Assembly (NCBI RefSeq): GCF_000337175.1
Contig: NZ_AOIJ01000038.1
Span: 74,998 to 117,657 of the forward strand
Reading direction: 5' to 3'
Source of the DNA: Natrinema gari JCM 14663
Lineage (GTDB): Archaea > Halobacteriota > Halobacteria > Halobacteriales > Natrialbaceae
DNA length: 42,660 bases
Shown here: piece after piece, positions 1-42,660 of the stretch
Layout: every line of letters starts with the position of its first letter
How positions within the stretch are numbered: the stretch's first letter is position 1
Translations under genes and position numbers: made by a program
Notes under the pieces: model-generated
What the model saw: only the letters and a program-made list of their open reading frames with translations
Databases searched by the model: none
What the model was told of the DNA's origin: nothing

Positions 1-105
1 GACCACGTCGCGCCGAAGTTCATCGAAGCCAAACAACAGGAGTTCCAGGACTACCTCGTCGACGTCTCCCAGTGGGAACTCGACCGCTACCTCGAAACCT
101 TCTGA
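1..105 (+). CDS. glnA: Glutamine synthetase, C-terminal end (5' partial)
   Basis: Only the last 34 codons lie in the window; frame 1 is open from base 1 to TGA at 103-105. The tail ends in [18 protein letters not shown], which I recognise as the C-terminus of haloarchaeal type I glutamine synthetase, the cytoplasmic ATP-dependent enzyme that makes glutamine from glutamate and ammonia. The catalytic core is outside the window, so the call rests on this tail alone. The next gene is convergent. Confidence 0.85.
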
Positions 106-154
106 GGGACCTTCGAACGACGATCCGGCTCTCGCTGCCGGCACTGCCGTCGGG

Positions 155-385
155 TTAGTTCGCGACGTACACCGAGCCGGTCCGTTCCACGTGGCCAGCG
201 CTCGAGAGCGAACGCAGGACGCTCAGGACGTTGATCTTCTTCATCGCCAGTATGTCTCCCAGTTCGTCGACCGTCGCACCCTCGGTAACATCGAGATAGA
301 TGTACACCAGCTTTGCACGGGCCGATTCGAGGTCGTCGGGAACCGGCTCGAGCTGCGTCGCGGGACGGTGCGCTTGTGAATTCAT
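155..385 (-). CDS. Small winged-helix DNA-binding protein
   Basis: A 76-residue protein with a compact winged-helix core (about residues 20-75): helix 'SARAKLVYIYLDV', a second helix 'TVDELGDILAM', a recognition helix 'KINVLSVLRSLSSAGHV' and a short wing 'VERTGSVYVAN'. This resembles MarR/TrmB-type HTH modules with no effector domain. The start is placed at the internal ATG (383-385), not at an in-frame ATG 19 codons upstream, because an AT-rich box lies at 411-420, the right distance for a leaderless transcript. It sits convergently against glnA. A role in regulating nitrogen genes would be a guess from position only; the target is unknown. Confidence 0.7.
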   Translation of the reverse strand: MNSQAHRPATQLEPVPDDLESARAKLVYIYLDVTEGATVDELGDILAMKKINVLSVLRSLSSAGHVERTGSVYVAN

Positions 386-410
386 TGTCAGCAATAGCCA
401 CCTCGTTCGT

Positions 411-420
411 GTATATAAAT
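411..420 (-). promoter_or_regulatory. TATA box of the small winged-helix gene
   Basis: On the minus strand the box reads ATTTATATAC, centred about 30 bases before the ATG at 385. This predicts a leaderless or nearly leaderless transcript and decides the start. Confidence 0.6.
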
Positions 421-551
421 CCACACGTAAGTTGGATACCAATGGATACTAGGACCTGATATGGCCCATGATACCGCATTCCTGTGAGGGCCCGAAGCCC
501 GACTCGAGCGGAACAGCGAGTTTTAGGGGCCGGCAGTTCCCAGCAGCGAGT

Positions 552-854
552 ATGACCGCGGACGAGCGACCGAGCCCCCCGCCGGAGCTAGACCGCGTTG
601 GCCACGAGGCACTCGACGAACTCGCCACCCGGGAACCCGCGGCGCTCCGTGCGGCGAGCGAGTACCTCGAAAAACTGGCGGCGTGGAAAGAGGGGGAAGA
701 CGCACCCTCCCCAGACGACGGCGAGCCGGTCCCGTCGCCCGACGGCGTCCCCGAGCGGGCGAGCGTCTCGATGACCGAGATCGCCGGTGCCACGTACTAC
801 TACTATCAGTGGCGCGAAGGCGACGAGATCAGATCGGAGACGGTCCGACGGTAG
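552..854 (+). CDS. Conserved haloarchaeal protein, DUF6788-like tail
   Basis: A 100-residue acidic protein. The N-terminal half is helical (ELDRVGHEALDELATREP, then LRAASEYLEKLAAWKEGE), the middle is a Pro/Asp/Ser-rich linker, and the tail is 'TYYYYQWREGDEIRSETV'. A tail of this type (several Tyr, WREG, RS) resembles the DUF6788 signature; the family name is my inference and its function is unknown. The start at 552 is preceded by a TTTTAG box at about 522-527, roughly 27 bases upstream; the longer in-frame extension to 468 has no promoter and non-haloarchaeal composition. It converges with the membrane-protein gene that ends at 883. Confidence 0.6.
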   Translation: MTADERPSPPPELDRVGHEALDELATREPAALRAASEYLEKLAAWKEGEDAPSPDDGEPVPSPDGVPERASVSMTEIAGATYYYYQWREGDEIRSETVRR

Positions 855-882
855 GCGACGGTCCCGCGCGACGGCGGCGTCG

Positions 883-1710
883 TTAGTCGGCCGCTGATGC
901 GGACTCGAGGACCCGTTCGAGCGCGTCCGTGACCCGGTCCGGGTGCGCCATCGTCGCCGTGGCACATCGGATCGGGAACGGCCACGGAAGCCCGCGTCTC
1001 ACCTCGAGACGGTCGGCAGTGAGATCGACCGCCCGTACCCGCGATCGAGGGATGAACTGGTAGTTGATCGTCTTCGACCGGCGGACGCACAGTCCGCTTT
1101 CGAATAGCGTGTAGGTTCGGGGTCGGCCGGCGGTGATCGCCTGTCCGATCATGGCACCGCCGAACGCGGGCAGCGGATTGATGCCCGGCTCGAGGACGAA
1201 GATGAGTGCGAACCCGACGACGAGGCAGCTGCAGCCGAGAACGAGCAAGCCCGCGCGGAGCAGTCGCCGATAGCGGGCGTCCGGCCGGGCATTCCACTCG
1301 GCTAGCACTGATTCCCGTTCGCGGAGCGCAGTGACATGGCGATTGATCGTGACGAGATAGACGACTGCGCCGCCGAGACTGAAGACGAGGAACTCCACGA
1401 ACCACTCGCGGAGCCACGGCTCAAGGCCGCGAACGCCAAGTGCCATGAGGACCGGGACGGCGAAGACGCCGACGACGATCACCGCGCCCAGGAGGGCGTC
1501 CAACCGCGTTCGGACGAGCGTCGTTGCGGGCGTGGGCTGCATGTAGCACTGGCCGGCCGCGAACAGCCCGGCACACGCACCGATCGCGACGGGCCACAGC
1601 GACGTGTACGCCGCGCCGAGGACGCGGCTCGTTGCACACAGCGTGAGTGCCCCGACGTATCCGCCGAGGACGACCGAGAAGAACGCAGCCGATGGCTTCC
1701 GGAGGGACAT
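883..1710 (-). CDS. Membrane protein with C-terminal PH-like domain
   Basis: A 275-residue integral membrane protein. Hydrophobic segments lie at about residues 7-30, 33-50, 70-92, 103-122 and 151-172, then a short pair around 'PLPAFGGAMIGQAITA'. After these, residues about 190-270 form a soluble strand-rich unit (TYTLFESGLCVRRSKTINYQ, FIPRSRVRAVDL, RLEVRRGLPWPFPIRC) ending in a helix 'DRVTDALERVLESA'. That order of strands and final helix resembles bacterial PH-like domains found after membrane segments. The start at ATG 1710 is supported by a TATA box at 1733-1745; the longer frame upstream to 1938 runs through that promoter. Function unknown. Confidence 0.65.
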   Translation of the reverse strand: MSLRKPSAAFFSVVLGGYVGALTLCATSRVLGAAYTSLWPVAIGACAGLFAAGQCYMQPTPATTLVRTRLDALLGAVIVVGVFAVPVLMALGVRGLEPWLREWFVEFLVFSLGGAVVYLVTINRHVTALRERESVLAEWNARPDARYRRLLRAGLLVLGCSCLVVGFALIFVLEPGINPLPAFGGAMIGQAITAGRPRTYTLFESGLCVRRSKTINYQFIPRSRVRAVDLTADRLEVRRGLPWPFPIRCATATMAHPDRVTDALERVLESASAAD

Positions 1711-1732
1711 GTCTCCCGTTCGACCTACTCCG

Positions 1733-1745
1733 TAAAAATATTTTT
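1733..1745 (-). promoter_or_regulatory. TATA box of the PH-like membrane protein gene
   Basis: A strongly AT-rich stretch (AAAATATTTTT) centred about 28 bases before the ATG at 1710, in otherwise GC-rich DNA. Confidence 0.6.
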
Positions 1746-1789
1746 CAATTGAACAGTTTCGATCGGACCGTAGTGATCCCGCCGTCGAA

Positions 1790-2629
1790 TCAGACCGACT
1801 CGTAGGGACCGAGCCGAGTCCCGTCGAGCAGGTACGCCTCGCCGTCGGCCAGCCCCGCGGGCAGGAACGGCGAGAGGAACGACTGCCCGGCGACGTTGAT
1901 CCACGTCCCGCCGACCAGTTCGTTGAACGCGGGGACAACGATCACCGCCGGCGGTGATTCGTCGGCACGCTCGAGCCACGACACGCCCTCGTATTCGGGC
2001 CGGTCGCGGAACGGAGCCGGGTCGAGCCGCCCTCGAAGCCACGCACGTTCGACGCGGCTGCCGCCGACCGTGTCCTCGAGTCGCACGCAGGGGTGTTCGT
2101 GGCCCAGACAGATCGCGTCGCTCTCGAGGACGGCCCGCGAGGGCCAGGTGTGGCCGTGACAGACGCCGACAGCGCCGAGGGCGACGCCAGCACCGTCGAC
2201 GACTTCGACCGTCGCATCGATGTCGGGGCTCTCGCCGAGCCATGTCTCGATCCGGCCGTCGTGGTTGCCCTTGACGACGGTGACCGCGAGGTCGCTCGGG
2301 AACGACTCGAACAGCACCTCGAGTTCGCCGCGCTCGGCCCCGCCCGGGTCGCCGATCGAGTGCATGAGGTCGCCGAGCACGACCACTCGGTCGGGGTCGG
2401 TCCGCTCGAGCAGCGCCGAGAGTCGCTCGCGGCGGTCGGGGGCCCGGCTGGGAACGTCGACGCCGCGCTCGTATCGCAGCCCGGACTCGTAGCCGGCGTG
2501 ATAGTCGGCCACGAGCAGGGCACGCTCCGGCCCGATCGCGGCGGTCGCGGCCGGCTCGCCCGGCACGGGCTCGACGCGAGTCGGCGGCGACGCCGATCCG
2601 GCCGCGGCTCGTCGGGGGTCGTCTCGCAT
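1790..2629 (-). CDS. RPA-operon calcineurin-like phosphoesterase
   Basis: A 279-residue metallophosphoesterase. All metal-site blocks are visible: DYH at 42-44, GDLMH at 86-90, GNHD at 121-124, HGHTW at 158-162 and GHEHP at 176-180, so a two-metal active site is expected. It is the last gene of rpa1-rpap1-phosphoesterase, starting 10 bases after the rpap1 stop. In Haloferax the rpa1 operon likewise carries a phosphoesterase gene with rpa1 and rpap1; this is recalled knowledge. A role trimming DNA ends or removing 3' phosphates near RPA-coated DNA is inference; the substrate is not known. The Ala/Pro-rich first 30 residues are not part of the fold, so an internal start is possible. Confidence 0.85.
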   Translation of the reverse strand: MRDDPRRAAAGSASPPTRVEPVPGEPAATAAIGPERALLVADYHAGYESGLRYERGVDVPSRAPDRRERLSALLERTDPDRVVVLGDLMHSIGDPGGAERGELEVLFESFPSDLAVTVVKGNHDGRIETWLGESPDIDATVEVVDGAGVALGAVGVCHGHTWPSRAVLESDAICLGHEHPCVRLEDTVGGSRVERAWLRGRLDPAPFRDRPEYEGVSWLERADESPPAVIVVPAFNELVGGTWINVAGQSFLSPFLPAGLADGEAYLLDGTRLGPYESV

Positions 2630-2639
2630 CGTCGCCCGA

Positions 2640-4349
2640 TCAGATCGCTTTCAGCGTCTCGTCGTCGGGCTCGTAACACTGGCCGCCCATCAGCGCGTCC
2701 TGGATGGCGTTCTCGATGTCGTCGGCGTCGGCCCCGGTGTCAGCGGCGACCCGCTCGATCACCGCCGTTCGCTTGGCACCGTCGCCGTCGTCGAGTTCCG
2801 CCATCGTCTCGACGACCTCCGCCTCGAGATCGATGTCGGCGGTCGCCTCGGTTTCGGCGTCGTCGGCGTCGTCGCTGGCATCCGGTTCCGACGCGGGCTC
2901 GCCTTCGGTCTCGAGTCCGGACGAGTCCGCGTCCGGACTCGGCTCGGCCGCCGGGTCGTCGCCGTCGCCATCCTCCGGTTCGGGAACGTCGATATCCGCC
3001 TCGCCGGGGTCCTCGACCTCGGTGCCGGTCGTGAACTCCGCACCGAACTCCTCCTCGAGTTGTTCGCGTTCCTCTTCGTCCATCTCGTACATGCTGTCGT
3101 CGACGTCACCGGCGTCAAAATCGCCGAGTTCGTCGTCGCCGTCGTCGGACGCCGACTCGGCGACATCGTTGGCTGCACCGCCGGCATTGGTCGTCGCTGT
3201 GGGCGCAGCCTCGGGGGCGTCGTCGGCGGTCGCCTCGTCACCGACCGGGTCGGAGTCGGCCGCTGGCTCGTCGCCCGTCGTTTCGGTCGTGCCGGCAGCG
3301 GTCTCCGGCTCGTCGGTCGCGTCGGTGACGGCCGGCTCGTCGGCACCGCTCGCGTCCGCCTCGTCGGGCTCGATCGCATCGGGGTCGGCCTCGGATCCGA
3401 CGTCGACCGCAGCAGTGTCGGTCCCGTCGCCGGTCGCTGTTCCGGCTGCGGAGCCCGAGTGCGCATCCTCGGGGTCGGTCGCCGCGCCGCCCTCGCCGGC
3501 CGCGACCGGTTCAGTCGGCGCCGAGTCGGCGTCGGCCCCGGGCTCGGCGGCGGCAGCCCCGAGCGACTCGGTATCGACGCCGTCGAGATCGGCGAGCGAC
3601 GCGACCGTCGCGTCGAACTCGGGACTCGTCGCGTCCGGTGCGATCTCGAGCCCGCTCACCTGATCGCGATCGCCCGCGACGACTTCGCAGGCCTCGAGCG
3701 CACAGTTCCGGAGTGCCGCGAGGTACGACGGCGTCGTTCCGTAGTGGTCCTGTGCGAGCGGAATCCCCGCCGCCAGACCGGCGTTGACGCCGGCCTCGAG
3801 CAGGGCGTCGGTCATCGCCTCCCCGTCCCCGTCTCGGAGGTCCGCGCGTGCCGCGAGTTCGGCGGCCCCGGCGTAGGTACCGACGCGGTCGATCGTCCGT
3901 TCGGCCGCGCTGACGACCCAACGGTCCCGGGTGTCGGCGTCGACCGCCGCGATGCTTTCGGGGCGGATCGAGGTGTAGATCTGGTCCGAGTCGTCGGGCT
4001 GGAAGGTTCGGGCTTTGCCCGTCACCGCGACGAACGCGGGCGGCTCGGTCTGTTCTAAGAACGCCAGTTCGTCGGGCTGGTACTGGCCGGCGTAGACGAC
4101 GAACGCGCCGGTCGGATCGACTACCCGGGCGCGGACCATCTCGTCGTTGACCGACGTGACTTCGGTGAGAGTCCCGACGACGAAGACGCGGTTGAGCCGT
4201 GCGCCGGTGGGCGTGATCACGTAGTTTGGTGCCCGTTCCTCGTCGCTCTCGGCGTAGGAAAGCGAGGCGTCGTCGTACTCGGCCGCGAAGAGCCGGTACG
4301 CGATCTCGCGGCCTGGAATCTCGTCGTCACCGTTGCCGGTCGCGCTCAT
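2640..4349 (-). CDS. rpap1: RPA-associated protein RPAP1
   Basis: A 569-residue COG3390-type protein that works with the single-strand-binding protein encoded just upstream. Residues about 1-160 hold an OB-fold-like unit (RLNRVFVVGTLTEVTSV, VVDPTGAFVVYAGQY, FVAVTGKARTFQ) followed by a helical stretch to about 250. Residues about 250-505 are a very long disordered linker made almost only of Asp, Glu, Ala, Thr and Ser. Residues about 510-569 form a small helical, winged-helix-like end with 'TAVIERVAADTGADADDIENA'. The ATG overlaps the rpa1 stop by four bases (ATGA, 4346-4349), so translation is probably coupled. The linker may vary in length between species. Confidence 0.88.
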   Translation of the reverse strand: MSATGNGDDEIPGREIAYRLFAAEYDDASLSYAESDEERAPNYVITPTGARLNRVFVVGTLTEVTSVNDEMVRARVVDPTGAFVVYAGQYQPDELAFLEQTEPPAFVAVTGKARTFQPDDSDQIYTSIRPESIAAVDADTRDRWVVSAAERTIDRVGTYAGAAELAARADLRDGDGEAMTDALLEAGVNAGLAAGIPLAQDHYGTTPSYLAALRNCALEACEVVAGDRDQVSGLEIAPDATSPEFDATVASLADLDGVDTESLGAAAAEPGADADSAPTEPVAAGEGGAATDPEDAHSGSAAGTATGDGTDTAAVDVGSEADPDAIEPDEADASGADEPAVTDATDEPETAAGTTETTGDEPAADSDPVGDEATADDAPEAAPTATTNAGGAANDVAESASDDGDDELGDFDAGDVDDSMYEMDEEEREQLEEEFGAEFTTGTEVEDPGEADIDVPEPEDGDGDDPAAEPSPDADSSGLETEGEPASEPDASDDADDAETEATADIDLEAEVVETMAELDDGDGAKRTAVIERVAADTGADADDIENAIQDALMGGQCYEPDDETLKAI

Positions 4350-5620
4350 GCGTCCACCTCCTCGAGGACGGCCGTCGCACGGGCGACCGGATCGTCGTCG
4401 CTCTCCGCGAAGCGCTCGGCGTCGAGGTTCGCGCCGTACTCGTCGACCGAGAGGTGACCGCGCACGCGGTACTCGCGGCCGACGATGCGCTCGCGGATTC
4501 GATCCGCGACGACCGATTGATCCATCGCTTCACGAGCCTGCGCTAAGGCGTCCTCGAGCGTGCCGTCGTAGACCCGTTCGGTGAGTTCGTCGTCGAGGAC
4601 GACGGTGACGGTTCCGGTGCCGTCATCGAGGATCGCCTTGACGCGGAGATCGTCGATCCCGTCGACATCGCCGTGGGTTCGGCACTGTCCCTTCTGGATG
4701 ACGCGGTAACACTCCGGACAGCGCTGAATGAGCCCGGAGCCGTCACGGACCGCAAGCAGGTTCCCGACGATTTCGACGTCGTAGATGCCGCCGGTGGCGA
4801 CGGCGTCGCCGATCGCCATCGTCGACGTGTTGCTGCCCACGTCGATCGCCCGGTCGAGCGCGGTGACTGTCGAGAACTCCGAGATGTTAACCTCGGGAAC
4901 GCCACGGAACTCCTGAACGTAGGCGTTCTCGATGCGAACCGTGCCGCCGTCCTCGATCTCGGGAGCCGGCTCCCAGTTCGTAAAGGGGAGCCGCCCGCTC
5001 TCGTCGCCGACGACACCGCTCAGGATGTCCGTTTCGCCGTCGCGACCGTCGATCGTCTTGCGCTCGCACTCGAGGACGGTGACCTCGATCGTGACCGCTC
5101 GATCGCCGGTCTCGAGGTCAGCCAGGCGTGCGTCGCCGCCGACCTCGTAGGGGACCGCGAGTTCGTCATCCTCGAACGACAGCGAGGTGCTCTCGCCGAG
5201 GTTGAGTTCGGGGTCGCCGTCCCACTCGCGGACGCCCGCGTTGCCCGCGGTGATCGTGTCGCCGGGCTCGAGGCCGAAGTCCTCCCACGCGGTGTAGTCG
5301 ATGACGCCGGTCTCGTCGGCCAGTCGGCCTTCGACGATGACGTGGTCGGAGCCCTGATACCGGATCGATCGCTCGCCCGCCGTCAGGACGACGCCCGTGA
5401 CGGTGACGTTGCCGTCATCGGGCGTGATCTCGGCGATGTCCTTCGCTGACGGCACACCGCCACCGCCGCTGGACCCGTCGCCGTACTTCCGTCGGAGGCT
5501 CTGTTTGGCCTCATCGACCGGGACGCTGTACTCCACGAGGTTCTGCAGGTCGTCTATGACCTCCTCTTTGTCAACACCGAGGTCGGAGGCGAGATCCTCG
5601 GCATGATCGTCGAGTTCCAT
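4346..5620 (-). CDS. rpa1: Replication protein A, OB-fold/zinc-finger RPA1
   Basis: A 424-residue single-stranded-DNA-binding protein for replication and repair. An N-terminal helical region (1-50) precedes three OB-like folds at about 60-150, 165-255 and 275-405. A zinc finger sits inside the third: C301, C304, C313 and H316 (CPEC...QCRTH). Length and zinc finger match haloarchaeal RPA1 rather than the triple-OB RpaC class, and the neighbours (RPAP1, phosphoesterase) match the Haloferax rpa1 operon. The start is placed at ATG 5618-5620 because a TTTTTTAAG box lies 26 bases upstream; the longer frame to 5734 runs through this promoter and has no acidic bias. Confidence 0.92.
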   Translation of the reverse strand: MELDDHAEDLASDLGVDKEEVIDDLQNLVEYSVPVDEAKQSLRRKYGDGSSGGGGVPSAKDIAEITPDDGNVTVTGVVLTAGERSIRYQGSDHVIVEGRLADETGVIDYTAWEDFGLEPGDTITAGNAGVREWDGDPELNLGESTSLSFEDDELAVPYEVGGDARLADLETGDRAVTIEVTVLECERKTIDGRDGETDILSGVVGDESGRLPFTNWEPAPEIEDGGTVRIENAYVQEFRGVPEVNISEFSTVTALDRAIDVGSNTSTMAIGDAVATGGIYDVEIVGNLLAVRDGSGLIQRCPECYRVIQKGQCRTHGDVDGIDDLRVKAILDDGTGTVTVVLDDELTERVYDGTLEDALAQAREAMDQSVVADRIRERIVGREYRVRGHLSVDEYGANLDAERFAESDDDPVARATAVLEEVDA

Positions 5621-5641
5621 CACTTGCCTTTCGCGTTGGGG

Positions 5642-5651
5642 CTTAAAAAAC
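5642..5651 (-). promoter_or_regulatory. TATA box of the rpa1 operon
   Basis: On the minus strand GTTTTTTAAG, centred 26 bases before the rpa1 ATG. It fits a leaderless transcript for rpa1-rpap1-phosphoesterase. Confidence 0.65.
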
Positions 5652-5883
5652 GTTCCCGCAGGAGGGTGGAAGTGAACACGTCGGCTGGCGGCTCGACCCG
5701 TCGGCCATCGACGGCAGGCCGCTCCGAATCGCACGCTCCGTCCGACTCGCCGACCCGCTCGGGTTCACACTGGCTCGCCCGGACAGCGCCACCCCGTCAC
5801 GCCGCCCACAGCAGTCACAACGGGGCATGCTTCGAACCGGAACCGAAAAACGCGTTCGAGAACCGCCCCCCCCCCTCGAGTAG

Positions 5884-5890
5884 CTTTATG
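5884..5890 (+). promoter_or_regulatory. TATA box of the aminotransferase gene
   Basis: CTTTATG centred about 28 bases before the ATG at 5915. The 294 bases between the two divergent start codons (5621-5914) otherwise hold only a run of ten C residues at 5866-5875. Confidence 0.55.
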
Positions 5891-5914
5891 CCCGAACGGC
5901 CCGGTACCAGCCGT

Positions 5915-6979
5915 ATGACCGACGATCGACTGCGCATGACGCCCGGTCCGACGGCAGTGCCGACTGCCGTCCGCGAACGGATGAGCGAACCGACACCCAA
6001 CCCCGACGTCGAACCCGCGTTCGTCGACTTCTATCGCGACCTCACGGGCAAACTCGAGGCGCTCTACGGCGGCGACGAGATCGCGATCCTCGGCGGCGAA
6101 GGGATCCTCGGGCTCGAGGCCGCCATCGCGTCGCTGGTCGAACCGGGCGATCGGGTGCTCTGTATCGCGAACGGGCGCTACGGCGAGGGGTTCGCCGATT
6201 TCGTCGAGCTGTACGGCGGCGACGCAGTCGTCTGTGATGTCCCGTGGCGCGACCCGCTCGATCGCACGGCCGTCGAAGCCGCACTCGCCGACAGCTCGTT
6301 CGACGTGGCGACGATGGTCCATTGCGAGACGCCGACCGGCGTCCTGAACGACATCGGGCCAGTGCTCGACGTCCTCGCGGACCACGATGTCATCAGCGTC
6401 GTCGACGCGGTCTCCTCGCTCGGCGGGGTACCGGTCCCGACCGAGCGGATCGACGTCTGTCTGGGCGCGTCACAGAAGTGTTTCAGCGCGCCGCCGGGAC
6501 TAACCGTCTGCTCGGTCAGCGACCGCGCCTGGCGGAAAATCGAGTCGTTCGAGACGGCCGGGTTCTACACCGACCTCGAGCCGTGGCGCGACGCCGCCGC
6601 CCAGGAGTGGTTCCCCTACACGCACCTCGTCTCGAACCTGTACGGACTCGACACCGCGATCGACCTGCTGCTCGAGGAGGGGCTCGAGAACGTCTTCGAA
6701 CGCCACGAGGCGGTTGCGGCCCGGTGTCGCGAGCGGGCAGCCCGGCTCGGGCTGTCGATCTATCCCGACGAGGCGCAGTCGTCGCCGACCGTGACGGCGC
6801 TCGAGGTCCCCGGTCGAGCGACGACCCTCCAACGGACGCTGGCCGAGGAGCACGACCTCGTCCTCGCGACCGGCCTCGGCGACCTCGAGGACGACGTACT
6901 CCGGATCGGCCACATGGGGCACAACGCCCGCCGCGACCGCGTCGACCGGACGATGGACGCGCTCGAGGCCGTCCTGTAG
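5915..6979 (+). CDS. PLP aminotransferase, alanine-glyoxylate/serine-pyruvate family
   Basis: A 354-residue fold-type I (class V) PLP enzyme. It starts with the family's RMTPGPT block (7-13). The cofactor site is seen at GGEGILGLEA (60-69), the PLP-nitrogen Asp164 in DAVSS, and the Schiff-base Lys188 in GASQKCFSAPPGL. The tail LRIGHMGHN is also typical. Such enzymes move amino groups between small substrates such as alanine, serine or aspartate and glyoxylate or pyruvate; the exact pair cannot be read here. The start is set by the TATA box at 5884-5890. Two short hairpins follow the stop. No operon partner: upstream is divergent, and cstA is 258 bases downstream. Confidence 0.88.
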   Translation: MTDDRLRMTPGPTAVPTAVRERMSEPTPNPDVEPAFVDFYRDLTGKLEALYGGDEIAILGGEGILGLEAAIASLVEPGDRVLCIANGRYGEGFADFVELYGGDAVVCDVPWRDPLDRTAVEAALADSSFDVATMVHCETPTGVLNDIGPVLDVLADHDVISVVDAVSSLGGVPVPTERIDVCLGASQKCFSAPPGLTVCSVSDRAWRKIESFETAGFYTDLEPWRDAAAQEWFPYTHLVSNLYGLDTAIDLLLEEGLENVFERHEAVAARCRERAARLGLSIYPDEAQSSPTVTALEVPGRATTLQRTLAEEHDLVLATGLGDLEDDVLRIGHMGHNARRDRVDRTMDALEAVL

Positions 6980-6989
6980 CCGCCGGGCA

Positions 6990-7007
6990 ACTCGTTTTTC
7001 CACGAGT
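6990..7007 (+). terminator. Hairpin with T-run after the aminotransferase gene
   Basis: ACTCG (6990-6994) pairs with CGAGT (7003-7007) around a loop holding five T residues, starting 11 bases after the TAG stop. Archaeal termination mostly needs a T-run, so this is a plausible but weak terminator. Confidence 0.4.
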
Positions 7008-7043
7008 CACACGCTGACCGGTCCGCCCGCCGCCGCGCTCGCG

Positions 7044-7078
7044 TTCGCACCGTTTTCGATCCGAGCGACGGGTGCGAA
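7044..7078. repeat. 8-bp inverted repeat upstream of cstA
   Basis: TTCGCACC (7044-7051) and GGTGCGAA (7071-7078) are perfect complements separated by 19 bases; on the minus strand a T-run adjoins the arm. It lies between the aminotransferase gene and cstA. It could be an operator or part of transcription termination; no direct evidence. Confidence 0.4.
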
Positions 7079-7120
7079 AAACCGTCTCGAGGCGTTCTCG
7101 TGTTCGTTATTCCCCGTTCG

Positions 7121-7138
7121 GCGCGTCCTCCGACGCGC
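7121..7138. repeat. 7-bp GC-rich hairpin with 4-base loop, upstream of cstA
   Basis: GCGCGTC (7121-7127), loop CTCC, GACGCGC (7132-7138). It lies 100 bases before the cstA ATG and upstream of the likely TATA element (7196-7204), so it is probably outside the cstA transcript unless a second promoter exists. Confidence 0.4.
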
Positions 7139-7237
7139 TACTCGTGTCGACAGACTATCAAAAGCGACGGCGCGTGCCGCCAATCACGACAAATAACAAT
7201 TAAGGTCACTGGTCTCCCTGTTTTGTGTGGACATCGC

Positions 7238-9076
7238 ATGACACGGATTATCTGGATTATCGCGGCAGTACTGGTGACCTTCACCGTCGGTTACGTGGGG
7301 TATTCGCGGTATCTCACGCGGTTCGTCGAACTCGACGCGGACGCCGAAACGCCGGCACACAAATACGAGGACGGACAGGAGTACGTTCCCTCGAAGAAGT
7401 CGGTTCTGTTGGGCCACCACTACTCGAGTATCGCGGGTGGGGCCCCGATCGTGGGGCCGATCACGGCGGGTGCCATCTGGGGATGGGTGCCCGCGTTGCT
7501 GTGGATCGCCCTCGGAAACCCGTTGATGGGGGCCGTCCACGACTTCGTTTCGCTGTCGGGGAGTCTCCGCCACGAGGGGAAGTCGATCGGGTACATGATC
7601 GGCGAGTACGTCGGCGAGAGCGGTAAGAACATGCTGCTGTGGTTCGCGTTCCTGACGATCATGCTGGTCGTGGCAGTGTTCGCGCTAGTCGTGGGGATCG
7701 TCTTCAACGAGTATCCGCAGGTGGTCACGGCGTCCCTGCTCTACATCGGGCTGGCGCTGGTGTTCGGGGTCTACCTCTACCAGTTCAACGGCCCGTTTCT
7801 CCCCGGGACGGTGCTGTTCGTCGCAGGGGTCTTCGCGGCCGTCTGGGTGGGGCTCCAGTATCCGTTGGCGTTGTTCGCCGGGGACTACCCGGCCGGGACG
7901 ATCGTGCTGCTCGGCGGTACCGGTGAGTGGGTACCAGGAGCGGAGGCGCTCGGTGGTAATACGGCGGGGTGGATTCCCGTCGTCATGATCTATGCCGCGG
8001 TCGCGAGTGCACTGCCCGTGTGGGTGTTGCTCCAACCGCGTGATTACCTCTCGTCGTTCCTGCTCTACACCGGCGTCGGCGGGGCGGTCGTGGCAATCAT
8101 CGCCGGAACGCTCCTCGGAACGTCGACCGACCCGCTCGTCATCGACAGTTCCATCGGCGCGTTCGAAGGGTTCTGGGGCGTCGAAGGCGCGGGATTAGCG
8201 CCGCTGTTCCCGCTTTTGTTCATTACGATCGCCTGCGGGACGATCAGCGGCTTCCACTCGCTGGTTTCCTCGGGGACGACCGCCAAACAGCTCAACAACG
8301 AGACCGACGCCCGGCTGATCGGTTACGGCGGGATGCTCGGCGAAGGGCTCCTCGCGGCAGTCGCGCTCTCGACGCTCGCGGTGGCTGGTTTTGCCGATCC
8401 CGAAGGCGGCATCGGCGCTGCGCTGCCGAACTTCGCCGAAGGCGGCGGCATGATCCTGACGAGCCTCGGCGTTCCCGTGACGGTGGGCGAGGTGTTCATG
8501 GCGCTGGTCCTCTGTAGCTTCCTGCTGACGTCGACCGACACGGCCGTCCGCCTCGGGCGGTACATGATGGAAGAAATCGTCGGTACGCCCGCGGGGCGGA
8601 CCGACACGGGACTGAACCTCAGCATCCGGTCGATCGCTCGCGGCCGATACACCAACCCGGTCGTCCAGATCGTTCCCGCGTACCTGCTGGTCGTCTCCGG
8701 CCAGTGGGTCGTCCTCTGGCAACTGTTCGGCGGTGCGAACCAGTTGCTCGCGGCGCTTGCACTGCTGACCGCGACCGTCTGGCTCGCCAACTGGGACGAC
8801 AACAAACAGCTCGTCTCCACCGGTGTGCCGATGGCGATCATGGTCACGATCACTATCCTCGGACTCTCGATCCTGGTGTTCTACGAGAACCTCTACCTAA
8901 ACCTGATTCAGGGTGGCGCGGAAACCGTCGGTGCCATGCTCTCTTCGGGGATACAGATGCTCCTCGGACTGATCCTCATCGGGCTGGCGCTCGCGCTCGT
9001 CAGGCTGGGCTACAGGAACATCCGGACCGTCCGTCGTGGCCCCGAGACGCCGGCTGCCGGCCCCGGCGACGACTAA
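7238..9076 (+). CDS. cstA: CstA-family carbon starvation / peptide transporter
   Basis: A 612-residue polytopic membrane protein with about 16 hydrophobic segments. Family blocks are clear: GHHYSSIAGGAPIVGPI near residue 70, WIALGNPLMGAVHDF near 100, ACGTISGFHSLVSSGTT in the middle and QLFGGANQLLAALAL near the end. CstA proteins take up peptides or pyruvate across the cell membrane; the cargo in haloarchaea is not settled. The start is the ATG at 7238 followed directly by a TM helix (RIIWIIAAVLVTFTVGYVGY); the in-frame extension to 7100 is basic and lacks a promoter. An AT-rich element at 7196-7204 would give a leader of about ten bases. Confidence 0.92.
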   Translation: MTRIIWIIAAVLVTFTVGYVGYSRYLTRFVELDADAETPAHKYEDGQEYVPSKKSVLLGHHYSSIAGGAPIVGPITAGAIWGWVPALLWIALGNPLMGAVHDFVSLSGSLRHEGKSIGYMIGEYVGESGKNMLLWFAFLTIMLVVAVFALVVGIVFNEYPQVVTASLLYIGLALVFGVYLYQFNGPFLPGTVLFVAGVFAAVWVGLQYPLALFAGDYPAGTIVLLGGTGEWVPGAEALGGNTAGWIPVVMIYAAVASALPVWVLLQPRDYLSSFLLYTGVGGAVVAIIAGTLLGTSTDPLVIDSSIGAFEGFWGVEGAGLAPLFPLLFITIACGTISGFHSLVSSGTTAKQLNNETDARLIGYGGMLGEGLLAAVALSTLAVAGFADPEGGIGAALPNFAEGGGMILTSLGVPVTVGEVFMALVLCSFLLTSTDTAVRLGRYMMEEIVGTPAGRTDTGLNLSIRSIARGRYTNPVVQIVPAYLLVVSGQWVVLWQLFGGANQLLAALALLTATVWLANWDDNKQLVSTGVPMAIMVTITILGLSILVFYENLYLNLIQGGAETVGAMLSSGIQMLLGLILIGLALALVRLGYRNIRTVRRGPETPAAGPGDD

Positions 9077-9082
9077 CGGCTC

Positions 9083-9106
9083 CCGACCGCCGCCGTTTTC
9101 GGTCGG
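9083..9106 (+). terminator. Hairpin between convergent genes after cstA
   Basis: CCGACC (9083-9088) pairs with GGTCGG (9101-9106); the loop holds TTTT. It begins seven bases after the cstA stop and sits between two converging genes, a suitable place for a terminator. Confidence 0.45.
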
Positions 9107-9143
9107 CCGCTGACCGGTATCCGTGACCCGAGCCGACCGTCAC

Positions 9144-9752
9144 CTACCGCCAGAACCGCTTTGCGAACCGCGACAGCAGTCCCTCCTCTGGTTCGCTCAC
9201 GGTCTCCCAGAGGGTAAACGCCTCCACGACATCGGCGGCCTCGCTGCCGACATGCGCCTCGGACTCGGGATCGACGACGACGAGATTGATCTCGTAGTGG
9301 CCGTGATACCCGAACTTCAGTAACGTCCGGTCGCGGAACCCGGCAACGAACTCGCGAACGGCGTCGGGTATCCCGTCGGCGACGAGGACGAACGTCACAT
9401 CCGTCCCGAAGTGTTCCTCGTCGGCGACGATCAGGTCGTCCGCGAGGTCGTGACCGAGGGCGACGAGTCGCTCGAGTTCCGCGACCGTCGGCCGGGAGTC
9501 GCGTCGAACGAAGAGGTACTCCTCGGCCTCGTGGTCGGCATAACTCACTGCCGGATGGAAGAACTGTTTCTGGTTGCGCACGCGCATCTCCCCGTAGAGA
9601 GCCCATCGCTCGCCGCCGACGCGGTGGTCCTTCTCGAGGTCGTAGCTGTACAGCAATCGGTCGGACACCCGATCGAGGTACTCGTCGTCCCAGTCGGGTA
9701 CCGCCTCGCGGATCTCCGCCGGCAGTTCCGCTGGCCGTGCGTTGTCGCTCAT
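9144..9752 (-). CDS. Conserved haloarchaeal protein of unknown function
   Basis: A 202-residue soluble acidic protein with no membrane segment and no metal or nucleotide motif I can name. Residues 18-75 are mixed alpha/beta with many aromatics (DEYLDRVSDRLLYSYDLEKD, WALYGEMRVRNQKQFF, SYADHEAEEYLFV). Residues about 85-165 look like an alternating helix/strand fold (ELERLVALGHDLADDLI, DVTFVLVADGIPDAVREFV, HYEINLVVVDPE). It ends in a basic helix (LLSRFAKRFWR) that could touch membrane or nucleic acid. It converges on cstA, and I saw no clear TATA box at the expected distance from this ATG. I do not recognise its function. Confidence 0.7.
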   Translation of the reverse strand: MSDNARPAELPAEIREAVPDWDDEYLDRVSDRLLYSYDLEKDHRVGGERWALYGEMRVRNQKQFFHPAVSYADHEAEEYLFVRRDSRPTVAELERLVALGHDLADDLIVADEEHFGTDVTFVLVADGIPDAVREFVAGFRDRTLLKFGYHGHYEINLVVVDPESEAHVGSEAADVVEAFTLWETVSEPEEGLLSRFAKRFWR

Positions 9753-9950
9753 CGTGCGTCGGTGGCGCGTGACGGCGGTCGGTCACGACTCGGCAACGGT
9801 TCCGTGCGATCTCGGCCCATGTCGCGTACACTCACACCACCGGTTACCGTCGCGGTATCAAATAACCGTCGGTGAGCCGCGGTCGAGACCGCGCCGATCG
9901 CCGCCGCGCGCCGGCAGCCGGTAAGTTTTAGCCGTCGGAGACGAACCATC

Positions 9951-10202
9951 GTGCAAGGAATTCACATGGGTGGGAAGCGAGCCGAAGCCTGCGGCCGGTG
10001 TTCTATGTCCACGGTCGTCGCTGTCGCCTCGTCCGGCGACGAAAACGAGGGAGCCGACGGCGACGCGGGCCGGGACCCGTTCGGTGAGGCTGCCATTGAG
10101 ATCGACGATGACGAACTCCGACTGGTCTCGCCGGGTGCCTGGGCCGGACGCGTGACCGAGCGACTCGACGACCTCGGCCGGCGGCTCGTTTACGGCCAGT
10201 AG
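9951..10202 (+). CDS. Small acidic hypothetical protein
   Basis: A small ORF of up to 83 residues, with three possible starts: GTG 9951, ATG 9966 or ATG 10005. A TTTTAG-type box at 9924-9930 lies about 24 bases before the GTG, favouring 9951, but haloarchaeal-type acidic composition begins only at the ATG at 10005 (65 residues). The C-terminal half reads like a conserved domain (IEIDDDELRLVSPGAWAGRV, then TERLDDLGRRLVYG). It is soluble with no recognised family. The next gene converges on it 33 bases away. Confidence 0.45.
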   Translation: MQGIHMGGKRAEACGRCSMSTVVAVASSGDENEGADGDAGRDPFGEAAIEIDDDELRLVSPGAWAGRVTERLDDLGRRLVYGQ

Positions 10203-10235
10203 GGGCGCCGCCGGCCGCAGGCGACGCGATCGCGT

Positions 10236-10472
10236 TCACGACATCGTTACGAGATACGTCATCGCGAACAACAGTATCGCGGCCGTCGCGACGTTGACGA
10301 ACCCGAATTCGAGCACGTCCAGAAACGACAGGCCCCAGACGACCGCCCACGCGAACAGCGCCGACAGCACGGCGTTCATCGCGATCAACACGCGGGGATC
10401 GCCCTGCGAGGACGAGACGCCCGCCTCGAACCCGTCCCCGGCACCGTCACGATCAGTGTCACCGTCGCTCAT
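10236..10472 (-). CDS. Small two-TM haloarchaeal membrane protein
   Basis: A 78-residue protein: an acidic, Gly-rich N-terminal tail of about 27 residues, then two TM helices (about residues 32-50 and 55-76). 'DPRVLIAMNAVLSALFAW' marks the first helix. The pattern resembles a haloarchaea-only family I believe is called DUF8107; function unknown. The ATG at 10472 is preceded by ACTTATACT at 10495-10503 (minus strand), 27 bases upstream, so the start is well supported. The gene starts divergently from the interrupted gene at 10608. Confidence 0.7.
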   Translation of the reverse strand: MSDGDTDRDGAGDGFEAGVSSSQGDPRVLIAMNAVLSALFAWAVVWGLSFLDVLEFGFVNVATAAILLFAMTYLVTMS

Positions 10473-10607
10473 ACAGGGAGAGGTCGATACCGCCACTTAT
10501 ACTGTTCGCTGTCTCGACCCGGCGCGTCCACCGACGGGGCCGGGAACCGCGGACGACCGTGACGGCACACGGTGTCGTTCTTTGTCGTTCGCCGGCGACG
10601 GGTCGGT

Positions 10608-10928
10608 ATGCACCTCCGAAACCGTCACGGCGTGCGGATCGACCCCGTGCCGTTTGTCGTAGTCGTCGGGCTCGCGTTCATGTTCCTCCTGTCGTTCGGG
10701 CCGCTGTACGGGTAGGCACTGGGACTCCCCCTCGAGAGCGCGATCGCGCTCTCCGCGGCGGTGTTTACCGTCGTCGCCGTCGTCGCGTTCTATCGACAAG
10801 TGTGGACGTTTCGGCCGGACCGCGCCGGTACCGTGCCGTCCGCAGTTCGTGCCGAACGGCTGTTTCAACTCATTCCGATTCTCGCGGCGCTCCTCGTCGC
10901 GCTCGCGATTCCGCTCATCGTCGGCTAG
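10608..10928 (+). pseudogene. Three-TM membrane protein gene interrupted by an in-frame TAG
   Basis: Reading from ATG 10608 gives 35 residues (MHLRNRHGVRIDPVPFVVVV... to GPLYG), then TAG at 10713-10715, then 70 more sense codons in the same frame to TAG at 10926-10928. The second part keeps haloarchaeal codon use and two clear TM helices (AIALSAAVFTVVAVVAFY and LFQLIPILAALLVALAIPLI), so the whole looks like one ~106-residue three-TM protein. Intact relatives, as I recall them, read YAQALGLPL or similar here, so a CAG to TAG change is the simplest cause. A sequencing error or readthrough are alternatives. It lies just upstream of and convergent with the CobW gene. Confidence 0.6.
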
Positions 10929-10971
10929 GCGACCGTCCCCGCAACAGACGGACCGGGACTGCGCGTGCTGA

Positions 10972-12219
10972 TCAGGGCTCCCGAATGACGGTTTCCACAC
11001 CCTGCGTCGTGGGGAACGGGCCGCCATCGAACGCCGTCGCCCACTCCTCGTCGGTGACGAGTGCATCCTCGAGTGCCGCCCGGAGCGCTCCCTCGTCGTA
11101 GTCGGTGCCGATGACCACGAGTTCCGTCCGCCGGTCGCCGTACTCGTCGTGCCACTCGAGGTCGGGCCGGTTCGACCGATACATGTCGCGTTCGACCTCG
11201 GGCAGGCTCGCGATCCAGGGCCCCTGTGCGGTGGCCCTGACCGATGGCCCAGCCTGAGCGATCGAGAGTCGCATCTCGGTGCCGGCGAGCCAGACGGTCC
11301 CCTTCGAGCGGACGATCGATCGCGGCAGGGTCCGGAGGACGGAGGCGAACCGTTCCGGGTGGAACGGCCGGCGGGATCGGTAGACGAACGACGAGACGCC
11401 GTACACGTCATCGGGGTGGTGATGATCGTGGCGCTCCCCCGTCTCGGCCCGCTGGCCGTCGTGAGCGCCGTGCTCGCTCTCGTTATGGTCGTGCTCGTCG
11501 GCCGCCTCGAGCGCTCGCTGCCAGCCCGGCCGATCGGTCACGCGCCCGGAACCGAACAGGTCGGCACCGAGCAGGCGGTCGGGATCGACCGCCGAGAACA
11601 CCGTCGGGATCGTCTCGGCCTCGGGCTGGAGCGCGGAAACGAGGTCCTCGGCCGTCGCGAGTTCGGCATCGGAACACAGATCGGCCTTGTTGAGCAAGAC
11701 GAGGTTCGAAACCTCGACCTGTTCGACGAGCAGATCCGAGAGCGGCCGGTCGCCCTCGTCCCCTCGCCGCTTCGGCCGTTCCTCGTCCGCGAAGGCGTCG
11801 AGGAACGCGGGCGTATCGAGGACGGTCACGAGCGTATCGACGTCGTAGAGCGCCGCGACGCGGGACTCGGTGGTGAACAGCCGGGCTACGGGCGCGGGCT
11901 CGGAGATCCCGGACGACTCGACGACGAGGTGATCGAACGACCGATCCCGAGCCAGCCTGCCCACGGCGGTCTCGAGGTCGTCCTGCAGTTCACAGCAGAT
12001 ACAGCCGTTCGAGAGTTCCGCGACACCGTCATCGATTTCGAGTTCCGAGCCCTCGGCGACGAGTTCGGCGTCGACGTTGACGTCGCCCATGTCGTTGACC
12101 AGCACCGCCAGCGTCCGGTCGGCACTCGAGAGCAGGTGATTGAGCAGCGTCGTCTTGCCGGCACCCAGGCTCCCCGAAAGGATCGTCACCGGGATCGTCC
12201 CGTCCGTATCCGTCTTCAT
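10972..12219 (-). CDS. CobW/COG0523-family GTPase, metal chaperone
   Basis: A 415-residue G3E P-loop GTPase. The P-loop is GSLGAGKTT (16-24), the metal-binding CICC is at 73-76 (NGCICCELQDDL), ESSG at 101-104 and NKAD at 177-180. A His-rich loop lies at 243-268 (DEHDHNESEHGAHDG, then RHDHHHPDD), and a CobW C-terminal domain follows from about 274 (YGVSSFVYRSRRPFHPERF). COG0523 proteins deliver zinc, cobalt or other metals to client enzymes using GTP hydrolysis; the His loop points to zinc or cobalt/nickel, but the metal is inference. The start is ATG 12219, backed by a CTTTCAAGG box at 12242-12250; the 25-codon extension crosses that box. Confidence 0.87.
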   Translation of the reverse strand: MKTDTDGTIPVTILSGSLGAGKTTLLNHLLSSADRTLAVLVNDMGDVNVDAELVAEGSELEIDDGVAELSNGCICCELQDDLETAVGRLARDRSFDHLVVESSGISEPAPVARLFTTESRVAALYDVDTLVTVLDTPAFLDAFADEERPKRRGDEGDRPLSDLLVEQVEVSNLVLLNKADLCSDAELATAEDLVSALQPEAETIPTVFSAVDPDRLLGADLFGSGRVTDRPGWQRALEAADEHDHNESEHGAHDGQRAETGERHDHHHPDDVYGVSSFVYRSRRPFHPERFASVLRTLPRSIVRSKGTVWLAGTEMRLSIAQAGPSVRATAQGPWIASLPEVERDMYRSNRPDLEWHDEYGDRRTELVVIGTDYDEGALRAALEDALVTDEEWATAFDGGPFPTTQGVETVIREP

Positions 12220-12241
12220 ACCGAGTACTGGGATCGGAGCG

Positions 12242-12270
12242 CCTTGAAAGCGATCCACGAGGGTTTTTAG
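12242..12270. promoter_or_regulatory. Divergent TATA boxes: CobW gene (-) and Get3 operon (+)
   Basis: Minus-strand CTTTCAAGG (12242-12250) is 27 bases before the CobW ATG at 12219. Plus-strand GTTTTTAG (12263-12270) is about 26 bases before the ATG at 12293. The two boxes are within 30 bases, so the genes could share a control site. Confidence 0.5.
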
Positions 12271-12292
12271 CGTTCGATACACAGTTACTGCC

Positions 12293-12589
12293 ATGGATCT
12301 GGCCGATCGGATCGACGCGTTTCGCGAGCGACTCGACGAGTGGCTGCGGGGCCTCTATCACGGCATGATCTCGCATCCGGCATACGAGAAGATCGAGAAG
12401 GAAGCCGAAGACACCGAGGACGCGTTCGTGCTGGCGTGTTTCCCGGACGCGTTCGGCATCCCGTCGCCGGTGTCCTACTACACCGCGGAACTGCTCCCCT
12501 ACCTCGAAGACGAGTTTGAATCGTGGGAGCGGCGGCTGTGGGACCGCGGAACGTACCTCGAACGGAAAGGCCAGCAGTATCACTTCTGA
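12293..12589 (+). CDS. Conserved 98-residue protein, translationally coupled to Get3
   Basis: A 98-residue soluble protein, helical and aromatic-rich: DRIDAFRERLDEWLRGLYHG (4-23), HPAYEKIEKEAEDTEDAFVL (28-47), FPDAFGIPSPVSYYTAELLP (50-69), then a helix with WERRLWDRGTY. No metal, nucleotide or membrane motif is visible. Its TGA stop (12587-12589) overlaps the ATG of the Get3-like ATPase (TGATG), so the two are made together. This suggests a partner or adaptor of the ATPase; that is inference from gene order. The start is supported by a TATA box at 12263-12270. I do not know a named family. Confidence 0.75.
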   Translation: MDLADRIDAFRERLDEWLRGLYHGMISHPAYEKIEKEAEDTEDAFVLACFPDAFGIPSPVSYYTAELLPYLEDEFESWERRLWDRGTYLERKGQQYHF

Positions 12590-13575
12590 TGGAGCCGTTC
12601 GTCTTCTTCGGCGGCAAGGGCGGTGTCGGCAAGACGACCGTCTCGTGTGCGTACGCGCTCCGCTGTGCGCGCGACGGCCAGCGAACCCTCGTCGTCTCGA
12701 CCGACCCGGCCCACTCCGTCACCGACGTGTTCGACCAGCCGTTCGACGACTCCCCGCGATCGGTCGACGGGATCGACGGACTCGACGCGGTGGAGATCGA
12801 TCCCGAAGACGAGGTCACTCGCCACCTAGACGAGCTCCGACAGGACCTCTCCGAGCAGGTGTCGGCGTCGATGGTCAACGAGATCAACCGCCAACTCGAG
12901 ATGGCACACGGAACCCCCGGGGCCTACGAGTCGGCGCTGTTCGACCGGTTCGTCGACGTAATGCGGACCTCGGAGCCGTACGACCGCGTCGTCTTCGATA
13001 CCTCGCCGACGGGGAGTACGCTCCGACTACTCGGTCTCCCCGACCTGCTCGAGGGGTGGATCGACCGACTGATCCACAAGCGACGAACGAGCATCGACCT
13101 CTTCGAGAAGGCCGCCGTCGGGAACACCGAACCGCGCCGCGTGATGGCGGGTGATCCGGTCCTCGCGCGCCTGCAAGAGCGCAAGGAGTTCTTCGAGTTC
13201 GCCGGTTCGGCGCTGCACGACGACGCCGCCTTCTTCCTGGTCTTGAACCCGGACGAACTCTCGTTGAACGAGACTGAACGGGCGATCGCCACCCTTCGGG
13301 AGGAAGACCTCGCGGTCCGCGGTCTCGTCGCCAACAAACTCACGCCGTCGCCCGACCCCGACGAGGACGGCCGCGGCGCACGCTACCTCCGCGACCGCGT
13401 CGAGACGGAAGCGGCCCGTCTCGAGACCATCCGATCGGAGTTCGACCCGCCACTGGTCGCCGAGATCGGCTGGCGGAGTGCGGAGGTCACGGGCGATCTC
13501 CTGTCCGATGTCGCCGACAACCTCGACATCGAGACGGCCGCCGAGCCGCCGACGCACGTCTCCAGTGGACAGTGA
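12589..13575 (+). CDS. get3: ArsA/Get3-family ATPase
   Basis: A 328-residue single-domain P-loop ATPase. The deviant Walker A is GGKGGVGKTT (8-17), switch I is STDPAHSVTDVF (about 40-51), switch II is FDTSPTGSTLRLL, and the A-loop region is NKLTPSPDPDE. Get3 homologues bind hydrophobic tail anchors and deliver them to the membrane; ArsA relatives drive arsenite export. No arsenite Cys triad is present, no second ATPase half, and no CxxC dimer motif, which fits archaeal Get3-like proteins. Start by TGATG overlap with the preceding gene; the longer frame from 12523 lies inside that gene. Confidence 0.88.
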   Translation: MEPFVFFGGKGGVGKTTVSCAYALRCARDGQRTLVVSTDPAHSVTDVFDQPFDDSPRSVDGIDGLDAVEIDPEDEVTRHLDELRQDLSEQVSASMVNEINRQLEMAHGTPGAYESALFDRFVDVMRTSEPYDRVVFDTSPTGSTLRLLGLPDLLEGWIDRLIHKRRTSIDLFEKAAVGNTEPRRVMAGDPVLARLQERKEFFEFAGSALHDDAAFFLVLNPDELSLNETERAIATLREEDLAVRGLVANKLTPSPDPDEDGRGARYLRDRVETEAARLETIRSEFDPPLVAEIGWRSAEVTGDLLSDVADNLDIETAAEPPTHVSSGQ

Positions 13576-13708
13576 CCCGAGTGACACGCTGACCACGACG
13601 CCATCGTGCGAGCAGGTGGACACTGACTCTCAGTTGCGACGCTCGATCGCGCCGGCCACGCGGACGTGCCACGCCCACGCATACCACTTCGCCCGCGGAC
13701 AGAAACCC

Positions 13709-13714
13709 GTTTAG
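13709..13714 (+). promoter_or_regulatory. TATA box of the YchF-type GTPase gene
   Basis: GTTTAG centred about 26 bases before the ATG at 13738. Confidence 0.5.
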
Positions 13715-13737
13715 GCGGGCCGCGCCACCGACGGATA

Positions 13738-14937
13738 ATGAGTACGAGTTACCGGATCGGACTCGTCGGCAAACCCTCCGTCGGCAAGTCCTCCTTTTTC
13801 AACGCAGCGACGATGAACGACGTTCCCGAGGGGGCCTACCCGTTCACGACGATCGACCCGAGCGTGGGCGAGGCCTACGTCCGCGTCGACTGTGCGGCAC
13901 CCGAGTTCGACGAGGAATGCACGCCGACCGTCGGCTACTGCGACCACGGAACCCGCTTCGTCCCGACGAAACTCGTCGACGTAGCCGGATTGATCCCGGG
14001 CGCACACGAGGGCAACGGGCTGGGCAACCAGTTCCTCTCCGATCTCAACGAGACCGACGTGCTCGTCCACGTCGTCGACTTCTCCGGGGAAACGGACGCC
14101 GAGGGCGAACCCACCGAGGGACACGACCCGCGGGACGATATCGCATTTCTCGAGGAGGAACTCGACCAGTGGTATCTCGGCGTCTTGGAGAAGGGGATCA
14201 ACCGATACGAGACGGGGTACACCACCGAGGACGACGCCATCGAGGCGGAACTCGCCGAGCAGATGAGCGCGTTCAAGACGAACGAAGACGAGATCAAACG
14301 GCTCATTCGACGCGTCGACGTCGGCTTCGACCCCGACGAGTGGGACGAGGACGACCAACTCGAGCTCGCCCGTGAGATCCGCAAGGAGACCAAGCCGATG
14401 GTCATCGCGGCGAACAAGATGGACACGCCCGAAGCGCAGGCGAACTTCGAGGAGATCACCTCCGATCCCGACTACGACCACCTGACGATCGTTCCCTGCA
14501 GCGCCCACGCCGAGAAGGCCCTGAAGTCGGCCGATCAGGCCGGCGTCGTCGACTATCGACCGGGTGACCCGGACTTCGACATCGTCGGCGACGTCTCCGG
14601 CGAGCAGGAACAGGGCTTGGAGCGGATCCGGGACTTCCTCGAGGAGTTCGGTGCGACGGGCGTCCAGGCGGCCCTCGAGACGGCGCTTTTCGATGTCCTC
14701 GGCGTCACGCCCGTGTTCCCGGGCGGCGCGAACGGGCTGGGGAACGAACGGGGCGAGGTGCTGCCGGATTGTTATCTGATTCCGCCGAACTCGACCGCGG
14801 AGGACTTCGCCTACAGCCTCCACTCCGACATCGGCGACGGCTTCCTCCACGCGATCGACTGCCGGACGAACCGCCAACTGGGCAAGGACTACGAGGTCGC
14901 GTCTCGCGACGTGATCGAAATCATCACGACGAACTGA
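13738..14937 (+). CDS. YchF/OLA1-type TRAFAC GTPase with TGS domain
   Basis: A 399-residue Obg-related P-loop NTPase. G1 is GKPSVGKSS (11-19), the G2 region is PFTTIDP (35-41), G3 is DVAGL (81-85) followed by the glycine-rich PGAHEGNGLGNQFL, and G4 is NKMD (226-229). An alpha-helical insert spans about 125-215. A TGS domain forms the C-terminus (about 320-397: PDCYLIPPNSTAEDFAYSLH). These proteins bind ribosomes and use ATP or GTP; their precise role is uncertain. The protein is full length and very acidic. The upstream box GTTTAG decides the start. No operon partner; 226 bases of non-coding sequence follow. Confidence 0.9.
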   Translation: MSTSYRIGLVGKPSVGKSSFFNAATMNDVPEGAYPFTTIDPSVGEAYVRVDCAAPEFDEECTPTVGYCDHGTRFVPTKLVDVAGLIPGAHEGNGLGNQFLSDLNETDVLVHVVDFSGETDAEGEPTEGHDPRDDIAFLEEELDQWYLGVLEKGINRYETGYTTEDDAIEAELAEQMSAFKTNEDEIKRLIRRVDVGFDPDEWDEDDQLELAREIRKETKPMVIAANKMDTPEAQANFEEITSDPDYDHLTIVPCSAHAEKALKSADQAGVVDYRPGDPDFDIVGDVSGEQEQGLERIRDFLEEFGATGVQAALETALFDVLGVTPVFPGGANGLGNERGEVLPDCYLIPPNSTAEDFAYSLHSDIGDGFLHAIDCRTNRQLGKDYEVASRDVIEIITTN

Positions 14938-15163
14938 GCGACCGGCAGGGTGGCTTCCCGTGGGACAGTCCGTGTTTCGACCAGACCTGTCCGGGACAAG
15001 AACCCAGCGTCCTGTTCGGGGCGACGACGGACGGCAGCGGGGCCGTCACGCATCTCCTGCCGACGGCCGACCCGGCTGAGCTGCGGTCGGCGGCGTGCGA
15101 CGACAGACGTAGTCAGGTCAGCGTTACGCGGCGCGGATTGCTCGGAGACGACGGTGGGAATCG
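14938..15163. other. Intergenic region between convergent genes with competing inverted repeats
   Basis: No coding potential seen. GGACAG (14963-14968) can pair with CTGTCC (14987-14992), while TGTCC-G-GGACA (14988-14998) can fold alone, so the two structures exclude each other. Possibly only part of termination between converging genes. Confidence 0.35.
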
Positions 15164-17122
15164 TTACTTCCGCGATGGAACGACGTGACCGATCGAACTG
15201 TTGATACCGTCGTACGAGAGCATCGCGTGCCGGATCTCGTCGGCATCGGCATCGACGGAAACGGTATCGCCTTGTTCGAACTCACCGTCGATTTCCGCGT
15301 CAAGGTCGATCTCACCGAAGTCGTCTTCGGTTATGACCTGGAGGGTAAGCTTCGACGCGGCGACCGAATCGCCGCCGACGTGTTCGATCGCACCCTGGTC
15401 CTCGTCGAACTCGAGTTCGATCCGCGGTTGCGGAGTGGTGCCGTCAACACGGACATCGTCGTCACCCCAGACGACAGTGACGTCCGTCCCGACCTCGACG
15501 TCGTCGACTTCGATCGTCGCCCCCGAAGAGACGGTGTCCGCCTCGTCGGCCCACTGCGTCTCGGCCGGCTCGTCGTCGATCAGCAGTTCGTACGCGTCGG
15601 CCGGTCGCTCGCCGTCCTCGAGTTCGAGCGTCGCCGAGAGCGTCTTGCGCTCGAAGTCGTAGTCGAAGGCCACGGTCCCCGGCGGCCGGGCACGGAACTG
15701 TGCGATACTGTCTTCGATTGTCGTTCCGTCCCAACAGACGAGAACGGTGTCACCCGGGCGGATGTCCTCGAGCGTCGTCTCGTCGCCCGAACGCATCGTT
15801 CCGGACCACGGCTGAGCGGTGGTTCGTGGCTCGACCTCCTCGTCAGGGGAATGAGACCACGGTCGTTCGTCGTAGACGGCGAGGGAGACCTGCTCGCCCT
15901 CGAGCGGGAACTCGTCCGCGTACTCGACGGTGAGCGTTCCGGTGTCGACGTCGTAGTCGTATCCGAACTCGAACCAAGAGAGGATCGACGTCCCGCTCGT
16001 GCTGCTCCCGGCCGCGTGGTCGTGGGTGAGGGAGATCGACAGGTTCGGCTCGACGTCGTCCATGTCGATGACGATCGTATCTCCCTTTTCGAGGGTGCTG
16101 TGGCCGTTGGTCCAGATCTCGCGGTCGTACTCCTCGTCATCCACCTCGAGCGTGAGATCCTCGACCGGGGTCGGCTCGCCATGTCCGATCTCGATCTCGA
16201 GTTCGTCGTCCTCGAGATCGATGTCCTCCTCGGGCCGGAGACTGCCCGGGCTCTCGTGGTCGTGGGCTTCCCGTTCGGCGGCGAGATTGCGCTCGGCGGT
16301 GATGGTGACGAGCGCCCCATCCTGTTCGACCGTCGGCTCACCGGAGAGTGCCATGTAGCGCAACTCGCTCGTGAGCGCATCGACCAGTTCGTCGGTGACC
16401 TCCGTGGCGTCATCGAAGGCGACGCCGATGTTCATCTCGAGGGTATCCGGATCGAGGACGGTCGTTGCTCGGGCTTTGTATTCGATGGCGGCCTCGTCGG
16501 TGAGGTCGGGGAACTGATATTCCTCGCCGATCTGGACCATGTAGTCGGCATGCTCCCCGTCGAAGAGGCCGAACGCCTCCTCGAGCAGGGGTTCGGCGTT
16601 CAGCAGCTGCTGGGCCTCGCCCGCGTTCGCCGCGAACGCGTCGCCGATCCGCTCGTCGTCTTCGGCGGCGACGACGACCGTCTCGGTGACGGCGGCGACC
16701 ATCTCGTTGTCTCCGCGGCGCTCGTACTCGACGCCGCCGTCGGTCTCGCGAATGTCGCCATCGTCCTCGAGTTCGAAGTCGCCGGTGACGACGGCGATCG
16801 GCATCGAGAACTCATCGTCGTCGGTCGTGTAGACGAACGCCTGCTTCGAGATCGACTCGGGGTCGATCCCAAACCCACTACCCGTCGATATTTCTCCATA
16901 GGGGTCGTTGGCTTTTCGCTGCTGCTCGAGATCCCTCGTCACAACTGCCATCGAGTCCGATTCGGCCGAGGCCGGGAAATAGTCGAGGAGGGAGTCGAAC
17001 GCCGGCGAGTCGGCGTCGCTGGTGGACCGTCCGTCCGTCGCGCTGACGGCGTTTCCTGCCAGTGCGACGGTCATCGTCGTGCCGATGCTGCCGAGGAGGG
17101 TACGGCGGGGACACTGTGGCAT
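15164..17122 (-). CDS. Tat-exported surface protein with three pilin-type beta repeats
   Basis: A 652-residue protein. The N-terminus MPQCPRRTLLGSIGTTMTVA is a Tat signal (twin Arg then a hydrophobic stretch) ending near VSA, so the folded protein is exported. Residues about 40-300 form a unique domain (LLDYFPASAESDSMAVVTRD, then PIAVVTGDFELEDDG and VVVAAEDDERI). The C-terminal part repeats a strand-rich motif three times: FGYDYDVDTGTLTVEY, AFDYDFERKTLSATLELEDG and IELEFDEDQGAIEHVGGDS, each followed by a hydrophobic strand and a 'GDTV/GTDV' turn. This resembles the domain found in archaeal type IV pilins. There is no C-terminal anchor. Composition is extremely acidic. Start 17122 is chosen over 17149 because it opens the Tat signal. 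Function unknown. Confidence 0.72.
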   Translation of the reverse strand: MPQCPRRTLLGSIGTTMTVALAGNAVSATDGRSTSDADSPAFDSLLDYFPASAESDSMAVVTRDLEQQRKANDPYGEISTGSGFGIDPESISKQAFVYTTDDDEFSMPIAVVTGDFELEDDGDIRETDGGVEYERRGDNEMVAAVTETVVVAAEDDERIGDAFAANAGEAQQLLNAEPLLEEAFGLFDGEHADYMVQIGEEYQFPDLTDEAAIEYKARATTVLDPDTLEMNIGVAFDDATEVTDELVDALTSELRYMALSGEPTVEQDGALVTITAERNLAAEREAHDHESPGSLRPEEDIDLEDDELEIEIGHGEPTPVEDLTLEVDDEEYDREIWTNGHSTLEKGDTIVIDMDDVEPNLSISLTHDHAAGSSTSGTSILSWFEFGYDYDVDTGTLTVEYADEFPLEGEQVSLAVYDERPWSHSPDEEVEPRTTAQPWSGTMRSGDETTLEDIRPGDTVLVCWDGTTIEDSIAQFRARPPGTVAFDYDFERKTLSATLELEDGERPADAYELLIDDEPAETQWADEADTVSSGATIEVDDVEVGTDVTVVWGDDDVRVDGTTPQPRIELEFDEDQGAIEHVGGDSVAASKLTLQVITEDDFGEIDLDAEIDGEFEQGDTVSVDADADEIRHAMLSYDGINSSIGHVVPSRK

Positions 17123-17357
17123 ACGAGCCGGATTTCTTCCCGGCATCACAAGTAGATTTTCATCACATTCTGCTTCGGTAACTACTCCCGTCGGTCGACT
17201 CGAACGTCGCGACGAGAGAACCTGCAGACCGCATTTCGGTTCGATTCTGCTCGCGCCCCACCGGTGGCTCGACGGTGCAGCGGGGAAGGCAACGCGAGTC
17301 GCGGTGACGACGGAGTGAGGCGACAGGTTCTCGGCGGCGGCTCACTACTGTCCGATA

Positions 17358-19031
17358 ATGAGTGTGGGGCAGTCCGTCGCCTACCGGCCGACCAAACCCG
17401 ATATCGCGGTGTTCGTGTCCGGGGTCACGAGTATGGGACTGGAGATTCTCGCGGGTCGGATCATCGCCCCCCAGTTCGGGAGTAGCATCTACACCTGGGG
17501 CAGCATCATCACCGTCTTCCTCACCGCGTTGAGCCTCGGCTACTGGCAGGGCGGCAAACGCGCGGGAGCGGCGTCGAACCGACGCATGTGCTGGCTCATG
17601 CTCGGAACCGCGGGCTACGTTGCGATCGTCGTCTACGGGAGCGATCAACTGTTGCTCTCGGCGTCCGCACTGCCGTTACCGGCCCGGTACGCCTCGCTGC
17701 CCGCCGTGCTCATCCTCTTCGGGCCGCCAACCTACCTGCTTGGATTTATCAGCCCGTACGCGGCCGAACTCTCCGCCAAGGAGGGGACCGGCGAGGCGTC
17801 GGGCCACGTCTACGCGCTCGGAACGATCGGCAGCATCGTCGGCGCGGGCGCGACGACGTACTTCCTGATTCCGGCGCTCGGGATCGACGCGATCGGCCTC
17901 CTATTTGGCTTCGTCCTCGTCGGCACCGCACTCGCGCTGACGCTTCCCGCTCTCGCCCCGACACCGGCGGCGGCGAGCGTCGCCATCGCACTGCTGCTCG
18001 TCGTCGCGGGCGGTATCGGCCCGGTCGCGTTCGACCACCGCGGCGACGTCGTCTACCAGACCCAGACGGCCTATCAGGAACTCGAGGTCATCGACAACGG
18101 GGACGAGCGGACGCTGTACTTAGACGGTGCGCGCCACAGCGCGATGGATCTCGACGACCCCGATCGACACGTCTTCGAGTACACGCGGTACTTCCACATC
18201 CCCATGTTGATGGTCGACGATCCCGACGACGTCGAGAACGTCCTGTTCATCGGCGGGGGCGGGTACACCGGCCCGAAAGACTACGAACGGACGTACGACG
18301 TCGATGTCGACGTCGCAGAACTCGACCCAGAGGTCTCGCAGGCCGCCAAAGACTACTTCCGTCTCGAGGAGGGCGAGAACATGACGGTACACACGAAAGA
18401 CGGCCGGCAGTTCCTCCGAGAGACCGACAAAAAATACGACGTGATCGTGCTGGACGCCTACCAGAAGGACCAGGTCCCGGTTCACCTGACCCAACTCGGC
18501 TTCATGGAACTGGCCGAGGAGCGGCTGACCGATGATGGAGTGTTCCTCGCGAACATCATCTCCGCGCCCAGTGGTGTCGGCTCGGACTTCTATCGCGCGC
18601 AGTACAAGACGATCGACGCGGCGTTCGCCTCGACGTACAGCTACCGGACCTCTGATTGGGGGTCGGTACAGAACATCGAAGTGGTCGCGACGAAAGCTGA
18701 CACCGACTTCACCGAGGCCGACCTCGCCGAGCGAAACGAGCGCCGGGACCTCGGACTCGACCTGCGCACCGAGATCGACGCGTCACTGGACCCGCCCAAG
18801 ACCGACGATGTCCCGGTACTGACCGAGGACCACGCGCCCGTCGAGAACCTGCAGGCGTCGACGGTCGGGCAGGAGTACGTTATCGAACGGACCGGAAAAG
18901 AGGAGACGAAGCCGGCCCCTGCGTCGAGTGTCGTCGCCCCGGAACACTCCGACCGCGCGCGGCCTGCGCCGACCCTCGAGTTCGAATCGGGCGGCCCCGG
19001 GCCGGGACCGCTCGGGTCCGTCCCCGCATAG
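17358..19031 (+). CDS. Membrane-bound spermidine synthase-like protein
   Basis: A 557-residue fusion. Residues about 15-235 hold six to seven TM helices (e.g. FVSGVTSMGLEILAGRIIAP, TVFLTALSLGYWQGGKRAG). Residues about 240-480 form a Rossmann-type methyltransferase/aminopropyltransferase fold: the nucleoside site VLFIGGGGYTG, the acidic VDVAELDPEV and the DAYQKDQVPVHLTQLGFM block. The C-terminal 60 residues are disordered. Membrane-anchored spermidine-synthase-like proteins are widespread in haloarchaea, but their substrates are unknown, so true polyamine synthesis is not shown. Start: ATG 17358 (an obvious TATA box was not seen). It is divergent from the Tat protein gene and convergent with the regulator downstream. 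Confidence 0.85.
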   Translation: MSVGQSVAYRPTKPDIAVFVSGVTSMGLEILAGRIIAPQFGSSIYTWGSIITVFLTALSLGYWQGGKRAGAASNRRMCWLMLGTAGYVAIVVYGSDQLLLSASALPLPARYASLPAVLILFGPPTYLLGFISPYAAELSAKEGTGEASGHVYALGTIGSIVGAGATTYFLIPALGIDAIGLLFGFVLVGTALALTLPALAPTPAAASVAIALLLVVAGGIGPVAFDHRGDVVYQTQTAYQELEVIDNGDERTLYLDGARHSAMDLDDPDRHVFEYTRYFHIPMLMVDDPDDVENVLFIGGGGYTGPKDYERTYDVDVDVAELDPEVSQAAKDYFRLEEGENMTVHTKDGRQFLRETDKKYDVIVLDAYQKDQVPVHLTQLGFMELAEERLTDDGVFLANIISAPSGVGSDFYRAQYKTIDAAFASTYSYRTSDWGSVQNIEVVATKADTDFTEADLAERNERRDLGLDLRTEIDASLDPPKTDDVPVLTEDHAPVENLQASTVGQEYVIERTGKEETKPAPASSVVAPEHSDRARPAPTLEFESGGPGPGPLGSVPA

Positions 19032-19061
19032 CGCCTTGAGCGGTGTCCCGCCGCTCGCTGG

Positions 19062-19856
19062 TCACTCGGACAGCGTCTCCGGCTCGAGTGGCGTCGCCGT
19101 GCGCCAGTAGTGATCCAGTGAGTCCTCGGCCCATGCCCGCACCGCGTCGTCGTCGGTGTCGACGGAGGCCCGCAGGACCCCGTTCTCGTCGCGCAAGAGG
19201 AGATAGACGACGCCGTCGACGATCATGATCGCGATCGGGACGCCCTCTTCGCGGACCCTGATCTCGGCGTCCGCGGCCGCGAGCAGCGCCTCGAGTTGCC
19301 GTCGAAGCTCCGATTCGTCGGCGAGCGCTTCGATCGCGCTCCGGCCGAAGACGCCAGTGAAGCGCTGGTCGCCGGCGGTGACGCGCTCCCGGACGACCCG
19401 CAGCGCCTGCTCGTTGAACGTGTGAGAGAACGCACGGACGTCGTCGGCCTCCCGGAGGAAGCCGAGCAGCCGTCCGAGCGGCGCGTTCGGGCGCGTCGCG
19501 CTCGGGACCGTGATCGTCGCGTCCGAGAGCCGACGGAGATCGAAGTCCATCGCGTGCGTGGGCAGGTAGTCCACGATCTCGCGAAGTTTGGCCTCGGTCT
19601 CGAGGATCTCCTGCAGATCGGTAAACCCCTCGGCGACGAGTCGGCCGGTCGCGGTCGCGACGTACTCGCTGCCGTCGTGTCTGATCCACGATCGGGCCTC
19701 GAAGTCACTCAGGATCCGTCCCAGGGTCGCCTGCGAAGCCCCGGTCGCGTCCGCCAACTCGGTGCGCGTACAGCGCCCAGCCGCGAGCAGCCCCAGCACC
19801 TCGACGCGGTTCAACGAGAGCGCAAGGAACTCGATCTCCTCGAGCGCAGATTCCAT
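19062..19856 (-). CDS. FilR1-type winged-helix transcription regulator
   Basis: A 264-residue COG4742-like regulator. An N-terminal winged helix spans residues about 8-80 (RVEVLGLLAAGRCTRTELAD, then QATLGRILSDFEARSWI). After a helical linker, residues about 130-250 form the ligand-sensing FilR1-type domain (FTGVFGRSAIEALADESELR, GVPIAIMIVDGVVYLLLRDE). Such proteins are expected to be cytoplasmic DNA-binding sensors; the ligand is unknown. The start is supported by a GTAATAAAC box at 19876-19884. It is divergent from the EamA transporter, with 166 bases between, so regulation of that transporter is possible but only inferred. Confidence 0.82.
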   Translation of the reverse strand: MESALEEIEFLALSLNRVEVLGLLAAGRCTRTELADATGASQATLGRILSDFEARSWIRHDGSEYVATATGRLVAEGFTDLQEILETEAKLREIVDYLPTHAMDFDLRRLSDATITVPSATRPNAPLGRLLGFLREADDVRAFSHTFNEQALRVVRERVTAGDQRFTGVFGRSAIEALADESELRRQLEALLAAADAEIRVREEGVPIAIMIVDGVVYLLLRDENGVLRASVDTDDDAVRAWAEDSLDHYWRTATPLEPETLSE

Positions 19857-19875
19857 ACGCTCGCTCGGACCCCCA

Positions 19876-19884
19876 GTAATAAAC
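19876..19884 (-). promoter_or_regulatory. TATA box of the FilR1-type regulator
   Basis: Minus-strand GTTTATTAC, centred about 24-26 bases before the ATG at 19856. Confidence 0.55.
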
Positions 19885-19990
19885 GGGTTTCGTACCGTGA
19901 AACGATTGCAGGGTCTGCAACGCTATCGCGGACGCCAACGCTTTCCCGCGTTGCCGCGGTTTCTTCTCGTGAAATATTTTCTGAACGAAA

Positions 19991-19998
19991 CTATATAC
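19991..19998 (+). promoter_or_regulatory. TATA box of the leader ORF / EamA transcript
   Basis: CTATATAC centred 28 bases before the ATG at 20023. A GGAGGAG Shine-Dalgarno-like stretch (20012-20018) also sits just before that ATG. Both point to 20023 as a real translation start. Confidence 0.55.
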
Positions 19999-20022
19999 CC
20001 GGCGCTCGTAGGGAGGAGTACG

Positions 20023-20094
20023 ATGATTTTCGCTATCCACGTGTCGGCCGATATCGGCTCGACGCGGACGGTTCCGACGGGGGTGACGGCGTAG
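20023..20094 (+). CDS. 23-residue leader ORF ahead of the EamA transporter
   Basis: ATG 20023 opens a 23-codon ORF (MIFAIHVSADIGSTRTVPTG...) ending at TAG 20092-20094. The stop overlaps the GTG start of the transporter by one base (TAGTG). It has a TATA box at leaderless distance and a GGAGGAG element. The peptide has no known motif. The likely role is translational coupling or a regulatory leader peptide; alternatively the transporter frame is entered in another way and this ORF is chance. Too short to judge by composition. Confidence 0.4.
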   Translation: MIFAIHVSADIGSTRTVPTGVTA

Positions 20095-21074
20095 TGGTCG
20101 CTCGCCGTACCGCCCTTTTCTTCGCCCTCTCGAGTCTGTTCTTCGGCGGCACGTTCGTCGCCGCGAAGGCCGGCCTCGCGTACTTCCCGCCGCTGCTGTT
20201 CGTCGCCCTCCGGTTCGACGTCGCGGCCGTCGTCATGCTGGCGTACGTCGGTCTGACGACGTCCCGCTCGGAGTTGCTCCCGCGGACGCGCGGTGACATC
20301 GGGGCCGTCCTCGCGACCGGCGTGCTCGCGATCGGTCTGACGAACGCCCTGTTGTTCGTCGGCCAGCAGTACGTCACCAGCGCCGTCGCCTCGATCATGT
20401 ACAGCCTCAACCCCATCATGACGCCGATCTTCGCCGCGCTCTTGCTTTCCGACGAGCGCCTCTCCCCGCGCGGCGCGGCCGGCATGGGACTTGGCCTGCT
20501 CGGCGTCGGCCTCGTCGTCAGCCCCGATCCCGCGAACCTGCTCGGCGGTGCCGTCGGCAAGGGTCTCCTGTTCGTCGGCGCGATCGCCGCCGCGCTCGGC
20601 GCGGTGTTGATCCGACGGGCCGACAGCGACCTCTCGAGTACGGTCCGCGTCGCCTGGGGACTCCCCTTCGCCGCGGCGCTGTGTCACCTGCTGGCCTGGT
20701 CCGGCGGCGAGTCGGCGGCCGCGATCACGTGGACCACCGAAGCGGTTCTGGCGCTTGGCTACGTCAGCATCTTCGCGGGCGTCCTCGCGTACATCGCCTA
20801 CTTCGGACTCATCGACGCGGCCGGTGCGATCCGTGCGAACCTGATCTTCTACGTCGTGCCCGTCGTCTCGACGCTCGGCGGCTGGGCACTGCTCGGCGAG
20901 ACGATCGACGCGCTGGCGGTCGCCGGCTTCCTGACGATCTTCGCCGGCTTCGCGGTGCTCGGGAGCAAATCGATCGACATCCGCTCGCTGTCTCCCGGTG
21001 GCGTCACCGATGCGTCCCTGGCCGACGAGGAGTCGCCGGTCAGGGAGGAACCACGGGGCTACCGCTCGGACTAA
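20094..21074 (+). CDS. EamA/DMT-family transporter
   Basis: A 326-residue membrane protein with ten TM helices in two EamA halves of five each: half one starts 'TALFFALSSLFFGGTFVAAK', and half two ends 'GGWALLGETIDALAVAGFLT'. The conserved end-of-half pattern (SIMYSLNPIMTPIFAALLL, then DERLSP; and NLIFYVVPVVSTLGGWALLG, then ETID) is present in both halves. DMT members export or import small metabolites such as amino acids; the substrate is not predictable here. The reading frame is open far upstream but has no ATG after the TATA box; GTG 20094 overlapping the leader-ORF stop is the best start. The C-terminal 30 residues are polar and disordered. Confidence 0.85.
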   Translation: MVARRTALFFALSSLFFGGTFVAAKAGLAYFPPLLFVALRFDVAAVVMLAYVGLTTSRSELLPRTRGDIGAVLATGVLAIGLTNALLFVGQQYVTSAVASIMYSLNPIMTPIFAALLLSDERLSPRGAAGMGLGLLGVGLVVSPDPANLLGGAVGKGLLFVGAIAAALGAVLIRRADSDLSSTVRVAWGLPFAAALCHLLAWSGGESAAAITWTTEAVLALGYVSIFAGVLAYIAYFGLIDAAGAIRANLIFYVVPVVSTLGGWALLGETIDALAVAGFLTIFAGFAVLGSKSIDIRSLSPGGVTDASLADEESPVREEPRGYRSD

Positions 21075-21146
21075 CGCGTCCCGTTCGTTCGTGGGTCTCG
21101 TCCCCGCATCGGTCGCTATGCCGTCCGAGGACCGTCCCCGTGCCGA

Positions 21147-21485
21147 TTAGAAGAGCGATAGTTCGCCGGTCACGCTGTCGACGCGGTCGTCCGCGGCCGG
21201 TCCGACGGCCAGCGCGGTGACGGTCCCGGGCTCGAGTTGGGTGTGGCCCGCATCACGAATGATCGCGTTCGGTATCCCATCGCGATCCGCGATTTCGGAG
21301 AGTTCGTGCAGTTGGCGTTCGCTCTCGCCTTGCAACACGACTTTCTTCTGGCCGCCTTGCTTCCACTGGCGCTGCAGTTGGCTGTCAGCCTTCTCGTAGG
21401 CGGACAGCGACGCGTGGGCGACCTGTGCGGCGAGCTTTCCCTGTCCCATGCCGATGTCCGTGCGGGCGACGATGGCCTGTTTCAT
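21147..21485 (-). CDS. pth2: Peptidyl-tRNA hydrolase, Pth2 type
   Basis: A 112-residue archaeal/eukaryotic-type peptidyl-tRNA hydrolase that recycles tRNA from dropped-off peptidyl-tRNA. The family's opening ([20 protein letters not shown], then QVAHASL), the middle [11 protein letters not shown] and the block [20 protein letters not shown] are all intact, and length is normal. The start is ATG 21485; the longer frame up to 21545 is an extension lacking family similarity. It lies 59 bases after the stop of the unknown protein gene on the same strand, so they may be co-transcribed. Confidence 0.95.
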
Positions 21486-21544
21486 GGCCGGGACGAGAAC
21501 GGGGAGCCCTTTAGCCGTACCTATACGGCCGGCGCTCGGACCCA

Positions 21545-22360
21545 TTAGTGGATGACGTCGCTCTCGAGGCGGAACGTCCGTTCCGTCCGTCGCGCCTCCG
21601 GGCCTGCTTCGACGAGGGTCGGTTCGCTGATGGACTCGGCAAACCGATCGGGGTCCGGCTCGACCCGCTCGAGCATCGCCGAGAAGACCGAGCCACGTCG
21701 GCCGTTCGCCGAGACGATGCCGCCGTACTTGCGCTCCTCGAACGACGTTTCGTCGGGGTCGGGGAACTCCTCGCGGATGATCGCGGCGCTTTCCCTGAGG
21801 TAGTCCGCCGCCTGCTTCTGGGAGTACTGGCTCTCTTCGTAGTAGGTCTGGCTATGCTCGTCGTCGAGTTCATCCGAGCAGTGGGCCGGCGATTCGTAGC
21901 GGACCGACTCCGTCGTCGTGTAGCCGCCGGCAAACCGGATGTTCGTGGTGAAACTATCGGGATAGCGGAGAATCAACGGGGCGTACAACATGTCCGTAAT
22001 GGTCGCTTGCTGTTGGGCCCGCCAGGCACCCTCGAAGTAGTACGCGGCGAGCGCACCAATCCGGTCGTCCCGTTCACCACGGTTGTACGCCATCGCGACT
22101 GCCTCGTAGTCGTCACCGACGATCCGTCGGAGCCGCCGCTTGAAACTCTCGGCGATGTGATCGTTCTGGACTTCGTACGCGTCCAGCACGGACACGGTCG
22201 GATCAGCGAGCAGGTCCGCTTTACGCTCCCGGGCGACCGCCACGTTCATCATGTTCTCGTGGAAGACCCGCTCGGCTTCCCGGTCGGGGAGCGGGATTCT
22301 GACCGCGCGCTGGTGCAACACCCGCGTGTCCCCGTTAAATCGGTCCTGCGTCCCAACCAT
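21545..22360 (-). CDS. Unrecognised 271-residue protein
   Basis: A soluble, charged protein of 271 residues that I cannot place in a family. It is rich in helices: [20 protein letters not shown] (about 28-47), [20 protein letters not shown] (64-83), a hydrophobic/aromatic stretch '[20 protein letters not shown]' (about 102-121), and later a Tyr/Gln-rich segment '[20 protein letters not shown]'. Composition is less acidic than its neighbours. The start at ATG 22360 is supported by a GTTATAC box at 22384-22390, 26 bases upstream. It precedes pth2 on the same strand. An accessory or horizontally acquired gene is possible. Confidence 0.7.
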
Positions 22361-22383
22361 GCGATTGACTTGGCGATGCAACG

Positions 22384-22390
22384 GTATAAC
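22384..22390 (-). promoter_or_regulatory. TATA box of the 271-residue protein gene
   Basis: Minus-strand GTTATAC, centred 26-27 bases before the ATG at 22360. Confidence 0.6.
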
Positions 22391-22479
22391 GAATTAGGCC
22401 GCCCAAGAGAAACATTCGGATCGATAACACGCGGTTTCAGCGTCGATCAAGCGGACGCGATCGGCCGTGACACCGCCGG

Positions 22480-22509
22480 ACCCACCGACATCCCGCGAGC
22501 GGGGTGGGT
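22480..22509. repeat. Bulged 11-bp hairpin upstream of dcd
   Basis: ACCCAC (22480-22485) pairs with GTGGGT (22504-22509), and CCCGC (22492-22496) with GCGGG (22499-22503) around loop GA, leaving a six-base bulge on the left. It sits between divergent promoters, upstream of the dcd TATA box, so it is more likely a DNA site or chance than an RNA element. Confidence 0.35.
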
Positions 22510-22547
22510 TCCGACTGCCCGACGCGCCGTCCGAACACGGACCGAGG

Positions 22548-22554
22548 AATTTAG
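22548..22554 (+). promoter_or_regulatory. TATA box of dcd
   Basis: AATTTAG centred about 29 bases before the ATG at 22580. Confidence 0.5.
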
Positions 22555-22579
22555 GGCCCCGTGATCGCTCCTACTCGGT

Positions 22580-23182
22580 ATGATCCTCTCCGATGCGGAC
22601 ATCCTCGAGCGCCTCGAAGCCGGCGACCTCGTCGTCGAGCCCCTCGACGACCCGGAGCTCCAGATCCAGCCCGCGAGCGTCGACCTCCGGCTGGGCCGCG
22701 AATTCCTCGAGTTTCAGCGGACGAATATCCCCTGTATCCATCCCAACTCCGAACGGGAGGTCGACGAGTACGTCACGGAAACCGTCGTCGAGGAGGGTGA
22801 CGACTTTATCCTCCATCCCGGCGACTTCGTGCTAGGCACGACCCACGAACGCGTCGAGATCCCGGCGGACCTGATCGCCCACGTCGAGGGTCGCTCCTCG
22901 TTGGGTCGGCTCGCCGTCGTCGTCCACGCCACCGCCGGCCTCTGCGATCCCGGCTACCGGGGCCAGATCACCCTCGAGCTGTCGAACCTCGGCTCCGCGC
23001 CGGTCGCGCTCACGCCCGGCATGCGCATCTCGCAGCTCACTTTCACCGAACTCAAGACCGCGGCCGAACGGCCCTACGGCAGCGAGCGCGGGTCGAAGTA
23101 TCAGGACCAGAGCGGGCCGCAGGCCTCCCGCATCGAGAGCGACGACGAGTTCGGCGGCGACCAACTCGAGCGCGAGGACTGA
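22580..23182 (+). CDS. dcd: dCTP deaminase (possibly bifunctional with dUTPase)
   Basis: A 200-residue enzyme that deaminates dCTP to dUTP, feeding dTMP synthesis. The conserved start ([20 protein letters not shown]), the [10 protein letters not shown] block and the active-site stretch [18 protein letters not shown], followed by [12 protein letters not shown], are intact. The glutamate in ITLEL corresponds to the catalytic Glu of the family. Archaeal relatives can also hydrolyse dUTP to dUMP; the sequence alone does not separate the two types for me. The C-terminal 40 residues are polar. Promoter at 22548-22554. A 207-base stretch with no gene follows. Confidence 0.93.
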
Positions 23183-23389
23183 CGACGTGCCGACGGCCGC
23201 CACAACTGCACCCACCATCGCCTGGCGACGTACACGGAGCGGGGTCGACGGTTCGTCCAACGGACCGCCCCCGCACACCAATAAGGAGATTCACCGGGAC
23301 CGTTCGGATCGGGTCCGGCTCGAGGTCGGAGTTCGGCTGCCGAACCCAAGCGGCCGGGCGAGCCGCCGGTCGATCGAGGCCGAGTCGGC

Positions 23390-24688
23390 TCAGGAGCGTC
23401 GCTCTCCGACCAGGTTTCGGAGCCGGCCGGGAATCCCCAGCAGGGAGAGGCCGAACCCGAACAGGACCATCAGGACGTAGACGCCGAGCGTCGACGTCCA
23501 GACGACCAGCAGCGCGAGGATGGCCCAGCCGCCGTTCAGGAAGTAGAACGCGGCGATCGACATCGCCGTCCCGTACAGCAAGACGAGATACGGCCCCCAG
23601 TCACGGGCGTGGCCACGGCGGACCCGCCGGCGCACGTAGCGTTTGAGGTCGCCCTCGAGCGACTCTCTTCGAACGGTTCGGTCCTCGACATCGTCTTCGA
23701 AGGCGTCCACGCGGTCGCGCAGTCGCTCGATCTCCTCGCGGAGGGCCGCGGCGTCGCCCGCGCGATCGCGCGTCCGGGCGCTGGCGCTCCTCGCGGTCGC
23801 ACGGTCGCTCGCGCGGTCCTCCGTGGCTCCCTCGTCGGCCCCCGTAGCGTCGTCGGTCATCGCTTCTGTCGAAATCTGTCGGTGTCCGGGACTTTGTAGC
23901 TGCCGATCCACTTCACGGGTGACGAGGACTGCATTGAGGACGGCACCGAAAACGAGGATGATCGCGCCGACGTACAGCCAGATGAGGACGAGAAAGACGG
24001 CCCCGAGCGCGCCGTAGACCGCATACCCGGTCACGAGCTCCGTATACAGCCAGAAACTACGGCTCAGTGTGTACCAGCCGATGGCGGCGACGATCGTTCC
24101 GGGGGCGGCCTCGCGGAGCCCGACGTTTGCACCCGGAAAGACGACGTACAGCGGCAGAAACGTCGCGATCAGGCCGAGCACGACGAACAGCTGTCCGACG
24201 ACCGAGAGGCCGTATCCGGGCAGGAACTGGATCGCGACTTCGAGAAGCCCGACGACCACGAGCCCCAGCGCGATACCGATAAACACGATCGTCGCGTCCC
24301 AGACAGTGTCGAGCAGCGACTTTTCGCCCACAGTGCCGTACACCCGCGAGAAGGCTCGATCGAGCCCGCGAAGGACTCGACTCGAGCCCCACAGGAGCCC
24401 GAGAACGCCGACGACGGTCGCCCCCTGCCGACCGGTGTCGTCGACGAGCGTCTCCGCGAGCAGTTCCTGAGCCGCCGGCGTGAGCACGTCGCTGGCCGCC
24501 GCCGTGAGCCGGGCCGCGAGCGCTTCGCCGCCGATCGATGCGGCGATGCCGAGTGCAAGCAGCATGAGCGGCACGAGCGAGATGAACCCGTAGAACGCGA
24601 CGCCCGCCGCGAGCAGCGTCAGTTGTTCGCTGCGAGCGAGCCGCAACGCCGCTCCCGCTACCGCCACGCCCCGTTTGGGGTCGAGCAC
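23390..24688 (-). CDS. YihY/BrkB-family membrane protein with coiled-coil tail
   Basis: A 432-residue membrane protein. The YihY domain (about residues 15-265) has six TM helices with the family signatures LLAAGVAFYGFISLVPLML near 25, GVLGLLWGSSRVLRGLDRAF, and GALGAVFLVLIWLYVGAIIL. A charged Ala/Asp/Arg linker (about 285-320) leads to a predicted coiled coil (AALREEIERLRDRVDAFEDD) and two further TM helices at the end. Function of the family is unsettled, despite the old ribonuclease BN name. No ATG fits: GTG 24688 (MLDPKRGVAV...) is chosen because a TATATG-type box at 24713-24720 is 28 bases upstream; GTG 24703 is the alternative. Confidence 0.82.
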   Translation of the reverse strand: MLDPKRGVAVAGAALRLARSEQLTLLAAGVAFYGFISLVPLMLLALGIAASIGGEALAARLTAAASDVLTPAAQELLAETLVDDTGRQGATVVGVLGLLWGSSRVLRGLDRAFSRVYGTVGEKSLLDTVWDATIVFIGIALGLVVVGLLEVAIQFLPGYGLSVVGQLFVVLGLIATFLPLYVVFPGANVGLREAAPGTIVAAIGWYTLSRSFWLYTELVTGYAVYGALGAVFLVLIWLYVGAIILVFGAVLNAVLVTREVDRQLQSPGHRQISTEAMTDDATGADEGATEDRASDRATARSASARTRDRAGDAAALREEIERLRDRVDAFEDDVEDRTVRRESLEGDLKRYVRRRVRRGHARDWGPYLVLLYGTAMSIAAFYFLNGGWAILALLVVWTSTLGVYVLMVLFGFGLSLLGIPGRLRNLVGERRS

Positions 24689-24712
24689 GCGCAGTGCTTC
24701 CACGCGGGCCGC

Positions 24713-24720
24713 TATATGTA
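24713..24720 (-). promoter_or_regulatory. TATA box of the YihY gene
   Basis: Minus-strand TACATATA, centred 28 bases before GTG 24688. It decides between two candidate GTG starts. The remainder of the 269 bases up to the trm1 stop holds nothing I can identify. Confidence 0.5.
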
Positions 24721-24957
24721 GTCCCGTCGGACAGGCCCACAACTGAGGCTTACGCTGTGGCGCTCGCCGCGGCGTCTCCGACTCGATCCGAGCGACCGCC
24801 CGTAATCGTCCCTTTCGATCAGTGAACCGCCGGCCATCGCGACCGGGAACCACGATGGGCTGGTGGGAGACCGATCCGACAACGACAGCGAAACAGCGAG
24901 ATCTGGCTGGCCGGACCGCGGGGCGGGCACCCGTCCGCCGACGGAGACTGACCGCGA

Positions 24958-26073
24958 TCAGTCGAGGTTGTTTTCGGTCGCCGCGCGGATTTCGCCGACG
25001 CTCGCGTCCGTCTTGAACGTCGTCCCCCCGTAGTGGGCTCGAGACGCCGCGTAGCCCGCATCGCGAAGGTCGGCCAGGAACTCGTCCATCGCGTTGGCGG
25101 GCAGCCCCCAGTTCCGACAGAGTTTGTGCTGGTCGTAGTGCGTCGGTTCGTCGAGCTCCGCCGCGAGCGTGTCACAGAGCTCTCGAGCTTTTGGCGCGGT
25201 ATCGAACGTGTACGGGATTTCGTCCCGAACCGTGCCGATGAACGTCGGGTCCTGTACGTGGCCGAGCCAGACGGGACCGGCGGTGAGCATCCGATTCCCG
25301 CCGCAGTGCGGGCAGGTCTCGAGCGGGTCGGCGATCAGTCCGGGATCGGCCTCGCGGTAGAGACAGTCTTCACAGTGATAGAGGTGGCCTAACTCGTCGA
25401 TCGCGGCGTCGGCCGCCGTGGGCTTGTGGGTCAGCTCGAGGTAGGTCCGCACGTAGTGGCTGGTCGCGTGGGTGAGGAGCGGCTCGATCCCGACGTCGAA
25501 CCGGGCCGCGCTGCGGGCCAGCGCCGAAATGAGGGTCCGCACGCCCATCTCGGCGTGGTAGTCGGTATTGCGGGGTACCGCGGAGTAGGAGCGCACGCCG
25601 CTGTTGAAATGTGCGCCACACATCGGTGCGGTGTCGGTCGCGGTGACACAGACCAGGTCCCGACAGTTCGCGAACGCGGCGTCGGCGAACGGCATCGGCG
25701 TCCCGTAGGGGTCGAGATCGATCACGTCGAACGGCTCCTCGTGCATGAGGGCGGTGACGTTGCGGTGTTCGACCCGCCCCTCGCAGTCGTTTCGTTCGAG
25801 GTTCGCCCGCGCGAGATCGACCGCCTCCTCGTCGACGTCACAGCAGGTGACGTCCCAGCCGTCGGCGGCGGCTCGGACCCCGCGGACGCCGCTTGCGGTC
25901 ATCGCGTCCAGATACGACGTGGCCCGCTCTTCACGCTCGCGGTAGGCCCGCAGCGTCGCGATCGTTAGATCCCGGTTCAGTTCCTGTCGCGGGTTGTAGA
26001 AGACCGCTTCCTCGATGCCCTCCGTCTGTTCGCCGGGGACCTCGAGTTCGACCCCGCCCTCTGTGACGCGCAT
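24958..26073 (-). CDS. trm1: tRNA (guanine26-N2)-dimethyltransferase
   Basis: A 371-residue Trm1 that uses S-adenosylmethionine to dimethylate G26 in tRNA. Seen: the N-terminal '[19 protein letters not shown]' block, SAM motif I '[14 protein letters not shown]' (56-69), the acidic [15 protein letters not shown], catalytic motif DLDPYGTP (118-125), and a zinc-binding domain with CEDC (near 236) and CPHCGG (near 256). Length matches archaeal Trm1. The start at ATG 26073 directly opens the conserved N-terminus ([14 protein letters not shown]). It is divergent from the SWIM gene, with 117 bases between the starts. Confidence 0.95.
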
Positions 26074-26160
26074 ACCTCGTCTCGTCGGTAGCGGGCGAAA
26101 AACGGTGTGGTCTCGAGCGGCCGACCGACTCGGCGCGGAGAGTCGATGGACAACCGAACC

Positions 26161-26170
26161 GATTTTACAG
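26161..26170 (+). promoter_or_regulatory. TATA box of the SWIM zinc-finger gene
   Basis: GATTTTACAG centred 26 bases before GTG 26191; supports a leaderless GTG start. Confidence 0.55.
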
Positions 26171-26190
26171 TCCGATGCACAGTGTCAGGT

Positions 26191-26547
26191 GTGTCGAAGG
26201 CCAACCCCGTCGAGCGATGGCAAGCAACTCTCGAGGAAGCCGGCGAACTCACGCCCGAGATCGTCGGCCGGATCACGGATATCCACGGTGACCGCGGGGT
26301 TCGGGCCATCGAAGCGGTGGGCGAAAACCGCGTGAAGTCCTATCGTGATTTTACGATCGTCGTCGGCTACGATGACGAGTACATCGTCGAGGACGGCGGC
26401 TGTACCTGCAAGGACAGCGAGTACAACCTGGATGCCGACGATCCGACCGAGCGCTGCTGGCACTCGCTGGCCGTCGCGATCGCTCGCCGGGTCGGGCACG
26501 TCGATTACCACGACATGTGGTACTCCGACGTGCGCGAACTGCTGTAG
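26191..26547 (+). CDS. SWIM zinc-finger protein
   Basis: A 118-residue protein with an N-terminal helical region (NPVERWQATLEEAGELTPEI), a beta part (VKSYRDFTIVVGYDDEYIVE) and a SWIM zinc finger: CTC, then a 16-residue acidic loop, then CWHSLAVAIARR. SWIM fingers (CxC...CxH) bind DNA or proteins, and in some families partner with recombinases, but this small stand-alone form has no assigned role. GTG 26191 is the start by promoter distance; the in-frame ATG at 26107 would place the promoter inside the gene. Possibly involved in DNA metabolism; inference only. Confidence 0.8.
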   Translation: MSKANPVERWQATLEEAGELTPEIVGRITDIHGDRGVRAIEAVGENRVKSYRDFTIVVGYDDEYIVEDGGCTCKDSEYNLDADDPTERCWHSLAVAIARRVGHVDYHDMWYSDVRELL

Positions 26548-26628
26548 TGTCCAGCGATCGGTTCGGTCCGGATTCCGTTCGAAACGTCGGGAGTCGTCCA
26601 CGGAACCACGGTCCGAATCGGCCCCGGC

Positions 26629-27093
26629 TCAGAACGGCACTGCACGCACGGCGAGGACAGTGATCACCGACTGTATAAGAACCCGCAACAGCCGCCGCAC
26701 TGATAGTTCGACGGGATCGTCCGCCGACGGCTCGGATCGAAGCCGGAATGCACCGTATACCCCGAACGCACCGGCTAGCAGAACACAGGTGATCGGGTTT
26801 AGCCATGTGTGTACTCCGGTCGCCGCTGGAGTCAGTACGGATGCCCCGAGACAGGCAAATCCGAGGCCCTGGATCTGCCACCACTCGAGTCGACGGTCGC
26901 CGACGGTGATCCGATCGCGGCGGCCCGCGATCATGAAGGCGGTTGCTCCGAGCGCGATCCACCCGCTGGCGACGAGAGTGATGGTCGGAGGAGCGTCGAC
27001 CGTGGACTGATAGCTGGTCCAGCTCGTCCAGCCACACACGACGAAGAGCAGCCCGCCGAACCCGATACTACACCGTCGTTCCGACCACACCAT
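26629..27093 (-). CDS. Four-TM haloarchaeal membrane protein
   Basis: A 154-residue membrane protein with TM helices at about 8-28, 38-58, 74-92 and 98-115, then a helix near 130-150 that is moderately hydrophobic (VLIQSVITVLAVRAVP). No known motif. The N-terminus MVWSERRCSIGFGG follows a good TATA box (minus-strand CGTTTATTAC, 27114-27123, about 26 bases upstream), which supports the start. The base composition is somewhat less GC-rich than its neighbours. Function unknown; no operon partner. Confidence 0.65.
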   Translation of the reverse strand: MVWSERRCSIGFGGLLFVVCGWTSWTSYQSTVDAPPTITLVASGWIALGATAFMIAGRRDRITVGDRRLEWWQIQGLGFACLGASVLTPAATGVHTWLNPITCVLLAGAFGVYGAFRLRSEPSADDPVELSVRRLLRVLIQSVITVLAVRAVPF

Positions 27094-27198
27094 ATTCGAG
27101 ACGTGTAGGATAGTCGTAATAAACGGTCCGGTCGACGGAACGCAGAGCGGACGAACGAGGGAGAGTCCCGGTGACCGACTGTCGTCACCGTCGTCGCG

Positions 27199-27861
27199 TT
27201 ACGATTCGGCGCAGATCTCGACGAAGTTCCGCAGGATCTGCAGTCCCGTCTCACCGCTTTTCTCGGGGTGGAACTGCGTCCCGAAGACGGTGCCGGCCTC
27301 GTTCGCGACGATCGACGGGAACTCACGCCCGTAGTCCGTCGTCGCAACCGTCGCGTGCTCGTCGTCCGGAGCCGCGTAGTAGGAGTGGACGAAGTAGGCG
27401 TAGTTGCCGTCTACACCCTCCACAAGCGGGTGTTCGCGCTGGACGTGAAGCTCGTTCCAGCCCATGTGCGGGACCTTCTGTCCCTCGGCGAACCGGACGT
27501 TCGTTCCGGGGATCAGATCCAGTCCCTGGACGGCCGACTCGCCGTCCGTGTCGCCCTCTTCGCTGGTCGTAAGCAGCATCTGCATGCCGAGACAGATCCC
27601 GAACAGGGGGGTCCCGCTCTCGGCCACCTCGAGGAGGTCCTCGCGGAGCGGGTCGGCGTTCTCGACACCCTCGCGGAACGCGCCGACGCCCGGGAGAACA
27701 ACGCCATCCGCCGTGGCGAATGCGTCCGGGTCGTCGGTGATCTCGACGTCGGCACCCGCCCGCTCGAGACCGCGCGTGACGCTGCGGAGGTTCCCGAGGC
27801 CGTAGTCGACGACGACGACGGAGGCGAGGGACTGCGCCTGTGGAGACGAAGCGGTGCTCAT
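27199..27861 (-). CDS. hisH: Imidazole glycerol-phosphate synthase, glutaminase subunit HisH
   Basis: A 220-residue class I glutamine amidotransferase that supplies ammonia to HisF in histidine synthesis. The fold starts at residue 14 (SVVVVDYGLGNLRSV). The nucleophile is Cys90 in GICLGMQ; the other triad members are His198 and Glu200 in FHPEKSG near the C-terminus. PGVGAF (57-62) forms the oxyanion region. The first 13 residues are a Ser/Ala-rich extension. hisF is not adjacent in this window. It converges with nothing; the DNA glycosylase gene is upstream on the same strand, 103 bases away. Confidence 0.95.
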   Translation of the reverse strand: MSTASSPQAQSLASVVVVDYGLGNLRSVTRGLERAGADVEITDDPDAFATADGVVLPGVGAFREGVENADPLREDLLEVAESGTPLFGICLGMQMLLTTSEEGDTDGESAVQGLDLIPGTNVRFAEGQKVPHMGWNELHVQREHPLVEGVDGNYAYFVHSYYAAPDDEHATVATTDYGREFPSIVANEAGTVFGTQFHPEKSGETGLQILRNFVEICAES

Positions 27862-27964
27862 ACGCGTACTCGACGGGGCGCGTTGAAGTGAATTGTCTTT
27901 CGGGCAACTGAGAGTACCCGATCCATACCCGCCCTATCCGCACACCTCGTTTCGCGAGGCGCGA

Positions 27965-28561
27965 TCAGAAGCCGTCGAGGCGCGACTGGCCGCCCTCGCT
28001 GTCCGCAACGCCCGCGAGTTCGGCCGCGCGCTGCAAGGCGTTCTCGAAGGTTTCCGCCTGACTCCGGTCGTACAGCGTCGCCGCCGGATGCACGGAGATC
28101 AGGAGTCGCCGCGGCGCGCCATCGATCCGGACTTCCTCGAGATCGCCCGCCTCCTTGGTTACCGCGACCGATCGCTCGAGCAGGTGCTCGCTGGGCACCT
28201 TCCCCAGCGTGACGATCACGTCCGGATCGACCGTGGCGAGTTCCCGCTCGAGGTAGCCCCGACAGTTCGCGAGTTCGTCGGTTGTCGGATCGCGGTTCTC
28301 CGGGGGCCGACAGCGAACGCAGTTGGTAATACGGACATCGCTTCGGTCGAGCCCGGCGGTCCTGAGGGCGTCGTCGAGAACGGACCCGCTGCGACCGACG
28401 AACGGCTCGCCGTGCTCGTCCTCGTTGGCTCCGGGCCCTTCACCGACGAACAAGAGATCGGCGTCCTCGGGGCCGACGCCGTTGACGATCCGGCTGCGCG
28501 AGTCGACGAGCGCCGGACAGCGCGTACACTCCGTGACACAGCAGTCCTCCATTGTGCCCAT
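27965..28561 (-). CDS. udg: Uracil-DNA glycosylase, family 4 (iron-sulfur)
   Basis: A 198-residue enzyme that removes uracil from DNA. Iron-sulfur ligands are expected at C12, C15, C84 and C100 (CTRC, then CVRC and NC). The active-site motif is GEGPGANEDEHGEPFVGRSG (40-59), with the second motif SVHPAA further on. Length and motifs fit family 4 from archaea and thermophiles. The start is either ATG 28561 or ATG 28552 (MEDCCVTECTRC); no strong promoter separates them. In the next 148 bases upstream I see nothing. Confidence 0.92.
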   Translation of the reverse strand: MGTMEDCCVTECTRCPALVDSRSRIVNGVGPEDADLLFVGEGPGANEDEHGEPFVGRSGSVLDDALRTAGLDRSDVRITNCVRCRPPENRDPTTDELANCRGYLERELATVDPDVIVTLGKVPSEHLLERSVAVTKEAGDLEEVRIDGAPRRLLISVHPAATLYDRSQAETFENALQRAAELAGVADSEGGQSRLDGF

Positions 28562-28709
28562 ACAGATGGCTCAAGCGGTCGCCTCCTACGTCTTTCGGGA
28601 CGCAACCGCCGATCGGAAGCGACCGACTGTCATTTTCGGCCCCGCTCGGCGGACTGTGGGTGACCGAGCGGCGACCGCACGCCGCTCTCGGTCGACCGAC
28701 CGGAGCGTT

Positions 28710-29282
28710 TCATTCGACCGTTCGAACGTACGAATCGGCCGCTCGAGCAGCCATCCGCGCGATCCGAAGCGGCTCGGGACGGCCGCCGGCGGGCGTAAAC
28801 GCCTGGACGACATCGTCGGCGTCGGCGGCTTCGAGGCCGACGTGTCTGACGTAGACGGTCTCGCCGTCGACCGACAGTTCACGCCGATCCGGCAGCGCTC
28901 GGTAGGTCCCGAGACGGTCCTCGAGTTCGGGTCCCGAAAAGGCGTCTCGGAGGCCGGCCTCGAGGCCGTCGCTGGCCTCGAAGGTGACGGCGATGACCGG
29001 CCGGTCGACGGCCTCCCGAATGCGCGAAAGCGAGAGGACGTTGTACCACGCGGGGGCGATCGCACCGAGCAGGACGTACCGGACGTCAGGACGGTCGAGG
29101 TCGTCGATGAGGCCGATGACGGTGTCGGTTCCGTCGGTGCCGCCGACGCGACAGGTGCCGTACGCGAGTCCGTCACAGACCCGATCGGCACGGACGACGG
29201 CACCGGCGAGCGTACTCCGCGGTCGATCGTGATCGCCGCGGTACGATTCGGCGATGCCCAGCGCCCGTACCCCGGCTTTCAT
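28710..29282 (-). CDS. DUF99 family protein (UPF0215)
   Basis: A 190-residue protein of the DUF99 family: opening KAGVRALGIAESYR, then STLAGAVVRADRVCDGLAYG, then the core YVLLGAIAPAWYNVLSLSRI and PVIAVTFEASDGLEAGLRDA. The fold is related to endonuclease V according to structural work on the family, as I recall, but no enzyme activity is established. It lies three bases after the stop of the DUF5786 gene on the same strand, so they form a tight operon. Confidence 0.88.
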   Translation of the reverse strand: MKAGVRALGIAESYRGDHDRPRSTLAGAVVRADRVCDGLAYGTCRVGGTDGTDTVIGLIDDLDRPDVRYVLLGAIAPAWYNVLSLSRIREAVDRPVIAVTFEASDGLEAGLRDAFSGPELEDRLGTYRALPDRRELSVDGETVYVRHVGLEAADADDVVQAFTPAGGRPEPLRIARMAARAADSYVRTVE

Positions 29283-29285
29283 CCG

Positions 29286-29462
29286 TCAGTCGCTCTCGTC
29301 TTTGATCTCCTTGAGACGGTCGAGCAATTCGTCGCTCGACGCACCGTTTTCGAATTCGATGGTTCCGTCGTGGCTGTTCTCTCCCGACTTGACCGCATCA
29401 TCGTCGTCAAAATCAGCGTCGACTTCCTGTTGCTCGGATTCGTCGTAGCTCCCGAATCCCAT
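29286..29462 (-). CDS. DUF5786 small acidic protein
   Basis: A 58-residue ORF starting MGFGSYDESEQQEVDADFDD and ending in a helix 'SSDELLDRLKEIKDESD'. The MGFGSYDESEQ opening, the central ENSHDGTIEFENGAS and the terminal helix match a haloarchaea-only family I know as DUF5786. It is extremely acidic and soluble. A T-rich element at about 29488-29494 lies about 28 bases before the ATG. It is the first gene of an operon with DUF99 three bases downstream. Function unknown. It is short enough to be missed by automatic callers. Confidence 0.82.
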   Translation of the reverse strand: MGFGSYDESEQQEVDADFDDDDAVKSGENSHDGTIEFENGASSDELLDRLKEIKDESD

Positions 29463-29577
29463 ACAGTATTCCCTACGGTGTTCCGATTGAAAAATTCCGC
29501 GGTTACCAGTTTATTACTGTTCCCCAACCAGCCAACGCGTTCGGGAGCGCCGCTGGAACGGTGGGGACGCCGATCCC

Positions 29578-29590
29578 GTATAAAATATCC
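29578..29590 (+). promoter_or_regulatory. Strong TATA-like element, possible distal promoter of the hydrolase gene
   Basis: GTATAAAATATCC is the most AT-rich, TATA-like block nearby, about 85 bases before the hydrolase ATG. A proximal element (CGTTTTTG, 29638-29645) is at leaderless distance from the start at 29670. Two promoters, or an unannotated short transcript, are possible. Confidence 0.4.
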
Positions 29591-29669
29591 GCCATATAAT
29601 GCGTGGGACGAGGTCGCCGTCCCGCGGCCGAGGGGACCGTTTTTGCCGACGGCTCTCTACGGTCCCCGT

Positions 29670-30386
29670 ATGGAAGTCCACCACGTCACCGAGGCTGCGG
29701 AGACGTTCACCTGCAATGCCTTTCTCGTTGTCGGCGACCGGACGACGCTCGTCGACGCCGGGGCGATGGACGGCATCGTCGACGAGATTCGCACCCACAC
29801 CGACGAACTCGAGGCCGTGGTCGTGACCCATCAACACGCCGACCACGTCGCCCACCTCGAGACCGTCCGTGACGCGTTCGATCCGGACGTGTACGCCTAC
29901 GACGACCACCCGGCTCGCACCCACGCGATCGACGACGGCGACACGGTTCGGATCGGCGACGCGGACTTCGAGGCCGTCTACACCCCGGGTCACGCCGACG
30001 ACCACGTCTCGTTCGTCTCCGACTCGGCGCTGTTCTCCGGCGATGTCGTCGTCCACGACGACGGGGCCTTCGACTACGGCAGCTTCGGTCGCACCGACAG
30101 GGCCGGCCAGTCCCGCGAGCGACTCATCGAGAGCATTCGGGACCTGCTCGAGCGCATGCCCGACGGCGGGAGTCACGAGGAACGCGGCCCCTCGAGCCGT
30201 TCGAACGGGCACCGCCCGCAAGAAGCGAATGCGAGCGCGGCGTCGGGGGCCGACCGAGCCCGGCCTGCCGGCGTCGAGCACATGTATCCGGGTCACGGCG
30301 ACATCTTCCACGGCGACGTGCGTGACGTGGTACAAACCGCGCTCGAGCGGGCGGAGAAACGGGAGCCGAAGTACCCCGACCAGTAA
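29670..30386 (+). CDS. Metallo-beta-lactamase-fold hydrolase with 35-residue insertion
   Basis: A 238-residue MBL-fold enzyme. Metal ligands are visible: HQHADH (54-59), H108 in PGHADDH, D125 in SGD and H209 in YPGHG. This is the glyoxalase II-like arrangement, usually with zinc or iron; the substrate is not known. Residues about 167-200 are an unusual low-complexity Ser/Arg/Ala/Gly insert (SHEERGPSSRSNGHRPQEAN in part) placed just before the last metal ligand; without it PDG would run directly into VEHMYPGHG. Start ATG 29670 by promoter distance. It stands alone between DUF5786 (divergent) and halorhodopsin. Confidence 0.87.
   Translation: MEVHHVTEAAETFTCNAFLVVGDRTTLVDAGAMDGIVDEIRTHTDELEAVVVTHQHADHVAHLETVRDAFDPDVYAYDDHPARTHAIDDGDTVRIGDADFEAVYTPGHADDHVSFVSDSALFSGDVVVHDDGAFDYGSFGRTDRAGQSRERLIESIRDLLERMPDGGSHEERGPSSRSNGHRPQEANASAASGADRARPAGVEHMYPGHGDIFHGDVRDVVQTALERAEKREPKYPDQ
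30169..30273 (+). mobile_element. 105-bp in-frame insertion inside the MBL gene
   Basis: The insert is flanked by CGGCG at 30164-30168 and again at 30269-30273, as if a five-base target was duplicated. It is 105 bp (35 codons), GC-rich, holds a 12-base palindrome CCGTTCGAACGG (30197-30208), and adds a disordered peptide without breaking the frame. No transposase or clear terminal inverted repeats. It could be a small mobile repeat or slipped duplication; the element type is unproven. Confidence 0.35.
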
Positions 30387-30568
30387 CCGGGTCGAAAGCC
30401 GACGTTTCTCCCGTCGTCGGATCGATCGCGAGAGCCGTCGCGACGGACCGCTGCTCTCGAGACCGGAGTAGGGCGCGGGGGCGAACCCGGTGTCGCGGGC
30501 ACGGGTCGGTGTTCGCCGGCCGCGAACGCCGAACGGGTGCAGGGACCGCGAAAAGCCGATCATAATCT

Positions 30569-30581
30569 ACCACTATGTGGT
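30569..30581. promoter_or_regulatory. Dyad upstream of the halorhodopsin TATA box
   Basis: ACCAC-TAT-GTGGT is a perfect 5-bp dyad centred about 43 bases before the halorhodopsin ATG, just upstream of the ACTTA TATA-like element (30584-30590). A further ACCAC follows at 30591-30595. Opsin genes in haloarchaea are often activated from sites in this position; the binding protein here is unknown. Confidence 0.5.
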
Positions 30582-30617
30582 CACGAACTTACCACGAGCA
30601 GCCGGTGTGTGGGACGT

Positions 30618-31466
30618 ATGAGAGTCGACGGACCGACCGCGATCGTGACACGGACGCTGGGTCCGATGCAGACGACACGGAGCGAGGTGGCGACCCAGAT
30701 CCGGACCGACACGCTGTTGCATTCGTCGCTGTGGGTGAACATCGCACTGGCGGGACTCTCGATCCTGTTGTTTCTGTACCTGGCTCGGAACGTCCGAGCG
30801 AATCGGGCGCGGCTGATCGTCGGCGCGACGCTCATGATCCCGTTGGTGTCGCTATCGAGTTACCTGGGCCTGGTCTCCGGACTGACGGTTGGTCCGATAG
30901 AGATGCCCCCTGGCCACGCGCTGGCCGGCGAGGACGTGCTCAGCCAGTGGGGACGGTATCTCACGTGGACGCTGTCGACACCGCTGATCCTGTTGGCGCT
31001 CGGGTGGCTGGCGGAGGTCGATACTGCTGACCTGTTCGTCGTCATCGCCGCCGACATCGGGATGTGTGTCACCGGTCTCGCGGCGGCACTGACCACCTCG
31101 TCGTACGCGTTCCGGTGGGCGTTCTTCCTCGTCAGTACCGCGTTCTTCGTCGTCGTCCTCTATGCCTTGCTCGCGAAGTGGCCGACGGACGCCGAGGCTG
31201 CCGGCACGAGTGAGATATTCGGTACCCTGCGGGCGCTGACGGTGGTCCTTTGGCTCGGCTATCCGATCGTGTGGGCGCTCGGCGTCGAAGGCTTCGTTCT
31301 CGTCGACTCGGTCGGACTCACCTCGTGGGGCTACTCGCTTCTCGACATCGGCGCGAAGTACCTCTTTGCGGCCCTGCTGTTGCGCTGGGTTGCTAACAAC
31401 GAACGCACGGTCGCGTCGGCCACCGATCCGGCCGCGGTCGGTGCCGGGGATCCTCTCGAGGACTGA
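30618..31466 (+). CDS. hop: Halorhodopsin, light-driven chloride pump
   Basis: A 282-residue seven-TM retinal protein that pumps chloride inward in light. The third-helix motif RYLTWTLSTPLILLALG has T116 where bacteriorhodopsin has its acceptor Asp, S120 at the next site and A127 where proton pumps have the donor Asp: the chloride-pump pattern. R113 is the conserved Arg. The retinal lysine is K247 in LLDIGAKYLF, with D243 one turn before. MPPGHALAGED lies in the outer loop, and WLGYPIVWALGVEG is the helix F block. The start at 30618 fits the TATA-like element at 30584-30590; ATG 30666 is an alternative. It stands alone, followed by converging eL40. Confidence 0.96.
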   Translation: MRVDGPTAIVTRTLGPMQTTRSEVATQIRTDTLLHSSLWVNIALAGLSILLFLYLARNVRANRARLIVGATLMIPLVSLSSYLGLVSGLTVGPIEMPPGHALAGEDVLSQWGRYLTWTLSTPLILLALGWLAEVDTADLFVVIAADIGMCVTGLAAALTTSSYAFRWAFFLVSTAFFVVVLYALLAKWPTDAEAAGTSEIFGTLRALTVVLWLGYPIVWALGVEGFVLVDSVGLTSWGYSLLDIGAKYLFAALLLRWVANNERTVASATDPAAVGAGDPLED

Positions 31467-31520
31467 ACCCACTCGCGGACCCGATCAACGAGACCCTGGA
31501 TGCCACTACGGAAACACGAT

Positions 31521-31548
31521 CTCGAAAACGAGCCGGCCGAATCGGCCG
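31521..31548 (-). terminator. Double hairpin between halorhodopsin and eL40 genes
   Basis: CGGCCG-AAT-CGGCCG (31534-31548) lies right after the eL40 stop, and CTCG-AAAA-CGAG (31521-31532) follows; read on the minus strand the second has a TTTT loop. It sits between two converging genes and may end both transcripts. Confidence 0.5.
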
Positions 31549-31549
31549 A

Positions 31550-31699
31550 TTACGCGGCGCGCGCTTCCTTCGCCTTAGGGCGAAGCTTCTTGTAACCGCA
31601 CTTGCGACAGCGCGTGGCTCGCTTGGAGTTGCGAGCGTTACAGCGCATACAGATCATCTTCTCGAGCATCCGTTTCTCAGCTGCGTCGAAACTGGCCAT
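31550..31699 (-). CDS. rpl40e: Ribosomal protein eL40 (L40e)
   Basis: A 49-residue zinc-ribbon protein of the large ribosomal subunit: [20 protein letters not shown], then [20 protein letters not shown]. Four cysteines form two CxxC pairs (C17/C20 and C31/C34). Unlike most neighbours it is very basic, as expected for an rRNA-binding protein. The ATTTAAT box at 31722-31728 (minus strand) lies 26 bases upstream and confirms the start. Tsr3, an rRNA-modifying enzyme, is the next gene upstream on the same strand, so both serve the ribosome. Confidence 0.95.
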
Positions 31700-31721
31700 A
31701 CTCGCCCTTTGCTCGTGGTGC

Positions 31722-31728
31722 ATTTAAT
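31722..31728 (-). promoter_or_regulatory. TATA box of rpl40e
   Basis: Minus-strand ATTAAAT, centred 26 bases before the ATG at 31699. Confidence 0.6.
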
Positions 31729-31795
31729 CGCTGTGATCCGCCTGACCCGCGGGACGTCCCGATGCCGGTCGGTCGCGGAGACGCCGCCGTCCGCG

Positions 31796-32305
31796 CTACG
31801 CCGCGTCCTCGTCGGCCAGATACTCCTCTTGGACCGCCACGACATCGGTCGAGTCAGCACACTCGCTGTACCGTCGCAGCGGTTCCTCGTTGAGCGTCAG
31901 GAAGGTCTCGCCCCAGCGGAACGGCTCGAGCAAGTCCGCGGCTCGCTCCCGCTCGTCGAAGATACAACAGGCACCCGCGAGCGCCTCGACGGTAGTCAGC
32001 CGGAACGGGCGGCCGTAGTTGATGGGGTTCGCGGCGACGAGAAAGGGGAGCGCCCGGTGGACCCCGCGCATTTGAAACGACGCCTCCTCGGCGGATTCCC
32101 ACGAGCAATCGAGGGCGACCAGCGTCCCCAGTCCCGCCTCGAGATCGGCCGGCGAGAGCGCCTGCTCGGCGTGGGGATTGAGGACGACCCCGTAGGGTAC
32201 CTGCCCCATCGATCGATACAGGGTCGCCTTGTCGAACTTCTCGAGGCGACGCGCGGTGCATTTCTTGGGGTCGTCGTCGCCCTCGTAGTAGACGTGACAC
32301 TCCAC
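31796..32305 (-). CDS. tsr3: Tsr3, 16S rRNA aminocarboxypropyltransferase (DUF367)
   Basis: A 169-residue enzyme that transfers the aminocarboxypropyl group of S-adenosylmethionine to small-subunit rRNA near the decoding site. Family blocks: [15 protein letters not shown] near the N-terminus, [24 protein letters not shown], and the SAM-site stretch [18 protein letters not shown], then [10 protein letters not shown]. No ATG fits the family's start; GTG 32305 ([12 protein letters not shown]...) is chosen because an AT-rich box (minus-strand CTTTTGG, about 32328-32334) is 26 bases upstream. The in-frame ATG at 32434 adds 43 residues of non-family sequence. Confidence 0.92.
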
Positions 32306-32463
32306 GCGGGGAGCTAGGCGGCATCGAACCAAAAGGGTCGTGGAACCGGCCCGCTCCCGACGGGAGCGGAATCGGATCGTGGCCCGTGGCCGACGGCTCC
32401 CGGCTGTACAGCGGCTCTCGTTCGATCGGTGCACCTATGCCGCTCGTGTTCCGAACCAGTAGC

Positions 32464-33369
32464 ATGCTCGAGACGGGGGAGACCGCACCGACGTTCGACG
32501 GTCCCGCGGCCATCGACGGGGAGGTTCGAGAGGTCACGTTCGAGGAGTTGATCGGCGACAGCGGCGTCGTCTTGTTGCTCTTCTACCCGGCGGACTTCAG
32601 CCCGAGCTGTACCGAGGAACTCTGTTCGCTTCGCGACCTCGATCTGTTCGGCCTCCAGAACGACGTTTCGATCGTCGGCGTCTCGACCGACACCGCCTTC
32701 AGCCACCGAGCGTTCGCGGCCCAGCACGATCTCGGCTTTCCGCTCGTCTCCGACAGCGACGGCTCGATCGCCGCGACCTACGGCGTCCTCGAGGACGAAC
32801 TGTTCGGCGGCCATCCGGACCTCGCCAGGCGGTCCGTGTTCGTCCTCGACGGGGATCGAACGATCCGGTACGTCTGGTCGGACGCGGACCCGCTCCAACA
32901 GCCGGATCTCGAGGCGATCCGCGAGGCGATCGAGACCGTCTCGGACGACGACGCGGCCGTCGAACGCTACCGGATCGCGACCACGCACTATCGGGACGGT
33001 CTCGACGACTACGAACGGGGACGCGAGGCGTTCGCGACCGAGGACTGGGTGACCGCGGCCGCCGCGTTCGACGATGCGGTCGGCCCGCTCACCGACGCGC
33101 TCGAGGCCTTCGACGCCGCCAGACGGTACGCCGACGACGATGCGGTGCGTCGGGCCGCGGAACGCGCGAACGAACAGGCGACGGACCGACGCAACGCGGC
33201 GAAGTGGTACGCGACGGCGGCGGACCACTACGGACAGGGTGACGAGGCCGCGGGTGACGACTACCGGACCGACGCCGAGCGCGCCCACGCTGCCGCCGTC
33301 GACCGGGTGGAACCGCCTGCACCCGACGACCTGTCCGAAATCGATGCCGACGGGACGGCGGACCCCTGA
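32464..33369 (+). CDS. Peroxiredoxin (AhpC/TSA-like) with helical C-terminal extension
   Basis: A 301-residue protein. Residues 1-160 are a thioredoxin-fold peroxiredoxin: LETGETAPTFDGPA at the start, then FYPADFSPSCTEELCSLRD with C49 as the expected peroxidatic cysteine and C54 a possible resolving one, and VGVSTDTAFSHRAFAAQHDL, typical of the BCP/AhpE types. Residues about 165-301 form a long charged helical extension (HYRDGLDDYERGREAF, AAAAFDDAVGPLTDALEAFD, WYATAADHYGQGDEAAGDDY) resembling MIT/TPR-like helices. The extension is not part of normal peroxiredoxins. Start ATG 32464 opens the domain; ATG 32437 is possible. Confidence 0.85.
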   Translation: MLETGETAPTFDGPAAIDGEVREVTFEELIGDSGVVLLLFYPADFSPSCTEELCSLRDLDLFGLQNDVSIVGVSTDTAFSHRAFAAQHDLGFPLVSDSDGSIAATYGVLEDELFGGHPDLARRSVFVLDGDRTIRYVWSDADPLQQPDLEAIREAIETVSDDDAAVERYRIATTHYRDGLDDYERGREAFATEDWVTAAAAFDDAVGPLTDALEAFDAARRYADDDAVRRAAERANEQATDRRNAAKWYATAADHYGQGDEAAGDDYRTDAERAHAAAVDRVEPPAPDDLSEIDADGTADP

Positions 33370-33384
33370 GCCGGGAGTCGGACG

Positions 33385-33391
33385 CTTTTAT
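33385..33391 (+). promoter_or_regulatory. TATA box of the SnoaL-like gene
   Basis: CTTTTAT, 16 bases after the peroxiredoxin stop and 26-28 bases before ATG 33414. It favours 33414 over the ATG at 33405 and argues against an operon with the peroxiredoxin. Confidence 0.55.
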
Positions 33392-33413
33392 CTGTGGCGA
33401 CGAAATGCCCGAT

Positions 33414-33761
33414 ATGGACACGGACCCGAACGCGACCGCCGACCGCCACGACCTCGTCCGCCGGTACTACGACGCGCTCGACAGCCACGACTACGCCGTC
33501 CTCGAACAGCTGCTCTCGCCCGCGTTCGTCCAGCGCCGTCCCGATCGGACGTTCGAGGACCGCGAGGCGTTCGTCGCATTCATGCGCGACCAGCGGCCGA
33601 ACCCGGACACGGACCACGCTCTCGAGTCGATCGTTGTCGATGGCGATCGCGTCGCCGTCCGCGGCCGCGTGGTCGAGGAAGGCACCGTTCTCTTCGAATT
33701 CGCGGACTTCTTCCACATCAAGGACGGGCAAATCGACCACCTCGAGACCTATTCGCGGTAA
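33414..33761 (+). CDS. SnoaL-like / NTF2-fold protein
   Basis: A 115-residue small alpha-beta barrel protein: helix block DLVRRYYDALDSHDYAVLEQ, LLSPAFVQRRPDRTFEDREA, the strand VDGDRVAVRGRVVEEGTVLF, and the end EFADFFHIKDGQIDHLETYS. This is the SnoaL/NTF2 pattern, usually binding a small hydrophobic ligand or isomerising ketosteroid-like substrates. Its substrate is unknown. The start is set by the promoter at 33385-33391. Located between the peroxiredoxin and the SpoIIM-type membrane gene. Confidence 0.85.
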   Translation: MDTDPNATADRHDLVRRYYDALDSHDYAVLEQLLSPAFVQRRPDRTFEDREAFVAFMRDQRPNPDTDHALESIVVDGDRVAVRGRVVEEGTVLFEFADFFHIKDGQIDHLETYSR

Positions 33762-33907
33762 CGCAGGCCAAACGGTTGGTCGGCCGGTCCGCGAGCGGGG
33801 GTGTGCCCGCCGCGTCGTCGGTACCCAGTCCCGCCAGCCGCGTCAGTCTCGAGTTCGGCCGGGAACACGAAGCGTTCATTTAACTGATATGGGACCCAAC
33901 GGTCCGT

Positions 33908-35425
33908 ATGGCGCTTTCCGATTTCGTCGCTGCCGTCGTCGCAGTCTTCCGTCGCCGCCCGAGTGATCTCCTGCCGATGTACGTCCTCGGGATCGCGATC
34001 ACCGGGATCGTGCGCGTCGTTCCGTTCGCCGCGATCGCGATCGCCATCCTCTATCTCGCGACGACCGGTCGATTGGACACGGTTCGGACGGCAGTGGCCG
34101 ATCTGGACCCACCGCCGACCGATCCCGAGGCGTTCGACGCGTGGGCCAGCGGCCTCGAGCCGCTGTTCGACCAGATACTGACGCCGCCGCTTCTCGCCCT
34201 CGCTGCGATGACGGTCGTCGTAAGCATCGTGCTGTTCGCACTGCTGTCGGCCGCCGTCGCTGCGGGACAGCTCGCGGCCTGTTACGGACGGTTGCGAAGC
34301 GACCGCGGGCTCGTGGCCGGGTTCGCGGGAGCCCGGCGATACTGGCTGCGGTTCCTCGGGCTCTTCGTGCTCGAGGCGGTCTGCTGGGTCGTCGTGCTCG
34401 TCGCCGTCGGCATCGGGGCCGCGCTGTTGGCCGGGGCGGTGTTGCTCGCGACCGGATCGGAGGTGGGCCCCGCTTTGGTCGCGCTGTTCGCGGGTCTGGT
34501 GGCGATCGTCCTCCTCGTCGCCGTCCGGGCGCTGTTCGCGTTCGCCCCGGTCGCGATCGTCGTCGACGATGCGGGCGTCTTCGACGCGGTCCGACATGCC
34601 GGCGGCTTCGTCCGGGCGCGGCCGGTTGCGGCGATCTTCTACTACGTCGTGGCGTTCCTGGCGGTCGTCGGCCTGGCGACGATCGCCGGCCTGCTCTCGC
34701 TGGTCGACATCGTCGCGCTCGAGTCACTGCTCTCCGTGTTGCTCCTCTTTCCGGCGCTAGACCTGTTGAAAACGGCCGTCTACGGCGACTACCGGGAGCG
34801 ACTGCGGCCACCGGAGCCACCGGCACGCTCGCTTCGCAGCCAGCTTCGAGCCGGACTCCGCCGCGGCTGGGCCGAACTGACGACGTTCGTTCGGACGACG
34901 CCCGGGACCCATGCGCTCGTCGTCGCCCTCGGCGTCCTCGGGTTCTGGATCGGCTGGGCGACCGCCGGCTCCGTCGCCGGCGGGTTCGAGACGTCGATCG
35001 CGGCCCGGCTCGAGGGGTGGCTCCCGCCAGCGATGGCGATCGAACTGTTCGGCAACAACTGGCTGGTCGCGCTCACGACGGCCTACGCCGGCATCGCCCT
35101 TGCGGTCCCGGCGATCGTCTCGGTGCTGTTCAACGGCGTCGCCCTGGGGTTCACCGCCCGGCTCGAGGTCGCGCCGCTTGAACTCGCCGCATTCGTCGTC
35201 CCTCACGGCGTCATCGAGATTCCGGCGATCCTGATCGCCAGCGCGCTCGGGGTTTCCGTCGGCGTCACCGCCTGGCGGACGTGGCGGGGTCACGTCGGGA
35301 TCCCGGCCCTCGCGGACGCGCTCGAGCGCGCGTTCTGGGTCCTCGTCGGCGTCGCCGTTTTGCTGGCGATCGCGGCTGTCATCGAGGGGTTCGTGAGCCC
35401 GTACTACTATCGGCTGTTCCTCTGA
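33908..35425 (+). CDS. DUF7847-like membrane protein fused to a SpoIIM domain
   Basis: A 505-residue protein with about ten to eleven TM helices. The first part (1-300) is a hydrophobic six-TM unit with the signature 'VAIVVDDAGVFDAVRHAGGF' and a linker LRPPEPPARSLRSQLRAGLR. Residues about 330-500 are a SpoIIM (DUF95) domain: HALVVALGVLGFWIGWAT, LFGNNWLVALTTAYAGIALA, and FVVPHGVIEIPAILIASALG. SpoIIM domains act as membrane permeability or channel-like parts; the role in archaea is unknown. Start ATG 33908; an ATTTAAC box at 33877-33883 is about 28 bases upstream. Confidence 0.83.
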   Translation: MALSDFVAAVVAVFRRRPSDLLPMYVLGIAITGIVRVVPFAAIAIAILYLATTGRLDTVRTAVADLDPPPTDPEAFDAWASGLEPLFDQILTPPLLALAAMTVVVSIVLFALLSAAVAAGQLAACYGRLRSDRGLVAGFAGARRYWLRFLGLFVLEAVCWVVVLVAVGIGAALLAGAVLLATGSEVGPALVALFAGLVAIVLLVAVRALFAFAPVAIVVDDAGVFDAVRHAGGFVRARPVAAIFYYVVAFLAVVGLATIAGLLSLVDIVALESLLSVLLLFPALDLLKTAVYGDYRERLRPPEPPARSLRSQLRAGLRRGWAELTTFVRTTPGTHALVVALGVLGFWIGWATAGSVAGGFETSIAARLEGWLPPAMAIELFGNNWLVALTTAYAGIALAVPAIVSVLFNGVALGFTARLEVAPLELAAFVVPHGVIEIPAILIASALGVSVGVTAWRTWRGHVGIPALADALERAFWVLVGVAVLLAIAAVIEGFVSPYYYRLFL

Positions 35426-35539
35426 GCCGATTCCAACGCGGTGCGCTGTGGCCGTTCCATCTCGATGGATCGCCCACGGCCCGGAGCCGACACGGACGAG
35501 AGGGACACTACTATGATCGTGGCGGCCTGACACACGTCC

Positions 35540-35773
35540 GTGTTTCGAGCGCTTCTCGAGCGGCTCGGCACCGCGTTGCTCGGCCGACTCCTCCTCACGG
35601 TCGCACTCGTGGTGCCAGCGCTCGGCGTCGCGTTCCTCTTGAGCGGCGGCACGGAACTGTTGCTGACGGTCGGGCTTTCCAGACGCGTCGCCGGATCGAC
35701 CGCTGCGGGAGCGGCGACGATCGGGAGCGTCGTCGGACTCGCCGCCTTCGGCTCCGTCGTCATCGAGTGGTGA
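35540..35773 (+). CDS. Small two-TM membrane protein
   Basis: A 77-residue ORF beginning with GTG 35540: ALLERLGTALLGRLLLTVAL at the N-terminus, then two TM helices around 'LVVPALGVAFLLSG' and 'AAGAATIGSVVGLAAFGSVV'. A CACTACTATG element lies about 29 bases upstream. No family recognised. The opposite frame is open too, but is basic and lacks hydrophobic patterns, so this strand is preferred. Modest confidence because the ORF is short. Confidence 0.55.
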   Translation: MFRALLERLGTALLGRLLLTVALVVPALGVAFLLSGGTELLLTVGLSRRVAGSTAAGAATIGSVVGLAAFGSVVIEW

Positions 35774-35798
35774 CTGCCAGCCGGCTCGTCACAAGTGA

Positions 35799-37172
35799 CT
35801 ACCGGTACGCCTCGAACTCCGTCCCGAACACCAGGAAGTAGGCGGTGCCGACGAGTCCGATCGCGGTCGCGACGCCGAACGCGACCGTCGGATCGCCGGC
35901 GAACAGTTCGCCGCCGGTCACCGGGTTCGAGACGCCGCTCCACAGCAATCCACCGAGCGCGGCGCTCGGAATGACGAGCAGATTCCGCAGGAGGTAGTAC
36001 GCCCCCGTGACCCGGCCACCGGCCCCCATCTCGGCGGGACCGACGATCAGCGCCTTGTGCGCCGGCAGCCCGGCGAACCGCAGTCCCGAGAAGGCGAACA
36101 GTCCCGCGAGGACGGCCGCGTCGTCGGGCGCGTTGATCAACAGGATCGGGAAGACCGCGTAGACGGCGAAACCGAGCGCGACGACGGGCTTGAGACCGAT
36201 CCGTTCGGCGGCCTTGGCAGCGGGCAGCATCGTCAGAAGGGCGACAAGCATTTCGATGCTCAACAGGAGTCCGAAGTACGACTGCGGCGACAGGGTCACG
36301 GTGCCGACCGTCGGCAGAGACAGGGTAAGCCCCACCTCGAGGACCCGAGTCACGACGATGACGAAGAAGACGTAGACCATTCCGTTCGCGAATCGGACGA
36401 GCGTATCGCCGACCAACAGCGGCCGGAGTTCGTCCGGCATCGAGCGGAGATCCGCGAGCAGCCGGGCGACGCCTTCGAACTCCGTGCCGACATCGTCGTC
36501 GGGCCGGTAGAGGAGGTGCTGGACGACCGTGCCGAGCGCGCCGACGACGACCGCGACGACCAGGATGAGCTGAAAGGCGGTGACGATCTCGCCGTCGCTC
36601 GAGCCGAACGGATAGAACAGCGCCGCGGCGAACAGGGGGCCGACGAGAAACGCCGTCCGGCGGAACGTCTCGGTGCTCGCGAAACCGGCGGCCAGTTGCG
36701 AGGGCGGCACCGCTTGCTTGACGATGGCAAACGTCGCGCCGAGTCCGAACGACTTCCAGGCCTGTGCGAGGAGCACGCCCAGAAAGATCGCGACGATCGC
36801 CAGCGATGTCGGACCGACCGAGACGTCCGCGAAGGCAGGCGCGATCAGCCAGATTCCGAACCCGACCGTCGAGCAGCAGCCGAACGCGGTCAGGGCGTAC
36901 CGCGATCCGATCCGGTCCGAAATCGCCCCGCCCGGATAGGGGTAGACGGCGCTGACGACGTTGCCGAACGAGCCGAACAGGCCGATGACGACCGCCGACG
37001 CGCCCAGTGCCGACATATATTCGGCCATATATCGATTGGTCATCTGAAAGCCGAGGCTGAACGCGAACATCGCCGCCGAGAGGACGAGCACGTCCCGCTC
37101 GAGCGCGAGGAACTGCCGAAACGGGTCAAGCGGATCGGCCGCGTCGTCCGCCCGTTCCTGCTCGAGGCTCAT
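35799..37172 (-). CDS. Major facilitator superfamily permease
   Basis: A 457-residue permease with 12 TM helices. Typical MFS loop 2-3 motif: GAISDRIGSRYALTAFG (GxxxDRxGxR type), and the repeat TMLPAAKAAERIGLKPVVAL between helices 8 and 9. A central cytoplasmic loop EFEGVARLLADLRSMPDELR divides the halves. The substrate is unknown. The start at ATG 37172 (MSLEQERADDAADPLDPFRQ) has an AAATTT box at 37198-37206; the longer frame to 37328 crosses it. The gene is divergent from the DUF502 gene. Confidence 0.87.
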   Translation of the reverse strand: MSLEQERADDAADPLDPFRQFLALERDVLVLSAAMFAFSLGFQMTNRYMAEYMSALGASAVVIGLFGSFGNVVSAVYPYPGGAISDRIGSRYALTAFGCCSTVGFGIWLIAPAFADVSVGPTSLAIVAIFLGVLLAQAWKSFGLGATFAIVKQAVPPSQLAAGFASTETFRRTAFLVGPLFAAALFYPFGSSDGEIVTAFQLILVVAVVVGALGTVVQHLLYRPDDDVGTEFEGVARLLADLRSMPDELRPLLVGDTLVRFANGMVYVFFVIVVTRVLEVGLTLSLPTVGTVTLSPQSYFGLLLSIEMLVALLTMLPAAKAAERIGLKPVVALGFAVYAVFPILLINAPDDAAVLAGLFAFSGLRFAGLPAHKALIVGPAEMGAGGRVTGAYYLLRNLLVIPSAALGGLLWSGVSNPVTGGELFAGDPTVAFGVATAIGLVGTAYFLVFGTEFEAYR

Positions 37173-37340
37173 ACGACTCGGTTCGTAGTGACTGGGCTTG
37201 AAATTTGGTCTTCCCCACGTCTCGGACGCGATCGACACCGATCGCGGCGAGGGGTGAGAGGCGGTGGGCCCTCGAGACGGGGGTTCCGCCGGCCGTCGAC
37301 GCCCCGCTCCTCGAGCGGGATGTGACAAAGGGAAGCGCTC

Positions 37341-37348
37341 ATTAGCTA
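37341..37348 (+). promoter_or_regulatory. TATA box of the DUF502 gene
   Basis: ATTAGCTA, centred about 24 bases before ATG 37368. Confidence 0.45.
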
Positions 37349-37367
37349 GTAGTGTGAGTTGCGGAAC

Positions 37368-38072
37368 ATGGCTTCGTGGAAACGGGATTTCGCGAGCGGA
37401 TTGATCGTCCTGGTCCCGATCCTCATTACGCTCTATGCGGTCTACTGGCTCTACGGGCTCGTCGCCGGCATTACGCCCGGACTGATTCTCGAACCGAAGG
37501 ACCTCGAGTCGCTCCTTCAGGGGTCAGGCCAGCAGACCCGCCAGCAACTCGCCCAGTTCATTCGAGTAATCGTCACGCTAACCGTTTTTATCGTCCTCAC
37601 GCTCTCAGTTGGCTATCTCATGCGGACGACCGTCGGCGGGTTGGTCGAACGACTCGTCGACAACGTCGCCAACCGGGTACCGGTGATCCGCGTCGTCTAC
37701 AACGCTTCGAAGATGGCCGCGGAGACGGCCTTCGGAGAGCAGGAATCGCTGCAGAAACCGGTCAAACTCGAGACCTGGGACGGCCTTCGAATGACGGCGT
37801 TCAAGACCGGCAAGGTGGCAGACGACGGCCGCGTGGTGCTTTTCTTACCGACCTCGCCGAATATCACGACCGGCTACGTCATCGAAGTCGAACCCGAGCG
37901 GATCACCGAACTCGACGAGGACGTCGAGGACGCGCTGACGCGGGTTCTGAGCGCCGGCTTCGGGGACGCCAATCATCGCGGGATGGACGCCGGTATCTCC
38001 ATCGATGTGGTCGACGAGGCCAGAACCGACGGTGGGGACGGAGCTGACCAGCCGAATCGCGTCGACGACTAA
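37368..38072 (+). CDS. DUF502 family membrane protein
   Basis: A 234-residue protein with two TM helices (about 10-32 and 64-86) separated by a linker, then a soluble part with the DUF502 signature 'NRVPVIRVVYNASKMAAETA', 'VVLFLPTSPNITTGYVIEVE' and 'LSAGFGDANHRG' (about 100-220). In other prokaryotes DUF502 proteins are inner-membrane proteins of unknown role. The C-terminal tail is acidic and disordered. Start ATG 37368; the TTG upstream at 37359 is unlikely. A hairpin follows the stop. Confidence 0.9.
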   Translation: MASWKRDFASGLIVLVPILITLYAVYWLYGLVAGITPGLILEPKDLESLLQGSGQQTRQQLAQFIRVIVTLTVFIVLTLSVGYLMRTTVGGLVERLVDNVANRVPVIRVVYNASKMAAETAFGEQESLQKPVKLETWDGLRMTAFKTGKVADDGRVVLFLPTSPNITTGYVIEVEPERITELDEDVEDALTRVLSAGFGDANHRGMDAGISIDVVDEARTDGGDGADQPNRVDD

Positions 38073-38080
38073 GAGCGACA

Positions 38081-38102
38081 CGTCACGCTGCGCTCTGTGA
38101 CG
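38081..38102 (+). terminator. Inverted repeat after the DUF502 gene
   Basis: CGTCAC (38081-38086) pairs with GTGACG (38097-38102), eight bases after the stop; no T-run follows, so it is a weak candidate. The remaining bases up to 38329 show no gene or other signal. Confidence 0.35.
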
Positions 38103-38329
38103 GCGGCCATGCCGTCGCTCCCCTCGAGCGGGGGTTGAGTACCGCCGCTTCGTTTCGGTCCGCTCACGTCGTCGATCCAGTCGTCGCCTTCCTCGTTCGC
38201 TCGCGGTGAGTCTCGCGAACGCGCCTGCGCTTGCGCTGTCCGAACGCGTGCAGCCACGCTGGTCACAAGAACGCAAGCGGGGAAGAACGTGTTTCGCGGC
38301 CGATCAGGCGCGGTCTCCGGACCGGCTTC

Positions 38330-39265
38330 TCACATCTCGACGTACTCGAACCACTCGTCGTACTCCTCGGGGGCCCCTTCGACGATATCGAAGAACCGCT
38401 GTTGGATCGCTTCGGTGACGGGGCCGCGGGAGCCGTTCCCGATGACGACGTTGTCGACCTTCCGGATCGGCGTGACTTCGGCGGCGGAGCCGGTAAAGAA
38501 CAGTTCGTCGGCGGTGTTGAGTTCGCCACGCGAGATGGAGACGTCGTCGTGGACGGTGTAGCCGAGTTCCTCCGCAATCTGGATGACCGAATCGCGGGTG
38601 ATGCCGTCGAGGATCGACTCCGACAGGCCGGGCGTGTAGATCTCGTCGTCGCGCACGAGGAAGACGTTCTCCCCGGGACCTTCGGCGACGTTGCCCTCCT
38701 TGTTGAGGACGATCGCTTCCGCGTAGCCGTTCCGCCGGGCCTCCTCGCCCGCGAGCATGCTGTTGACGTAGAGGCCGGTGGTCTTGGCGTTGGTCGGAAT
38801 CTGGCTCGAGGCGTGTTTCCGCCACGAGGAGATCATCACGTCGATACCGTTTTCGAGTGCGTCCTCGCCGAGGTAGGCCCCCCACGGCCACGCGGCGATG
38901 GCGGTCCGGGTGGGACAGTCCGAGGGACTGACGCCGAGCGAGTTGTAGCCGTAGTAGGCGATCGGTCGAACGTAACAGGAAGGCAGCTCCTGGCGCGAGA
39001 TGAGTTCTTTCGTCGCTTCGGTGAGGTCCGCTTTCGTGAACTCGATCTCCATGTCGTACGGTTTCGCGGACTCGTAGAGCCGATCGAGGTGTTCCTCCCA
39101 GCGGAACAGCGCCGGCCCGTTTTCGGTGTCATAGCAGCGCACGCCTTCGAAGACGCCCGACCCGTAGTGGAGGCCGTGCGTGAGCACGTGGATCTCCGCG
39201 TCGTCCCAGTCGACGTACTCGCCGTCCATCCAAATCGTGTCGACGTCCATCTCGTCGAATCCCAT
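38330..39265 (-). CDS. ilvE: Branched-chain amino acid aminotransferase
   Basis: A 311-residue fold-type IV PLP aminotransferase for leucine, isoleucine and valine. The family blocks are intact: HVLTHGLHYGSGVFEGVRCY (26-45), the Schiff-base Lys161 in IPTNAKTTGLYVNSMLAG, EAIVLNKEGNVAEGPGENVF and the tail NVVIGNGSRGPVTEAIQQRF. The tyrosine in HYGSG also belongs to the family pattern. Start ATG 39265 (MGFDEMDVDTIWMDGEYVDW), supported by a CACTTAGT box at 39290-39297. It is followed (upstream on the same strand) by ribB, which is read in the same direction 133 bases away. Confidence 0.95.
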   Translation of the reverse strand: MGFDEMDVDTIWMDGEYVDWDDAEIHVLTHGLHYGSGVFEGVRCYDTENGPALFRWEEHLDRLYESAKPYDMEIEFTKADLTEATKELISRQELPSCYVRPIAYYGYNSLGVSPSDCPTRTAIAAWPWGAYLGEDALENGIDVMISSWRKHASSQIPTNAKTTGLYVNSMLAGEEARRNGYAEAIVLNKEGNVAEGPGENVFLVRDDEIYTPGLSESILDGITRDSVIQIAEELGYTVHDDVSISRGELNTADELFFTGSAAEVTPIRKVDNVVIGNGSRGPVTEAIQQRFFDIVEGAPEEYDEWFEYVEM

Positions 39266-39398
39266 AATCGGGAGTGTTGCAAGCCACCGTACTAAGTGTT
39301 CGCGGTTCCGCTCGCCAGTTACGACGAAGCGACGTCGACGGATGCGTCCGAGCCGAAAAACAGGGAACGGGTCCTCATCGGCCGCGAGCGGCTGCGCG

Positions 39399-40121
39399 TT
39401 ACTGACAGCGGTCGAGAACGTCGCTCCCCTCGAGATAAGTGAACCCATGGTGATCCGCGTAGGCACGGGCGTCGGCGGGCGTCAGTGCCGCGCCGGTTTC
39501 ATCGTCGAGCATCTCGCAGACGACGACGGCCGGCGGGAGGTCGGCCGCGCCCGCAAGCGCCAGCCCGAGTTCAGTGTGGCCCTCGCGCTGGGCGAGCAGG
39601 TCGGGTGCGGCTTTGAGCAGGTGCACGTGGCCGGGAACCCGGAACTCGTCGGTGAAGTCGATCGCGCCGGGCGCGGCAGCGGCCTCGCCCAGCGCCTGGA
39701 TCGTCGTCGAGCGGTCGGCGTCGGTGATCCCGGTGTAGGTGTCCCGGTGGTTGACCGTCAGCGAGAACGACGAGCGGTCGTCGTAGCCGAGTTCGTGGTC
39801 GGCCGTCGCGGGGTGGTCGACCGCGTCCGAGTAGAACGGGAGGTCGAACGCCTCCGCCACATCGTGACCGAGCGCGACGCAGACCAGTCCGCCGGCGTCG
39901 TTGCGCAGTCGGGCGACGGCCGCGGGCGACACGGCGTCGGCGTGGTAGATCAGGTCCGTCTCACCCTCGCGGTCGGCCGCGTCGTGGACGAGGACCGGTT
40001 CGCCCGCGCGCAACGACTCGAGGGCGTGTTCGAACGAGTGTCCCGACGGGTTCGCACTCGCGTTCGAGCCCGCCCTGGTGCTGTCGGCGTTCGACTGTGG
40101 GCCGGCGTGGTGGCCCGTCAT
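39399..40121 (-). CDS. ribB: 3,4-dihydroxy-2-butanone-4-phosphate synthase
   Basis: A 240-residue enzyme that converts ribulose 5-phosphate to the four-carbon unit of riboflavin. Seen: [20 protein letters not shown] (metal and substrate acids), [18 protein letters not shown], and the tail block [20 protein letters not shown] with the His-Thr-Glu typical of RibB. The first 28 residues are a Ser/Ala-rich, probably disordered extension. The ATG overlaps the ribK stop by four bases (ATGA, 40118-40121), so translation is coupled and both enzymes serve flavin supply. Confidence 0.93.
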
Positions 40122-40825
40122 TCCCGATCACCCACCGAGACGGTGACGTGGTCGCCGTCCTCGAGTGCGAGTTCCTCGCGCAGCTTGTCGGGGGCGATGA
40201 CCTCGAGCTGGTCGTCGTCGTGGTGGGTGCGTTCGGGGGCGATGGTGTAGGCGTTCTCGTAGACTTCGCCCTCGGTCGTCTCGATCGTCGCGGGGTAACA
40301 GACGGCGGGACCGTAGGTCCGCTCGTCCGATTCCCAGCCGTCGATGGGGACGGGCTCGAGCGAGGCCATGGCGCTGCGCCGGCGGACGCTGTCCTCGCGG
40401 AGGTCGACGTTCAGCGTGCCGGGGAACGGCTCGTAGCCGAGTCGATCCTCGAACTGGCGCTTGTAGCCGGGCAGGGAGATGTAGTGGCGACCTTCGCCCA
40501 TCCCGCTGGTGATTGTGCCCTCGAGTCCGACGTGTGAGTCCGTCTCGAAGATCCGACGGTAGTCCTCGTATTCGGCGTGGAGGGCTCGCTCGCCGGTCTC
40601 CGTGACGGCGACCCACTGGCCGTCGTTGACCGTATCACGCTCGAGCAGGCCGGCGCTCTCCAGACGCTGGAGTCGTCGCGAAGCGGTCTGGTTCGACGCA
40701 TCGAGGCGGTCGGCGAGGTGAGAACAGGAAATCTTGACGTCGCCCTCGAGTCCCCCCTCGAGCGCGAGGAGTTTGAGCACGGCGAGTTCGTCGTGCCCGA
40801 CGGCGGACTCGGCTAGCACAGACAT
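40118..40825 (-). CDS. ribK: Winged-helix CTP-dependent riboflavin kinase (RbkR type)
   Basis: A 235-residue fusion. Residues about 10-75 are a winged helix ([40 protein letters not shown]). Residues about 100-235 are the archaeal CTP-dependent riboflavin kinase: [40 protein letters not shown], and the tail [20 protein letters not shown]. Such fusions in archaea both make FMN and repress riboflavin genes, so this protein may regulate its own operon with ribB. TATA-like element at 40849-40856. Whether DNA binding occurs is inferred from the domain. Confidence 0.93.
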
Positions 40826-40848
40826 ACACGTTCGTATTCCCTAAGCCG

Positions 40849-40856
40849 GTAAAAGC
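40849..40856 (-). promoter_or_regulatory. TATA box of ribK-ribB
   Basis: Minus-strand GCTTTTAC, centred about 27 bases before the ribK ATG at 40825. Confidence 0.5.
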
Positions 40857-40873
40857 ATATCGAAGCTGGCATG

Positions 40874-40891
40874 CGTCACGAAACTGTGACG
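40874..40891. promoter_or_regulatory. Dyad between ribK and the glycosyltransferase promoters
   Basis: CGTCAC-N6-GTGACG: perfect 6-bp arms, total 18 bp, located between the ribK TATA box (40849-40856) and the rightward TATA box (40903-40911). It is a candidate operator for either promoter, for example autoregulation by the winged-helix RibK. Unproven. Confidence 0.4.
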
Positions 40892-40902
40892 GGGTTCACG
40901 AA

Positions 40903-40911
40903 CGTTTATCG
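40903..40911 (+). promoter_or_regulatory. TATA-like element of the glycosyltransferase transcript
   Basis: CGTTTATCG centred 26 bases before position 40933. If used, the transcript begins at the hairpin at 40933 and has a leader of about 180 bases before ATG 41111. Confidence 0.4.
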
Positions 40912-40932
40912 CGTACTTGAAAGTGTCGAGCC

Positions 40933-40948
40933 GTGGCCAAAAGGCCAC
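40933..40948 (+). repeat. Perfect hairpin at the expected transcript start
   Basis: GTGGCC-AAAA-GGCCAC, six GC-rich pairs with a four-base loop. It begins where the transcript from the TATA element at 40903-40911 would start, so the RNA would carry a stable 5' hairpin. Nothing else was identified in the leader up to 41110. Confidence 0.45.
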
Positions 40949-41110
40949 CGATCCCACGGGGTCCGCCCGGCGGTTACCGGTCGCGGACCCGGAGAGTGCC
41001 CCGCAAGCGACGGCCCGTGTCCCGATCGTTGACAGTCCCGAACGTCTCACCGTGCACAATGCAAGCCGACGGGCTTTGCAGCGGACCGTTGAGCGTTGAG
41101 GCGTACTCGC

Positions 41111-42274
41111 ATGAAGCGGTTCCTTGAGGCCCTGTTCGGGTTCGTCGCGCTGACCGGTTTGCCGTATCTGATCTACCTCGGCGTCTACTATCTCCGGCGG
41201 CCGTCGGGCACGCCCGCCGAGACCTGGCCACGAGAACCCTCGGTGAGCATCGTCCTGCCGACGTACAACGAGGCGGCGATCGTCGAGTCGAAACTCGAGG
41301 AACTCGTCGAACTCGACTATCCGATGGATCGGGTCGAGATCGTCGTGGTCGACTCGAGCGACGACGGGACGGCCGACCTGGTCGAGACGTTCTTCGCTGG
41401 CCGCCGGGAACCGACGCTAACGCTCATCCGCGAGGACGAGCGGCGGGGGTTGGCACCCGCGCTGAACGAGGCCTATGCCGCCGCGGCGAACGACGTCGTC
41501 GTCAAGACCGACTGCGACTCCCGGATCGCAGCGGACGCCCTCCGCAAGGCCGCCGCGAACCTGGCCGATCCGTCCGTCGCGGCGGTAACGGGGCGCAATG
41601 CGGCCGTCATCGGAGAGAGCGATGTCGAGCGCGGGTACCGCGACATCCAGACGATAGTTCAGGTCTTGGAGTCGCATATCGACTCGACGCTGATCTTCCA
41701 CGGGCCGTTCTCGGCGTTCGAGCACGACGCGATCGTCCCGATCGACGAGGACTCGATCGCCGACGACAGCGAACTCGCCCTCAAGATCCGGCGCAACGGG
41801 GGCCGCGTCGTCTTCGATCCGGCCATCCGCTACAAGGAAGCCGCCCACTCCGAGTTCGGCAAGCGCCGCGAGCAGAAAGACCGGCGTGCGATGGGGCTGC
41901 TCCGGCTCTTGTGGCGACAGCGCGACGCGCTCGGGCGACACGGAGCCTACGGCCGCGTCGTCCTTCCGTTCAACTGGTGGTTTATGATCGTCTCGCCGTG
42001 GCTCGTCGCGACGGGAATCGGCGTGGCGACGATCGGCTCGCTGGCCGTCCTCGGCCCGTTCGGACTGGCGACGCCCGCCGGCGTCCTCGCGTTCACGGCG
42101 CTCGGTTCTCGCGACGCGCTCGGACCGGTCCAACCGCTGTACGCGCTGTTCGACAGCCAGATCTCGCTGTTTCGGGCGAGCGTCTCGCTCCTCTCCGCCC
42201 GCGCCACCGGCGACGAGGATACCCACGACGGCACCTGGTCGCCCGATCGAGAGCTCCGGGAGGTGTTACAGTGA
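41111..42274 (+). CDS. GT2-family glycosyltransferase, membrane-associated
   Basis: A 387-residue glycosyltransferase. An N-terminal TM helix (about 5-27) is followed by a GT-A domain: VSIVLPTYNEAAIVESKLEE (45-64), DSSDDGTADLV (81-91), the metal-binding KTDCDSRIA with D134 and D136, and the acceptor-site acids in EDSIADDSELALKIRRNGGR. Two or more TM helices close the protein (WFMIVSPWLVATGIGVATIG). It adds a sugar to a lipid or polymer at the cytoplasmic membrane face, perhaps for S-layer or lipid-linked glycans; the sugar is unknown. Its TGA overlaps the next glycosyltransferase GTG by four bases. Confidence 0.88.
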   Translation: MKRFLEALFGFVALTGLPYLIYLGVYYLRRPSGTPAETWPREPSVSIVLPTYNEAAIVESKLEELVELDYPMDRVEIVVVDSSDDGTADLVETFFAGRREPTLTLIREDERRGLAPALNEAYAAAANDVVVKTDCDSRIAADALRKAAANLADPSVAAVTGRNAAVIGESDVERGYRDIQTIVQVLESHIDSTLIFHGPFSAFEHDAIVPIDEDSIADDSELALKIRRNGGRVVFDPAIRYKEAAHSEFGKRREQKDRRAMGLLRLLWRQRDALGRHGAYGRVVLPFNWWFMIVSPWLVATGIGVATIGSLAVLGPFGLATPAGVLAFTALGSRDALGPVQPLYALFDSQISLFRASVSLLSARATGDEDTHDGTWSPDRELREVLQ

Positions 42275-42628
42275 CCGACGTGGCGATCCTCCACGACCGC
42301 TTCCCCGGCATCGGCGGCGGCGAGGCGTTCGCGATCGAGGCCGCCAGAGTACTCGACGCCCCGATCTACACGACCTACGTCACTGCGGACACGGAGTTAC
42401 CCTCCGATGTCGAGGTCATTCCGTTCCAGCAATCGAAGTACACGTCGCTCCCGTGGCGACCCCTTCTCGAGTGGAAAAACGAGGGCATGAACCCTCTCGA
42501 GACGCTGAACGTGGCGCTTGACCTGACCGACGCTCATCCGGCCCTTACGGAGTACGACATGGTCCTCGAGAGCGCGCCGCTGTCGAAGTACTACGTCCCC
42601 GACGTGGGCCAGCGGATCGTTCACTACC
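42271..42628 (+). CDS. Glycosyltransferase, GT4-like N-terminus (3' truncated by contig end)
   Basis: The N-terminal 119 codons of a second glycosyltransferase. It starts with GTG 42271 overlapping the GT2 stop (GTGA), then 'DVAILHDRFPGIGGGEAFAI', the glycine-rich opening of GT4/GT-B enzymes, followed by 'LESAPLSKYYVPDVGQRIVH'. The genomic sequence ends at 42628; the next codons and the TGA at 42649-42651 come from the adaptor. The two genes form an operon, probably for glycan synthesis. Confidence 0.78.
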
Positions 42629-42660
42629 CTGTCTCTTATACACATCTCTGATGGCGCGAG
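42629..42660 (+). other. Transposase-library adaptor sequence (not genomic)
   Basis: CTGTCTCTTATACACATCT (42629-42647) is exactly the Tn5 mosaic end used in Nextera-type libraries. The next 13 bases, CTGATGGCGCGAG, match the reverse complement of the end of the Roche 454 A adaptor used in early versions of that kit. The stop codon seen here belongs to the adaptor. Confidence 0.95.

Follow-up and report, generated by a model that had tools for sequence, protein, structure and literature searches.

Genes at the locus

The window (the whole stretch of DNA analyzed here, 42,660 nucleotides of a Natrinema gari JCM 14663 contig) carries on its forward strand a small gene for a 98-residue protein (positions 12293 to 12589) followed by a gene for a single-domain ATPase of the ArsA/Get3 fold (12589 to 13575, ATG at 12589; 328 residues with P-loop, DPAH and DTSPTG motifs). 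The stop of the first and the start of the second share the letters TGATG, a one-base overlap; this coupling of a 98-residue gene to a Get3/ArsA ATPase had been the starting point of the first-pass annotation, and both open reading frames were confirmed at these positions. Upstream on the same strand lies cstA (7238 to 9076; PF02554, 430 bits), encoding a 612-residue member of the carbon-starvation or pyruvate/peptide transporter family. It ends ∼3.2 kb before the small gene, with other genes between, and does not form one operon with the pair. Two genes are on the reverse strand: p202 (a name coined here; 9144 to 9752), convergent with cstA and encoding 202 residues without a family match, and a ZigA-like CobW/COG0523 GTPase gene (10972 to 12222; NF038288, 333 bits against a cutoff of 600), divergent from the small gene, with an inferred start at position 12222 (at its longest, the open reading frame begins at 12294).

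The small protein is related to bacterial cory-CC-star proteins

The small gene was found in 224 of the 292 genomes of the haloarchaeal class. Comparison of the window copy with five relatives gave 6/2/32 to 14/13/41 differences at codon positions 1/2/3 (98 codons), and this concentration at third positions indicates a true gene under selection at the protein level. Its only informative family match was to cory-CC-star in NCBIfam (NF041419; E = 5 × 10−15, 55 bits), below the cutoff of 80 bits, which none of 196 genomes of the phylum reached. Alignment to a Cytobacillus cory-CC-star protein gave 44% identity over 62 residues, and F, GxPxP and ELxP were invariant in seven of seven diverse sequences, marking a homologous helical core. 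These alignments make it a homologue of bacterial cory-CC-star/CstX, with which it shares the core and the same two neighbors, whereas it scores below the family cutoff and ends in HF instead of CC; it is called CstX below. No Pfam family matched convincingly (lowest E = 0.035 with the window protein and 0.025 with any of 29 members), no sequence relative was found among solved structures (best E = 0.036), and Foldseek with the predicted model gave no match at E ≤ 0.001. The model is all-helical, with four helices at moderate confidence (pLDDT 75) and a disordered tail as its least confident part (pLDDT < 50). No membrane span was predicted in any of 197 loci, in a search for a 19-residue stretch above 1.6 on the Kyte-Doolittle scale, taken as the membrane-span cutoff; the bacterial loci among them include the 80 top-ranked of at least 525 relatives. 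A viral origin of the small gene was considered and dropped, since scanning of viral contigs found no close relatives of the protein.

Haloarchaeal counts refer to 114 loci from 96 genomes (18 cut twice; window included), excluding one contig that ends inside the small gene (L104) and three further loci (L105, L106 and L107). At L105 (genome G058, positions 1 to 8000) the module is broken up, the small gene and the ATPase gene each into two pieces and cstA into three, and looks like a decaying duplicate copy. L106 (G256) holds a 28% small-gene match (E = 5 × 10−4) that has neither a cstA nor an ATPase match in its vicinity. At L107 (G263) a second small gene, its product 60% identical to the window protein, is followed by cstA with no ATPase gene within 10 kb. 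The one-base overlap seen in the window was scored in 60 of the 114 loci, a count biased toward overlap because scoring takes the start codon nearest the small-gene stop. The neighborhood survey proposed in the first-pass annotation found the pairing with the ATPase gene kept across haloarchaea; a small gene lying mostly away from get3 was not what we saw.

The end of the protein divides by lineage. A His was found among the last three residues in all 114 haloarchaeal loci (the window protein ends in YHF), and Cys in none of them, whereas CC ends the protein in 83 of 83 bacterial loci, a count inclined toward CC, since its 80 Bacilli-type loci were picked from at least 525 relatives as those most similar to a query that itself ends in CC. 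This split between bacterial CC and haloarchaeal His tails is new here.

The ATPase combines a predicted Get3 fold with the lack of two Get3 hallmarks

The window ATPase matched PF02374 (231 bits) and TIGR00345 (239 bits), both above cutoff, and scored far below the cutoffs of the models for two-domain arsenite-pump ArsA (NF041417, 162 bits against 800; TIGR04291, 136 against 650). It has just two cysteines, at residues 20 and 26, and hence lacks the arsenite cysteines, with no counterpart of E. coli ArsA C113, C172 or C422; CxxC was found in none of the CstX-linked ATPases at 114 haloarchaeal and 83 bacterial loci (80 of the latter being the top-ranked among at least 525 relatives). The reported lack of both a zinc CxxC and an arsenite Cys site is thereby confirmed and extended beyond the window. 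P-loop and DPAH motifs are present in 114 of 114 haloarchaeal ATPases and the switch II pattern in 103 of them, the window protein included. In a tree of 45 ATPases, drawn from the midpoint, with some long branches and without L246 and L250 (no usable open reading frame), the CstX-linked proteins grouped together whether they came from the class, from three other archaea or from bacteria (34 rows, support 98/93), and the remaining 11 rows include all eight CxxC proteins. The CstX-linked clade is thus separate from the CxxC Get3 proteins that were included.

The predicted structure (pLDDT 84) was closest to archaeal TRC40/Get3 of M. thermautotrophicus (3zq6; Z = 30.1, rmsd 2.6, 280 residues aligned). 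The region that forms the hydrophobic, Met-rich client-binding insert of Get3 was compared by a sequence proxy, the 32 residues after the DTxPTG...LP motif, which scored 37 of the 45 tree rows (8 lacked the motif). Mean hydropathy was −0.91 in haloarchaea (16 rows) and −0.79 in bacteria (11 rows), against 0.03 in CxxC proteins (7 rows), with on average 0.6, 1.8 and 3.9 Met, respectively. The groups are less cleanly separated than these means suggest, since the three archaea outside the class averaged −0.37 with 0.7 Met, two of them being near neutral (−0.07 and −0.15), and a CxxC paralogue in the Natrinema genome itself (CPRC) has only one Met in the region. The window ATPase thus shares its predicted fold, its P-loop and its switch motifs with Get3/TRC40 while lacking two Get3 hallmarks, CxxC and the Met-rich hydrophobic insert, and it differs further in being linked to a transporter gene.

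The same genome encodes two more single-domain ArsA/Get3 proteins, one with CPRC and one, Met-rich, with CAFC; their genes are at 105242 to 106282 of contig C33 (the Met-rich one) and 112291 to 113277 of contig C51. The C33 protein is the best candidate for the true Get3 of this organism. Both CxxC paralogues are better Get3 candidates than the window ATPase, whose gene is probably not the archaeal Get3, although it is easily taken for it in annotation.

The pair is inherited with CstA

Across the 292 genomes of the class, an ATPase orthologue (E ≤ 1 × 10−70) was present in 224 and CstA (PF02554) in 226. The small-gene and ATPase genome sets are identical, and the CstA set consists of the same genomes plus two with CstA and no pair, G128 and G267 (Fisher P = 7 × 10−64, a statistic that ignores relatedness among genomes). 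At least six genera (g2, g5, g9, g14, g26 and g27) hold both states, and in these the three genes switch together (20 listed of the 68 genomes lacking the pair); because pair-less genomes share genera with pair-bearing ones, the genes were gained or lost together more than once. This near-perfect co-occurrence of small gene, ATPase and CstA is new here.

Where present, the genes are also mostly neighbors. Among 54 longer haloarchaeal loci (one per genome, long enough for neighbors to be inspected), cstA was on the strand of the pair in all 54, downstream in 52 and upstream in 2, and started <1.5 kb after the ATPase gene in 50. At L097 (G264), ATPase homology covers residues 1 to 189 only before cstA begins, and this ATPase may be truncated. 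Outside the class, three archaea (G300, G425 and G449) have the small gene next to the ATPase gene, with cstA inside the 6.5 to 10.3 kb that was inspected. Three annotated bacterial plasmids show the order carbon starvation protein A, cory-CC-star protein, ArsA family ATPase, and the order cstA, small gene, ATPase gene was found in 81 of 83 bacterial loci (80 of the 83 top-ranked among at least 525 relatives), the contigs of the other two (L176 and L217) ending at the expected cstA position. Two contigs titled Pseudomonas sp. ISL-84 (L221) and Chryseobacterium sp. ISL-80 (L222) carry modules close to those of Bacillaceae; these assemblies are perhaps mislabeled or contaminated. The three genes are, in sum, present or absent together and mostly side by side on one strand, and the pair very probably belongs to CstA.

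These patterns bear directly on the function suggested in the first-pass annotation, that the small protein serves a Get3-like ATPase, as adaptor or lid, in the targeting of tail-anchored proteins. An adaptor was a fair guess, the partner being strictly co-inherited (identical sets of 224 of 292 genomes). The Get3 fold and the obligate small partner speak for targeting, and the missing CxxC alone would not exclude it, as Arabidopsis Get3a lacks it according to the available text of PMC10248533, where the motif is not required in every Get3. The targeting role itself fared badly: the pair travels with cstA in archaea and bacteria, the insert stretch is charged and Met-poor, CxxC paralogues are encoded elsewhere in the genome, and absence of the pair from 68 of 292 genomes would be odd for a general targeting pathway. 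We regard tail-anchored targeting as highly improbable.

Neighboring genes

Beyond the trio, p202 is encoded on the other strand, downstream of cstA, in 48 of the 54 loci, and it keeps to cstA where that gene has been relocated, the window being one such case. It was found in all 224 genomes that carry the pair, in G128 and, as a marginal match, in G069 (E = 3 × 10−4); it is missing from G267 and is present yet unlinked in G029, G141 and G145. Searches of Pfam and NCBIfam gave no match and those of the PDB none that was convincing. The almost perfect co-inheritance of p202 with CstA is new here, and p202 is possibly a further part of the CstA system. The available text of PMC2963123 describes CstY (∼210 residues, a single span) from five archaea.

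A CobW match occurred within ∼5 kb in 35 of the 54 loci and was directly divergent (<400 bp) in 26, so it is near the pair in many genomes and not in all, and its membership of the system is uncertain. This neighbor and the tails of CstX raise the idea of a metal-linked regulator, in which the CstX tail would bind a metal loaded or sensed by the ATPase and the CobW GTPase. The constancy of the tails (CC in 83 of 83 bacterial loci, 80 of them ranked highest among at least 525 relatives; His in 114 of 114 haloarchaeal ones) and the nearby ZigA-like gene fit this idea, as does E. coli btsT-yjiX-yjiA, where a P-loop GTPase again accompanies a CstA-family transporter and a small protein ending in CC. 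However, the CobW match is absent within ∼5 kb in 19 of the 54 loci, and the site is putative, in the part of the CstX model with least confidence. Metal-linked regulation is therefore an improbable reading, if a better one than tail-anchored targeting.

CstX and the ATPase as probable accessory parts of a CstA transporter

The linkage of CstA, CstX and ArsA was already known, and was proposed in 2010. In its available text, PMC2963123 (Castillo and Saier) describes the trio, haloarchaea included, finding CstA together with an ArsA homologue in 26 cases (24 with CstX), trees that co-evolve and an ArsA cluster (17) holding four haloarchaea, and proposes that CstX couples CstA to ArsA-type ATP hydrolysis. 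As far as that text goes, the genes in the window resemble those operons in their single-domain ArsA (∼330 residues), ∼90-residue partner, linked cstA and lack of arsenite cysteines. They differ in that the window cstA is upstream and apart from the pair, and in that CstX, stated there to have a single membrane span, has no predicted span in 197 loci (80 of the bacterial ones top-ranked among at least 525 relatives). It was the only paper found in our literature search with both CstX and CstA; the search found no bench test of the pair or of its CstA linkage and no paper on “cory-CC-star.”

We favor, at a probability of about 0.6, a reading in which CstX and the ATPase are accessory parts of a CstA-family nutrient transporter, the nucleotide state of the ATPase being passed on via CstX. 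The single-domain ATPase would work as a homodimer, its nucleotide state would be relayed through CstX to CstA in the membrane, and uptake of pyruvate or peptides would thereby be gated or energized when carbon is scarce. Support comes from the shared set of 224 genomes, joint switching within genera, same-strand linkage in haloarchaea, the trios of bacteria and of three other archaea and the ATPase tree, and from published work through the 2010 coupling proposal and through E. coli, where pyruvate uptake fell to 13% of wild type without cstA and 20% without ybdD, the small gene next to cstA (PMC5847655, available text, whose authors allow for indirect effects in these deletions). Against it stand CstA without the pair (G128, G267 and six controls), the ATPase-less L107 and the position of the window cstA outside the operon. 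No NF041419 match was found in six of seven named control genomes that have CstA; together with the other genomes that have CstA without the pair and with CstA-supported uptake in E. coli, this makes a gate or regulator likelier than an obligatory motor or energy source.

The main rival to gating is a CstA-specific chaperone, in which the Get3-like ATPase folds, inserts or assembles one client, CstA (or CstX), with CstX as adaptor. It draws on the same genomic linkage to cstA and on the predicted Get3/TRC40 fold. However, CstA has many membrane spans and is no tail-anchored protein; the stretch that binds clients in Get3 is charged here (−0.91 and −0.79 against 0.03); and E. coli has CstA yet lacks a match to NF041419 and a strong one to PF02374. 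We consider a dedicated chaperone unlikely, while giving it more credence than metal-linked regulation.

ArsA/Get3 ATPases have been studied as arsenite pumps or as factors that target membrane proteins. A widespread branch inherited with a nutrient transporter would give the fold a further job, as proposed in 2010. In E. coli, btsT is followed by yjiX and yjiA, and both BtsT-YjiX-YjiA and CstA-YbdD combine a CstA-family transporter with a small protein ending in GxRCC, as does bacterial CstX; a P-loop GTPase gene (yjiA) adjoins btsT much as a CobW GTPase gene adjoins the window pair. YjiA is a GTPase of the CobW kind and not ArsA-like. YbdD and YjiX, unlike CstX, belong to PF04328, and homology of CstX to them found no support (hhalign probability 5.8%, only the last residues aligned), in what was a weak test with two YbdD-type sequences. 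A tentative and rather doubtful extension is that CstA-family transporters twice gained a unit of small adaptor plus P-loop NTPase, once in archaea and many bacteria, where CstX goes with a Get3-fold ATPase, and once in E. coli, where YjiX goes with a CobW-type GTPase, CstX and YjiX not being detectably related. The shared GxRCC end would have become the His tail in haloarchaea, and p202 would be an added subunit. If so, the Get3-type ATPase would serve as an ATP-driven gate on a secondary transporter.

The available text of PMC6104027 reports that a ribosome-associated RNA of Haloferax volcanii holds down CstA translation. The control genome of this species holds both CstA and a cory-CC-star-like gene, and the sharp joint presence and absence of the genes, together with a genetic model that carries them, makes the haloarchaeal system well suited to testing.
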